A DNA stretch of 33,303 bases from Aquificota bacterium (lineage in GTDB: Bacteria > Thermosulfidibacterota > Thermosulfidibacteria > Thermosulfidibacterales > B14-G1): positions 1-33,303 of the forward strand of contig WFSI01000044.1 in the NCBI GenBank assembly GCA_015486105.1, read 5' to 3'. Under the pieces are notes generated by a model. The model ran no database searches and was not told where the DNA came from. It saw nothing but the letters and a program-made list of their open reading frames with translations. Below, one piece after another: positions 1-33,303 of this stretch. Positions within the stretch are counted from its first letter, which is position 1; every line of letters begins with the position of its first letter. The translations under genes and the position numbers were made by a program.

Positions 1-864
<864 letters not shown>

Positions 865-908
865 AACCCCATAACCCCAGCCCATCCCTCTCTACCCCCA
901 TATCCCTT

Positions 909-920
909 TGTCAAAGATCA
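909..920 (-). promoter_or_regulatory. boxA-like rRNA antitermination site
   Basis: On the minus strand this reads TGATCTTTGACA, close to the boxA consensus TGCTCTTTAACA that recruits the NusB/NusE antitermination complex. It lies about 45 bases upstream of the 16S 5' end and about 30 bases downstream of the rRNA promoter -10 box, the usual leader position. Confidence 0.7.
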
Positions 921-947
921 AGACACCCCTTTAAGGAGCGAAGTGGA

Positions 948-976
948 AATATAGACATGAAAAGCCTCTCCGTCAA
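948..976 (-). promoter_or_regulatory. Sigma-70-type promoter of the rRNA operon
   Basis: The minus strand shows TTGACG (971-976), a 17-base spacer and TATATT (948-953). Transcription would begin near 940, about 75 bases before the 16S gene and ahead of the boxA. Because it lies downstream of the two tRNA genes, rRNA can be transcribed independently of them. Confidence 0.75.
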
Positions 977-1108
977 CCCCCAGATCAAGATTTTTTCTCC
1001 TTTTTCTTACCCAAACAGACAGAGGCAGCCAAACCCATGACTCCACACACCCCTGCCCACAGAGTAACCAAGTCAGCTTTTGAAAAAGGCTAAAATCGGG
1101 CAAATAGT

Positions 1109-1186
1109 TGGCGTCCCCTGGGGGATTTGAACCCCCGTCGCCGCCGTGAAAGGGCGGTGTCCTTGGCCGAGCTAGACGAAGGGGAC
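1109..1186 (-). tRNA. tRNA-Glu (UUC), CCA encoded
   Basis: The minus strand folds as a cloverleaf: acceptor GTCCCCT pairs with AGGGGAC, followed by discriminator G and an encoded CCA. The anticodon stem CCGCC/GGCGG closes a seven-base loop with anticodon TTC at 1148-1150. The T-arm carries GGTTCAAATC. The start of the gene strongly resembles the E. coli tRNA-Glu sequence (GTCCCCTTCGTCTAG). It lies 11 bases after tRNA-Lys on the same strand, so the two are probably co-transcribed. Confidence 0.95.
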
Positions 1187-1197
1187 GCCCATTTAGT

Positions 1198-1273
1198 TGG
1201 TGAGCCGCCCAGGACTCGAACCTGGAACCAACGGCTTAAAAGGCCGTTGCTCTGCCACTTGAGCTAGCGGCCC
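1198..1273 (-). tRNA. tRNA-Lys (UUU), CCA encoded
   Basis: On the minus strand acceptor GGGCCGC pairs with GCGGCTC (one G-U), followed by A73 and an encoded CCA. The anticodon stem ACGGC/GCCGT closes a loop with anticodon TTT at 1238-1240. The D-arm (TAGCTCAAGTGGCAGAGC) and T-loop (TTCGAGT) are canonical. It is the first gene of a tRNA-Lys/tRNA-Glu unit pointing towards the 16S gene. Confidence 0.96.
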
Positions 1274-1290
1274 TACCTAAAAGCGGAGAG

Positions 1291-1319
1291 TTTGTAACAA
1301 TTGTCCCCCTTGGGGTCAA
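1291..1319 (-). promoter_or_regulatory. Putative promoter of the tRNA-Lys/tRNA-Glu unit
   Basis: The minus strand shows TTGACC (1314-1319), a 17-base spacer and TACAAA (1291-1296), 17 bases before tRNA-Lys. The -35 is good and the -10 matches TATAAT at four of six positions. This is also the divergent gap to recN on the other strand. Confidence 0.5.
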
Positions 1320-1377
1320 GACCCATAGATTTCTTCCTTTTGTTCTATTAATTTATGGTACTCAGGAGGATTGTAAA

Positions 1378-3006
1378 GTGCTTCAAGAGCTAAGGGCCCA
1401 AAACTTTGCGCTTTTCCACGATATCCATGTATCCTTTCGCCCTGGTTTCACGGCCATCACAGGGGAGACAGGCTCTGGCAAGTCCCTATTAGTAAATTCC
1501 CTTAGCCTCCTTTTGGGGAAGAAAGCCGAAACCATCTGGATCAGAAAGGGAGAAAGAGAAGCCTTAGTAGAAGGGATCTTTTCCTTGAAAAACCAGGAAC
1601 CCATTAAAGCAAAATTAAAGGAGAAGGGCCTACCCCAGGAGGAAGAGCTCTTGGTGAGGCGTATTATCTCCCGGGACGGTAAGAACAGGATCTACATCAA
1701 CGATTCACCCGTGACCCTTCACTGCCTTCAGGAAATTACCCAGGGACTGGTGGAGATCCTGAGTCAGAGAGGAGGGCTTAGACTCTTAAAGGCCTCTCAC
1801 CATCTACCTCTATTAGACGCCTTCGCTCGCCTTGAGTCCCTGTCAGATAAATACAAAGCAGCATATGAGAAATATGAAACGCTACTACAAGAAAAGGAAG
1901 CTGGGAAAAGGGGACAGGAGGAGCGCCTTCGACGCATGGACTACCTGGCTTTCCAGATCGGAGATATCCAAGGTGCAAACCTTCAACCCGGGGAAGAAAC
2001 ATCCCTCAGAGAGAGAAGAGATTGGCTCAGGGCAGGGGAAAAGCTTAAAAAGGCCCTGACCCAAACCGTGGAAGTATTGGACGGCGAAGGGGTCTCTGCT
2101 GCCCAAGGGGTAAGACAAGCCTTATCTCTCCTCTCCCCCTTGGGCCATGTGAAAAAAGAGCTGATAAAAGAGGTCCAGAGTCTAGACGAAACCCTTCTAA
2201 GGATCCAGGAGAGCACTGCCAACCTTCAGAGTCTCTTAAGCAGAGTAGAATTGAATCCCCAAGAGCTGGCCCAGGTAGAGGAAAGACTGGATCTTATCCA
2301 CCGTCTAAAAACCAGATACGGAGCTACCATAGAAGAAGTCCTGTCCTACTTAGAAAAGGCCCAAAGAGAGTATGAGCACTTAGAAAAGGTCCAAGAAAGG
2401 GGAAAGGAAATAGAAAAAGAGATAGCCGAAGCCAAGAAAGAAGTGGAAAAGCTGGGGCAAGATCTAAGTAGCAAAAGGAGGGAAAAGGCAAAAGAGATGG
2501 AGGCACAGGTAGAGGCCACCCTGGCTCAACTCCTCATGGAGGATTGCCGTTTCATGATCACCTTCAGGGAGAGAGGAGAGCCCGGCCCTCAAGGGTTAGA
2601 GGACGTGGCCTTTTTCATCAGGCCTAATGTAGGAGAGGAAGCCAAACCGCTGAGCAGAGTGGCTTCAGGAGGAGAGCTTTCCCGGATAACCCTTGCAATC
2701 CGCAGGGTTTTGTCAGATATAGAAGGGACCCCTGTGCTGGTCTTGGACGAAATTGACGCAGGGATAGGAGGGATCACTGCCCATAGGGTAGGGGAATTGC
2801 TCATGGATTTGGGGGAGCAATATCAGGTGATATGCGTTACTCATCTTCCCCAGGTGGCCCGCCATAGCCATCACCAGTTGATGGTAGAAAAAAAGAGGAC
2901 GAGGGGCAAAACCCTCACCCAGGTGAGGGAGCTTACCCCTTTAGAAAAAGAGGAAGAGTTGAAGCGTATGATGGGAGATGAAGTCTCAGGAGGGAGACAA
3001 GGGTAA
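1378..3006 (+). CDS. recN: DNA repair protein RecN (SMC-like ATPase)
   Basis: RecN is an SMC-family ATPase that acts early in recombinational repair of double-strand breaks. The 542-residue product is close to the usual length. The N-terminus carries Walker A (GETGSGKS, residues 29-36). The middle is a long Glu/Lys/Leu-rich coiled coil (about 150-375). The C-terminus has the ABC signature (VASGGELSR) and Walker B (VLVLDEIDAGIGG), then a conserved CVTHLPQVA segment. The start is a GTG seven bases after AGGAGGA (1364-1370), the only good ribosome-binding site in the gap. The gene is divergent from the tRNA unit. Its TAA stop directly abuts the ATG of the next gene, which implies one transcript with the downstream ferredoxin-type gene although the functions are unrelated. 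Confidence 0.95.
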   Translation: MLQELRAQNFALFHDIHVSFRPGFTAITGETGSGKSLLVNSLSLLLGKKAETIWIRKGEREALVEGIFSLKNQEPIKAKLKEKGLPQEEELLVRRIISRDGKNRIYINDSPVTLHCLQEITQGLVEILSQRGGLRLLKASHHLPLLDAFARLESLSDKYKAAYEKYETLLQEKEAGKRGQEERLRRMDYLAFQIGDIQGANLQPGEETSLRERRDWLRAGEKLKKALTQTVEVLDGEGVSAAQGVRQALSLLSPLGHVKKELIKEVQSLDETLLRIQESTANLQSLLSRVELNPQELAQVEERLDLIHRLKTRYGATIEEVLSYLEKAQREYEHLEKVQERGKEIEKEIAEAKKEVEKLGQDLSSKRREKAKEMEAQVEATLAQLLMEDCRFMITFRERGEPGPQGLEDVAFFIRPNVGEEAKPLSRVASGGELSRITLAIRRVLSDIEGTPVLVLDEIDAGIGGITAHRVGELLMDLGEQYQVICVTHLPQVARHSHHQLMVEKKRTRGKTLTQVRELTPLEKEEELKRMMGDEVSGGRQG

Positions 3007-3207
3007 ATGGTAGTAATAGATGAAGAAAGGTGTAAGGGGTGTAGCCTCTGCGTGGAAGCATGCCCACATAGTCTACTTATGCTAAGTGAAAAGAGCGTGA
3101 ATAAGTCCGGGTACCACCCTGTAGTGATAATCTCTCAATCCGATTGTGTAGGCTGCGCCCTCTGCGCTGAGGTGTGTCCCGATATCTGCATAGAGGTGTA
3201 TAGGTGA
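3007..3207 (+). CDS. 2-oxoacid:ferredoxin oxidoreductase delta subunit (2[4Fe-4S] ferredoxin-like)
   Basis: This 66-residue protein carries two complete 4Fe-4S motifs: Cys 9, 12, 15, 19-Pro and Cys 47, 50, 53, 57-Pro (CxxCxxCxxxCP). In the KorD/VorD family it passes electrons from the TPP enzyme core to soluble ferredoxin. The assignment as a delta subunit rather than a free ferredoxin rests on the next gene, an alpha subunit starting four bases after this stop. The ATG directly follows the recN stop codon. No beta or gamma subunit lies in the window, so which 2-oxoacid it serves cannot be told. Confidence 0.85.
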   Translation: MVVIDEERCKGCSLCVEACPHSLLMLSEKSVNKSGYHPVVIISQSDCVGCALCAEVCPDICIEVYR

Positions 3208-3211
3208 AACC

Positions 3212-4246
3212 ATGAGTCAACTGTGGAAGTGTTGCGACGCTATAGGAGAAGCCGCAGTAAGGGCAGGTTGCCGGTTTTTTGCCGGCTATCCCATCACCCC
3301 CCAAAGCCCCATTTTGGAATACCTCTCCTGGAGGCTTCCCGAGGTAGGTGGGGTCTTTATACAAGCTGAGAGCGAATTGGCCGCCATCAACATTGTCTTA
3401 GGCTCCGCCGCATCAGGGGTGAGGGCCATGACGGCCAGCTCCAGCCCAGGAATAAGCCTTATGCAAGAGGGCATCTCTTACATGGCCGGATGTGAGCTGC
3501 CCGCCGTCATCGTGAACATGAACAGGGGAGGCCCAGGACTGGCTGGTATCCAACCTAACCAGGGAGACTACTTCCAGGCCACCAAAGGGGGAGGCCACGG
3601 AGACTACAGAACCCCCACCTTGGCACCATCCTCTACCCAGGAGGCGGTGGACTTCCTGTTCTTGGCCTTCGACTTAGCCGACAAGTATAGAAATCCCGTA
3701 GTGGTGCTGGGAGATTCCTTTCTGGCAGGGATCATGGAATCCGTAAAAATGCCCGAAGAATGGTCACCCCCCTTTCAGGAAAAACCCTGGGCTCTGACAG
3801 GGTGCCAAGGAAGGGATCCCCAACTCATAAAATCTCTCTACTTGGGACCTGGGGAGCTTACCCAGCACAACTGGAACCTAAAAGAAAAATACCAGGTGAT
3901 AGAGGAAAGGGAAACCCAATGGGAAGAATTCATGTTAGATGACGCCCGCTTAGTGGTAGTTGCCTTTGGCACGGCAGCCCGGATAGTAAAAACAGCCATC
4001 AAAAAGGGTCGGGAAAAGGGGTTGAAGGTAGGACTTCTGAGACCCATCACCCTCTATCCCTTTCCCTTCAAAATCCTGGAAGACTTAACATCTACAGGAG
4101 CCCGCTTCTTAGTGGCTGAACTAAATACAGGGCAGATGTTGGAAGATGTAGAGAGGGCAGTGAAACAAGAAGTGGCTTTCCTGGGACGCCCTGCCGCCGT
4201 TTTTTACCCTGAAGAGGCCCTCAAAAAGATTGAGGAGATCTATTAA
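3212..4246 (+). CDS. 2-oxoacid:ferredoxin oxidoreductase alpha subunit (VorB/KorA type)
   Basis: The 344-residue protein has the pyrimidine-binding domain of the alpha subunit of branched-chain 2-oxoacid or 2-oxoglutarate ferredoxin oxidoreductases. It shows GYPITPQSP (residues 25-33), a QAESELAAIN segment and TASSSPGISLMQEG. A C-terminal transketolase-like domain (about 240-344) follows, with LLRPITLYPFP. The family performs reversible oxidative decarboxylation of a 2-oxoacid to acyl-CoA with reduction of ferredoxin, but needs a separate TPP-binding beta subunit, and often gamma. Here the next gene is glyS, 31 bases on, so those partners are missing from the usual place. The reading frame is intact, which argues for a functional subunit whose partners are encoded elsewhere. 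VorB and KorA cannot be separated by eye. Confidence 0.87.
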   Translation: MSQLWKCCDAIGEAAVRAGCRFFAGYPITPQSPILEYLSWRLPEVGGVFIQAESELAAINIVLGSAASGVRAMTASSSPGISLMQEGISYMAGCELPAVIVNMNRGGPGLAGIQPNQGDYFQATKGGGHGDYRTPTLAPSSTQEAVDFLFLAFDLADKYRNPVVVLGDSFLAGIMESVKMPEEWSPPFQEKPWALTGCQGRDPQLIKSLYLGPGELTQHNWNLKEKYQVIEERETQWEEFMLDDARLVVVAFGTAARIVKTAIKKGREKGLKVGLLRPITLYPFPFKILEDLTSTGARFLVAELNTGQMLEDVERAVKQEVAFLGRPAAVFYPEEALKKIEEIY

Positions 4247-4277
4247 TCTCCTTTAAATAAAAGGCCAGGAGGAAAGT

Positions 4278-6353
4278 ATGACAAAAACGCTGCTCTTTGA
4301 GATAGGAACAGAAGAAATACCCGCGGGTTTCATGATCCCCGCCCTCTCGTTCATGGAGGGATTTATAAAAAAGACCTTCGCAGAAAACCGCATAGAGCAT
4401 GGAAAGATCTATACATACGGTACCCCACGCCGCTTCACCATCCTGGTAGAAAATGTCTCCGAAACCCAGCGGGACAAGGTGGAGGAGATCATGGGCCCCC
4501 CCGCCAGTGTTGCCTTTGACCAAGATGGAAATCTAACCAAAGCCGCTTCAGGCTTTGCCAAAGGCCAGGGGGTGAGCGTAGAAGCCCTGAAGGTGAAGGA
4601 AACCCCCAAAGGATCCTATATCTATGTGGTTAAAGAGGAGAGGGGAGGGAAAACGGCTGATCTTCTCCCCAACACCTTAGAAAAATTGGTTCGATCCATC
4701 CCTTTTAGAAAATCCATGAGATGGGGAAACAGGGATATACGATTCGCCCGGCCCATCCACTGGTTCATGGTCCTATTTGGAGGGGAAGTGATAGATCTTG
4801 AGATAGAAGGTATAAAGAGCAGCTCCATCACCTACGGACACCGTTTCATGGCCCCCCACCCAATAGAAGTGAAAAACCCAAAAAACTATCTAAATACTAT
4901 GAAGGAAGGACAGGTAATAGCCGATCACAGGGCCCGAAAGAATATTATATGGGATCAGGTTCAGAAGGAGGCCTCCTCAGTAGGCGGGTTACCTCAAAGG
5001 GACGAAGACCTGCTGGACGAAGTGAACTTTTTGGTAGAGTATCCTGTGGCCACCTGTGGCTCCTTCGACCCTGAATTCCTGGAACTACCCTCTGAGGTGC
5101 TCACCACTACCATGAAAGAACACCAGAAGTACTTTCCTGTCTTCGATAAAGGGGGAAAACTCATGCACCACTTCGTAGTAGTAAACAACATGCTCAGCCC
5201 CGACATGGAGGTGATCACTCAGGGAAACGAGAGGGTTCTCCGGGCCCGTCTGGCTGATGCTCGCTTTTTCTTCCAAGAAGACAGAAAAGTGCCCCTCATA
5301 GAAATGTTCGAGAAACTCCGAGATGTAGTCTTCCAGGAAAAACTGGGCACTTCATATGAAAAGGTGATGCGTTTCCGGGAGCTGGCAGGACTCTGCGCAG
5401 ATCAAGTAGCCCCCGATAAGAAAGAACTGGTAGACCGCACCGCCCTTTTGGCCAAGGCCGATCTGGAGAGTCAAATGGTCTACGAGTTTCCTGAACTCCA
5501 GGGCATCATGGGCCGGGAATACGCCAGGATTCAGGGTGAGCCGGAAGAGGTCTCATTAGGCATATACGAACATTACCTACCCCGTTTTGCCGGAGACAAA
5601 CTGCCTTCTACTGTGACAGGAGCCTTGGTGGGCATTGCCGACAGGATAGATTCCATCGTGGGTTGCTTCGGCATCGGTCTTATACCCACAGGCTCTGAAG
5701 ACCCTTACGGAATTCGCAGAGACACCTTGGGGATGATCCACGTCATTCTCCATAAGGGCTTCCGCTTCTCCCTGGGAGAGCTCATAGATAAATCCCTGGA
5801 GCTACTGACTGACAAATTGGAACGGGAACCAGAACAGGTGAAAGCCGATGTCCTCAACTTCTTACGCCAGAGGCTTTACCATCTGTGGGTTTCGGAAGAA
5901 TTCCGCCAAGACCTGGCAGAGGCCGCTCTTTCCGCTGGATTCGACGATTTAGTAGCAGCCAAGAAGCGCCTGGAGGCCCTCCAAGAATTCAGCCAAGACC
6001 CCCCTTTCGAAGCCCTTATGACCACCTTCAAGAGAGTGGTAAATATCCTTCCCAAGGGCTTTACCCAGAAAAAAGTGGACCCTGACCTTATGAAGCAGAA
6101 AGAAGAGAAGGACCTTTATGAGGCCCTCATCCAGCTGGAGGGGAAAGTGAAAGATCTGGTACACCATGAAAACTACCTGGAGGCCCTCAAGACCATCGCC
6201 ACCCTGAAGGAGAGGGTGGACGCCTTCTTCGATGGGGTATTAGTCATGGCCCAAGAGGAAAAAGTGAAAAACAACCGCCTCTCCCTCCTCAAAAGGATAT
6301 CCAACCTCTTCATGGACTTGGCAGATCTATCTAAGGTAGTAGTAGGTAAATAA
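4278..6353 (+). CDS. glyS: Glycyl-tRNA synthetase beta subunit
   Basis: The 691-residue protein is a full-length beta subunit of the bacterial alpha2beta2 glycyl-tRNA synthetase, which charges tRNA-Gly. It opens with LLFEIGTEEIPAGF, the family hallmark. It also contains TPRRFT, MRWGNRDIRFARPIHW, the HQKYFPVF block and a C-terminal anticodon-binding region of the DALR type. The ATG is preceded by AGGAGG with a five-base gap. The alpha subunit gene glyQ, normally directly upstream, is absent; its place is taken by the oxidoreductase alpha subunit. A long perfect hairpin follows the stop codon, and ppdK lies beyond. Confidence 0.95.
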   Translation: MTKTLLFEIGTEEIPAGFMIPALSFMEGFIKKTFAENRIEHGKIYTYGTPRRFTILVENVSETQRDKVEEIMGPPASVAFDQDGNLTKAASGFAKGQGVSVEALKVKETPKGSYIYVVKEERGGKTADLLPNTLEKLVRSIPFRKSMRWGNRDIRFARPIHWFMVLFGGEVIDLEIEGIKSSSITYGHRFMAPHPIEVKNPKNYLNTMKEGQVIADHRARKNIIWDQVQKEASSVGGLPQRDEDLLDEVNFLVEYPVATCGSFDPEFLELPSEVLTTTMKEHQKYFPVFDKGGKLMHHFVVVNNMLSPDMEVITQGNERVLRARLADARFFFQEDRKVPLIEMFEKLRDVVFQEKLGTSYEKVMRFRELAGLCADQVAPDKKELVDRTALLAKADLESQMVYEFPELQGIMGREYARIQGEPEEVSLGIYEHYLPRFAGDKLPSTVTGALVGIADRIDSIVGCFGIGLIPTGSEDPYGIRRDTLGMIHVILHKGFRFSLGELIDKSLELLTDKLEREPEQVKADVLNFLRQRLYHLWVSEEFRQDLAEAALSAGFDDLVAAKKRLEALQEFSQDPPFEALMTTFKRVVNILPKGFTQKKVDPDLMKQKEEKDLYEALIQLEGKVKDLVHHENYLEALKTIATLKERVDAFFDGVLVMAQEEKVKNNRLSLLKRISNLFMDLADLSKVVVGK

Positions 6354-6354
6354 T

Positions 6355-6396
6355 GGCTAAAGGGGGGGCAGAGAGAATACTGCCCCCCCTTTAGCC
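6355..6396. terminator. Perfect 17-bp GC-rich hairpin after glyS
   Basis: GGCTAAAGGGGGGGCAG (6355-6371) pairs without mismatch with CTGCCCCCCCTTTAGCC (6380-6396) around an eight-base loop. It starts two bases after the glyS stop. No T-tract follows on either strand, so it may act as an intrinsic terminator of unusual type, an RNA 3'-end stabiliser, or another kind of palindromic element. Confidence 0.6.
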
Positions 6397-6415
6397 TACC
6401 CAAAAAAGCCCTATC

Positions 6416-6445
6416 CTGGCAATGAATTCCCTGAAACACTATAAT
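6416..6445 (+). promoter_or_regulatory. Putative promoter of ppdK
   Basis: A perfect TATAAT lies at 6440-6445, with CTGGCA (four of six matches to TTGACA) 18 bases upstream at 6416-6421. It sits between the glyS hairpin and the ppdK start, as expected for independent transcription of ppdK. Confidence 0.5.
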
Positions 6446-6478
6446 TAGCTCATGCACCATCTTCATCGGAGGTGGGCC

Positions 6479-9130
6479 ATGACAAAGGCACCTTGGGTTT
6501 ACTTCTTCGGCGCAGGCGGAGCCGATGGTGATGCATCTATGAGGGACCTCTTAGGAGGCAAGGGTGCCAACCTGCACGAAATGACTCGCTTAGGTATACC
6601 CGTGCCTCCTGGTTTCACCATATCCACCCAAGCCTGCATTCATTACCTCAAGGAAGAAGCCTGGCCTGAAGGGTTGGAAAGAGAGATAAAGGAACACATG
6701 ATCCACTTAGAAGAGACCATGGGTCGAGTCTTTGGAGACAAAACCCAACCCCTGTTGGTATCTGTACGTTCAGGAGCCAGGGTTTCCATGCCAGGAATGA
6801 TGGATACCATTCTCAACTTGGGTCTCAACGATGAGACAGTGGAGGGACTGGCCCAAGTAACCAGCAACCCCCGTTTCTCCTATGACTCCTACCGCCGTCT
6901 TCTTCAAATGTTCGGAGAAGTAGTAAGGGGACTTCCCCACCAGCTTTTTGAATACCAGTTAGAAGAAGTGAAAAGAGAGAAGGGGGTTATACAGGACCTG
7001 GATCTCACTGCCCAAGACCTCCAGAAAGTGATCCAGAGATACAAGGATCTCTTTGCCCGGGAAGGGGTTTCCTTTCCCCAGGAACCATGGGCCCAGCTAA
7101 AAGAGGCCATTGAAGCGGTATTCAAATCCTGGAACAACGAAAGGGCCCGAACATACCGGCGTATCCATGACATTCCCGAGGAGTGGGGCACAGCAGTTAA
7201 CATCCAGACCATGGTCTTCGGAAACTTAGGAGAAGATTCAGGAACAGGAGTCACCTTCACCAGAAACCCTGCTACAGGGGAAAAAGGCCTTTTCGGCGAA
7301 TTCCTACTCAATGCCCAAGGGGAAGACGTTGTAGCAGGGATACGGACCCCCTTATCCATAGCTAAACTGCAAGAATGGATGCCTCAGGTGTATCAAAAAT
7401 TGAAAGATCTGGCGTGCCTTCTGGAAAGCCATTACCGGGATATGCAAGATATAGAATTTACCATAGAAAAAGGAAAACTCTACATCCTCCAAACCCGGTC
7501 TGGAAAAAGGACGGTAAAAGCAGCCATCCGCATCGCCGTGGAGATGGTAGCAGAAGGTATCATTGATAGGGCTACGGCCCTATTAAGGATAGATCCAGAG
7601 CAACTACAACAGATACTTCACCCCGACATTGACCCCAATACCGTTTATTGTGTGGTAGCCCGGGGGCTACCAGCTTCTCCTGGGGCCGCTTCGGGGAAGG
7701 CGGTCTTTTCGGCTCAGGAAGCTGAAGAGACAGCTGCCCAGGGAGAAAAAGTGATACTGGTGAGACCTGAGACTTCTCCCGAGGACATAGGGGGTATGAA
7801 TGCCGCTCAAGGCATTCTGACCGCTCGGGGCGGCATTACCTCCCATGCAGCAGTGGTAGCCCGGGGCATGGGCAAGTGCTGTATAGTGGGGTGCGACACT
7901 ATCATTATCAACGAAGAGGAAGGATACATCCTAGCAGAAGGGGTGAAAATAAACCGGGGAGGCCCTCTCACCCTAAATGGATCCACAGGAGAGGTGATAG
8001 TAGGAGAGGTGCCTTTGGTGGAAGCCGATCCTGGACCCTACTTTTCCCGAATCATGGAATGGGCCGACTCTGTAAGGACACTCCAGGTAAGGGCCAATGT
8101 GGATACCCCAGAAAACGCCCTCTTGGCAAGGAAACTGGAAGCAGAGGGCATAGGCCTGTGCAGAACGGAACATATGTTCTTCGAAAAAGATCGTATAAAC
8201 GTAGTTAGGGAGATGATCTTGGCCGAGTCCCCTCAAGAGAGGAAAAAAGCCCTCACCCAGCTCCTCCCCTTGCAAAGGGAGGATTTTAAAGGCATCCTCC
8301 GAGCCATGGAGGGACTGCCTGTCACTATCAGGCTCCTGGACCCTCCTCTCCATGAGTTCCTGCCCAAGACCCTGGAAGAGATGGAGGCCTTCTCCAGGGA
8401 GAGAGGCATATCCTTGGAAAAGGTGCAAGAGAAGGTGGCTCGACTCCACGAATTCAACCCCATGCTGGGCCTCAGGGGATGTCGCTTAGGCATCCTCTTC
8501 CCCGAGATCTACCGGATACAGGTGAGGGCCATCTTCGAAGCAGCCTGTACCTTGGCCAAAGAAGGGGTAGATGTGCGTCCCGAAGTGATGGTCCCCTTGG
8601 TAGCCCATGTAAAAGAAATGCGAATCCTCCGGGATCTCATAGAGAAAGAGGCCATAACAGTGATGAAAGAGCAAGGGGTAAGGGTAGGTTACCTCATCGG
8701 CACAATGATAGAGTTACCCCGGGCCGCCCTTACGGCAGACGAAATAGCCCAAGAGGCAGAATTTTTCTCTTTCGGCACCAATGACCTCACTCAAACCACC
8801 CTGGGTATCTCCCGGGATGACGCCGCCAAATTCCTGCCCCAGTATGTAGGGCTGGGCATATATCCCAAAAACCCCTTCGCCACCTTGGAGGAAGGGGGAG
8901 TAGGTCAACTTATAGAGATAGGTGTAATAAAGGGAAGAAATACCCGCCACAACATCAAAGTGGGAATCTGTGGAGAACACGGAGGGGACCCTGTATCCAT
9001 CAGGTTTTGCCACAAAATGGGCCTCAACTACATTAGCTGCTCCCCCTACCGCATACCAACAGCCCGTTTAGCCGCTGCACAAGCCAGAGTAAGGGAAGAA
9101 CTAATAAAATGGGAAGAGGAAGCAGCTTAA
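6479..9130 (+). CDS. ppdK: Pyruvate, phosphate dikinase
   Basis: This cytoplasmic enzyme reversibly converts ATP, phosphate and pyruvate to AMP, diphosphate and phosphoenolpyruvate, linking acetyl-CoA/pyruvate metabolism to gluconeogenesis or pyrophosphate-saving glycolysis. The 883-residue protein has three domains. The N-terminal ATP-grasp domain has LGGKGANLHEMT, SVRSGARVSMPGMMDT and GTGVTFTRNPATGE. The swivelling domain holds the phosphorylated His456 in GGITSHAAVVARGMG. The C-terminal PEP/pyruvate TIM barrel has GLCRTEHMF, GTNDLTQTTLG and the catalytic-cysteine motif CGEHGGDP. The ATG at 6479 is chosen because GGAGGT lies six bases before it; an in-frame ATG at 6452 has no such site. The gene has its own promoter and terminator. 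The glyS-ppdK order is familiar from Desulfobacterota relatives such as Geobacter. Confidence 0.97.
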   Translation: MTKAPWVYFFGAGGADGDASMRDLLGGKGANLHEMTRLGIPVPPGFTISTQACIHYLKEEAWPEGLEREIKEHMIHLEETMGRVFGDKTQPLLVSVRSGARVSMPGMMDTILNLGLNDETVEGLAQVTSNPRFSYDSYRRLLQMFGEVVRGLPHQLFEYQLEEVKREKGVIQDLDLTAQDLQKVIQRYKDLFAREGVSFPQEPWAQLKEAIEAVFKSWNNERARTYRRIHDIPEEWGTAVNIQTMVFGNLGEDSGTGVTFTRNPATGEKGLFGEFLLNAQGEDVVAGIRTPLSIAKLQEWMPQVYQKLKDLACLLESHYRDMQDIEFTIEKGKLYILQTRSGKRTVKAAIRIAVEMVAEGIIDRATALLRIDPEQLQQILHPDIDPNTVYCVVARGLPASPGAASGKAVFSAQEAEETAAQGEKVILVRPETSPEDIGGMNAAQGILTARGGITSHAAVVARGMGKCCIVGCDTIIINEEEGYILAEGVKINRGGPLTLNGSTGEVIVGEVPLVEADPGPYFSRIMEWADSVRTLQVRANVDTPENALLARKLEAEGIGLCRTEHMFFEKDRINVVREMILAESPQERKKALTQLLPLQREDFKGILRAMEGLPVTIRLLDPPLHEFLPKTLEEMEAFSRERGISLEKVQEKVARLHEFNPMLGLRGCRLGILFPEIYRIQVRAIFEAACTLAKEGVDVRPEVMVPLVAHVKEMRILRDLIEKEAITVMKEQGVRVGYLIGTMIELPRAALTADEIAQEAEFFSFGTNDLTQTTLGISRDDAAKFLPQYVGLGIYPKNPFATLEEGGVGQLIEIGVIKGRNTRHNIKVGICGEHGGDPVSIRFCHKMGLNYISCSPYRIPTARLAAAQARVREELIKWEEEAA

Positions 9131-9148
9131 GTCTATAATGAAACAATA

Positions 9149-9176
9149 AAAAGGGGTGCCTTTAAGCACCCCTTTT
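9149..9176. terminator. Bidirectional intrinsic terminator between ppdK and the lipoprotein gene
   Basis: AAAAGGGGTGC (9149-9159) pairs perfectly with GCACCCCTTTT (9166-9176) around a six-base loop. Flanking A/T tracts give a U-run in both directions. It separates convergent ppdK (plus) and the lipoprotein gene (minus). Confidence 0.85.
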
Positions 9177-9190
9177 GGGACAGCAAGCGT

Positions 9191-9520
9191 TTATTTGGTG
9201 GCTCCTCCAGGGGTCTTGGGAGGCTCGTTTGCCTTCTTCTCCCCTTCCTTAGCTCCCTCGTTGGTCTTCTTGACGGCAGGGGTAGCCTTCTCTACCGCAG
9301 GAGCCTTTGCCTCACCCGCCTGTCCTTCTGCTGGCTTGCTCACAGCCTTACCAGCCTTTTCCTTTACCTGAGCAGGTGCCGGGGCCGCCTCTTTGGGTGC
9401 CTGCTGGGATACAGTGGCCTTCGCCTTACCTGCAGGGGCCTTTTCCTTCTTCTTTCCGCAACCGGAACAAGCCACCACAAACATCAAACCCAGAGCTACC
9501 AAAAACACCTTACGCATCAT
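9191..9520 (-). CDS. Small Lys/Ala/Pro-rich lipoprotein of unknown function
   Basis: The 109-residue protein begins MMRK followed by a hydrophobic stretch and VVACSGCGKKK, which fits a lipoprotein signal peptide with lipidation at Cys18 or Cys21. The rest is low-complexity and charged, dominated by Lys, Ala, Glu and Pro with PAPAQVKEK- and KATPAVKK-like segments and no visible folded domain. The mature part is probably an extended tether in the periplasm, perhaps contacting peptidoglycan or envelope polymers; this is inference from composition only. The ATG pair follows GGAGGG, a consensus-like promoter lies upstream, and a strong terminator follows, so it is a monocistronic gene. I do not recognise a named family. 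Confidence 0.8.
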   Translation of the reverse strand: MMRKVFLVALGLMFVVACSGCGKKKEKAPAGKAKATVSQQAPKEAAPAPAQVKEKAGKAVSKPAEGQAGEAKAPAVEKATPAVKKTNEGAKEGEKKANEPPKTPGGATK

Positions 9521-9549
9521 TTCATCCCTCCTAATAGAGAATTTGGAAA

Positions 9550-9578
9550 ATTATTCCTCATTTCTCTCCTAAGGTCAA
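9550..9578 (-). promoter_or_regulatory. Promoter of the lipoprotein gene
   Basis: The minus strand carries TTGACC (9573-9578), a 17-base spacer and AATAAT (9550-9555), about 30 bases before the start codon. Five of six positions match in each box. Confidence 0.7.
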
Positions 9579-9631
9579 GGAGCACAGGCCAGAGATTCCC
9601 TTTTCTTGAGGGAGAAGATGCGAAAGTCGCT

Positions 9632-10822
9632 CTATCCCCCAAAGATGCCCACATCCCTGCCTGCTCCTTCAAAAGCCTTCAAGGCAAGATCTAAATCCCC
9701 CCGTGTATGGGTTGCCATAAGGGTCACTCGGAGACGACTGGTACCAGGAGGCACCGTGGGAGGACGGATGCCCGCCACAAAGACCCCTTTCTCCAGTAGC
9801 CTCTGACTCATCTCCATGGTCTTATCTTCAGGACCAATGATTACGGGGACCACCGCCGTATGCTGGTTAGCCACATCAAAACCCAAAGACCTCAAACCCT
9901 CCACAAAATAGGCCACATTATCGTGGAGCCGACTGCGCCTTTCAGGCTCCTCCTGGACTATCCTTATAGCCTCCAACGCCACAGCCATATCCGCTGGAGG
10001 AAGGGCTGTGGTGAATATAAAGCTTCTGGCCCTGTTAATGAGATAGTCCTTAAGGATTTCGCTCCCCGCCACATAGGCCCCAAAGCCCCCCAAGGCTTTA
10101 CCCAGAGTACCCATCTGGATGGCCACATCCTGGGTAAGGCCAAAGTGCTCCACCGTTCCCGCTCCCCTCTCGCCCAGCACACCCGTGGCATGGGCCTCGT
10201 CCACCATAAGAAACGCCCCATAGTCCTCGGCTAAACCCGCTATTTCTGGAAGAGGGGCTATATCCCCGTCCATGCTGAAGACCCCATCCACTACAATGAG
10301 ACGGCGACGACCTCCCTCCCTTTTTAAAAGACTCTCCAAGACACCCATATCCTTATGGGGATAAACGGCCACTTTGGCCCGGGAGAGGCGACAGCCGTCT
10401 ACAATGGAGGCATGATTCAGTTCATCGGAAAAGACCACGTCCTCAGGGCCCACCAAAGAAGAAATGACACCCAGATTGGCCATGTACCCGCAATTGAAGA
10501 TCAAAGCAGCCTCCGTGCCCTTGAATCGGGCAAGGGCCTCCTCCAATTCACGGTGAAGACGCATAGTTCCCGACACTAGACGAGAGGCCACAGCACTGGT
10601 GCCGTATAGGTCTATGGCTCTTTTGGCCGCATCCATGAGCCGGGGATGACCAGCAAGCCCTAGATAGTTATTGGAACACATAAGGACCACCTCCCGATCA
10701 TCCAGAACCACTCGGGGGGACTGAACCGTCCAAATGGTCCTCAGAAAGCGGTATCTACCAGCCCTCCTTATCTCCTCCAGCTCATGAGACAAAAGTAGAC
10801 CCAGATATTCCCTCAATCCCAC
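9632..10822 (-). CDS. bioF: BioF-type alpha-oxoamine synthase (8-amino-7-oxononanoate synthase-like)
   Basis: This 396-residue PLP enzyme belongs to the alpha-oxoamine synthase family, which condenses an amino acid with an acyl-CoA and releases CO2; BioF uses L-alanine and pimeloyl-CoA/ACP in biotin synthesis. Visible motifs are SNNYLGLAGHP, ASRLVSGT..H.ELE, DELNHASIVDGCRLS, VDEAHATGVLG (Asp208 of the cofactor site) and GTLGKALGG, with Lys242 as the PLP Schiff base. The SRLVSGT and NHASIVDG blocks favour BioF over 2-amino-3-ketobutyrate CoA ligase. No other biotin gene is nearby. The start overlaps the end of the acyl-CoA ligase gene by ten bases, suggesting translational coupling and perhaps a shared pathway. 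The true acyl substrate is uncertain. Confidence 0.85.
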   Translation of the reverse strand: MGLREYLGLLLSHELEEIRRAGRYRFLRTIWTVQSPRVVLDDREVVLMCSNNYLGLAGHPRLMDAAKRAIDLYGTSAVASRLVSGTMRLHRELEEALARFKGTEAALIFNCGYMANLGVISSLVGPEDVVFSDELNHASIVDGCRLSRAKVAVYPHKDMGVLESLLKREGGRRRLIVVDGVFSMDGDIAPLPEIAGLAEDYGAFLMVDEAHATGVLGERGAGTVEHFGLTQDVAIQMGTLGKALGGFGAYVAGSEILKDYLINRARSFIFTTALPPADMAVALEAIRIVQEEPERRSRLHDNVAYFVEGLRSLGFDVANQHTAVVPVIIGPEDKTMEMSQRLLEKGVFVAGIRPPTVPPGTSRLRVTLMATHTRGDLDLALKAFEGAGRDVGIFGG

Positions 10823-12012
10823 TTCCGGCGGTCCTCCAAGGATTTAGAACCCTTCAACTCCCCTGAAGCCACAGTCTCCACGGCATCCACCTTCAGACGA
10901 AATAGCCCTTCGGCCCGGGTTTTCAAGGCCTTGAGATCATTAGGAGAAGCCTTTCCCTCCACCCGAATGACCAGGGTGTCCCTCACCCCTTCCCGATCCA
11001 CCACTACCTGGAGCCCCCTTACCCAGGGAAACTCTCCTGCCAAGGCCTTCACCTGGTGGCCGTGGAGGAAGAGGCCCCTCACCTTCACGGAGTCGCCCAC
11101 TCTGCCCATGAACCCCGCCAAGCGTGGGGAGGCCCACCTGCCACAAGAACAAGGCTCTTCCAGGAACCTTGATAGATCCCCCGTACCAAAACGAATGAGG
11201 GGGTAGACCTTGTTCAAAAGCGTTACCACTACCTCTCCCACATCCCCAATGGTCAAGGGCTCTCCTGTAACAGGATCACATACCTGGACCACCAAGCCCT
11301 GAGCCAAATGGAGGCCCTCCTTCCTGACACACTCGAAGCCTATGGTACCCACATCGGCAGTACCGTAACACTGGTAGGTATCAATACCCCACTCTTCCTG
11401 GAACATTCCCCTGAGAGAAGAGGGAAGAGGCTCTGCTGAAACCAAGGCCCTTTGCAAAGGAAATTCCACCGGAGCCACACCTACTTCCCGGGCCTTTTCT
11501 AAAACGGAAGCCAGGAAACTGGGGGTCCCTACAAACCCTGTAGCTTCTAACTTGAGGATAATCTACACCTGGAGCTCCCTGTTACCCACTCCCGTGGGCA
11601 CCACCACTGCCCCCAAAGCCCTTAATCCCTCATCATACATGAAACCTGCCGGGGTAAGGTGATAGGAAAATGCATTTACCACCAGGTCTCCGGAGCCAAA
11701 ACCTGCTGCCTTTAAGGCCTGAGCCCTCCTCCAGTAGTCCTCTGTAGCCCCCTGGGGATCGAAGATAGGCCCTGGAGAGACAAAAATCCGGGCCAGGCAA
11801 GAAACATCCGTAGTCAAAAGCCCCCCAAAGGAAGGAGCTTGTTCCTGGAGAGAAACCAGCTTCTCCTTCTTCAACACAGGGATACGGGCTAAGTCATCCT
11901 GGCCTTTAATGTCTCCTGTTACCAGCCCGGCTTCCTCCATACGTTCCTTGAAAGCCGGGCTCCTTTCCCAAGCCAGCTTTACTATCTCTCTAATCTTAGC
12001 ATCCCCTTCCAT
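10813..12012 (-). pseudogene. PaaK-family acyl-CoA ligase interrupted by an in-frame TAG
   Basis: Two pieces in the same frame make one phenylacetate-CoA ligase-type protein of about 399 codons. Residues 1-149 (11563-12012) contain the AMP-binding N-terminal part, with FSYHLTPAGFMYDEGLRALG and PTGVGNRELQV. A TAG codon at 11563-11565 stops translation. The frame then resumes without a shift as IILKLEATGFVGTPSF, CYGTADVGTIGFEC, YPLIRFGTGDLSRF and a C-terminal domain with GRVGDSVKVRG. Homologues I recall carry Gln, Arg or Lys at the TAG position, so a single change such as CAG to TAG explains it. TAG is an ordinary stop in neighbouring genes, so general readthrough is unlikely. A restart at the GTG at 11476-11478 could give only the C-terminal 221 residues. 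The ATG follows AGGAGGGAG; the 3' end overlaps bioF. Confidence 0.85.
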
Positions 12013-12030
12013 GACTCCCTCCTAAACCAA

Positions 12031-12651
12031 TCAGGCAAAAAGGCCGCCTCGGTCCTGCTCATGACCAGTTGCTGGGGACGGTAAATGGAAAGCGAAGTAG
12101 TCCTTGAGAAACCGCCTCTCCCACTTAGTGAAGCAAGAAGGATCTACATAATTATGTAAGGGTTTCCTCCCCTTCAGAAGAGAAAAGTGATTCCTCATCC
12201 TTAGGGTGAGGAGAAACTGGTAGGCAAAGATAAACTCATCGGCTTCGTCCTTGGAAAAAACATCCACCTCCGCCATCGCCTCTATACGATCAGAGGTATT
12301 GGTCTCCCTAATCCCTTCCACAAGGGTCAAGGCCCTTACACCTTCCAGTATGGGGAGGCATCCTCTAAGTTGGATATCCAAAGCGTTTTTGTGTTCCCCC
12401 GACTTCTCCACAATAAAATGGCCAAAGAGACCTATGGATGGTTTAATCTCCGCCGAAGATTTGCCCATCCGAGCCACAAAGCCTGAATAATTCTTAACAT
12501 GGTATAGGTCTCTACCAAATCCCAGCCCCAGGTTCCTATTCGGATGTGCGCTACACGAAATATGTATGTGATCTCTATCTATCCCTGTAGCCTCAAACTT
12601 CATCGCATACCTCTCTTCTATCCCTCTCACCCTCTCCTTTATTATTTCCAC
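12031..12651 (-). CDS. Chimeric ORF: IS200-type transposase N-terminus fused to DUF294 C-terminal domain (probably non-functional)
   Basis: The 206-residue frame is a join of two unrelated proteins. Residues 1-39 match Y1/IS200-type transposases, including ERYAMKFEATGIDRDHIHIS with the metal-binding HUH-type H-x-H (His28, His30). From about residue 45 it is the C-terminal substrate-binding domain of DUF294/GlnD-like nucleotidyltransferases: ALDIQLRGCLPILEGVRALTL, IRETNTSDRIEAM, AYQFLLTLRMRNHF and NYVDPSCFTKWERRFLKDYF. The CBS and nucleotidyltransferase parts of the DUF294 protein and the catalytic-tyrosine half of the transposase are both missing. A deletion joining a transposon to the host gene explains this. 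The start is an assumed GTG with no clear ribosome-binding site. It ends 18 bases before the broken acyl-CoA ligase gene. DUF294 proteins often accompany acetate symporters, which fits the remnants on the other side. Confidence 0.75.
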   Translation of the reverse strand: MEIIKERVRGIEERYAMKFEATGIDRDHIHISCSAHPNRNLGLGFGRDLYHVKNYSGFVARMGKSSAEIKPSIGLFGHFIVEKSGEHKNALDIQLRGCLPILEGVRALTLVEGIRETNTSDRIEAMAEVDVFSKDEADEFIFAYQFLLTLRMRNHFSLLKGRKPLHNYVDPSCFTKWERRFLKDYFAFHLPSPATGHEQDRGGLFA

Positions 12652-12770
12652 TACATCTCCTTCTAATAGCGCTTTCCTAATACTTTACCGGAAAAACTAT
12701 GTGGTAATGCATCTGCCACGCACAGCGATACCCCTTCTTTACCTTGCTACCTCTGTTTCTTCCTCCACCC
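12535..12770 (-). pseudogene. tnpA: Truncated, frameshifted IS200/REP-associated (Y1) transposase
   Basis: On the minus strand, one frame reads YRCAWQMHYHIVFPVKY and a second reads RKALLEGDVVEIIKERVRG and on to IDRDHIHIS. The two join at about 12677-12682, where an extra T turns TAT-AGG into TAT-TAG. Together they rebuild the N-terminal half of a Y1 HUH transposase (compare the YHIVWCPKYRRKVL motif of the family). The half with the catalytic tyrosine is gone, replaced by DUF294 sequence. The upstream boundary near 12770 is approximate. A palindrome at 12795-12816 sits where a terminal hairpin of such an element would be. Confidence 0.75.
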
Positions 12771-12794
12771 ACACCCCCACCACTGGCTAAGGTA

Positions 12795-12816
12795 TCCCTG
12801 TGGCGAGCCACAGGGA
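12795..12816. repeat. Perfect 9-bp palindromic hairpin beside the transposase remnant
   Basis: TCCCTGTGG (12795-12803) pairs exactly with CCACAGGGA (12808-12816) around the four-base loop CGAG. IS200/IS605 elements and REP sequences carry imperfect or perfect hairpins recognised by Y1 transposases. This one lies about 25-45 bases outside the transposase N-terminus, so it is a candidate left-end hairpin. No second copy was noticed in the window. Confidence 0.55.
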
Positions 12817-12858
12817 ATATCCAAGTTTACATTTCTGAAAAGAAAGAGGCAACAGAAG

Positions 12859-13065
12859 ATGCTAATACCACCAAAACAATTGATCTTGGCCTTTGTTACG
12901 ATGTGTGCCTATGTATTTTTCTGGTGGATAGTGAAAGCTGTCAATCCCGGCATCACAAAAGTCATCATTGGAGGCGATTCCGCTCCTGTATGGTATACCT
13001 GCTCATAGGGCTTTATCTGTGGAACTCCTAATTGCATGGATCGTAAGTACGGATTAAGGAGGTAA
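12859..13065 (+). pseudogene. Remnant of a symporter small subunit (DUF4212/DUF485-like)
   Basis: The plus frame from ATG 12859 reads MLIPPKQLILAFVTMCAYVF, FWWIVKAVNPGITKVIIGG and APVWYTCS, then TAG at 13006-13008. The same frame later gives CMDRKYGLRR before a TAA, and a neighbouring frame contains a hydrophobic YLLIGLYLWNS. Small two-helix proteins that precede sodium:solute symporters have this layout, with a first helix, a short link with GG, a second helix, and a tail such as MNRLDRKYG. The assignment rests on position directly before the symporter remnant and on this resemblance, so the family is tentative. It appears disrupted by a stop and probable frameshifts. Confidence 0.4.
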
Positions 13066-13069
13066 AAAA

Positions 13070-13477
13070 ATGCAATATGGAGCAGGTGTAGGTTCATTGT
13101 CATTGCGAGTGCTATCCTCTACTTTGTTATCATTATTGATATCGGTCTTTACTCCAAAAAACCGGCGGTAAGTGTTGCCGATCACTACGTGGCAGGCCGC
13201 TCTGTAGGATCCTTCACAAACGAGGCTGTGCTGGCCGCCACTTACCTCTCTCTCCAGTTTCCTGGAGCTGCTCTGCTTCATGTTCATCTTGGGTTACCCC
13301 TTCTGGTGGGCCATGGTGGGTATCATTGTAAGCTTCCCCATTGCCGCCGCCCTCCTGATGGCGGGACCGTTGCAGAAGTACGCACCTGTGGCCTTCACAG
13401 ACCACTGCCGTGACAGGTACGAGATGTCCGTAGCAGGGCGCTTCATGGCCGGCATTCCCATCATAGAGAGAGTTTAG
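13070..13477 (+). pseudogene. Truncated, frameshifted sodium:solute symporter (ActP-like)
   Basis: An ATG at 13070 lies seven bases after AAGGAGG. The recognisable protein switches frame. It reads ILYFVIIIDIGLYSKKPAVS and VADHYVAGRSVGSFTNEAVL in one frame to about 13265. It then returns to the frame of the ATG as FMFILGYPFWWAMVGIIVSF and PLQKYAPVAFTDHCRDRYEM, and stops at TAG 13475-13477. This is the N-terminal quarter of a sodium:solute symporter (family length about 500-600 residues), with the hallmark VAGRSVG and GYPFWWA segments. The remaining three quarters are absent, so it cannot transport. Two compensating shifts plus a truncation point to a decaying gene. The acetate specificity is inferred from the DUF294 neighbour and small-subunit remnant. 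Confidence 0.75.
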
Positions 13478-13478
13478 G

Positions 13479-13520
13479 AATAGCTGACAAGGAGAAAATC
13501 CTTGTTTAATCTAAGCTATT
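13479..13520. terminator. Two-part hairpin after the symporter remnant
   Basis: Outer arms AATAGCT (13479-13485) and AGCTATT (13514-13520) enclose an inner stem ACAAGGA (13487-13493)/TCCTTGT (13499-13505). The plus strand continues CGTTTTT, which suits an intrinsic terminator. It begins directly after the truncated symporter and could alternatively mark a deletion or element boundary. Confidence 0.5.
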
Positions 13521-13591
13521 CGTTTTTACAGGAAAATAGGAACCTGACCGGCAGCTCCTCAAAGTTAGGTTTAAATTTCAAGAAAGATTTC

Positions 13592-13621
13592 TTGACATTA
13601 TCAACATCTTGGACCTATAAT
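13592..13621 (+). promoter_or_regulatory. Consensus sigma-70 promoter of the small channel gene
   Basis: TTGACA at 13592-13597, an 18-base spacer and TATAAT at 13616-13621. Both boxes match the consensus at all six positions, the best promoter in the window. Transcription would start near 13628, leaving a leader of about 180 bases. Confidence 0.85.
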
Positions 13622-13807
13622 TTATTTATAGAATTATGTTAGTATAAACCAAGAAGGGGGTGATAACGAAAAACCAACCTACTGCAAAACTGTAGAGAGG
13701 AGGTGATAGAAGAATTTATAGGTTATTACAAGTGTTGTTCGTAAATGCGATGGAGAAGATTTAGTTTTTAGTAACCATTTTTAAATCATGTTATCAGGAG
13801 GTGTAAA
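13622..13807 (+). other. Long AT-rich 5' leader with several Shine-Dalgarno-like motifs
   Basis: Between the promoter and the channel gene lie about 180 bases with no recognised gene. Three purine-rich ribosome-binding-like motifs occur: AAGGGGGTGATA (about 13656), AGGAGGTGATAG (about 13698) and the true site AGGAGGTG (13797-13804). Very short frames follow the first two, for example an 11-codon one from GTG ATA ACG. I recognise no known riboswitch fold. Confidence 0.4.
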
Positions 13808-14317
13808 ATGGCACATGTTGCGTTGAATACTTTGATCTGGGAAGCCGCAATTATGCTTTGGATCATAGGCTTCGTGGAAATGGGCATCGGAAAGAACGAT
13901 CCTAAAGACTTCGGATGGATTCTCCTAACAGGTGGCCTTATGGAAACCCTCGCTATGGCCTTCCTCATAGCGTCCAAGGACATGTTTGGCGCCACAGCGG
14001 CAGCCGCCTTTATTCTTCTACTATGGATCCTGGGAGCCGCCTTTGTCTCTGGGGATACCAACCGCCAGGCCCAAACCCACGCCGTGTGGTTCACAGGGTT
14101 CTACTTCCTCTTTGCCGCCGTCTTCCTGGGAATGCACCACATCATATGGCTCACCATTGCCTTTGCTTTATTGGTACCCCTCTGCTGGCTCCTATCCCTC
14201 GGGGCTTATACGGGAAAACACTTCTTTGGAAAGATAGCCGGATTTATTTCTTTGATTGAAGGTATTATATTTTTTGCTTTGGCTTTTACCAACGCAATTG
14301 GAAAACCATTGCCATAG
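13808..14317 (+). CDS. Six-helix small channel protein, GPR1/FUN34/YaaH (SatP)-like or AmiS/UreI-like
   Basis: The 169-residue protein is almost entirely hydrophobic, with six predicted membrane helices and short loops. Its FGATAAAAF segment after helix 2, YTGKHFFGKIAGF before the last helix, and end IGKPLP resemble acetate/succinate channels of the YaaH/SatP family, although the classic NPAPLGL motif is not visible. The LIEGI in the last helix and the early NDPKDFGW also recall AmiS/UreI urea/amide channels, which share size and hexameric architecture. Context favours acetate: a decayed acetate-type symporter and DUF294 fragment lie upstream, and no urease or amidase is present. The ATG follows AGGAGGTG at a five-base gap. 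It has its own consensus promoter and is followed by a strong terminator. Substrate remains uncertain. Confidence 0.75.
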   Translation: MAHVALNTLIWEAAIMLWIIGFVEMGIGKNDPKDFGWILLTGGLMETLAMAFLIASKDMFGATAAAAFILLLWILGAAFVSGDTNRQAQTHAVWFTGFYFLFAAVFLGMHHIIWLTIAFALLVPLCWLLSLGAYTGKHFFGKIAGFISLIEGIIFFALAFTNAIGKPLP

Positions 14318-14331
14318 AAAGATAGAAAAGC

Positions 14332-14370
14332 GAAGTTTTTGCTGGCCGCCTAAGGGCCAGCAAAAACTTC
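14332..14370. terminator. Strong bidirectional terminator between channel gene and galT
   Basis: GAAGTTTTTGCTGGCC (14332-14347) pairs perfectly over 16 bp with GGCCAGCAAAAACTTC (14355-14370), with a seven-base loop. It lies between two convergent genes and can serve both. Confidence 0.8.
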
Positions 14371-14436
14371 CTCCATACGCGCGTCCCCAAAAAAGTACAC
14401 CACAAGTTCCCACAAAACCCTCCGTTCAACTTTCGC

Positions 14437-15471
14437 TCACAGCTCTATCTGGATATCCCTCAACTCCTCAGCAGCCACCTCAGGGGGCGTAGGGTTGATA
14501 TAGAAACCTGTGCCCCACTCAAAACCCGCAATCTTAGTGAGACGAGGCACCAGCTCCAAATGCCAGTGATAATCGTTCTCAATAGTCCCCCAGTAATGGG
14601 GCTTCCCTGGCCTGGGAGTGAGAGAGGGGCAGGTATGAAGAACAAAGTTATACGGGGGATCATTAAGGGTAAGCTTTATTCTGAGGAGCATGTCCTTCAT
14701 GGCCTGGGCCAGGACCAAAAGATCATCTTCAGACAAACAGGCAAAATCATGGTTGTGCCTCATGGGAAAAAGCCATGTCTCAAAGGGGAAAGAAGAGGCA
14801 AAGGGTGTCCATAACATATAATTGCCATCAGCCTTCACCACCCTCTTGCCTATGGCCAACTCTTGCTTAATGATATCGCAGAAGATACACCGCTCCTTCT
14901 TGAGATAGTGCTCCTGGGCCGCCCTCAGCTCCTGAATCACCACAGAAGGGGTGACAGGGGTGGCGATGATCTGGCTATGGGAATGGGAAATAGACGCTCC
15001 CGCCGCTGCCCGATGATTCTTGAAAACCAAGATATAACGAAAGCGCTTATCCCGCCTCAAATCCCTGATCCTTTCCCTGTAAGCCAACAAAACATCCCTG
15101 ATCTCCTCTACGGATAGATCACCAAGGGAACGGTCATGATCAGGGTTCTCAATGACCACCTCATGGGCCCCTATGCCTGTCATCCTATCAAAGAGACCTA
15201 CCCCCTCCCTCTGCAATTCCCCCTCCACCCTAAGGGCAGGAAATTTGTTGGGGGTCACCCTCACCCTCCAACCTGAAGTATCAGGGGCAGAACCTGGGGG
15301 TCTGATGGCAAAGACTTCAGGGGGGGTCCTATCCTCGCTGCCATAACAGAAAGGACAAACATGGAGGTGCTTCTCTTCTTCAGGGATCTGATAATCCTTA
15401 GGCCTCCTAGCTCGTTCCACAGCAATAATGACAGACCTCTGTCTAACAGGATCAATCCTCAGCTCCGGCAT
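14437..15471 (-). CDS. galT: Galactose-1-phosphate uridylyltransferase
   Basis: The 344-residue protein belongs to the HIT superfamily GalT branch, which swaps UMP between UDP-glucose and galactose-1-phosphate through a uridylyl-histidine. It shows the zinc-type pair CPFC (about residue 40), VTPNKFPAL, EVVIENPDHDRSL and FKNHRAAAGASISHSHSQI. In the last, the second His of H-S-H is expected to be the nucleophile (HPH in E. coli). A second half has CIFCDI, FPFETWLFPMRHNHDF and NDYHWHLELVPRL. Some proteins of this type act as ADP-glucose or other hexose-1-phosphate nucleotidyl transferases, so the sugar is not certain. It starts 11 bases after the GH57 gene stop and is the last gene of a sugar/glucan operon. 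Confidence 0.9.
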   Translation of the reverse strand: MPELRIDPVRQRSVIIAVERARRPKDYQIPEEEKHLHVCPFCYGSEDRTPPEVFAIRPPGSAPDTSGWRVRVTPNKFPALRVEGELQREGVGLFDRMTGIGAHEVVIENPDHDRSLGDLSVEEIRDVLLAYRERIRDLRRDKRFRYILVFKNHRAAAGASISHSHSQIIATPVTPSVVIQELRAAQEHYLKKERCIFCDIIKQELAIGKRVVKADGNYMLWTPFASSFPFETWLFPMRHNHDFACLSEDDLLVLAQAMKDMLLRIKLTLNDPPYNFVLHTCPSLTPRPGKPHYWGTIENDYHWHLELVPRLTKIAGFEWGTGFYINPTPPEVAAEELRDIQIEL

Positions 15472-15482
15472 ATCTTCACCTC

Positions 15483-17459
15483 CTATTCCTGGAAGAGACG
15501 AAAGGCCCTCTCTCCTTGGGCCCCCATGATAAACATAAAACCCGTACCCTGGTATATACTGTCAAAGCCCCCCTCAGACTGGGAAAGGGTAAAGAAAGGC
15601 ACCTGCCAAAGTCGAACCCTTCCCTCTACCTCCAACATAACAGGGGAGGAAAGGGAAGGATCCACACCCCTCACCACTTCCACATCCCCCCAATCCCTAA
15701 CCCTGGTGGCAGCTATGGATTCTCCCGAAACCTCTACTCGAGCCTCCTGGGCCCAGGGAAAATGAAGATTTATCTCTACCCCCAAGGGAAAACCACCAAC
15801 AAAAGACCATTGGTAAAGGACCTCCAGGCCTTTACCTAAAAGATGGTAACCCTTCTCCAACCACCCTTCCTCCCCTTCCCACCTCCAGGTAAAGGGCCCA
15901 TCCCCCACAAGGGAATAACCCTGAAGGGCCAAAAGGCGAAGGGCGTATCCGGGATCCCTCTCCCAATCTGCTATAGAACTCTGAGGCTCAAGGATACGAT
16001 CTAGAAAAGAATAGCGGGGCATGACATCGTATATCACCTCCCCAGAAGGAGGGCTTTTGGCCTGCTCATGAATGCTAAGGGTACCCCCTTCCCCTCCATG
16101 GGACTCCATGCCCCTATGATAATGCTCAAATCGCCGAGCCAATGTATCGGTAATGTTTACTCTACCTTCTCTAAAACTCAGCTCCACCAATGAGGCCCCA
16201 CGGAGAGGCTTAACCACTGCAAGACACTCTTTATTAGACATAACCACCTCTTCAAAACCGTCCGCATCCAGATCCATCACCCATGAGCCTTCAAGATTCA
16301 TCCCTGCCAGATCCTCTGCCTCCAGTAGGGAGCGATACACAGAGCGCCTAAGGTGGGGAAGATACACCCCACCAAAGATACCGTGCCAATAAGGATCATT
16401 ACACTGGGCCCTGTACAACGCCTTCTTCGCCTCTTCCCCTGCCTGGACCAGCCTTTTGCTAACCCAAACCATTCTCTTGTGCATGTGATTGGCTTCAGGG
16501 TACTTCACCAGAAAGTTCCTCCAAATGCCCCCCCTAACATAGGGCCGATACCTCTCCCACTCACCCCGGGCCTTCAAATCCTCCACCAGACCATGAAACT
16601 CTGAGGCCTGAAAAGGAGGTAGACTCCATTCCCCCATCTCGAAATAGGAGGCCGTGGGAAGATAAACCCTTCCCTTGGGAGGATGGGTTTCCATGAATCC
16701 AGAGAAGCTAAGGGTATTCAACCACGGAGCCCCCTCCAGAGCTTCCAAAAATCTCTCCAACCATCCCTTCCCATAAACCCAATCATGGGTACCCGGCCAG
16801 ACCCCAAACTTCTCTGCATCATCATAGAGAATAGCCCCAGGCCCAGGGCACTGGCCCAAATAGTCCATCACTTGCTCCACAGGCCTGAAAGGCACGATAT
16901 AACGAAGCCTCTCGCTGATGGGAAAGATAGCTAAAGTCTCCCCTCCCTCTTCGGTGAGATAATAGCCCCCCAACTCCTCCTCCTTCATCCCCGCGCACAA
17001 GAAATGATAGTCGTCCACCACCACATATCTCATCTCAGCCTCTATGAGTTGGGGAAGGATCTGAGGTTCCCAGACCCTTTCCGTAAGCCAGAGACCTCTG
17101 GGAGTAACCCCCCACCGTTTTTTAACATATGCCCTGGCCATCTCTATCTGCCCCAACCTGTCATCAGGAGGGATAGCCGCCAGAACAGGTTCGTAGAAAC
17201 CACTGATCTGAATCTCCACCTGATCCCTATCCACCATTTCTCCTACCCAGTCCAGAAACCAGGGCCTTTCCCTCTCTATCCACTCCCATAGAGGCCCGGT
17301 GTAATGAAGAGAAAAAGAGAAATGGGGATGACCCCTCACCACCTCCATAAAAGGCCTGTAAGCCTTTTCAAAAGCCTCCTCCATCACCCAGGGAAAGTTG
17401 CCCTGAGGTTGGTGACCGTGGACCCCAAAGAGGAAAGAAACCTCAGTCTCCCTTGTCAC
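15483..17459 (-). CDS. Glycoside hydrolase family 57, 4-alpha-glucanotransferase/alpha-amylase type
   Basis: The 658-residue protein matches the length and layout of the Thermococcus litoralis 4-alpha-glucanotransferase: a (beta/alpha)7 barrel with HGHQPQGNF near the N-terminus, then a beta-rich C-terminal domain (about 400-658, DUF1925/1926 type). The nucleophile Glu127 is in GLWLTERVWEP, and the acid/base Asp lies in YDDAEKFGVWPG (about residue 214). It should rearrange alpha-1,4-glucans such as glycogen or maltodextrin in the cytoplasm; no signal peptide is visible. Its start overlaps the preceding fusion gene by 17 bases, and galT follows 11 bases later, so it is translationally coupled within an operon. 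Transferase versus hydrolase activity cannot be settled by sequence reading alone. Confidence 0.9.
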   Translation of the reverse strand: MTRETEVSFLFGVHGHQPQGNFPWVMEEAFEKAYRPFMEVVRGHPHFSFSLHYTGPLWEWIERERPWFLDWVGEMVDRDQVEIQISGFYEPVLAAIPPDDRLGQIEMARAYVKKRWGVTPRGLWLTERVWEPQILPQLIEAEMRYVVVDDYHFLCAGMKEEELGGYYLTEEGGETLAIFPISERLRYIVPFRPVEQVMDYLGQCPGPGAILYDDAEKFGVWPGTHDWVYGKGWLERFLEALEGAPWLNTLSFSGFMETHPPKGRVYLPTASYFEMGEWSLPPFQASEFHGLVEDLKARGEWERYRPYVRGGIWRNFLVKYPEANHMHKRMVWVSKRLVQAGEEAKKALYRAQCNDPYWHGIFGGVYLPHLRRSVYRSLLEAEDLAGMNLEGSWVMDLDADGFEEVVMSNKECLAVVKPLRGASLVELSFREGRVNITDTLARRFEHYHRGMESHGGEGGTLSIHEQAKSPPSGEVIYDVMPRYSFLDRILEPQSSIADWERDPGYALRLLALQGYSLVGDGPFTWRWEGEEGWLEKGYHLLGKGLEVLYQWSFVGGFPLGVEINLHFPWAQEARVEVSGESIAATRVRDWGDVEVVRGVDPSLSSPVMLEVEGRVRLWQVPFFTLSQSEGGFDSIYQGTGFMFIMGAQGERAFRLFQE

Positions 17460-19965
17460 CCGAGCCCCCTTTCTTCCATCCCTCCAGCAGAAACTGGTAA
17501 CTGTCCAGCAGCTCTATGGCCTCTGCCTCCCCCTGAGCCTCGGCGTACAGGTGGAAGAGGGATCTCACCTGATCAGGGATCAGCAGAATCCAAGCTCCAG
17601 AAGGGAAAAAGATCTTGATACCATCTACGAAAGAAGCCTCTTTATCGGCAGCATCTTGGCTAAGGCGCCTCATGATAGTTCCCTTCAACTCCCAGGGGCA
17701 GGGCACCTCCCTATGAAGAAAGGTGCTGAAGGGTAGCATTCCCCTGGCCTGGCCCAAAGAGAGTTTCCCTCTGGCCATCATCTCCAAAGTCTTGGCTAAG
17801 GCGAAGAGGGCATCAAAGACATAGTGAAAGGCAGGAAAAACGAATCCCCCTCCAAGGGAAGCCCCCATGACCACCTTTCCTTTCCGACAGGCCTCAGTCA
17901 AGCTTCTGGGACCATGGGGAACCCGGTAAAGGGAGAATCCCTTCCTCACGGCCGCCTCCTCTAAGACAGAAGGAGCAGCCACAGGAACCACCAAAGTACC
18001 AGGGGAATGTGTGGCCACCACCAGAGAAGACATGCCCATAAGGGCCTCCGTACCCTGGTAAACCCTCCCCACCTCGTCCACCAGAATGAGCTCTTCCCCT
18101 GAAGGAGATATCCTGAACCCCCCTTGAGCCCCCAAGGCCACCACAATCTTAGATAGGCCCTCTAAAGATTTCGCCACGCTCTTAACTTCGTTGATAGCCC
18201 GTTCTTCCAAATAGGCATTGATTCCCACTACATCGCATCCCAGCTCCCCCAGCATCTCTGGTAATAGGGTACTAGCAGGACCATGGGCGAAATCTACCAC
18301 TATACGAAAACGGGCCTCCTTTATAGCTCCCCTATCCAATGATTTTAAAAAACCTTCCCGGTAAAAATCTACCACCTTGGGGATCTCAGATATTCTCCCT
18401 GGCTCAGAGGGATGGACCCTGCGGAAGTCTTCCCTGGCAAAGATGCGCTCTATACCCTTCTCCTGAGACGTAGATATGCTCAACCCTTCCGTGTCATAGA
18501 AACAGATCTCCGTCACAGAAGGAGTCTCCCGAGACTGGCGAAAAACTACACCTCCCACCTCACCAAAGGACTGGAGTTTGTACCTCAAAACAGGCTCTGG
18601 GACAAGCCTTAGATCCTTCACATGAATACCCGCCGAAAGGACACCACCTATGAAAGCCCTTTTGAGCATCCGAGAAGCCCGGAGAGAATCCCTGCCCGTC
18701 ATAATAGAGGCATTTTTAGGAAGAGTAGAACCATAAGCCACCCCCAATTTGGCCACAAACTCCGGGGTGAGATCCATGTTGGTGATACCAGTCACCATGG
18801 CACTTTCAAAGAGCCTCTTCTTCCACTTCTCTCCCCAAATGAGATTGTCCGTGAGGATAGCCCCTTCCTCCAAGACCTTGTTGGGCCAGATCATTACCCC
18901 TTCCCTCACCAGGGCCCCTTTCCCCACATCACAACCTTCGGCTACCACGGACCCCTTCTCTACTCGGGCCGCTGACCCCACCTTCACGTTGTTGCAAACC
19001 ACGGACCCTCTTACCTGGGCCTCATACCCCACCAATACATTGTCCCAGACCACGCCATCTATCACCCGGGCACGGGAAGCCAAGGAACAATTGTTGCCCA
19101 GCACGCAGTTCTTTAAAAAGGCCCCATCCCCAATACGGGTATTGTTGCCCAAAACAACAGTCCCCTCAAAACGCACCCCTTCCCCTATCTGGACCTCATA
19201 CCCCACCCTGACATCCCGGCCCACCAGATCCAGCTTGCTCCCAGGAATCTCTACCCTCACCATCCCGTCAAAAATGTCATAATGGGCTTGGCGATAGGAT
19301 TCGGGGTCTCCAATGTCCCGCCAGTAGTTCCTGCCGTGATAGCCAAAAAGGGGCTTACCCTTACCTAAGAGCTTAGGGAAAAGGTCCTTACTAAAGTCAA
19401 AGTCCCCATCCTCGGGAATCCCTTCCAGGACCTGGGGCTCCAACATATAGATCCCTGTATTTATAGTATCACTGAAGACCTCCCCCCAGCCTGGCTTCTC
19501 TAAGAACTTCACTATGCGGCCCTTCTTGTCTGTAATCACCACTCCAAACTGGAGAGGATTCACAACGGAAACCAAGCCCAAGGTTACCCAAGCCTCCTTC
19601 TCCCTGTGAAAATCCGCCAAGGCTGCAAGATCCATATCAGTAAGGAGATCCCCCGATATCACCAAAAAAGGGGCATCCAGATAGCTCTGGGCAGCCTTTA
19701 CCGCTCCTGCCGTCCCTAAATCCTTGGTAGGAGTAATATAGGCAATCCTTACCCCCCAATCCGAACCATCTCCAAAGTAGTCTTTGATCACCTGGGGCTG
19801 AAAGTAAAGGAGAACCACCAAATTCGTAAAACCGTGTCCTCTCAGGAGGCGAAGGATATGCTCCATGATAGGCAGATTCACCAAAGGGAGCATAGGCTTG
19901 GGTAAAGAAGAGGTGAGAGGACGGATTCGAGTACCAAATCCCCCCGCCATGATAACGGCTTTCAT
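17443..19965 (-). CDS. Nucleotidyltransferase-phosphomannomutase fusion with degenerate mutase domain
   Basis: This 840-residue protein has three parts. Residues 1-235 are a sugar-1-phosphate nucleotidyltransferase (MAGGFGTRIRPLT, PKPMLPLVN, GDLLTD, INTGIYML). Residues 240-375 are a left-handed beta-helix of hexapeptide repeats (VGYEVQIGEGVRFEGTVVLG and similar). Residues 380-825 are a phosphohexomutase-like region. The family is annotated as mannose-1-phosphate guanylyltransferase/phosphomannomutase. In the mutase part the phosphoserine loop reads TGRDSLRASR (423-432) rather than TxSHNP. The metal loop usually written DPDGDR reads GFRISPSGEE (616-625), losing the aspartates. So the mutase half is probably inactive, sensory or altered. 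It begins one base after the receiver gene and overlaps GH57. Confidence 0.88.
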   Translation of the reverse strand: MKAVIMAGGFGTRIRPLTSSLPKPMLPLVNLPIMEHILRLLRGHGFTNLVVLLYFQPQVIKDYFGDGSDWGVRIAYITPTKDLGTAGAVKAAQSYLDAPFLVISGDLLTDMDLAALADFHREKEAWVTLGLVSVVNPLQFGVVITDKKGRIVKFLEKPGWGEVFSDTINTGIYMLEPQVLEGIPEDGDFDFSKDLFPKLLGKGKPLFGYHGRNYWRDIGDPESYRQAHYDIFDGMVRVEIPGSKLDLVGRDVRVGYEVQIGEGVRFEGTVVLGNNTRIGDGAFLKNCVLGNNCSLASRARVIDGVVWDNVLVGYEAQVRGSVVCNNVKVGSAARVEKGSVVAEGCDVGKGALVREGVMIWPNKVLEEGAILTDNLIWGEKWKKRLFESAMVTGITNMDLTPEFVAKLGVAYGSTLPKNASIMTGRDSLRASRMLKRAFIGGVLSAGIHVKDLRLVPEPVLRYKLQSFGEVGGVVFRQSRETPSVTEICFYDTEGLSISTSQEKGIERIFAREDFRRVHPSEPGRISEIPKVVDFYREGFLKSLDRGAIKEARFRIVVDFAHGPASTLLPEMLGELGCDVVGINAYLEERAINEVKSVAKSLEGLSKIVVALGAQGGFRISPSGEELILVDEVGRVYQGTEALMGMSSLVVATHSPGTLVVPVAAPSVLEEAAVRKGFSLYRVPHGPRSLTEACRKGKVVMGASLGGGFVFPAFHYVFDALFALAKTLEMMARGKLSLGQARGMLPFSTFLHREVPCPWELKGTIMRRLSQDAADKEASFVDGIKIFFPSGAWILLIPDQVRSLFHLYAEAQGEAEAIELLDSYQFLLEGWKKGGSGDKGD

Positions 19966-19966
19966 G

Positions 19967-20344
19967 CTACTCGCTCCCGTAGTACTTCTCCAAAAGCCTC
20001 TTTACCTCTTCCTTTAATTCAGTGAGATCCGCAGACTTAATGACATAGGCATCAGCCAACCAACTGGAAAAATCGTCCTGATAGGAAGAATAGGCAGAGC
20101 AGAGAATAACCGGCAGATTCTTCTTCTCCTTCACAATGTGCTGGAGGGCCTCCAAACCACTCATCTCCTTCATCCTAATATCCAGAATCACCAGATCCAC
20201 GGGCTCCTTTTCCAGGATCTCTAAAGCATCCTCCCCAGAAGAAGCCAAGAGCACCTGGTACCCCTCGTCGGTAAATTCCTGATCGTAAAGGAAGCGAATA
20301 CTCTCCTCATCGTCAACAACCAGCAACCGGCCCTTCTTATCCAT
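19967..20344 (-). CDS. Stand-alone response regulator receiver protein
   Basis: The chosen start gives a 125-residue CheY-like receiver with the full set of conserved residues: Asp11/Asp12 of the acidic pocket, phospho-acceptor Asp55 in LVILDIRM, Ser83 in VILCSAYSS, and Lys103 in YVIKSAD. It has no output domain, so it must act through protein contacts or as a phosphorelay intermediate. An upstream in-frame extension (to 20425) is rejected because ATG 20344 has TAGGGGGT as ribosome-binding site and matches the family start. The gene follows the small Cys protein by ten bases and the kinase by about 115, and precedes the nucleotidyltransferase fusion by one base. The histidine kinase is the obvious partner. 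Confidence 0.92.
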   Translation of the reverse strand: MDKKGRLLVVDDEESIRFLYDQEFTDEGYQVLLASSGEDALEILEKEPVDLVILDIRMKEMSGLEALQHIVKEKKNLPVILCSAYSSYQDDFSSWLADAYVIKSADLTELKEEVKRLLEKYYGSE

Positions 20345-20354
20345 GATATACCCC

Positions 20355-20561
20355 CTATTGGGTCTTTTTGAATGCCTTCCAGCAACCCTGTCTCCAAAGG
20401 CAGCCCTCTTCACCGCATGTCTCAACCCTGGAGGTACCGAAACAGGGAATATTGCCCTCCCTATCCTGGATCTCTCTGATGAGCTGGGTCTTCCTCTTTC
20501 TCCCAGGAACGATCCCCATCTCCCTGGCCATGGTTTTTACTTCCATTACTATCATTGTCAT
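20355..20561 (-). CDS. Small Cys-containing protein with SAP/Rho-N-like helical domain, overlapping the kinase gene
   Basis: A 68-residue protein starts at ATG 20561, six bases after AAGGAGG inside the 3' end of the histidine kinase gene (101-base overlap), and ends ten bases before the receiver start. Residues 6-36 (EVKTMAREMGIVPGRKRKTQ then LIREIQDREGN) resemble the helix-loop-helix fold of SAP/Rho N-terminal domains, which bind nucleic acid in other proteins. A Cys motif follows: Cys40, Cys49, Cys54 and Cys60 (CFGT-x6-C-x4-CLWR-x2-C), suited to an Fe-S cluster or zinc. I recall similar small proteins in Desulfobacterota with the same layout but no known function. Its place between kinase and receiver suggests a role in that pathway; this is inference. 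An alternative start is the fifth codon downstream, at 20546. Confidence 0.8.
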   Translation of the reverse strand: MTMIVMEVKTMAREMGIVPGRKRKTQLIREIQDREGNIPCFGTSRVETCGEEGCLWRQGCWKAFKKTQ

Positions 20562-22149
20562 TGTCCACCTCCTTTTCATCCCATTCCTTCAAAGGCAGCC
20601 ATACCTTCACAAGGGTGCCCTTTTGCAAAGGCTGAATTTCCAACCTGCCCCCATACTCAGCAATGATGTTTTTGCATATAGGCAAACCCATACCCGTCCC
20701 ACCCTTTGTGCTAAAGAAGGGCTGCGTCACCTTATCCAGTATCTCCTGGGAAATACCCTCACCCTGGTCTTCCACGGTGAGAAGGGCCTCTTCCTTTTCC
20801 TTCTGCAAAGAGACCTTTATCTCTCCACCATAAGGCATGGCCTCCATGGCATTTTTCAAAAAGTTCCATAAGAGGATACGAATGTGCTTAGGATCTACAA
20901 GTACCATGAGAGGTCCCTCATCTAAGAATAGGGAAAAAGTATGCTTCCCATTGCGGAGAATCTCTTCCACCTCCTCTAAGGCCTTTCTCACCACAGTACC
21001 CAAATCTAACAGGGTTCTTGAGGGACAAATGGAGTCAGCATAGGAGATGAGATCCCCCACTAAGTCCTCTAAACGGGAGGCCTCCTCCACTATAGCCTGA
21101 AGGATCCCTTCATCAGACTTCCCAGTCTTCAGCAGGTACTTGGCCAACCCCCCTATGGCCGTAAGGGGATTCCTTATCTCATGGGCCATCTTAGACGTGA
21201 TGGTACCTACCACCCTCATCTTCTCCAGCTTAGTAAGGGAGTCATACTGGCACTTCATCTCCTCGGAACAACGTTCCAACTCTCTCACCTTTGTCTCCAA
21301 TCGCCGATAGAGACCTGCCCTCTCCACAGCCAGGGCGGCCTGAGCTGCGAAAGTATCCATGGCCCTTACATCCACAGGGTGAAAGGGCTCCGCCGAGATC
21401 ACGTTGTCTACCAAAATACACCCCAAAAGGCGATCTCCACTCCAAAGGGGTAAAACCAAAAGGTCCTTCACCCTTAATAGATCCAAAAGGCTGGCCAGCT
21501 CGGGGCACGAACTCCTCTCCACCATAAAAGCCTTTCGTACATTCAAGAGCCTCACCAGAGGGTCCCTATCATCTAAGGGAAAGACCAGCTTCTCCAGCAA
21601 AAACCAAAGCCTCTCCCTATCCCGATAAAGGGTCCCCTTCCTTTTCAAGAGGTCATGCACAGAGCAGTTCTCCGAATTGATGCATCCCCAGATTTCCATA
21701 GCCTCTTGAGGGTCCTTAGGACCAATAGCACAGTAACCCTTGAGGAAACCCTCTTCCGCTAAGAGAATCCAGGCCCTGTTGTATCCCAACCCATCCCCAG
21801 CGGTGAGATAAGTAAGGATAGTGTGGATAATCTCATCCAGATTGGTGGAGTCCCTAATTAGGCCGGCCACTTCACTCAAGGCCTTGAGTCTATTTTTGCC
21901 ATGCTCCAGTCTATCCCTCAGGAACTGGACCCCGGTCTGATCATCCTCCAGCACCTGAGGCAACAGCTCCATAGCCATTCTATGAGGCGCCTCACAACTC
22001 ACCAGGTCCATCATAAGCTTGGGGCACTCCAAGCATTTGGCCTTCATTCTGGCCCTCTGATCGTGAAGGAGATGGGCCTCCCCCTCAGGATCTATATTGG
22101 GACACTCCCCCTCCTCCAAAGACGCCTTTAACCAGCACTTGTCCCCCAT
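20461..22149 (-). CDS. Soluble sensor histidine kinase with Cys-rich N-terminus and GAF domain
   Basis: The 562-residue kinase has no membrane segment. Residues 5-52 hold five cysteines (5, 16, 39, 42, 52), a possible metal or Fe-S site. A GAF-like sensor domain spans about 90-280. A short coiled coil leads to the HisKA domain with phospho-His323 in MAHEIRNPLTAIGG. The ATPase domain has the N box (NFLKNAMEAM, 429-438), G1 (DQGEGIS) and G2 (GGTGMGL, 483-489). The fold should end near residue 520. The last 42 residues are a hydrophilic Asp/Asn/Lys-rich tail encoded by DNA that also encodes the small Cys protein. The cytoplasmic location and Cys cluster suggest sensing of redox state, metal or gas; the ligand is unknown. 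The receiver downstream is the likely target. Confidence 0.92.
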   Translation of the reverse strand: MGDKCWLKASLEEGECPNIDPEGEAHLLHDQRARMKAKCLECPKLMMDLVSCEAPHRMAMELLPQVLEDDQTGVQFLRDRLEHGKNRLKALSEVAGLIRDSTNLDEIIHTILTYLTAGDGLGYNRAWILLAEEGFLKGYCAIGPKDPQEAMEIWGCINSENCSVHDLLKRKGTLYRDRERLWFLLEKLVFPLDDRDPLVRLLNVRKAFMVERSSCPELASLLDLLRVKDLLVLPLWSGDRLLGCILVDNVISAEPFHPVDVRAMDTFAAQAALAVERAGLYRRLETKVRELERCSEEMKCQYDSLTKLEKMRVVGTITSKMAHEIRNPLTAIGGLAKYLLKTGKSDEGILQAIVEEASRLEDLVGDLISYADSICPSRTLLDLGTVVRKALEEVEEILRNGKHTFSLFLDEGPLMVLVDPKHIRILLWNFLKNAMEAMPYGGEIKVSLQKEKEEALLTVEDQGEGISQEILDKVTQPFFSTKGGTGMGLPICKNIIAEYGGRLEIQPLQKGTLVKVWLPLKEWDEKEVDNDNDSNGSKNHGQGDGDRSWEKEEDPAHQRDPG

Positions 22150-22227
22150 CTATCTGCTCCCTCCAAGGGAATGATGGTCTCTGGCCAAAGGAAAGTCAAC
22201 TTAAAGATTCAACCCTATCCCCTTCAC

Positions 22228-23469
22228 TTAAAAAAGGGCCTTAAACACAACAAAAAGAAGCATGGCCAAGCCTGCAGTAAAGGGAATGGTAACTATCCAT
22301 GAGAGAAAGATATCTTTAAGAATCCTGAGATTCAAGGCCCCAATGCCCCTGGCCAACCCCACTCCCACTACAGACCCCACTAAGGTATGGGTGGTAGAGA
22401 TAGGCATACCCATCTTAGAACAAAACAAAACGGTGGTAGCACAACCGAACTCGGCACAGAACCCCCTGCTGGGAGTAATGTCCGTAATCTTCCTTCCCAC
22501 CGTCTCAATCACCCTATAACCCCATGTAGCCAATCCTACCACAATGCCCATGCCGCCAACGAAAAGGACCCACAGGGGCACAGTCACCCTACCCTGGATC
22601 GTAGAGGCCTTCATAGTGCTAAAAATAGCTGCCAAGGGCCCTGTAGCATTGGCCACATCATTGGCCCCGTGGGCAAAAGCCATAGAACACGCAGTCATCA
22701 CTTGGAGATATTTAAAGATCCCCTCCACCTCCTGAAGCTTATCCCGAATACGGGCAGCAGGCTGGATCCGGAAGTTTCCCATAGCAAAGGATGTAACCAC
22801 CAACCCTCCTATCCCCACAGCAAAGGCAATGATCAAAGCTTCCCAAAAAGGGAAGTGCAACTTTAAATTTTTCAATCCTTTGTACGTGAAGGAAAGGGTG
22901 AGCACGAAAAAGACCAATAACACTAAAAAAGGGGTATACTGCTTGGTAGCCCTTAAGGGATGAGGATGCCCTAAGATCCTCTTAGCCACATGGCGAAAAA
23001 GAATAAAAGAGATAATAGCCCCCATGACTGGCGATACAAACCAGCTGGCCACCACTTCCGCAAGTTTGTTCCACTCTACCGCAGAAAACCCACAGGAAAC
23101 CAAGCCAAAGCCCACCACGGCCCCCACTATGGAATGGGTAGTAGATACAGGGAGCCCCATATAGGTTGCCACCTGAAGCCAGATACCTGCAGAAATAAGA
23201 GCAGCCAACATACCGAGGACGAAAAGCCTCTCCTCCCCAATAAAAAACTGGGGATTCACTATTCCCTTGCTTATGGTCTGAGTCACATGAGACCCTACCA
23301 ACACCGCCCCCATAAACTCAAAAAGCCCTGCTACCAAGACCGCTTGTTTCAGAGTAAGTGCCCGGGAACCCACAGAGGTGCCCATGGCATTGGCCACATC
23401 GTTGGCCCCAATATTCCAGGCCATATAAAGGCCCCCAAGCAAGGCTATCCCCAGAATGATTACATTCAT
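22228..23469 (-). CDS. pit: Inorganic phosphate transporter, Pit family
   Basis: This low-affinity, ion-coupled phosphate permease in the inner membrane has the internal duplication typical of the family. The signature GANDVANA occurs twice (NIGANDVANAMGTSVGS near the N-terminus and AHGANDVANATGPLA in the second half). Two GLPVSTTHS/GMPISTTHT segments are also present. About ten to twelve hydrophobic helices are visible. ATG 23469 is preferred because GAGGTG lies six bases upstream; a GTG at 23478 would add three residues. The gene follows the DUF47 gene with almost no gap, the standard arrangement, in which the PhoU-like partner controls the permease. Confidence 0.95.
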   Translation of the reverse strand: MNVIILGIALLGGLYMAWNIGANDVANAMGTSVGSRALTLKQAVLVAGLFEFMGAVLVGSHVTQTISKGIVNPQFFIGEERLFVLGMLAALISAGIWLQVATYMGLPVSTTHSIVGAVVGFGLVSCGFSAVEWNKLAEVVASWFVSPVMGAIISFILFRHVAKRILGHPHPLRATKQYTPFLVLLVFFVLTLSFTYKGLKNLKLHFPFWEALIIAFAVGIGGLVVTSFAMGNFRIQPAARIRDKLQEVEGIFKYLQVMTACSMAFAHGANDVANATGPLAAIFSTMKASTIQGRVTVPLWVLFVGGMGIVVGLATWGYRVIETVGRKITDITPSRGFCAEFGCATTVLFCSKMGMPISTTHTLVGSVVGVGLARGIGALNLRILKDIFLSWIVTIPFTAGLAMLLFVVFKALF

Positions 23470-23479
23470 AGTGGTCACC

Positions 23480-24148
23480 TCACTTGGAGAGGAAGAGGCG
23501 AATCCTGTTGCACATCCTCTCAGCGTAGTTGGCTATATCTCCCGTCTTTGCCACGATCTTAAGCCATAGCCACAGCTCCGCAGGGGTATAAGCCTCTTCA
23601 TGGCTGAGAAGCCCCTTGGTCACCTTCCTTTGGGCCTCATCGGCATGGTGCTCCATGTCACAAACCTCATCTATCATAGAGAGTACTCTCTGGGCCTCAG
23701 GTCCTCCAAAGGAGGTTTCCACCAAGACATCCAGCTCATCTATCACCTTCGAGGCCATATCCACCACCTCAATTGCCCTCTCCACCAAATCCATAAGGCA
23801 CTCCCTAAGCTGAGGAGTAACCTTTAAATCCTTGAGGATCATGAGAACAGCCACATCCTCTGTGGCATCGGCAATGGCATCTTCATTTGCTAGGATCTCC
23901 AGTATATCTCCCCGGGCCACAGGCATAAGGATGCCCCTGGGCAGGGTAGACCTGATACGGTTCTTGATCTGATCCGCCTCATACTCCAAATGGGAGATCC
24001 TGTGCACCATCTCCTGCAAGCTTTCCCGATCCCCCCCTATGAGGACCTCATAAAGGGGCTTAGCCTGGTGAGCACACTCCTTTACCTTCTCCATCATTTC
24101 CTGCAAGGGTTGAAAAGGAGACTTGCGAAAAAGATCAAAGATCCTCAC
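23480..24148 (-). CDS. DUF47/PhoU-like accessory protein of the Pit transporter
   Basis: The 222-residue, all-helical soluble protein matches the DUF47 (PhoU-related) family encoded next to Pit permeases. Characteristic features are the N-terminal FDLFRKSPFQPL, the EADQIKNRIRSTLPRGILMPVAR segment shared with PhoU metal-binding regions, and LANEDAIADATEDVA. Family members are thought to modulate phosphate import or metal-phosphate homeostasis. Its stop codon lies inside the ribosome-binding site of pit, so the two are translationally coupled. Confidence 0.92.
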   Translation of the reverse strand: MRIFDLFRKSPFQPLQEMMEKVKECAHQAKPLYEVLIGGDRESLQEMVHRISHLEYEADQIKNRIRSTLPRGILMPVARGDILEILANEDAIADATEDVAVLMILKDLKVTPQLRECLMDLVERAIEVVDMASKVIDELDVLVETSFGGPEAQRVLSMIDEVCDMEHHADEAQRKVTKGLLSHEEAYTPAELWLWLKIVAKTGDIANYAERMCNRIRLFLSK

Positions 24149-24219
24149 TATACACCTCCAGCTTTATGATACCCGTTGTTTACCCTCCAAAAGCTCTCCC
24201 TTCAATGAAAAAGCGCTTT

Positions 24220-25446
24220 TTACCCCTCATACCTCAAAGCCTCCACAGGATCTACACTCCCTGCTTGGCGAGCGGGGTAAACTGTAGAAAACAGAGTAAT
24301 AATCATGGCTGAAAGGGCAATAACCACCACATCCCGGGGGACAATCTGGACGGGCAAAGTGGTAACATAGTAGACATCACTGGGCAATTGGATAAAGTGA
24401 TAACGCTTCAATAAAAGGGAGATGCCTATCCCCAAACACACCCCTAACCCAGTCCCTGCAATCCCCATAATGAACCCTTGAAGGAGGAAAATCCGGGTGA
24501 TCGTCCCAGTGGTACAGCCCATGGCCTTCAGGATGCCTATCTCCCGCTTCTTCTCCATCACCATCATAGAAAGGGTAGAAACAATATTGAAGGCCGCCAC
24601 AATAATAATGAGAGTAAGGATGAGGAACATAGTTACCTTTTCCAGCTTCAAGGCAGAAAAGAGGTTCTTATTCATACTCATCCAGTCCCTGGCATAGAAA
24701 GGATAGCCCAAACGAAAAATCAGTTCTTTCCCCACCTCCTTGGCCTTATAAATGTTTTTCAGCTTCAGCTCTACCCCTGTAACTCCCCCCTGCCACCCCA
24801 AAAGCTTCTGGGCATCCTTAAGGGAGAGGAGCGCCAGATTGGCATCAAAATCATACATACCCGTATCAAAAACACCCCCCACCCTGTAAGTGGCGAAGCG
24901 GGGAATAAGACCCATGGGGGTGATGCGGCCCTGGGTAGTGAAAAGGGTAAGGGCATCTCCAAGGAATAGACCCATACGCTGGGCCAACACCTTCCCTACA
25001 ACAACATACCCCCCTTGGGAGAGGGCCTTCCAGCTACCCTGGACAATAGAAGAGGGAAGTATAGTAACTTTGCCTTCTAAAAGGGGGTCCACTCCCCTGA
25101 TCACCACCCCCCGGGTTGCCCCCTGGGACTTGACGAGACCCTGGGAAATGATGAAGGGGGATGCGGCCTTTACCTGGGGAATCTTATAGGCCTCTTCCAT
25201 AATCCTGGCCGGATCCTCCACCACACCCCTGTAACTCATAACCACCAAGTGGGCATTGGTACCCAGGATCTTCTCCCTTAAATGAGTATCAAAACCTGTC
25301 ATTACAGCAATAACCGCAATGAGGGCCCCCACCCCCAGGGCAATACCCAGGACAGAAATCCCCGAAGTAAGAGATAGAAGCCCCCTCCCTCTCCTGGGCC
25401 TTAGATACCTGAAGGCAATGAAGGACTCTAACCTGAAACCCCTCAT
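24220..25446 (-). CDS. lolC: Lipoprotein-releasing ABC transporter permease (LolC/LolE type)
   Basis: The 408-residue inner-membrane protein has the LolC/E layout: a first helix (about 22-48, SGISVLGIALGVGALIAVIAV), a large periplasmic domain (about 50-275), and a C-terminal FtsX domain with three helices ending in YPARQAGSVDPVEALRYEG. With the LolD ATPase it extracts outer-membrane lipoproteins from the inner membrane and hands them to LolA. The usual lolD partner does not follow; the next gene downstream is DUF47. The gene lies 80 bases after lysS, the order seen in several Desulfobacterota. The organism must therefore have an outer membrane, in line with the heptosyltransferase gene. Confidence 0.92.
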   Translation of the reverse strand: MRGFRLESFIAFRYLRPRRGRGLLSLTSGISVLGIALGVGALIAVIAVMTGFDTHLREKILGTNAHLVVMSYRGVVEDPARIMEEAYKIPQVKAASPFIISQGLVKSQGATRGVVIRGVDPLLEGKVTILPSSIVQGSWKALSQGGYVVVGKVLAQRMGLFLGDALTLFTTQGRITPMGLIPRFATYRVGGVFDTGMYDFDANLALLSLKDAQKLLGWQGGVTGVELKLKNIYKAKEVGKELIFRLGYPFYARDWMSMNKNLFSALKLEKVTMFLILTLIIIVAAFNIVSTLSMMVMEKKREIGILKAMGCTTGTITRIFLLQGFIMGIAGTGLGVCLGIGISLLLKRYHFIQLPSDVYYVTTLPVQIVPRDVVVIALSAMIITLFSTVYPARQAGSVDPVEALRYEG

Positions 25447-25526
25447 ACCTCCTTCTCCCTCTTCAATCTCCTACCCACCAAAGGAGAAAGCCCAACCCCT
25501 ATCATGGAAAGATGCTTTCACCCCCT

Positions 25527-27032
25527 TCAAGCCTCATCCTTCTCAGCGACCTCTGGTCTGAGAGTAGGAAAGAAGATCACATCCCGAATGGAGGGAGAAT
25601 CGGTGAGAATCATCACCAAACGATCTATGCCAATGCCTTCCCCCGCAGTGGGAGGTAGGCCATACTCCAAGGCCCGAATATAATCTTCGTCCATCCTATG
25701 GGCCTCTTCGTCTCCCAGAGCCCTCTCCCTCAACTGTTCCTGAAACCTTCTCCTCTGGTCTACAGGGTCGTTAAGCTCCGTATATGCATTGGCCACTTCT
25801 TTGCAAGCCATAAAGAATTCAAAGCGTTCCACCAAGGCAGGGTCCCCTTCCTTACTTTTAGCCAAAGGAGAGATGTCCCGGGGATAGTCATAAACAAAGG
25901 TAGGCTGCAACAGTTGAGATTCTACCCTCTTATCAAAGATCTCACCCAAAACTTTACCAAAAGAGGCCAGGTTCTCCTCCTCTATTCCCAGCTCCCTGGC
26001 ATAGGCCCTGGCTTTGCCCTCATCTTCCAATGCCTCCTCGGGTACATCCCCTATCTCCCTTAGGGCATCATGAAAGGTGATACGCCTGTAAGGGGGGGCG
26101 AAATCTATCTCTTGTCCTCCGTAAGAGACACCATTTCTACCCAAGACCCCTTGAGCCAGTTGAGAAAACATCTCCTCCGTGAGAGCCATAAGGTCCATAT
26201 AGTCTGCGTAAGCCATATAAAACTCCATCATGGTAAATTCAGGGTTGTGCTCTGTAGATATTCCCTCATTTCTGAAACACTTGCCCAACTCAAATACCTT
26301 ATCGAATCCCCCCACCACCAACCTCTTAAGATAGAGCTCCGGGGCTATACGGAGATAAAGGTCTATGTCCAGGGCATTGTGATGAGTAACAAAGGGACGA
26401 GCTGCAGCCCCTCCAGGAATGGGCTGCATCATAGGAGTTTCTACCTCCACAAAGCCCCTCTCCACCAAGAATTCCCTAATCCTTCTGATCACCTCACTCC
26501 TGATAAGGAAAACCCTCCTGGAATCTTCATTAGCGATAAGATCCAGGTATCTCTGACGATAACGTAGCTCTACATCCCTGAGGCCATGCCACTTCTCTGG
26601 CAGGGGCCTCAAGACCTTGGAAAGAAGATGTACCTCCTTAGTATGTAAGGTGAGTTCCCCCGTCTTCGTCCTGAAGAGGGTGCCTCTCACGCCCAAAAAG
26701 TCTCCCACATCCAGCTTCTTAAAAACCCCATTGTAAAACTCCCTGCCTACCAGATCCCGTTCCACAAGGATCTGAAGCCTCCCTGTGGCATCCCTAATAT
26801 GGGCAAAGGCTATACGGCCATGAATCCTCATGGAAACCATCCTTCCCGCCAAGGTAAACTCTCCCCCAGTCTCCAATGCCCCAGGGTCTTCCACACCTCC
26901 AAATCCTTCCACTACCTCTCCCAAAGTATGGCTTACCCTGAAGCGATGGGGATAAGGATTAATCCCCATCTCCCTGAAAGCCTGGAGCTTCTTCAGCAAG
27001 TCCCCCCTGATTTTTTCCCGTATCTCCGCCAT
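25527..27032 (-). CDS. lysS: Lysyl-tRNA synthetase, class II
   Basis: The 501-residue protein has an N-terminal OB-fold anticodon-binding domain ([36 protein letters not shown]) and a class II core. Motif 2 is [22 protein letters not shown] and motif 3 is [12 protein letters not shown]. Typical LysRS segments such as [14 protein letters not shown] are present. It charges tRNA-Lys. The ATG at 27032 is chosen because GGGGAG lies six bases upstream and the sequence then begins [17 protein letters not shown] at 27074 would add 14 residues without a ribosome-binding site. It is divergent from the heptosyltransferase gene. Confidence 0.95.
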
Positions 27033-27108
27033 GTTCTTCTCCCCAAGGAAAGGGATCACCTTCCCGTCTTCCACAAAGATATGGGAGCCTAAGCTCCCAA
27101 TGGGTTAT

Positions 27109-27138
27109 GGAATATCCCCTGGCTCCCCCCATTGTCAA
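27109..27138 (-). promoter_or_regulatory. Possible promoter of lysS
   Basis: The minus strand has a perfect TTGACA at 27133-27138, but the best -10 candidates 16-18 bases on (GATATT or TATTCC near 27109-27116) are weak. It lies about 75 bases upstream of the chosen lysS start in the divergent gap. Confidence 0.35.
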
Positions 27139-27168
27139 AGGTGAGAAAATGCCTTTACATTCCATCCC

Positions 27169-28185
27169 ATGGAGAAAAAGACCATTATCATCCTCCCCAA
27201 TTGGATGGGAGACTTCATCATGGCTCTGCCTTCCATCTTAGGGGTGGTAGCAGAAGGGAAAGCCCTCTTGATGGGCCCTCCTTCTTTCTACCAACTCCTG
27301 GCAGGATGTTTTCCTCCACAGGTCTATATACCCAGCGGGGGGAAGGAGAGAATCAGCCTCATGGAAGGGGCCTCCGCCCTCCTAAAAAGCCCTGTGGACA
27401 AGGCCCTCCTCCTACCCAACAGCTTCAAATCAGCCCTTATGTGCCTTTTGGGAGGCGTACCCCGCATCTGGGGACTTCCCACCGATGGAAGAGGGTTTCT
27501 CCTCTATCGAAAGATACCATCTCCCGAAGAGTCCCTTCATCAAGCCCAGATCTACCGCCACATAGCAGAAAAAGCCGGCCTTCTTCAGCCCTGGGAAGGT
27601 CCCTCCATATTCCCCTCCCAGGATGCCAAGGAAAAGGCAAACACCCTCTGGGAAAAAAAAGAACTGGAAGGGAGACAAGTGATAGCTCTCCATCCCTTCT
27701 CCTCCAAGGAACCCCGCACCTGGCTGCCCAGCCGTTTCAGGGCTCTCATCGAAAAACTATCGGAAGAGGCCTTGGTCCCCATGATCCTGGGAAGTCCAAA
27801 AGAGAAAGAGAAAGCCCAAACCCTAATAGAAGGTATCAAAGGCCCATTCCTCAACCTCACCTCCATGGAGGTAGGTCTGGGAGAGATGGCCGCCCTCATA
27901 GAAAAAACGCTCCTCTTTATTGGAAACGACAGCGGGCCGGGCCACTTAGCTGCTGCCTTAGGTATCCCTACCCTCACCCTCCACGGCCCTACCTCTCCCC
28001 ATCTCACTGGCCCCCAGGGATCCCAATGCCAATATCTCTGGAAGGCCTTTCCCTGCTCTCCATGCCGAGAGCGTTTCTTCAAAGACTGCCAACCAGGGCA
28101 AGAGGAACGTCCCCCCTGCTTGGAAGCCATCACCTTAGAGGAGGTATGGGGGGAGGTGATTAAGGTCCTGGAAAAAAGCTTATAG
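27169..28185 (+). CDS. waaF: Glycosyltransferase family 9, LPS heptosyltransferase (WaaF-like)
   Basis: The 338-residue protein is a GT9 enzyme that adds heptose to the lipopolysaccharide inner core at the cytoplasmic face of the inner membrane. The N-terminal domain starts IIILPNWMGDFIMALPS, the acceptor-side motif with the catalytic-type Asp. The C-terminal domain has IALHPFSSKEPRTW and FIGNDSGPGHLAAALGIPTL, the ADP-heptose-binding signature, followed by HGPTSP. Four Cys (FPCSPCRERFFKDC, then PPC) near the C-terminus are common in WaaF relatives. No clear ribosome-binding site precedes the ATG, but this start fits the family. It is the only plus-strand gene between 14.3 and 33.3 kb, flanked by lysS and rpsU on minus. 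Heptosyltransferase I versus II is uncertain. Confidence 0.9.
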   Translation: MEKKTIIILPNWMGDFIMALPSILGVVAEGKALLMGPPSFYQLLAGCFPPQVYIPSGGKERISLMEGASALLKSPVDKALLLPNSFKSALMCLLGGVPRIWGLPTDGRGFLLYRKIPSPEESLHQAQIYRHIAEKAGLLQPWEGPSIFPSQDAKEKANTLWEKKELEGRQVIALHPFSSKEPRTWLPSRFRALIEKLSEEALVPMILGSPKEKEKAQTLIEGIKGPFLNLTSMEVGLGEMAALIEKTLLFIGNDSGPGHLAAALGIPTLTLHGPTSPHLTGPQGSQCQYLWKAFPCSPCRERFFKDCQPGQEERPPCLEAITLEEVWGEVIKVLEKSL

Positions 28186-28250
28186 AGAGTTTCACCCTTA
28201 TACTTTGCCAACTCTACCAAAATGAAATCGAACATCCAGATAAGCCAAAT

Positions 28251-28283
28251 GAAAAGGGGCCCTCAATAGATAGGCCCCCTTTC
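28251..28283. terminator. Terminator hairpin between waaF and rpsU
   Basis: GAAAAGGGGCC (28251-28261) pairs with GGCCCCCTTTC (28273-28283), 11 bp with one G-U on the minus-strand RNA (A-C on plus). Flanking A/T runs occur on both sides. It can end rpsU transcription and perhaps also waaF. Confidence 0.7.
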
Positions 28284-28297
28284 AAAAAAGCCTTCCC

Positions 28298-28516
28298 TCA
28301 GTACCGATCGTACCTGGCCATCTTCTCTTGCATGCGGCGCATCTTCTTTCTGGCCTTCAGCATTTTCCTGCGCCTGCGCTGGGTAGGTTTTTCATAGTAC
28401 ATGTTCTTTTTGATCTCTTTGATGAGGCCCTCTTTCTCAATCTTTTTCCTGAGCCTCTTTAATGCAGAGTCCAAATCACTATCCACCTTCACAAAGGCAT
28501 TTACTACATTTGACAT
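28298..28516 (-). CDS. rpsU: 30S ribosomal protein S21
   Basis: The 72-residue, very basic protein matches S21: VDSDLDSALKRLRKK, then KKNMYYEKPTQRRRRK and an Arg/Lys-rich tail. It sits near the 3' end of 16S rRNA on the platform of the small subunit and aids initiation. The ATG at 28516 is chosen from family length and a GAGG six bases upstream; a TTG upstream at 28555 would add 13 unrelated residues. It stands alone between its own possible promoter and a terminator. Confidence 0.95.
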   Translation of the reverse strand: MSNVVNAFVKVDSDLDSALKRLRKKIEKEGLIKEIKKNMYYEKPTQRRRRKMLKARKKMRRMQEKMARYDRY

Positions 28517-28573
28517 AAATATCCTCAACCCCCCTTCCCTGCCCAGATTAAACAAAAGGCATGAGCAAAACTT

Positions 28574-28602
28574 TAACTAAAACACGAACATGGCAGAGTC
28601 AA
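28574..28602 (-). promoter_or_regulatory. Possible promoter of rpsU
   Basis: The minus strand has TTGACT at 28597-28602 and a weak TAGTTA 17 bases on (28574-28579), about 58 bases before the rpsU start. The -35 is good and the -10 poor. Confidence 0.35.
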
Positions 28603-28624
28603 CCCCTTTTGTCCTTCAGAGATT

Positions 28625-28651
28625 GACTTTTTTGAAAAATTTAAAAAAGTC
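28625..28651. terminator. AT-rich hairpin after pheT (weak terminator candidate)
   Basis: GACTTTTTT (28625-28633) pairs exactly with AAAAAAGTC (28643-28651) around nine bases, just downstream of the pheT stop. The stem is AT-rich, so termination strength is doubtful. Confidence 0.4.
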
Positions 28652-28659
28652 GGCAATAC

Positions 28660-31047
28660 CTATCGCCTCACTACAATGGGAAGCTTAGATTCTAACTCTT
28701 TTACCAAATCCCCGTGCTCTCCTTCTACCTCCTGATCGGTAAGAGTCCTATCCTCAGCTCGGTAGAGAAGGGAATAGGTGAGACTCCTTTTCCCAGGCTC
28801 AATAGGGGGACCTGTATAATAATCAATAAGACTCACCTCCCTTAAGTAAGAAGGAGCCAGTTCCTGAATTGTAGCAAGAATCCGGTTATGACTCAGGTCC
28901 ATGGGAGCGATAAGGGAAAGATCCCGCACAGAGCCGGGGAAACGGGGCAGGGGCTCAAAGCCCATTTTCTTCTCCCCCTCCAATACCTCCAAAAAGAGTT
29001 CAGCCACATAACACCGCTGGGAGAAACGATAGGAACGGGCAAGCTGAGGATGGATCTCTCCCATGTAGCCTACGGATTTTCCATTTATGTTCAGCAAAGC
29101 CGATCTACCTGGATGAAGGAAAGGCTCCTTGCCTGCCTCCAGCTGAAGTTCTATACCCTTCAATCTCTTGGCAAGCTCCTCCAACACCCCTTTCACAAAG
29201 AAAAAATCGTACTCCTGACCCCTTTGATCCCAACTAACTCCCCTTTTCCCCATAGCCAAGATACCCAAGTGAAGCCTCTCAGGGATATCTGGCAGGAAGA
29301 CACGGCCTACCTCAAAGAAGGCCATGTCCCTCACCTGGGCCTTCTCATTCAACAAAGCCGTATTAAGAAGACCTGGCAAAAGCGTAGTCCTCATAACAGA
29401 CATCTCTTCACTCAAAGGGTTCTTTATGGCCATGAAACGGAGGCGGGGATCTGAATCAGCCAATTTCAAGGCATTAAGGGATCTGGGATCTATAAAGCTG
29501 TAATTAATCACCTCCATAAGACCCATCCCCGACAAAATGGCTTCTGTCCCAACTATCAATGTCCTCTGGCTCTCCACCTTCTCCTTAGGAAGGGGACCCG
29601 AAGGCATGGTAGAAGGAATATTATGGTAACCATGGATCCTGGCTACCTCTTCCACTAAGTCTATCTCCCTGGACACGTCAAAAGCACGGAAGGAAGGAAC
29701 TGTAGTCTCCCACTTCTTTCCATCCCATTGAGGGGAAAACCCTAAGCCTTCCAAAATACTCTCCACTCTATCAGGAACCACATTGATCCCCAATACGCCC
29801 CCTAAATTCCTATGTAAAAGGAAAACCTTTTTAGGCACATAGGGTTTGGGATATACATCCAACATTCCCTGGGCCACCTCCCCTCCAGCCAACTCCTTGA
29901 TGAGCCAGGTTGCTCTGTCCAAGGCCTTAACCAAACCTTCTATGTCGGCACCCCTTTCGAAGCGCTTGGAGGCCTCTGTAGAAATACCCAATCTCTTAGA
30001 AGTCTTTCTAATGGAGGTGGGCTCAAAAAAGGCACTCTCTATAAGGATACGCTGAGATCTTCTCCTCACTTCCGAGTTGGCCCCACCCATGATGCCCGCC
30101 AGGGCCACGCCCCTCTCAGCATCGGCTATAAGAAGCATGGAGGAATCCAACTCTCTAACGTTTCCATCCAGGGTGACTAGAGCCTCCCCCCTATTGGCCC
30201 TCCTCACCACAATTCTATGATCTCTGAGGTCATCGTAATCGAAGGCGTGAAGAGGATGTCCCATCTCTACCAAAACATAATTGGTGGCATCCACCACATT
30301 GGATATAGAACGAATACCCGCTGCCTTGAGCCTCACCTTCATGAAAAGGGGAGAAGGGGCTATCTGAACCCCCTCTACATATCGGGCACAGTATCGGGGA
30401 CACAGGTCCGGGTCTCTGATCTCCACCTGGGCTACTTCCTCTACAGCAGGACCCTCTTGGGGAAAACTGATGGAAGGCATCTTCAAGGGCCTCTTCAATA
30501 AGACTGCCAACTCCCGGGCCACCCCCAGAATCCCCAGACAATCGGGCCTGTTAGGGGTAGGGCTGGTTTCCAATAGGTAATCATCCATAAAAACCAAAGG
30601 GGCAGCTGGATCACCCGGCTCTCCCTCCTCCAGAAATATGACCGTCTCCACCTCCCCTTCCTCGGCCAGATCCAGCTCTATCTCTGACACCAGATTGCCC
30701 TGGGAGGCCTCCCCCTTTAACTCCACCGCCTCTACCACCATACCCGAAGGTAGGGAAGCCCCCGGAAGAGCCACCAGGACCCTCCTGCCTTCCTTCAAGT
30801 AGGGCGCGCCACTCACCACCTGGACCTCTTCTCCCCCTATGGCCACTCTACACACCTTCCACTTGGGTTCCCGGGGATGATTCTTAACGGAGACGAGGCA
30901 ACCGACCACCACCTCGTTCAGACATTCACCTAAATAACTCACACCCTCCACCTCCAGACCGGCCATGGTGAGGCGGTAGGCAATGTCATCGGGAGGCAGG
31001 TCCCTGCAATCCACAAACTCGTCCAGCCAATTCAAAGTAAAAAGCAT
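28660..31047 (-). CDS. pheT: Phenylalanyl-tRNA synthetase beta subunit
   Basis: The 795-residue protein has the complete PheT layout. An N-terminal tRNA-binding EMAP/OB domain (about 40-150; VSGAPYLKEGRRVLVALPGA) is followed by the B3/B4 editing region (TPNRPDCLGILGVARELAVL; SNVVDATNYVLVEMGHPLHAFD) and the B5 domain. A catalytic-like core (INYSFIDP; NPLSEEMSVMRTTLLPGLL) leads to a C-terminal ferredoxin-fold anticodon-binding domain with FPGSVRDLSLI and LTYSLLYRAEDRTLTDQEV. It forms the alpha2beta2 enzyme with PheS, encoded seven bases upstream, and provides tRNA binding and proofreading of misacylated tyrosine. Confidence 0.97.
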   Translation of the reverse strand: MLFTLNWLDEFVDCRDLPPDDIAYRLTMAGLEVEGVSYLGECLNEVVVGCLVSVKNHPREPKWKVCRVAIGGEEVQVVSGAPYLKEGRRVLVALPGASLPSGMVVEAVELKGEASQGNLVSEIELDLAEEGEVETVIFLEEGEPGDPAAPLVFMDDYLLETSPTPNRPDCLGILGVARELAVLLKRPLKMPSISFPQEGPAVEEVAQVEIRDPDLCPRYCARYVEGVQIAPSPLFMKVRLKAAGIRSISNVVDATNYVLVEMGHPLHAFDYDDLRDHRIVVRRANRGEALVTLDGNVRELDSSMLLIADAERGVALAGIMGGANSEVRRRSQRILIESAFFEPTSIRKTSKRLGISTEASKRFERGADIEGLVKALDRATWLIKELAGGEVAQGMLDVYPKPYVPKKVFLLHRNLGGVLGINVVPDRVESILEGLGFSPQWDGKKWETTVPSFRAFDVSREIDLVEEVARIHGYHNIPSTMPSGPLPKEKVESQRTLIVGTEAILSGMGLMEVINYSFIDPRSLNALKLADSDPRLRFMAIKNPLSEEMSVMRTTLLPGLLNTALLNEKAQVRDMAFFEVGRVFLPDIPERLHLGILAMGKRGVSWDQRGQEYDFFFVKGVLEELAKRLKGIELQLEAGKEPFLHPGRSALLNINGKSVGYMGEIHPQLARSYRFSQRCYVAELFLEVLEGEKKMGFEPLPRFPGSVRDLSLIAPMDLSHNRILATIQELAPSYLREVSLIDYYTGPPIEPGKRSLTYSLLYRAEDRTLTDQEVEGEHGDLVKELESKLPIVVRR

Positions 31048-31054
31048 GGCACCC

Positions 31055-32074
31055 TCACATAAACTGCCTGAGGAACCTCAGATCGTTCTCATAGAATAGC
31101 CTAATATCATCAATGCCGTACTTAAGCATAGTGATCCTTTCCACTCCTAAACCAAAAGCAAACCCCCGATACCTCTGGGAGTCGTAATCCACAAAAGAAA
31201 AGACAGCAGGATCCACCATGCCGCAGCCCAAGATCTCTAACCAACCCGAACCCTTACACACCCGGCACCCCTTACCTCCACAGATAACACAACCTATGTC
31301 CATCTCAGCGCTAGGCTCGGTAAAGGGAAAATAACTAGGCCTAAAACGCACCAAAGTACGGGGACCAAAAACCCTCAGAGCAAACTCCTCCAGCACCCCC
31401 TTCAGGTCGCCGAAAGTGGTGATTTCATCTACCAGAAGTCCTTCCACTTGGTGAAACATAGGGGTATGAGAGACATCAGCGTCCCTCCTATACACCTTGC
31501 CAGGAGAGATAACCCGAATGGGAGGACGGACCTTCTCCATCACCCTGATCTGGACAGGGGAAGTGTGAGTTCTAAGGAGAATCCCCCCGCTCACATAAAA
31601 GGTGTCCTGCATATCCCGGGCAGGGTGATGGGAAGGGATATTCAGGGCCTCAAAATTGTAGTAGTCCATCTCAATCTCGGGACCTTGGGCTACCTGAAAC
31701 CCCATAGAGATAAAAACCTCCTCAATCTCCCTCAACACTCGGGTAAGAGGATGGACACCGCCCAGCTCAGGGCCCCTACCCGGGAGAGTGATATCTACTC
31801 TTTCCAAGGCCAGTCTCTCTTCTTCCTCCTTTTGCCTGAAAAACTCCTCTCTCTCATCTATAGCCTTCTCCAAAATGACCTTCACCTGATTGGCTATTTG
31901 ACCCACCAATGGCCTCTCTTCAGGAGAAAGCCTCCCCATCCCCGTAAGAATAGCCTTGAGCTCTCCCTTCCTCCCCAGGAGCTTCACACGAAAGTTTCTC
32001 AGCTCCTGGGTACCCTTCACAGCATCCAGTTCCTTCAAGGCCCTCTCTTTCATATCCTCTAATAGTTTCTTCAT
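31055..32074 (-). CDS. pheS: Phenylalanyl-tRNA synthetase alpha subunit
   Basis: The 339-residue protein is the catalytic alpha subunit, with an N-terminal coiled coil (about 1-90) and a class II core. Motifs include [71 protein letters not shown] and [15 protein letters not shown] CxxC-x4-CxxC knuckle ([12 protein letters not shown]) interrupts the core before [12 protein letters not shown]. It resembles versions I know from other anaerobes and may bind zinc. Its ATG overlaps the stop of the TrkA-type gene (ATGA), and pheT follows after seven bases. Confidence 0.97.
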
Positions 32075-32760
32075 CGCTCTTTATTCCGCTTTTTCATGGC
32101 TTTCTCGAAACGGTTTAAGTCTTCTTTCCTTCCCAACAGGACCACCACCTCCCCCTGTCGCAAAACATCGTCCCCCCCGGGAGAGGGGTTGATCTCCCCT
32201 GAAGGCTTCTTGATGACAACAATGTTCAAATTAAACCGGGAGCGAATGGCCAACTCAGCCAGGCTTTGTCCCTCCAACACCCGAGGCACCTGAATCTCGT
32301 AGATACCGTAATCCTTAGATATCTCAAGTTCATCCAAAATGGTGGGAGAGACCAGGGAACGGGCCAAACGAACCCCCATATCCCCTTCGGGATAGACTAC
32401 CCTGTCACACCCAATCTTCTCCAAAACCCTTCCGTGCTGGGGAGTGACAGCTTTGGAGACCACATAAGGCACCCCCATCTCCTTGAGGATAAGGGAAACC
32501 AAGATATTGGCCTCCATCTTCTGGCCAATGGCTACCACCGCCACATCCACATCCTTGATGCCCACAGCCCTCAAGGCCCTCTCATCCGTTACATCCAACT
32601 GAACGGCCTGGGTGACTAAATCGTCCAGTTGCTTCACCTTAGAGCCATCCTTGTCTATGGCCAGTACTTGACAACCCAATTCGGTAAGGGTTTTGGCCAC
32701 GCTGTAACCAAACCGGCCTACTCCAAGAACGGCTACATATCTCACTTTCCCTTCTATCAA
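32071..32760 (-). CDS. TrkA/KtrA-type potassium channel regulatory protein (RCK_N + RCK_C)
   Basis: The 229-residue protein has an N-terminal RCK/TrkA-N Rossmann domain ([17 protein letters not shown], then Asp36 in LAIDKD) for NAD(H) or ATP/ADP binding. A C-terminal TrkA-C domain (about 145-220) has [17 protein letters not shown] and [16 protein letters not shown]. Such proteins gate Ktr/Trk potassium channels on the cytoplasmic side; no channel gene is in the window. The gene lies six bases after rplT and overlaps pheS by four bases, so it is embedded in a translation operon where it is not normally found. The start is uncertain: TTG at 32760 has no good ribosome-binding site, and GTG five codons downstream would give the usual family N-terminus. 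Confidence 0.9.
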
Positions 32761-32766
32761 TGCCGT

Positions 32767-33129
32767 TTACGCAGCCTCCAAATGTTCCTTGGCTACACTC
32801 ACCAGACGGGCAAAAACCTGAGGCTCCCTCACCGCCATATCGGCCAGCATCTTCCTGTCCACATCAACCTGGGCAAGCTTCAATCCATGAATGAACTGCC
32901 CATAGGTAAGCCCATAAAGCCTGGCTGCTGCATTTATCCTGACGATCCAAAGCCTCCGAAAATCCCTCTTCCTGTTCTTCCTGTCCCTATAGGCATATGC
33001 TAAGGCCTTAATCACCGTCTGCCTGGCTACAGAATAGGTTTTACTCTTGTTGCCATAATAGCCCTTGGCCATCTTGAGCCACTTTTTCCTCCGGCGCCGG
33101 GTCTTGGGACCCCCCTTCACTCTCGCCAT
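32767..33129 (-). CDS. rplT: 50S ribosomal protein L20
   Basis: The 120-residue basic protein matches L20 throughout, starting MARVKGG and including [36 protein letters not shown] and [18 protein letters not shown]20 is essential for early assembly of the large subunit and in many bacteria represses its own operon. The ATG has AAGGAGG upstream, placed between the rpmI stop and this start. Confidence 0.98.
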
Positions 33130-33142
33130 CTCTCAATCCTCC

Positions 33143-33303
33143 TTAAAAGGCATAGGGAAGGAGCCTCTTCATCCGCTTCATCTCTTCCTTACCCACCAGA
33201 GACGAACGGCGAAGATGCCTCTTTCTCTTAGCCTTCTTCTCCTCCAGAAGATGACTCTTTCCCGCCTTTCTTCTCTTCAACCTGCCAGAACCTGTTACCT
33301 TGA
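33143..33303 (-). CDS. rpmI: 50S ribosomal protein L35, C-terminal part (5' end outside window)
   Basis: The minus strand from the window edge encodes KVTGSGRLKRRKAGKSHLL, then EEKKAKRKRHLRRSSLVGKE and EEMKRMKRLLPYAF before TAA (33143-33145). This is the typical L35 C-terminus with its KVTGSGKLKRRKAGKSHLL-like core. It lies 13 bases before rplT in the conserved (infC-)rpmI-rplT order; the N-terminal codons lie beyond 33303. Confidence 0.96.
   Translation of the reverse strand, partial: KVTGSGRLKRRKAGKSHLLEEKKAKRKRHLRRSSLVGKEEMKRMKRLLPYAF

Follow-up and report, generated by a model that had tools for sequence, protein, structure and literature searches.

A sensor histidine kinase and a stand-alone receiver are encoded together with enzymes of NDP-glucose and alpha-glucan metabolism in a six-gene arrangement that, judging from gene order in other genomes, is not due to chance and is conserved across two phyla. 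We consider it probable, at roughly 60%, that these genes form a conserved signalling-metabolism module in which the kinase phosphorylates the receiver and the receiver acts at the protein level on the NDP-glucose and alpha-glucan enzymes. The original prediction had tied a cytoplasmic kinase and an output-less receiver to alpha-glucan enzymes at this one locus. The association is real, widely conserved and more general than first proposed, since it is found across phyla and with GlgC, GlgA, galT-like proteins and a nucleotidyltransferase fusion as partners. It is also apparently undescribed: as had been suggested, no system of such composition was found in the literature searched, nor any report tying a stand-alone receiver to glycogen enzymes, the coverage of that search being incomplete.

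Layout of the locus and conservation of gene order

The window, a stretch of 33,303 nucleotides, is a whole contig of a 1.9-Mb metagenome-assembled genome. ORF and domain reading placed six genes on its minus strand exactly where they had been claimed to lie. They encode a sensor histidine kinase (HK), a small Cys protein (Cys), a stand-alone receiver (REC), a nucleotidyltransferase/mutase-like fusion (FUS), a GH57 enzyme and a galT-like enzyme, and are listed here with the signals predicted at the two ends.

14332-14370, minus strand: likely operon-end terminator, a strong hairpin with a 16-pair stem predicted by consensus scan, just past galT
14437-15471, minus strand: galT-like NDP-sugar phosphorylase/uridylyltransferase, 344 aa, closest to ADP-glucose phosphorylase
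15483-17459, minus strand: GH57 4-alpha-glucanotransferase, 658 aa, with three Pfam domains (catalytic, middle and C-terminal)
17443-19965, minus strand: FUS, 840 aa, with NTP_transferase, a left-handed beta-helix and a degenerate phosphoglucomutase/phosphomannomutase-like half (Pfam)
19967-20344, minus strand: REC, 125 aa, Pfam Response_reg only, true start ATG at 20344
20355-20561, minus strand: small Cys protein, 68 aa from its likely start, with a strong Shine-Dalgarno, SAP/Rho-N-like helices and C-x8-C-x4-C-x5-C; accessory
20461-22149, minus strand: HK, 562 aa, Pfam GAF, HisKA and HATPase_c
22171-22199, minus strand: weak promoter-like site from the consensus scan (9/12 matches), in the 78-bp space upstream of HK

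Promoter-like sites in the consensus scan of the window were no more numerous than in shuffled sequence. The tight packing claimed for the six genes agrees with the measured spacings, which are 11 bp between GH57 and galT, 1 bp between REC and FUS and 10 bp between Cys and REC, with an overlap of 17 bp between FUS and GH57. The one larger space, put at about 115 bases between kinase and receiver, measures 116 bp and is indeed occupied by the small Cys gene, which overlaps the 3' end of HK by about 100 bp because the HK of the window has a C-terminal extension.

Order is maintained well beyond the window. Its phylum is represented by nine genomes in our collection, and six relatives could be read for gene order. 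HK-REC-FUS is kept in five of these six (G002, G003, G004, G006 and G007), followed by GH57 and galT as far as the contigs extend, while the sixth (G005) keeps REC-FUS-GH57-galT and carries its HK homologue on another contig. A lack of linkage of kinase and receiver to the sugar genes in close relatives had been set as grounds for refuting the original prediction, which has survived this test. In G008, no HK, FUS, GH57 or GlgA was detectable. In another phylum, represented by Geobacter and relatives, HK-REC-FUS is found again, with GH57, galT-like and GlgA genes next to it; the run that follows it in Geobacter consists of a second GH57 type, of a subtype different from that in the window, galT, GlgA and GH13. 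Tallied by hand in named genomes, 80 FUS loci included 55 with an adjoining receiver, mainly in Geobacter, Geomonas and other Desulfuromonadales, and 46 of those 55 also had a kinase; 23 loci had FUS without an adjoining receiver and two lay at contig ends.

The small Cys gene belongs to this picture only in part. Its ORF spans 20355-20579, and translation of the gene is probable, with 20561 as the likeliest start, since that start stands behind a strong Shine-Dalgarno (AAGGAGGTGGACA-ATG) and the gene is conserved at the same place in two relatives with 59-62% amino-acid identity. The AF2 model of the protein has a mean pLDDT of 73.5, and Foldseek gave weak matches, none at E <= 0.001, of which the sensible ones were to Rho N-terminal/SAP folds. 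The family is without a Pfam or NCBIfam match, and a phage search returned no match. The gene is thus real, as had been proposed, but it is not core: no homologue was matched in G002, G006 and G007 of the phylum, and the homologues in Desulfuromonadia, including Geobacter-type genomes, lie away from the cassette, for which reasons we rejected it as a core member. The family, which has the motif CF.T...C....CLW..DC, was found in 9 of the 19 other genomes searched, with one or two copies in each (Desulfuromonadia types; loci L132-L141).

Several neighbours of the locus can be recorded separately. A PHO4 phosphate permease and a PhoU-like DUF47 gene lie directly upstream of the kinase (22228-24148, minus strand), a position kept in the window's family only; these two and lolC, also upstream, were rejected as module members on account of that limited conservation. 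In an ORF at 12031-12651 (minus strand), a DUF294_C domain follows a start that weakly resembles an IS200/IS605 Y1 transposase; the ORF is possibly an insertion-element chimera. Two adjoining ORFs at 10813-12012 (minus strand) seem by eye to be parts of a single phenylacetate-CoA-ligase-like adenylation protein, perhaps frame-shifted, with a Kbl-like aminotransferase beside them at 9632-10822.

The kinase and the TrrA-type receivers

HK is a two-component histidine kinase by its HisKA domain with H-box and its HATPase_c domain, the HEIRNP box being invariant in the alignment, and it holds the same locus position in relatives. Its N-terminus carries a four-Cys motif, CW-x9-CP ... CxxCP. Because this motif (CW-C-CxxC) is present in all 44 FUS-linked kinases with a readable N-terminus, across two phyla, a redox or metal input to HK is plausible.

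REC belongs to the TrrA type: it is receiver only, without an output domain, and its closest relative among solved receivers is Thermotoga TrrA (3a0r_B and 3a10, E 1e-40). Other natural receivers match at E 5e-22 or worse, the best of them in the PDB being Spo0F. TrrA is known from the solved ThkA-TrrA complex (PMC4034769, PMC3433190). In that pair from Thermotoga maritima (TM1359-TM1360; PDB 3a0r, 3a10, 3a0u) a receiver-only regulator is matched with a kinase, as here, and TrrA and REC are alike in a short helix-4 region and the motif SSW..D.YxVKS. The kinases differ, ThkA being described as PAS-linked whereas HK is of a Cys4-GAF kind. In the literature searched, TrrA had neither an assigned function nor a tie to glucan. 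Within the phylum, REC identity is 70-87%. The phospho-acceptor residues D12, D55 and K103 are present in 100% of 139 family members, and REC should therefore be phosphorylatable; the hallmark residues S104 and W95 are present in 94% and 89%, respectively, and TrrA carries the same residues.

A profile search detected TrrA-type receivers in 171 of 218 genomes taken as Desulfobacterota from the sample's centre, a Citrifermentans (Geobacter-type) genome. Neighbourhoods were examined for 103 receivers, and for 79 of them the run of same-strand genes includes one of alpha-glucan or NDP-glucose metabolism, counts that come from related genomes and are not independent. This 77% linkage may exceed the family average, because the 103 came from the top of a larger score-ranked set and FUS-linked members had served to build the profile. 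The partners in those runs are galT (45), GlgA (22), GlgC (21), FUS (20) and GH57 (6), and the commonest layouts are REC-GlgC (18), galT-GlgA-HK-REC (16), HK-REC-FUS (9) and galT-HK-REC (9). For comparison, 400 kb of DNA drawn at random from these genomes contained 7 REC and 8 HK genes, no clear alpha-glucan gene and one weak generic nucleotidyltransferase match. Other candidate phyla, too, have a few genomes in which such a receiver adjoins galT, FUS or HK.

Twelve further receivers adjoin a GT2 NDP-sugar glycosyltransferase with weak likeness to mannosylglycerate/glucosylphosphoglycerate synthases. A minority of TrrA-type receivers lie with a pair of genes for a tRNA/rRNA methyltransferase-like protein and an HD-phosphohydrolase, or with ProC (L199, L201, L227, L233; L178, L193, L228).

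In many Desulfobacterota the receiver is directly upstream of glgC, with a spacing of mostly 0-14 bp. In six genomes there are two receiver paralogues, of which one adjoins GlgC and the other galT(-GlgA)-HK. On the tree of 139 receivers, partner type changes 17 times, as against 74.7 changes expected with shuffled labels; partners are stable inside clades, yet are swapped repeatedly and nearly always within one pathway. Given that partner enzymes vary by receiver clade, the receivers are unlikely to share a single fixed docking site. The matches included no fusion of a receiver to an enzyme.

The NDP-glucose and alpha-glucan enzymes

The predicted nucleotidyltransferase/mutase fusion is real as a fusion (PDB relatives 8x7s and 9du5/1wqa), and the nucleotidyltransferase motifs are intact in the alignment of 81 homologues, but the mutase half is catalytically degenerate. 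TASHNP, DGDxDR, the sugar loop and RxSGTEP are exact in 0 of the 81 homologues, and the phosphoserine, metal, sugar and phosphate loops are absent from the mutase half in 81/81. Assignment as an active phosphoglucomutase/phosphomannomutase is not upheld, and a bifunctional mutase was rejected on the loss of all four motifs. NDP-sugar pyrophosphorylase-phosphomannomutase fusion proteins, which occur in cyanobacteria too, have the same two-half architecture; FUS, with its nucleotidyltransferase half preserved, differs from them in that the mutase motifs are gone in all 81 homologues examined.

FUS scores 117 bits with the GlgC model TIGR02091, below the cut-off of 424.9, and no genome of the phylum reaches that cut-off. 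GlgA is nevertheless present in 8 of the 9 genomes of the phylum, and FUS is the best match to the glgC model in each cassette-bearing one. Since the phylum thus has GlgA, no GlgC above cut-off and FUS as its best GlgC-like protein, FUS probably stands in for GlgC in the window organism. The REC gene would then lie 1 bp upstream of the gene for the first committed enzyme of the pathway, just as receivers lie directly upstream of glgC in many Desulfobacterota.

The GH57 protein is a 4-alpha-glucanotransferase, with the catalytic motifs TERVWEP and YDD. It matches the Thermococcus litoralis enzyme 1k1w over its full length, all three domains included (E 2.5e-168), although the T. litoralis enzyme has no known receiver linkage.

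In contrast, the identity first given to galT was not borne out, and the protein is ADP-glucose-phosphorylase-like rather than a Leloir GalT. It falls below the Leloir GalT cut-offs (TIGR00209, 98.0 vs 102.1 bits; NF008724, 127.8 vs 448 bits). Its best PDB matches are 1z84/2h39, Arabidopsis At5g18200, at E 7.6e-67, with E. coli GalT at about 1e-20; At5g18200 is its closest solved relative over the full length, and the two have in common an HxHxQ site of the HIT type (HSHSQ in the window). At5g18200 phosphorolyses ADP-glucose, and the physiological role of this plant enzyme is not established (PMC11066809). A Caldisericota protein fuses glycogen synthase (GlgA) to a galT-like domain (L110, 3272-5740, minus strand; similar in L112), which lends independent support to a place for the galT-like protein in ADP-glucose metabolism.

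Proposed action of the receiver on glycogen enzymes, and alternatives

How might the module work? The soluble kinase would sense a cytoplasmic signal through its N-terminal four-Cys site and GAF domain and, as its family and the operon pairing suggest, would phosphorylate the TrrA-type receiver. Having neither a DNA-binding nor an enzymatic output, the receiver would most likely bind, directly or with one partner, the NDP-glucose enzymes, that is, FUS or GlgC, GlgA and the ADP-glucose-phosphorylase-like protein. Once bound, it would switch flux between synthesis and mobilisation of an alpha-glucan store. The genes most closely tied to the receiver are those for enzymes that form or consume NDP-glucose, and the receiver remains with the enzymes even where the kinase is absent, as in G005, at REC-GlgC loci and at L100-L103. 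Adjacency of genes need not mean contact between their products, however, and phosphotransfer, the target protein, the direction of control and the signal are inferences from the linkage, its breadth, the intact phospho-acceptor residues and the loss of the mutase motifs.

A stand-alone receiver may instead be an intermediate or phosphate sink, a relay role being frequent for such proteins and Spo0F ranking next after TrrA among the structures. The true output of the kinase would then lie elsewhere, in a DNA-binding regulator or relay protein that alters transcription of the glucan operon, and the cassette would be auto-regulatory. The window's genome does hold many other receivers. However, at many loci the receiver adjoins GlgC, FUS or galT in a run without kinase or regulator, in G005 the kinase is encoded elsewhere and the receiver is still with the enzymes, and the conserved gene set contains no HPt or DNA-binding gene. 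We therefore regard this explanation as unlikely, though it is the strongest competitor to direct action of the receiver on the enzymes.

Less likely still is that co-transcribed housekeeping genes have merely stayed together, with receiver and enzymes functionally unlinked. Such inertia would fit the PHO4, DUF47 and lolC neighbourhood, kept in the closest family only, and the members of the receiver family that adjoin unrelated genes. It does not easily account for the same receiver type beside at least four alpha-glucan partners, in varied orders and in more than one phylum, or for at least 17 partner changes that fall nearly always inside one pathway; the random DNA contained no such genes. 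Equally improbable is control of an exported or surface polysaccharide through GDP-mannose-type sugar nucleotides made by FUS, which does resemble mannose-1-phosphate guanylyltransferases and UGPases, since the partners are GH57 4-alpha-glucanotransferase, GlgA, GlgC, GH13 and the ADP-glucose-phosphorylase-like enzyme, and the runs contained no recognisable flippase or polymerase.

Direct action of the receiver can be put in a stronger form, which we advance tentatively and would rate somewhat below an even chance. TrrA-type receivers would make up a dedicated family of bacterial regulators: the stand-alone receiver, as Asp~P, would bind the NDP-glucose pyrophosphorylases FUS and GlgC along with related glucan enzymes and switch them allosterically, so that a kinase controls storage polysaccharide without transcription; a single kinase may feed two receiver paralogues located at different glycogen loci. 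A precedent is E. coli HPr, a small protein that controls glycogen phosphorylase by binding according to its phosphorylation state. HPr is part of the PTS and carries its phosphate on His, whereas REC would carry it on Asp and obtain it from a sensor kinase.

Stand-alone receivers in two-component signalling are of a known kind; what is new is the proposed class of target. The usual view is that glycogen synthesis in bacteria is governed by metabolites that act on GlgC, together with regulators at the level of transcription or mRNA. Since Geobacter carries the module, genetics is feasible. If our reading is true, the glycogen pathway would have a direct phosphorelay input in a receiver family that repeatedly adjoins GlgC, GlgA, FUS or the ADP-glucose-phosphorylase-like enzyme, and the structurally known ThkA-TrrA pair would gain its first functional hypothesis.

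Follow-up and report, generated by a model that had tools for sequence, protein, structure and literature searches.

A small gene that overlaps the 3' end of a histidine kinase gene in the window, i.e., the whole 33,303-nt stretch of DNA analyzed here, is real as judged from its homologues and codon pattern, and its product belongs to a widespread, uncurated protein family combining a SAP/Rho_N-like head with a four-cysteine (Cys4) module (Table 1). Tentatively, and with a likelihood that we place slightly below even, we propose that this protein binds metal and regulates alpha-glucan operons as an accessory factor. The gene is part of an operon with the order DUF47, phosphate permease, kinase, small gene, receiver, nucleotidyltransferase/phosphomannomutase (NTP/PMM) fusion, GH57 and GalT-like.

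Table 1. Features of the small gene, its window operon and the kinase fusions of the family.
Feature	Position	Strand	Basis
Small SAP/Rho_N-Cys4 protein gene	20355..20561	-	Conserved family, codon-position bias
AAGGAGG ribosome-binding site	20568..20574	-	Sequence; 6-nt spacer to ATG 20561
Helix-extension-helix (SAP/Rho_N-like) head, residues 3-37	20451..20555	-	Family Rho_N/SAP matches, AlphaFold2 helices, Foldseek
Four-cysteine module EGNIPCFGT-x5-C-x4-CLWR-x2-C, residues 35-61	20379..20459	-	Cys conservation in 140 sequences
101-nt overlap, kinase 3' end / small gene	20461..20561	-	Sequence; not present in G001, G003
GAF-HisKA-HATPase histidine kinase	20461..22149	-	Pfam
Kinase C-terminal tail, last 41 residues	20464..20586	-	G001 alignment stops at residue 521
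Stand-alone receiver (response regulator lacking an output domain)	19967..20344	-	Pfam Response_reg 5e-25
Nucleotidyltransferase + phosphomannomutase/phosphoglucomutase fusion	17443..19965	-	Pfam; operon member across order
GH57 alpha-amylase/4-alpha-glucanotransferase	15483..17459	-	Pfam
GalT-like sugar-1-phosphate uridylyltransferase	14437..15471	-	Pfam
Kinase-SAP-Cys4 fusion	L097:4812-6245	-	
Kinase-SAP-Cys4 fusion	L098:4812-6239	-	
Kinase-SAP-Cys4 fusion	L099:3783-5192	+	
Kinase-SAP-Cys4 fusions	L181-L186		

According to the sequence and the ORF list, the small ORF comprises 207 nt (68 codons) and opens with the ATG at 20561, and its stop is followed by a 10-nt gap to the start of the receiver gene at 20344. 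All elements described in the sequence-only reading, namely AAGGAGG with its 6-nt spacer, the ATG, the cysteine motif CX8CX4CX5C (C40, C49, C54 and C60), the 101-nt overlap and this gap, were found in the sequence. The product of 68 aa and 7.9 kDa is basic, with a predicted pI of 9.4. In most homologues the start aligns with Met3 of the window protein (ATG at 20555), and the true start is, by this alignment, 20561 or 20555, of which 20561 is preferred because of the spacing to the ribosome-binding site. Over the whole small frame, the changes at the first, second and third codon positions numbered 11, 12 and 28 as compared to G003, a genome from another genus of the family, and 11, 12 and 39 as compared to a Desulfofervidaceae homologue, i.e., an excess at the third position. 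In the overlapped part the corresponding counts were 7, 5 and 16 for G003 and 6, 7 and 21 for the Desulfofervidaceae homologue, whereas no third-position excess was found as compared to the congener G001 (11, 11 and 12). With the exception of this last comparison, the small frame is thus favored over the kinase frame in the overlap, and the claim of a hidden gene is borne out by this pattern together with the homologues.

A search of 60 genomes revealed homologues in G001 (59% identity), in G003 (63%) and in the distant G058, and a genome-collection scan added eight more, the best being two Desulfofervidaceae MAGs with 70% and 66% identity and the others including Geobacter, Oryzomonas, Desulfuromonadaceae and Omnitrophota. 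The presence of homologues elsewhere, on which the earlier proposal of a gene had been made to depend, is thereby established at 59-70% identity in sister genomes and Desulfofervidaceae. Profile A1, built on 12 sequences including that of the window, gave 112.6 bits with the window protein, a score to be read with this inclusion in mind. In a sample of 395 genomes from the phylum containing Geobacter it matched 123, a single genome having up to four copies, and in a domain-wide sample it matched 16 of 386 genomes. The 140 unique sequences keep the four cysteines at 100, 99, 100 and 100%, in accordance with the motif recognized earlier, Gln32 at 100%, Glu35 at 99% and W or F at position 56 at 99%, values that are partly circular because the search profile contains these residues. 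The family is defined by a helix-extension-helix head followed by EGN-x2-CF-x(n)-C-x(3-5)-C-x-[WF]-x3-C, and the window protein has both. No match to the window protein was obtained in NCBIfam and none above the cut-off in Pfam, no credible sequence relative was present in the PDB, and PHROG matches were weak. Literature searches for SAP/Rho_N with Geobacter, Desulfovibrio or histidine kinase yielded no paper on the SAP-Cys4 family; the SAP/Rho_N domain type itself is already known, and it is the combined family that is without a curated model or paper in the searches made. Two matches were located on plasmids and two on viral contigs, and L117 and L118, two IMG/VR viral contigs, encode family members. 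A phage origin was considered and rejected; annotated phages gave no match, and the matches in viral contigs numbered two. The member L116:4903-5154 (+) carries two tandem SAP-like heads ahead of one Cys4 module and is located downstream of an apparent ribonucleotide reductase gene.

The helical region that had been likened to SAP/Rho-N is supported by the Pfam matches of family members, fold support being weak. Rho_N (PF07498) scored 14.9 bits on the window protein, which is below the gathering cut-off of 24.9 and does not confer membership, while the relative L109 just passes it with 25.0 bits. At E values up to 1, Rho_N matched nine of the 12 members (best E 1e-5) and SAP (PF02037) four of the 12 (best E 0.0043). 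An AlphaFold2 model based on nine sequences places helices at residues 5-14, 24-35 and 58-67 with a moderate mean pLDDT of 67 and about 80 in the head; in Foldseek the closest PDB structure was 1h1j, a SAP domain (E 2.3), with the SAP entries Tho1, MANF/CDNF and FAN1 lower in the list, none of them significant. The protein is taken to be cytosolic, and its head, together with the overall basic charge, would probably bind nucleic acid. The C-terminal CX8CX4CX5C module resembles zinc proteins in holding four conserved ligands in one compact unit, and it is predicted to bind one metal ion, probably zinc rather than an Fe-S cluster. No match to any Fe-S family was obtained in Pfam or NCBIfam, and no Pfam match to the WhiB profile was seen up to E 1 in any of the 12 members.

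Comparison with the sister genomes revealed how the overlap may have arisen. In G001 the kinase ends with ...VWLPMKGEVSSHQRL-stop, 12 nt ahead of the small-gene ATG and in the same frame, and in G003 it ends about 200 nt upstream of the small gene; the last 41 residues of the window kinase have no counterpart in the G001 kinase. Given this arrangement in G001, the tail of the window kinase is read-through into the small gene, and from these alignments the overlap is a local read-through of the kinase frame. The sequence-only reading had regarded this tail as odd and as fitting a constraint by the overlapping gene: the tail does stem from the overlap, but the overlap is local and not ancestral. 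An ancestral overlap under dual constraint was rejected, as neither G001 nor G003 has the overlap and the kinase of G001 terminates ahead of the small gene. The kinase tail of G002, a genome without the small gene, is partly similar to that of the window, and the region between kinase and receiver in G002 (L215:6351-6565) may contain a decayed small-gene remnant, for which a shuffle p of about 0.01 is suggestive only. At its other end, upstream of the GAF domain, the window kinase is rich in cysteines (22000-22149 (-); C5, C15, CLECPKL and C52). Prodigal permits same-strand overlaps of at most 60 bp (PMC2848648), a limit that the 101-bp overlap exceeds, which is in line with the expectation that gene callers may drop or mis-start the gene. 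For this reason the first permitted start beside the full kinase is Met15 (59-nt overlap, counted by hand), which would remove the first helix of the small protein; a conserved gene would therefore be blocked from full-length calling next to the full kinase by the limit of a standard gene finder.

The operon order of the window is kept in G001 and, as far as the contig end, in G003. In G002, G007 and G008 the kinase, receiver, NTP/PMM and GH57 genes are also found, but the receiver gene follows the kinase gene and the small gene does not lie between them; GalT closes the operon in G002 and G008, and a contig end interrupts it in G007. In G005 the order is receiver-NTP/PMM-GH57-GalT with the nearest kinase homologue on a different contig, and the assemblies G005 to G008 contain no copy of the small gene. 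As G002, G007 and G008 show, the small gene does not accompany every kinase-receiver operon and is not an obligate partner of the pair; rather, it would have been added to, or lost from, a complete system. The suggestion that the pair lacks an output or sensor partner and that this gene could supply it is, as worded, not supported in view of these three genomes and of the lack of enrichment of two-component neighbors reported below.

Placement beside alpha-glucan genes recurs in the family. In five Desulfofervidaceae-type loci (L077, L078, L080, L114 and L115) the small gene is located directly upstream of glgA with a 4-nt overlap or a 1-nt gap, and in G058, G069 and G070, which belong to another, distant phylum, it precedes galT-glgA and thus adjoins a homologue of the GalT-like gene of the window operon. 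Furthermore, in L007 the genes ahead of it are those of a GH57 branching enzyme, a glycosyltransferase and a GH57 protein, in L079 it comes after glgC, it stands ahead of glgC in L132 and L138, and it is present twice in G109, next to glgA and next to glgC, the latter copy being interrupted by TAG. These amount to five to six separate placements. In L132 and L138 the order is STAS-like gene, small gene, STAS-like gene, glgC and universal stress protein gene (STAS recognized by eye), which hints at anti-sigma-antagonist-type control near glycogen synthesis. Adjacent same-strand genes in 110 fetched loci were compared to genes more than 2.2 kb away: alpha-glucan genes accounted for 12 of 141 adjacent and 5 of 527 distant genes, and, once the loci were dereplicated, for 5 of 126 and 2 of 485 (odds ratio about 10, p = 0.005), the p values being optimistic since the categories were fixed only after the first loci had been seen. 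Two-component genes were not enriched in the same 110 loci (8 of 141 vs 18 of 527, p = 0.16; dereplicated p = 0.37; odds ratio 1.3-1.7), and a general linkage of the family to such genes was rejected because this test was not significant. Outside the 20-sequence clade of the window, most members are found in unrelated contexts (ndk, hsp20, purC, transporters). In a tree of 97 sequences, based on a short alignment and with modest support, the window, G001 and G003 proteins nest inside the glgA-linked group. The simplest history appears to be a transfer from a Desulfofervidaceae-like donor, in which the gene is directly upstream of glgA, into an alpha-glucan operon already present in the family; insertion between the existing histidine kinase and receiver would have coupled its expression to both.

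A different association was observed in a single order, of which nine genomes (G459, G281, G345, G872, G859, G886, G847, G874 and G865) have the SAP-Cys4 module fused C-terminally to a histidine kinase, after the HATPase domain. Where complete, these kinases are of PAS-HisKA-HATPase type, the G847 frame as read being without the PAS part; Pfam was run on two of them and the other seven were recognized by matching sequence. The fusions provide independent evidence of a module able to serve a kinase, and they keep the kinase link credible. In L103, a locus of an unrelated genome and separate from the window operon, a stand-alone receiver resembling that of the window (5216-5635 (+)) begins 99 nt after a small-gene homologue, and in L082 a hybrid kinase ends just ahead of the small gene.

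Taken together, these observations lead us to prefer, with due reserve, the role in alpha-glucan operons: the small protein would be made together with the alpha-glucan and sugar-nucleotide genes and would act on them, either via the DNA or mRNA of the target genes or by docking on a partner protein. This is in line with the conserved family with its kept cysteines, Gln32 and Glu35, the SAP/Rho_N signal by Pfam and, weakly, by fold, the glgA, galT-glgA, glgC and GH57 placements with their enrichment, and the nesting in the tree. On the other hand, the neighbor categories are post hoc and the mixed contexts outside the 20-sequence clade would allow a more general role; moreover, the SAP match of the window protein is below the Pfam cut-off, the structural matches and model confidence are as modest as described, and the cysteine figures are in part shaped by the bias of the search profile. 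A rather unlikely alternative is a kinase accessory module: docked on the receiver or close to the ATPase end of the kinase, the small protein would pass a metal or redox signal to the pair, as the split form of the fusions. Kinases ending in a complete SAP-Cys4 module in nine genomes, the G001 kinase and small gene lying in one frame a stop and 12 nt apart, and the L103 and L082 arrangements argue for it, whereas the operons of G002, G007 and G008, the two-component test and the Desulfofervidaceae copies, which have no kinase in the fetched neighborhood, argue against it.

We consider it improbable that the protein works in the manner of WhiB-like regulators, with an Fe-S cluster on the four cysteines and a SAP head that binds DNA when the state of the cluster changes. 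The invariant cysteines, with an aromatic residue and Arg within the last CX5C, would suit such a redox or iron sensor, as would the fact that most matches come from the phylum including Geobacter and sulfate reducers, many members of which are anaerobes; however, no Fe-S family matched and the cysteine spacing fits zinc modules equally well. Lower still we rate a mobile, context-neutral gene with a general housekeeping role, the kinase and glucan neighbors being incidental. Its patchy distribution, the presence of as many as four copies in a genome, the mixed contexts, the plasmid and viral-contig matches and the possible G002 remnant point that way, but its tight stop-start coupling to glgA and galT and the repeated independent placement beside glucan genes speak against it. 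That the ORF arose by chance in the kinase tail is hardly conceivable: despite the facts that it overlaps a longer ORF and that no curated small-protein model matches, this candidate is refuted by the homologues and their conservation, the family profile and the codon pattern. Returning to the alpha-glucan role, a bolder extension, which we regard as speculative and unlikely to hold in full, is that a portable metal-binding SAP-Cys4 module constitutes a new regulator class of bacterial alpha-glucan storage, wired to phospho-signaling by a kinase-overlapping gene or a C-terminal fusion. In any case, a widespread family for which no curated model was found in Pfam or NCBIfam and which is recurrently coupled to glgA, glgC and galT opens a testable route to how sulfate reducers and related bacteria control their glycogen-type storage.

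Among known systems, MgrB with PhoQ (PMC10576120) and the DUF1127 protein with PhoR (PMC12501420) are, like the window protein, shorter than 70 aa and tied to a histidine kinase; the window protein differs from them in kind by description only, its kinase adjacency is not conserved and its interaction is only putative. The kinase-SAP-Cys4 fusions contain the same module right after the HATPase domain, but as one polypeptide, whereas in the window it is encoded by a separate overlapping gene beside a GAF kinase. GlgS/ScoR of Escherichia coli is likewise a small protein connected with glycogen, a likeness of theme. The nearest Pfam and Foldseek neighbors are Rho_N and SAP, with which the small protein shares the helix-extension-helix of about 35 residues; in contrast to these domains, it occurs without a Rho or SAP host protein and adds an invariant Cys4 module, head and module together making up almost the whole protein.
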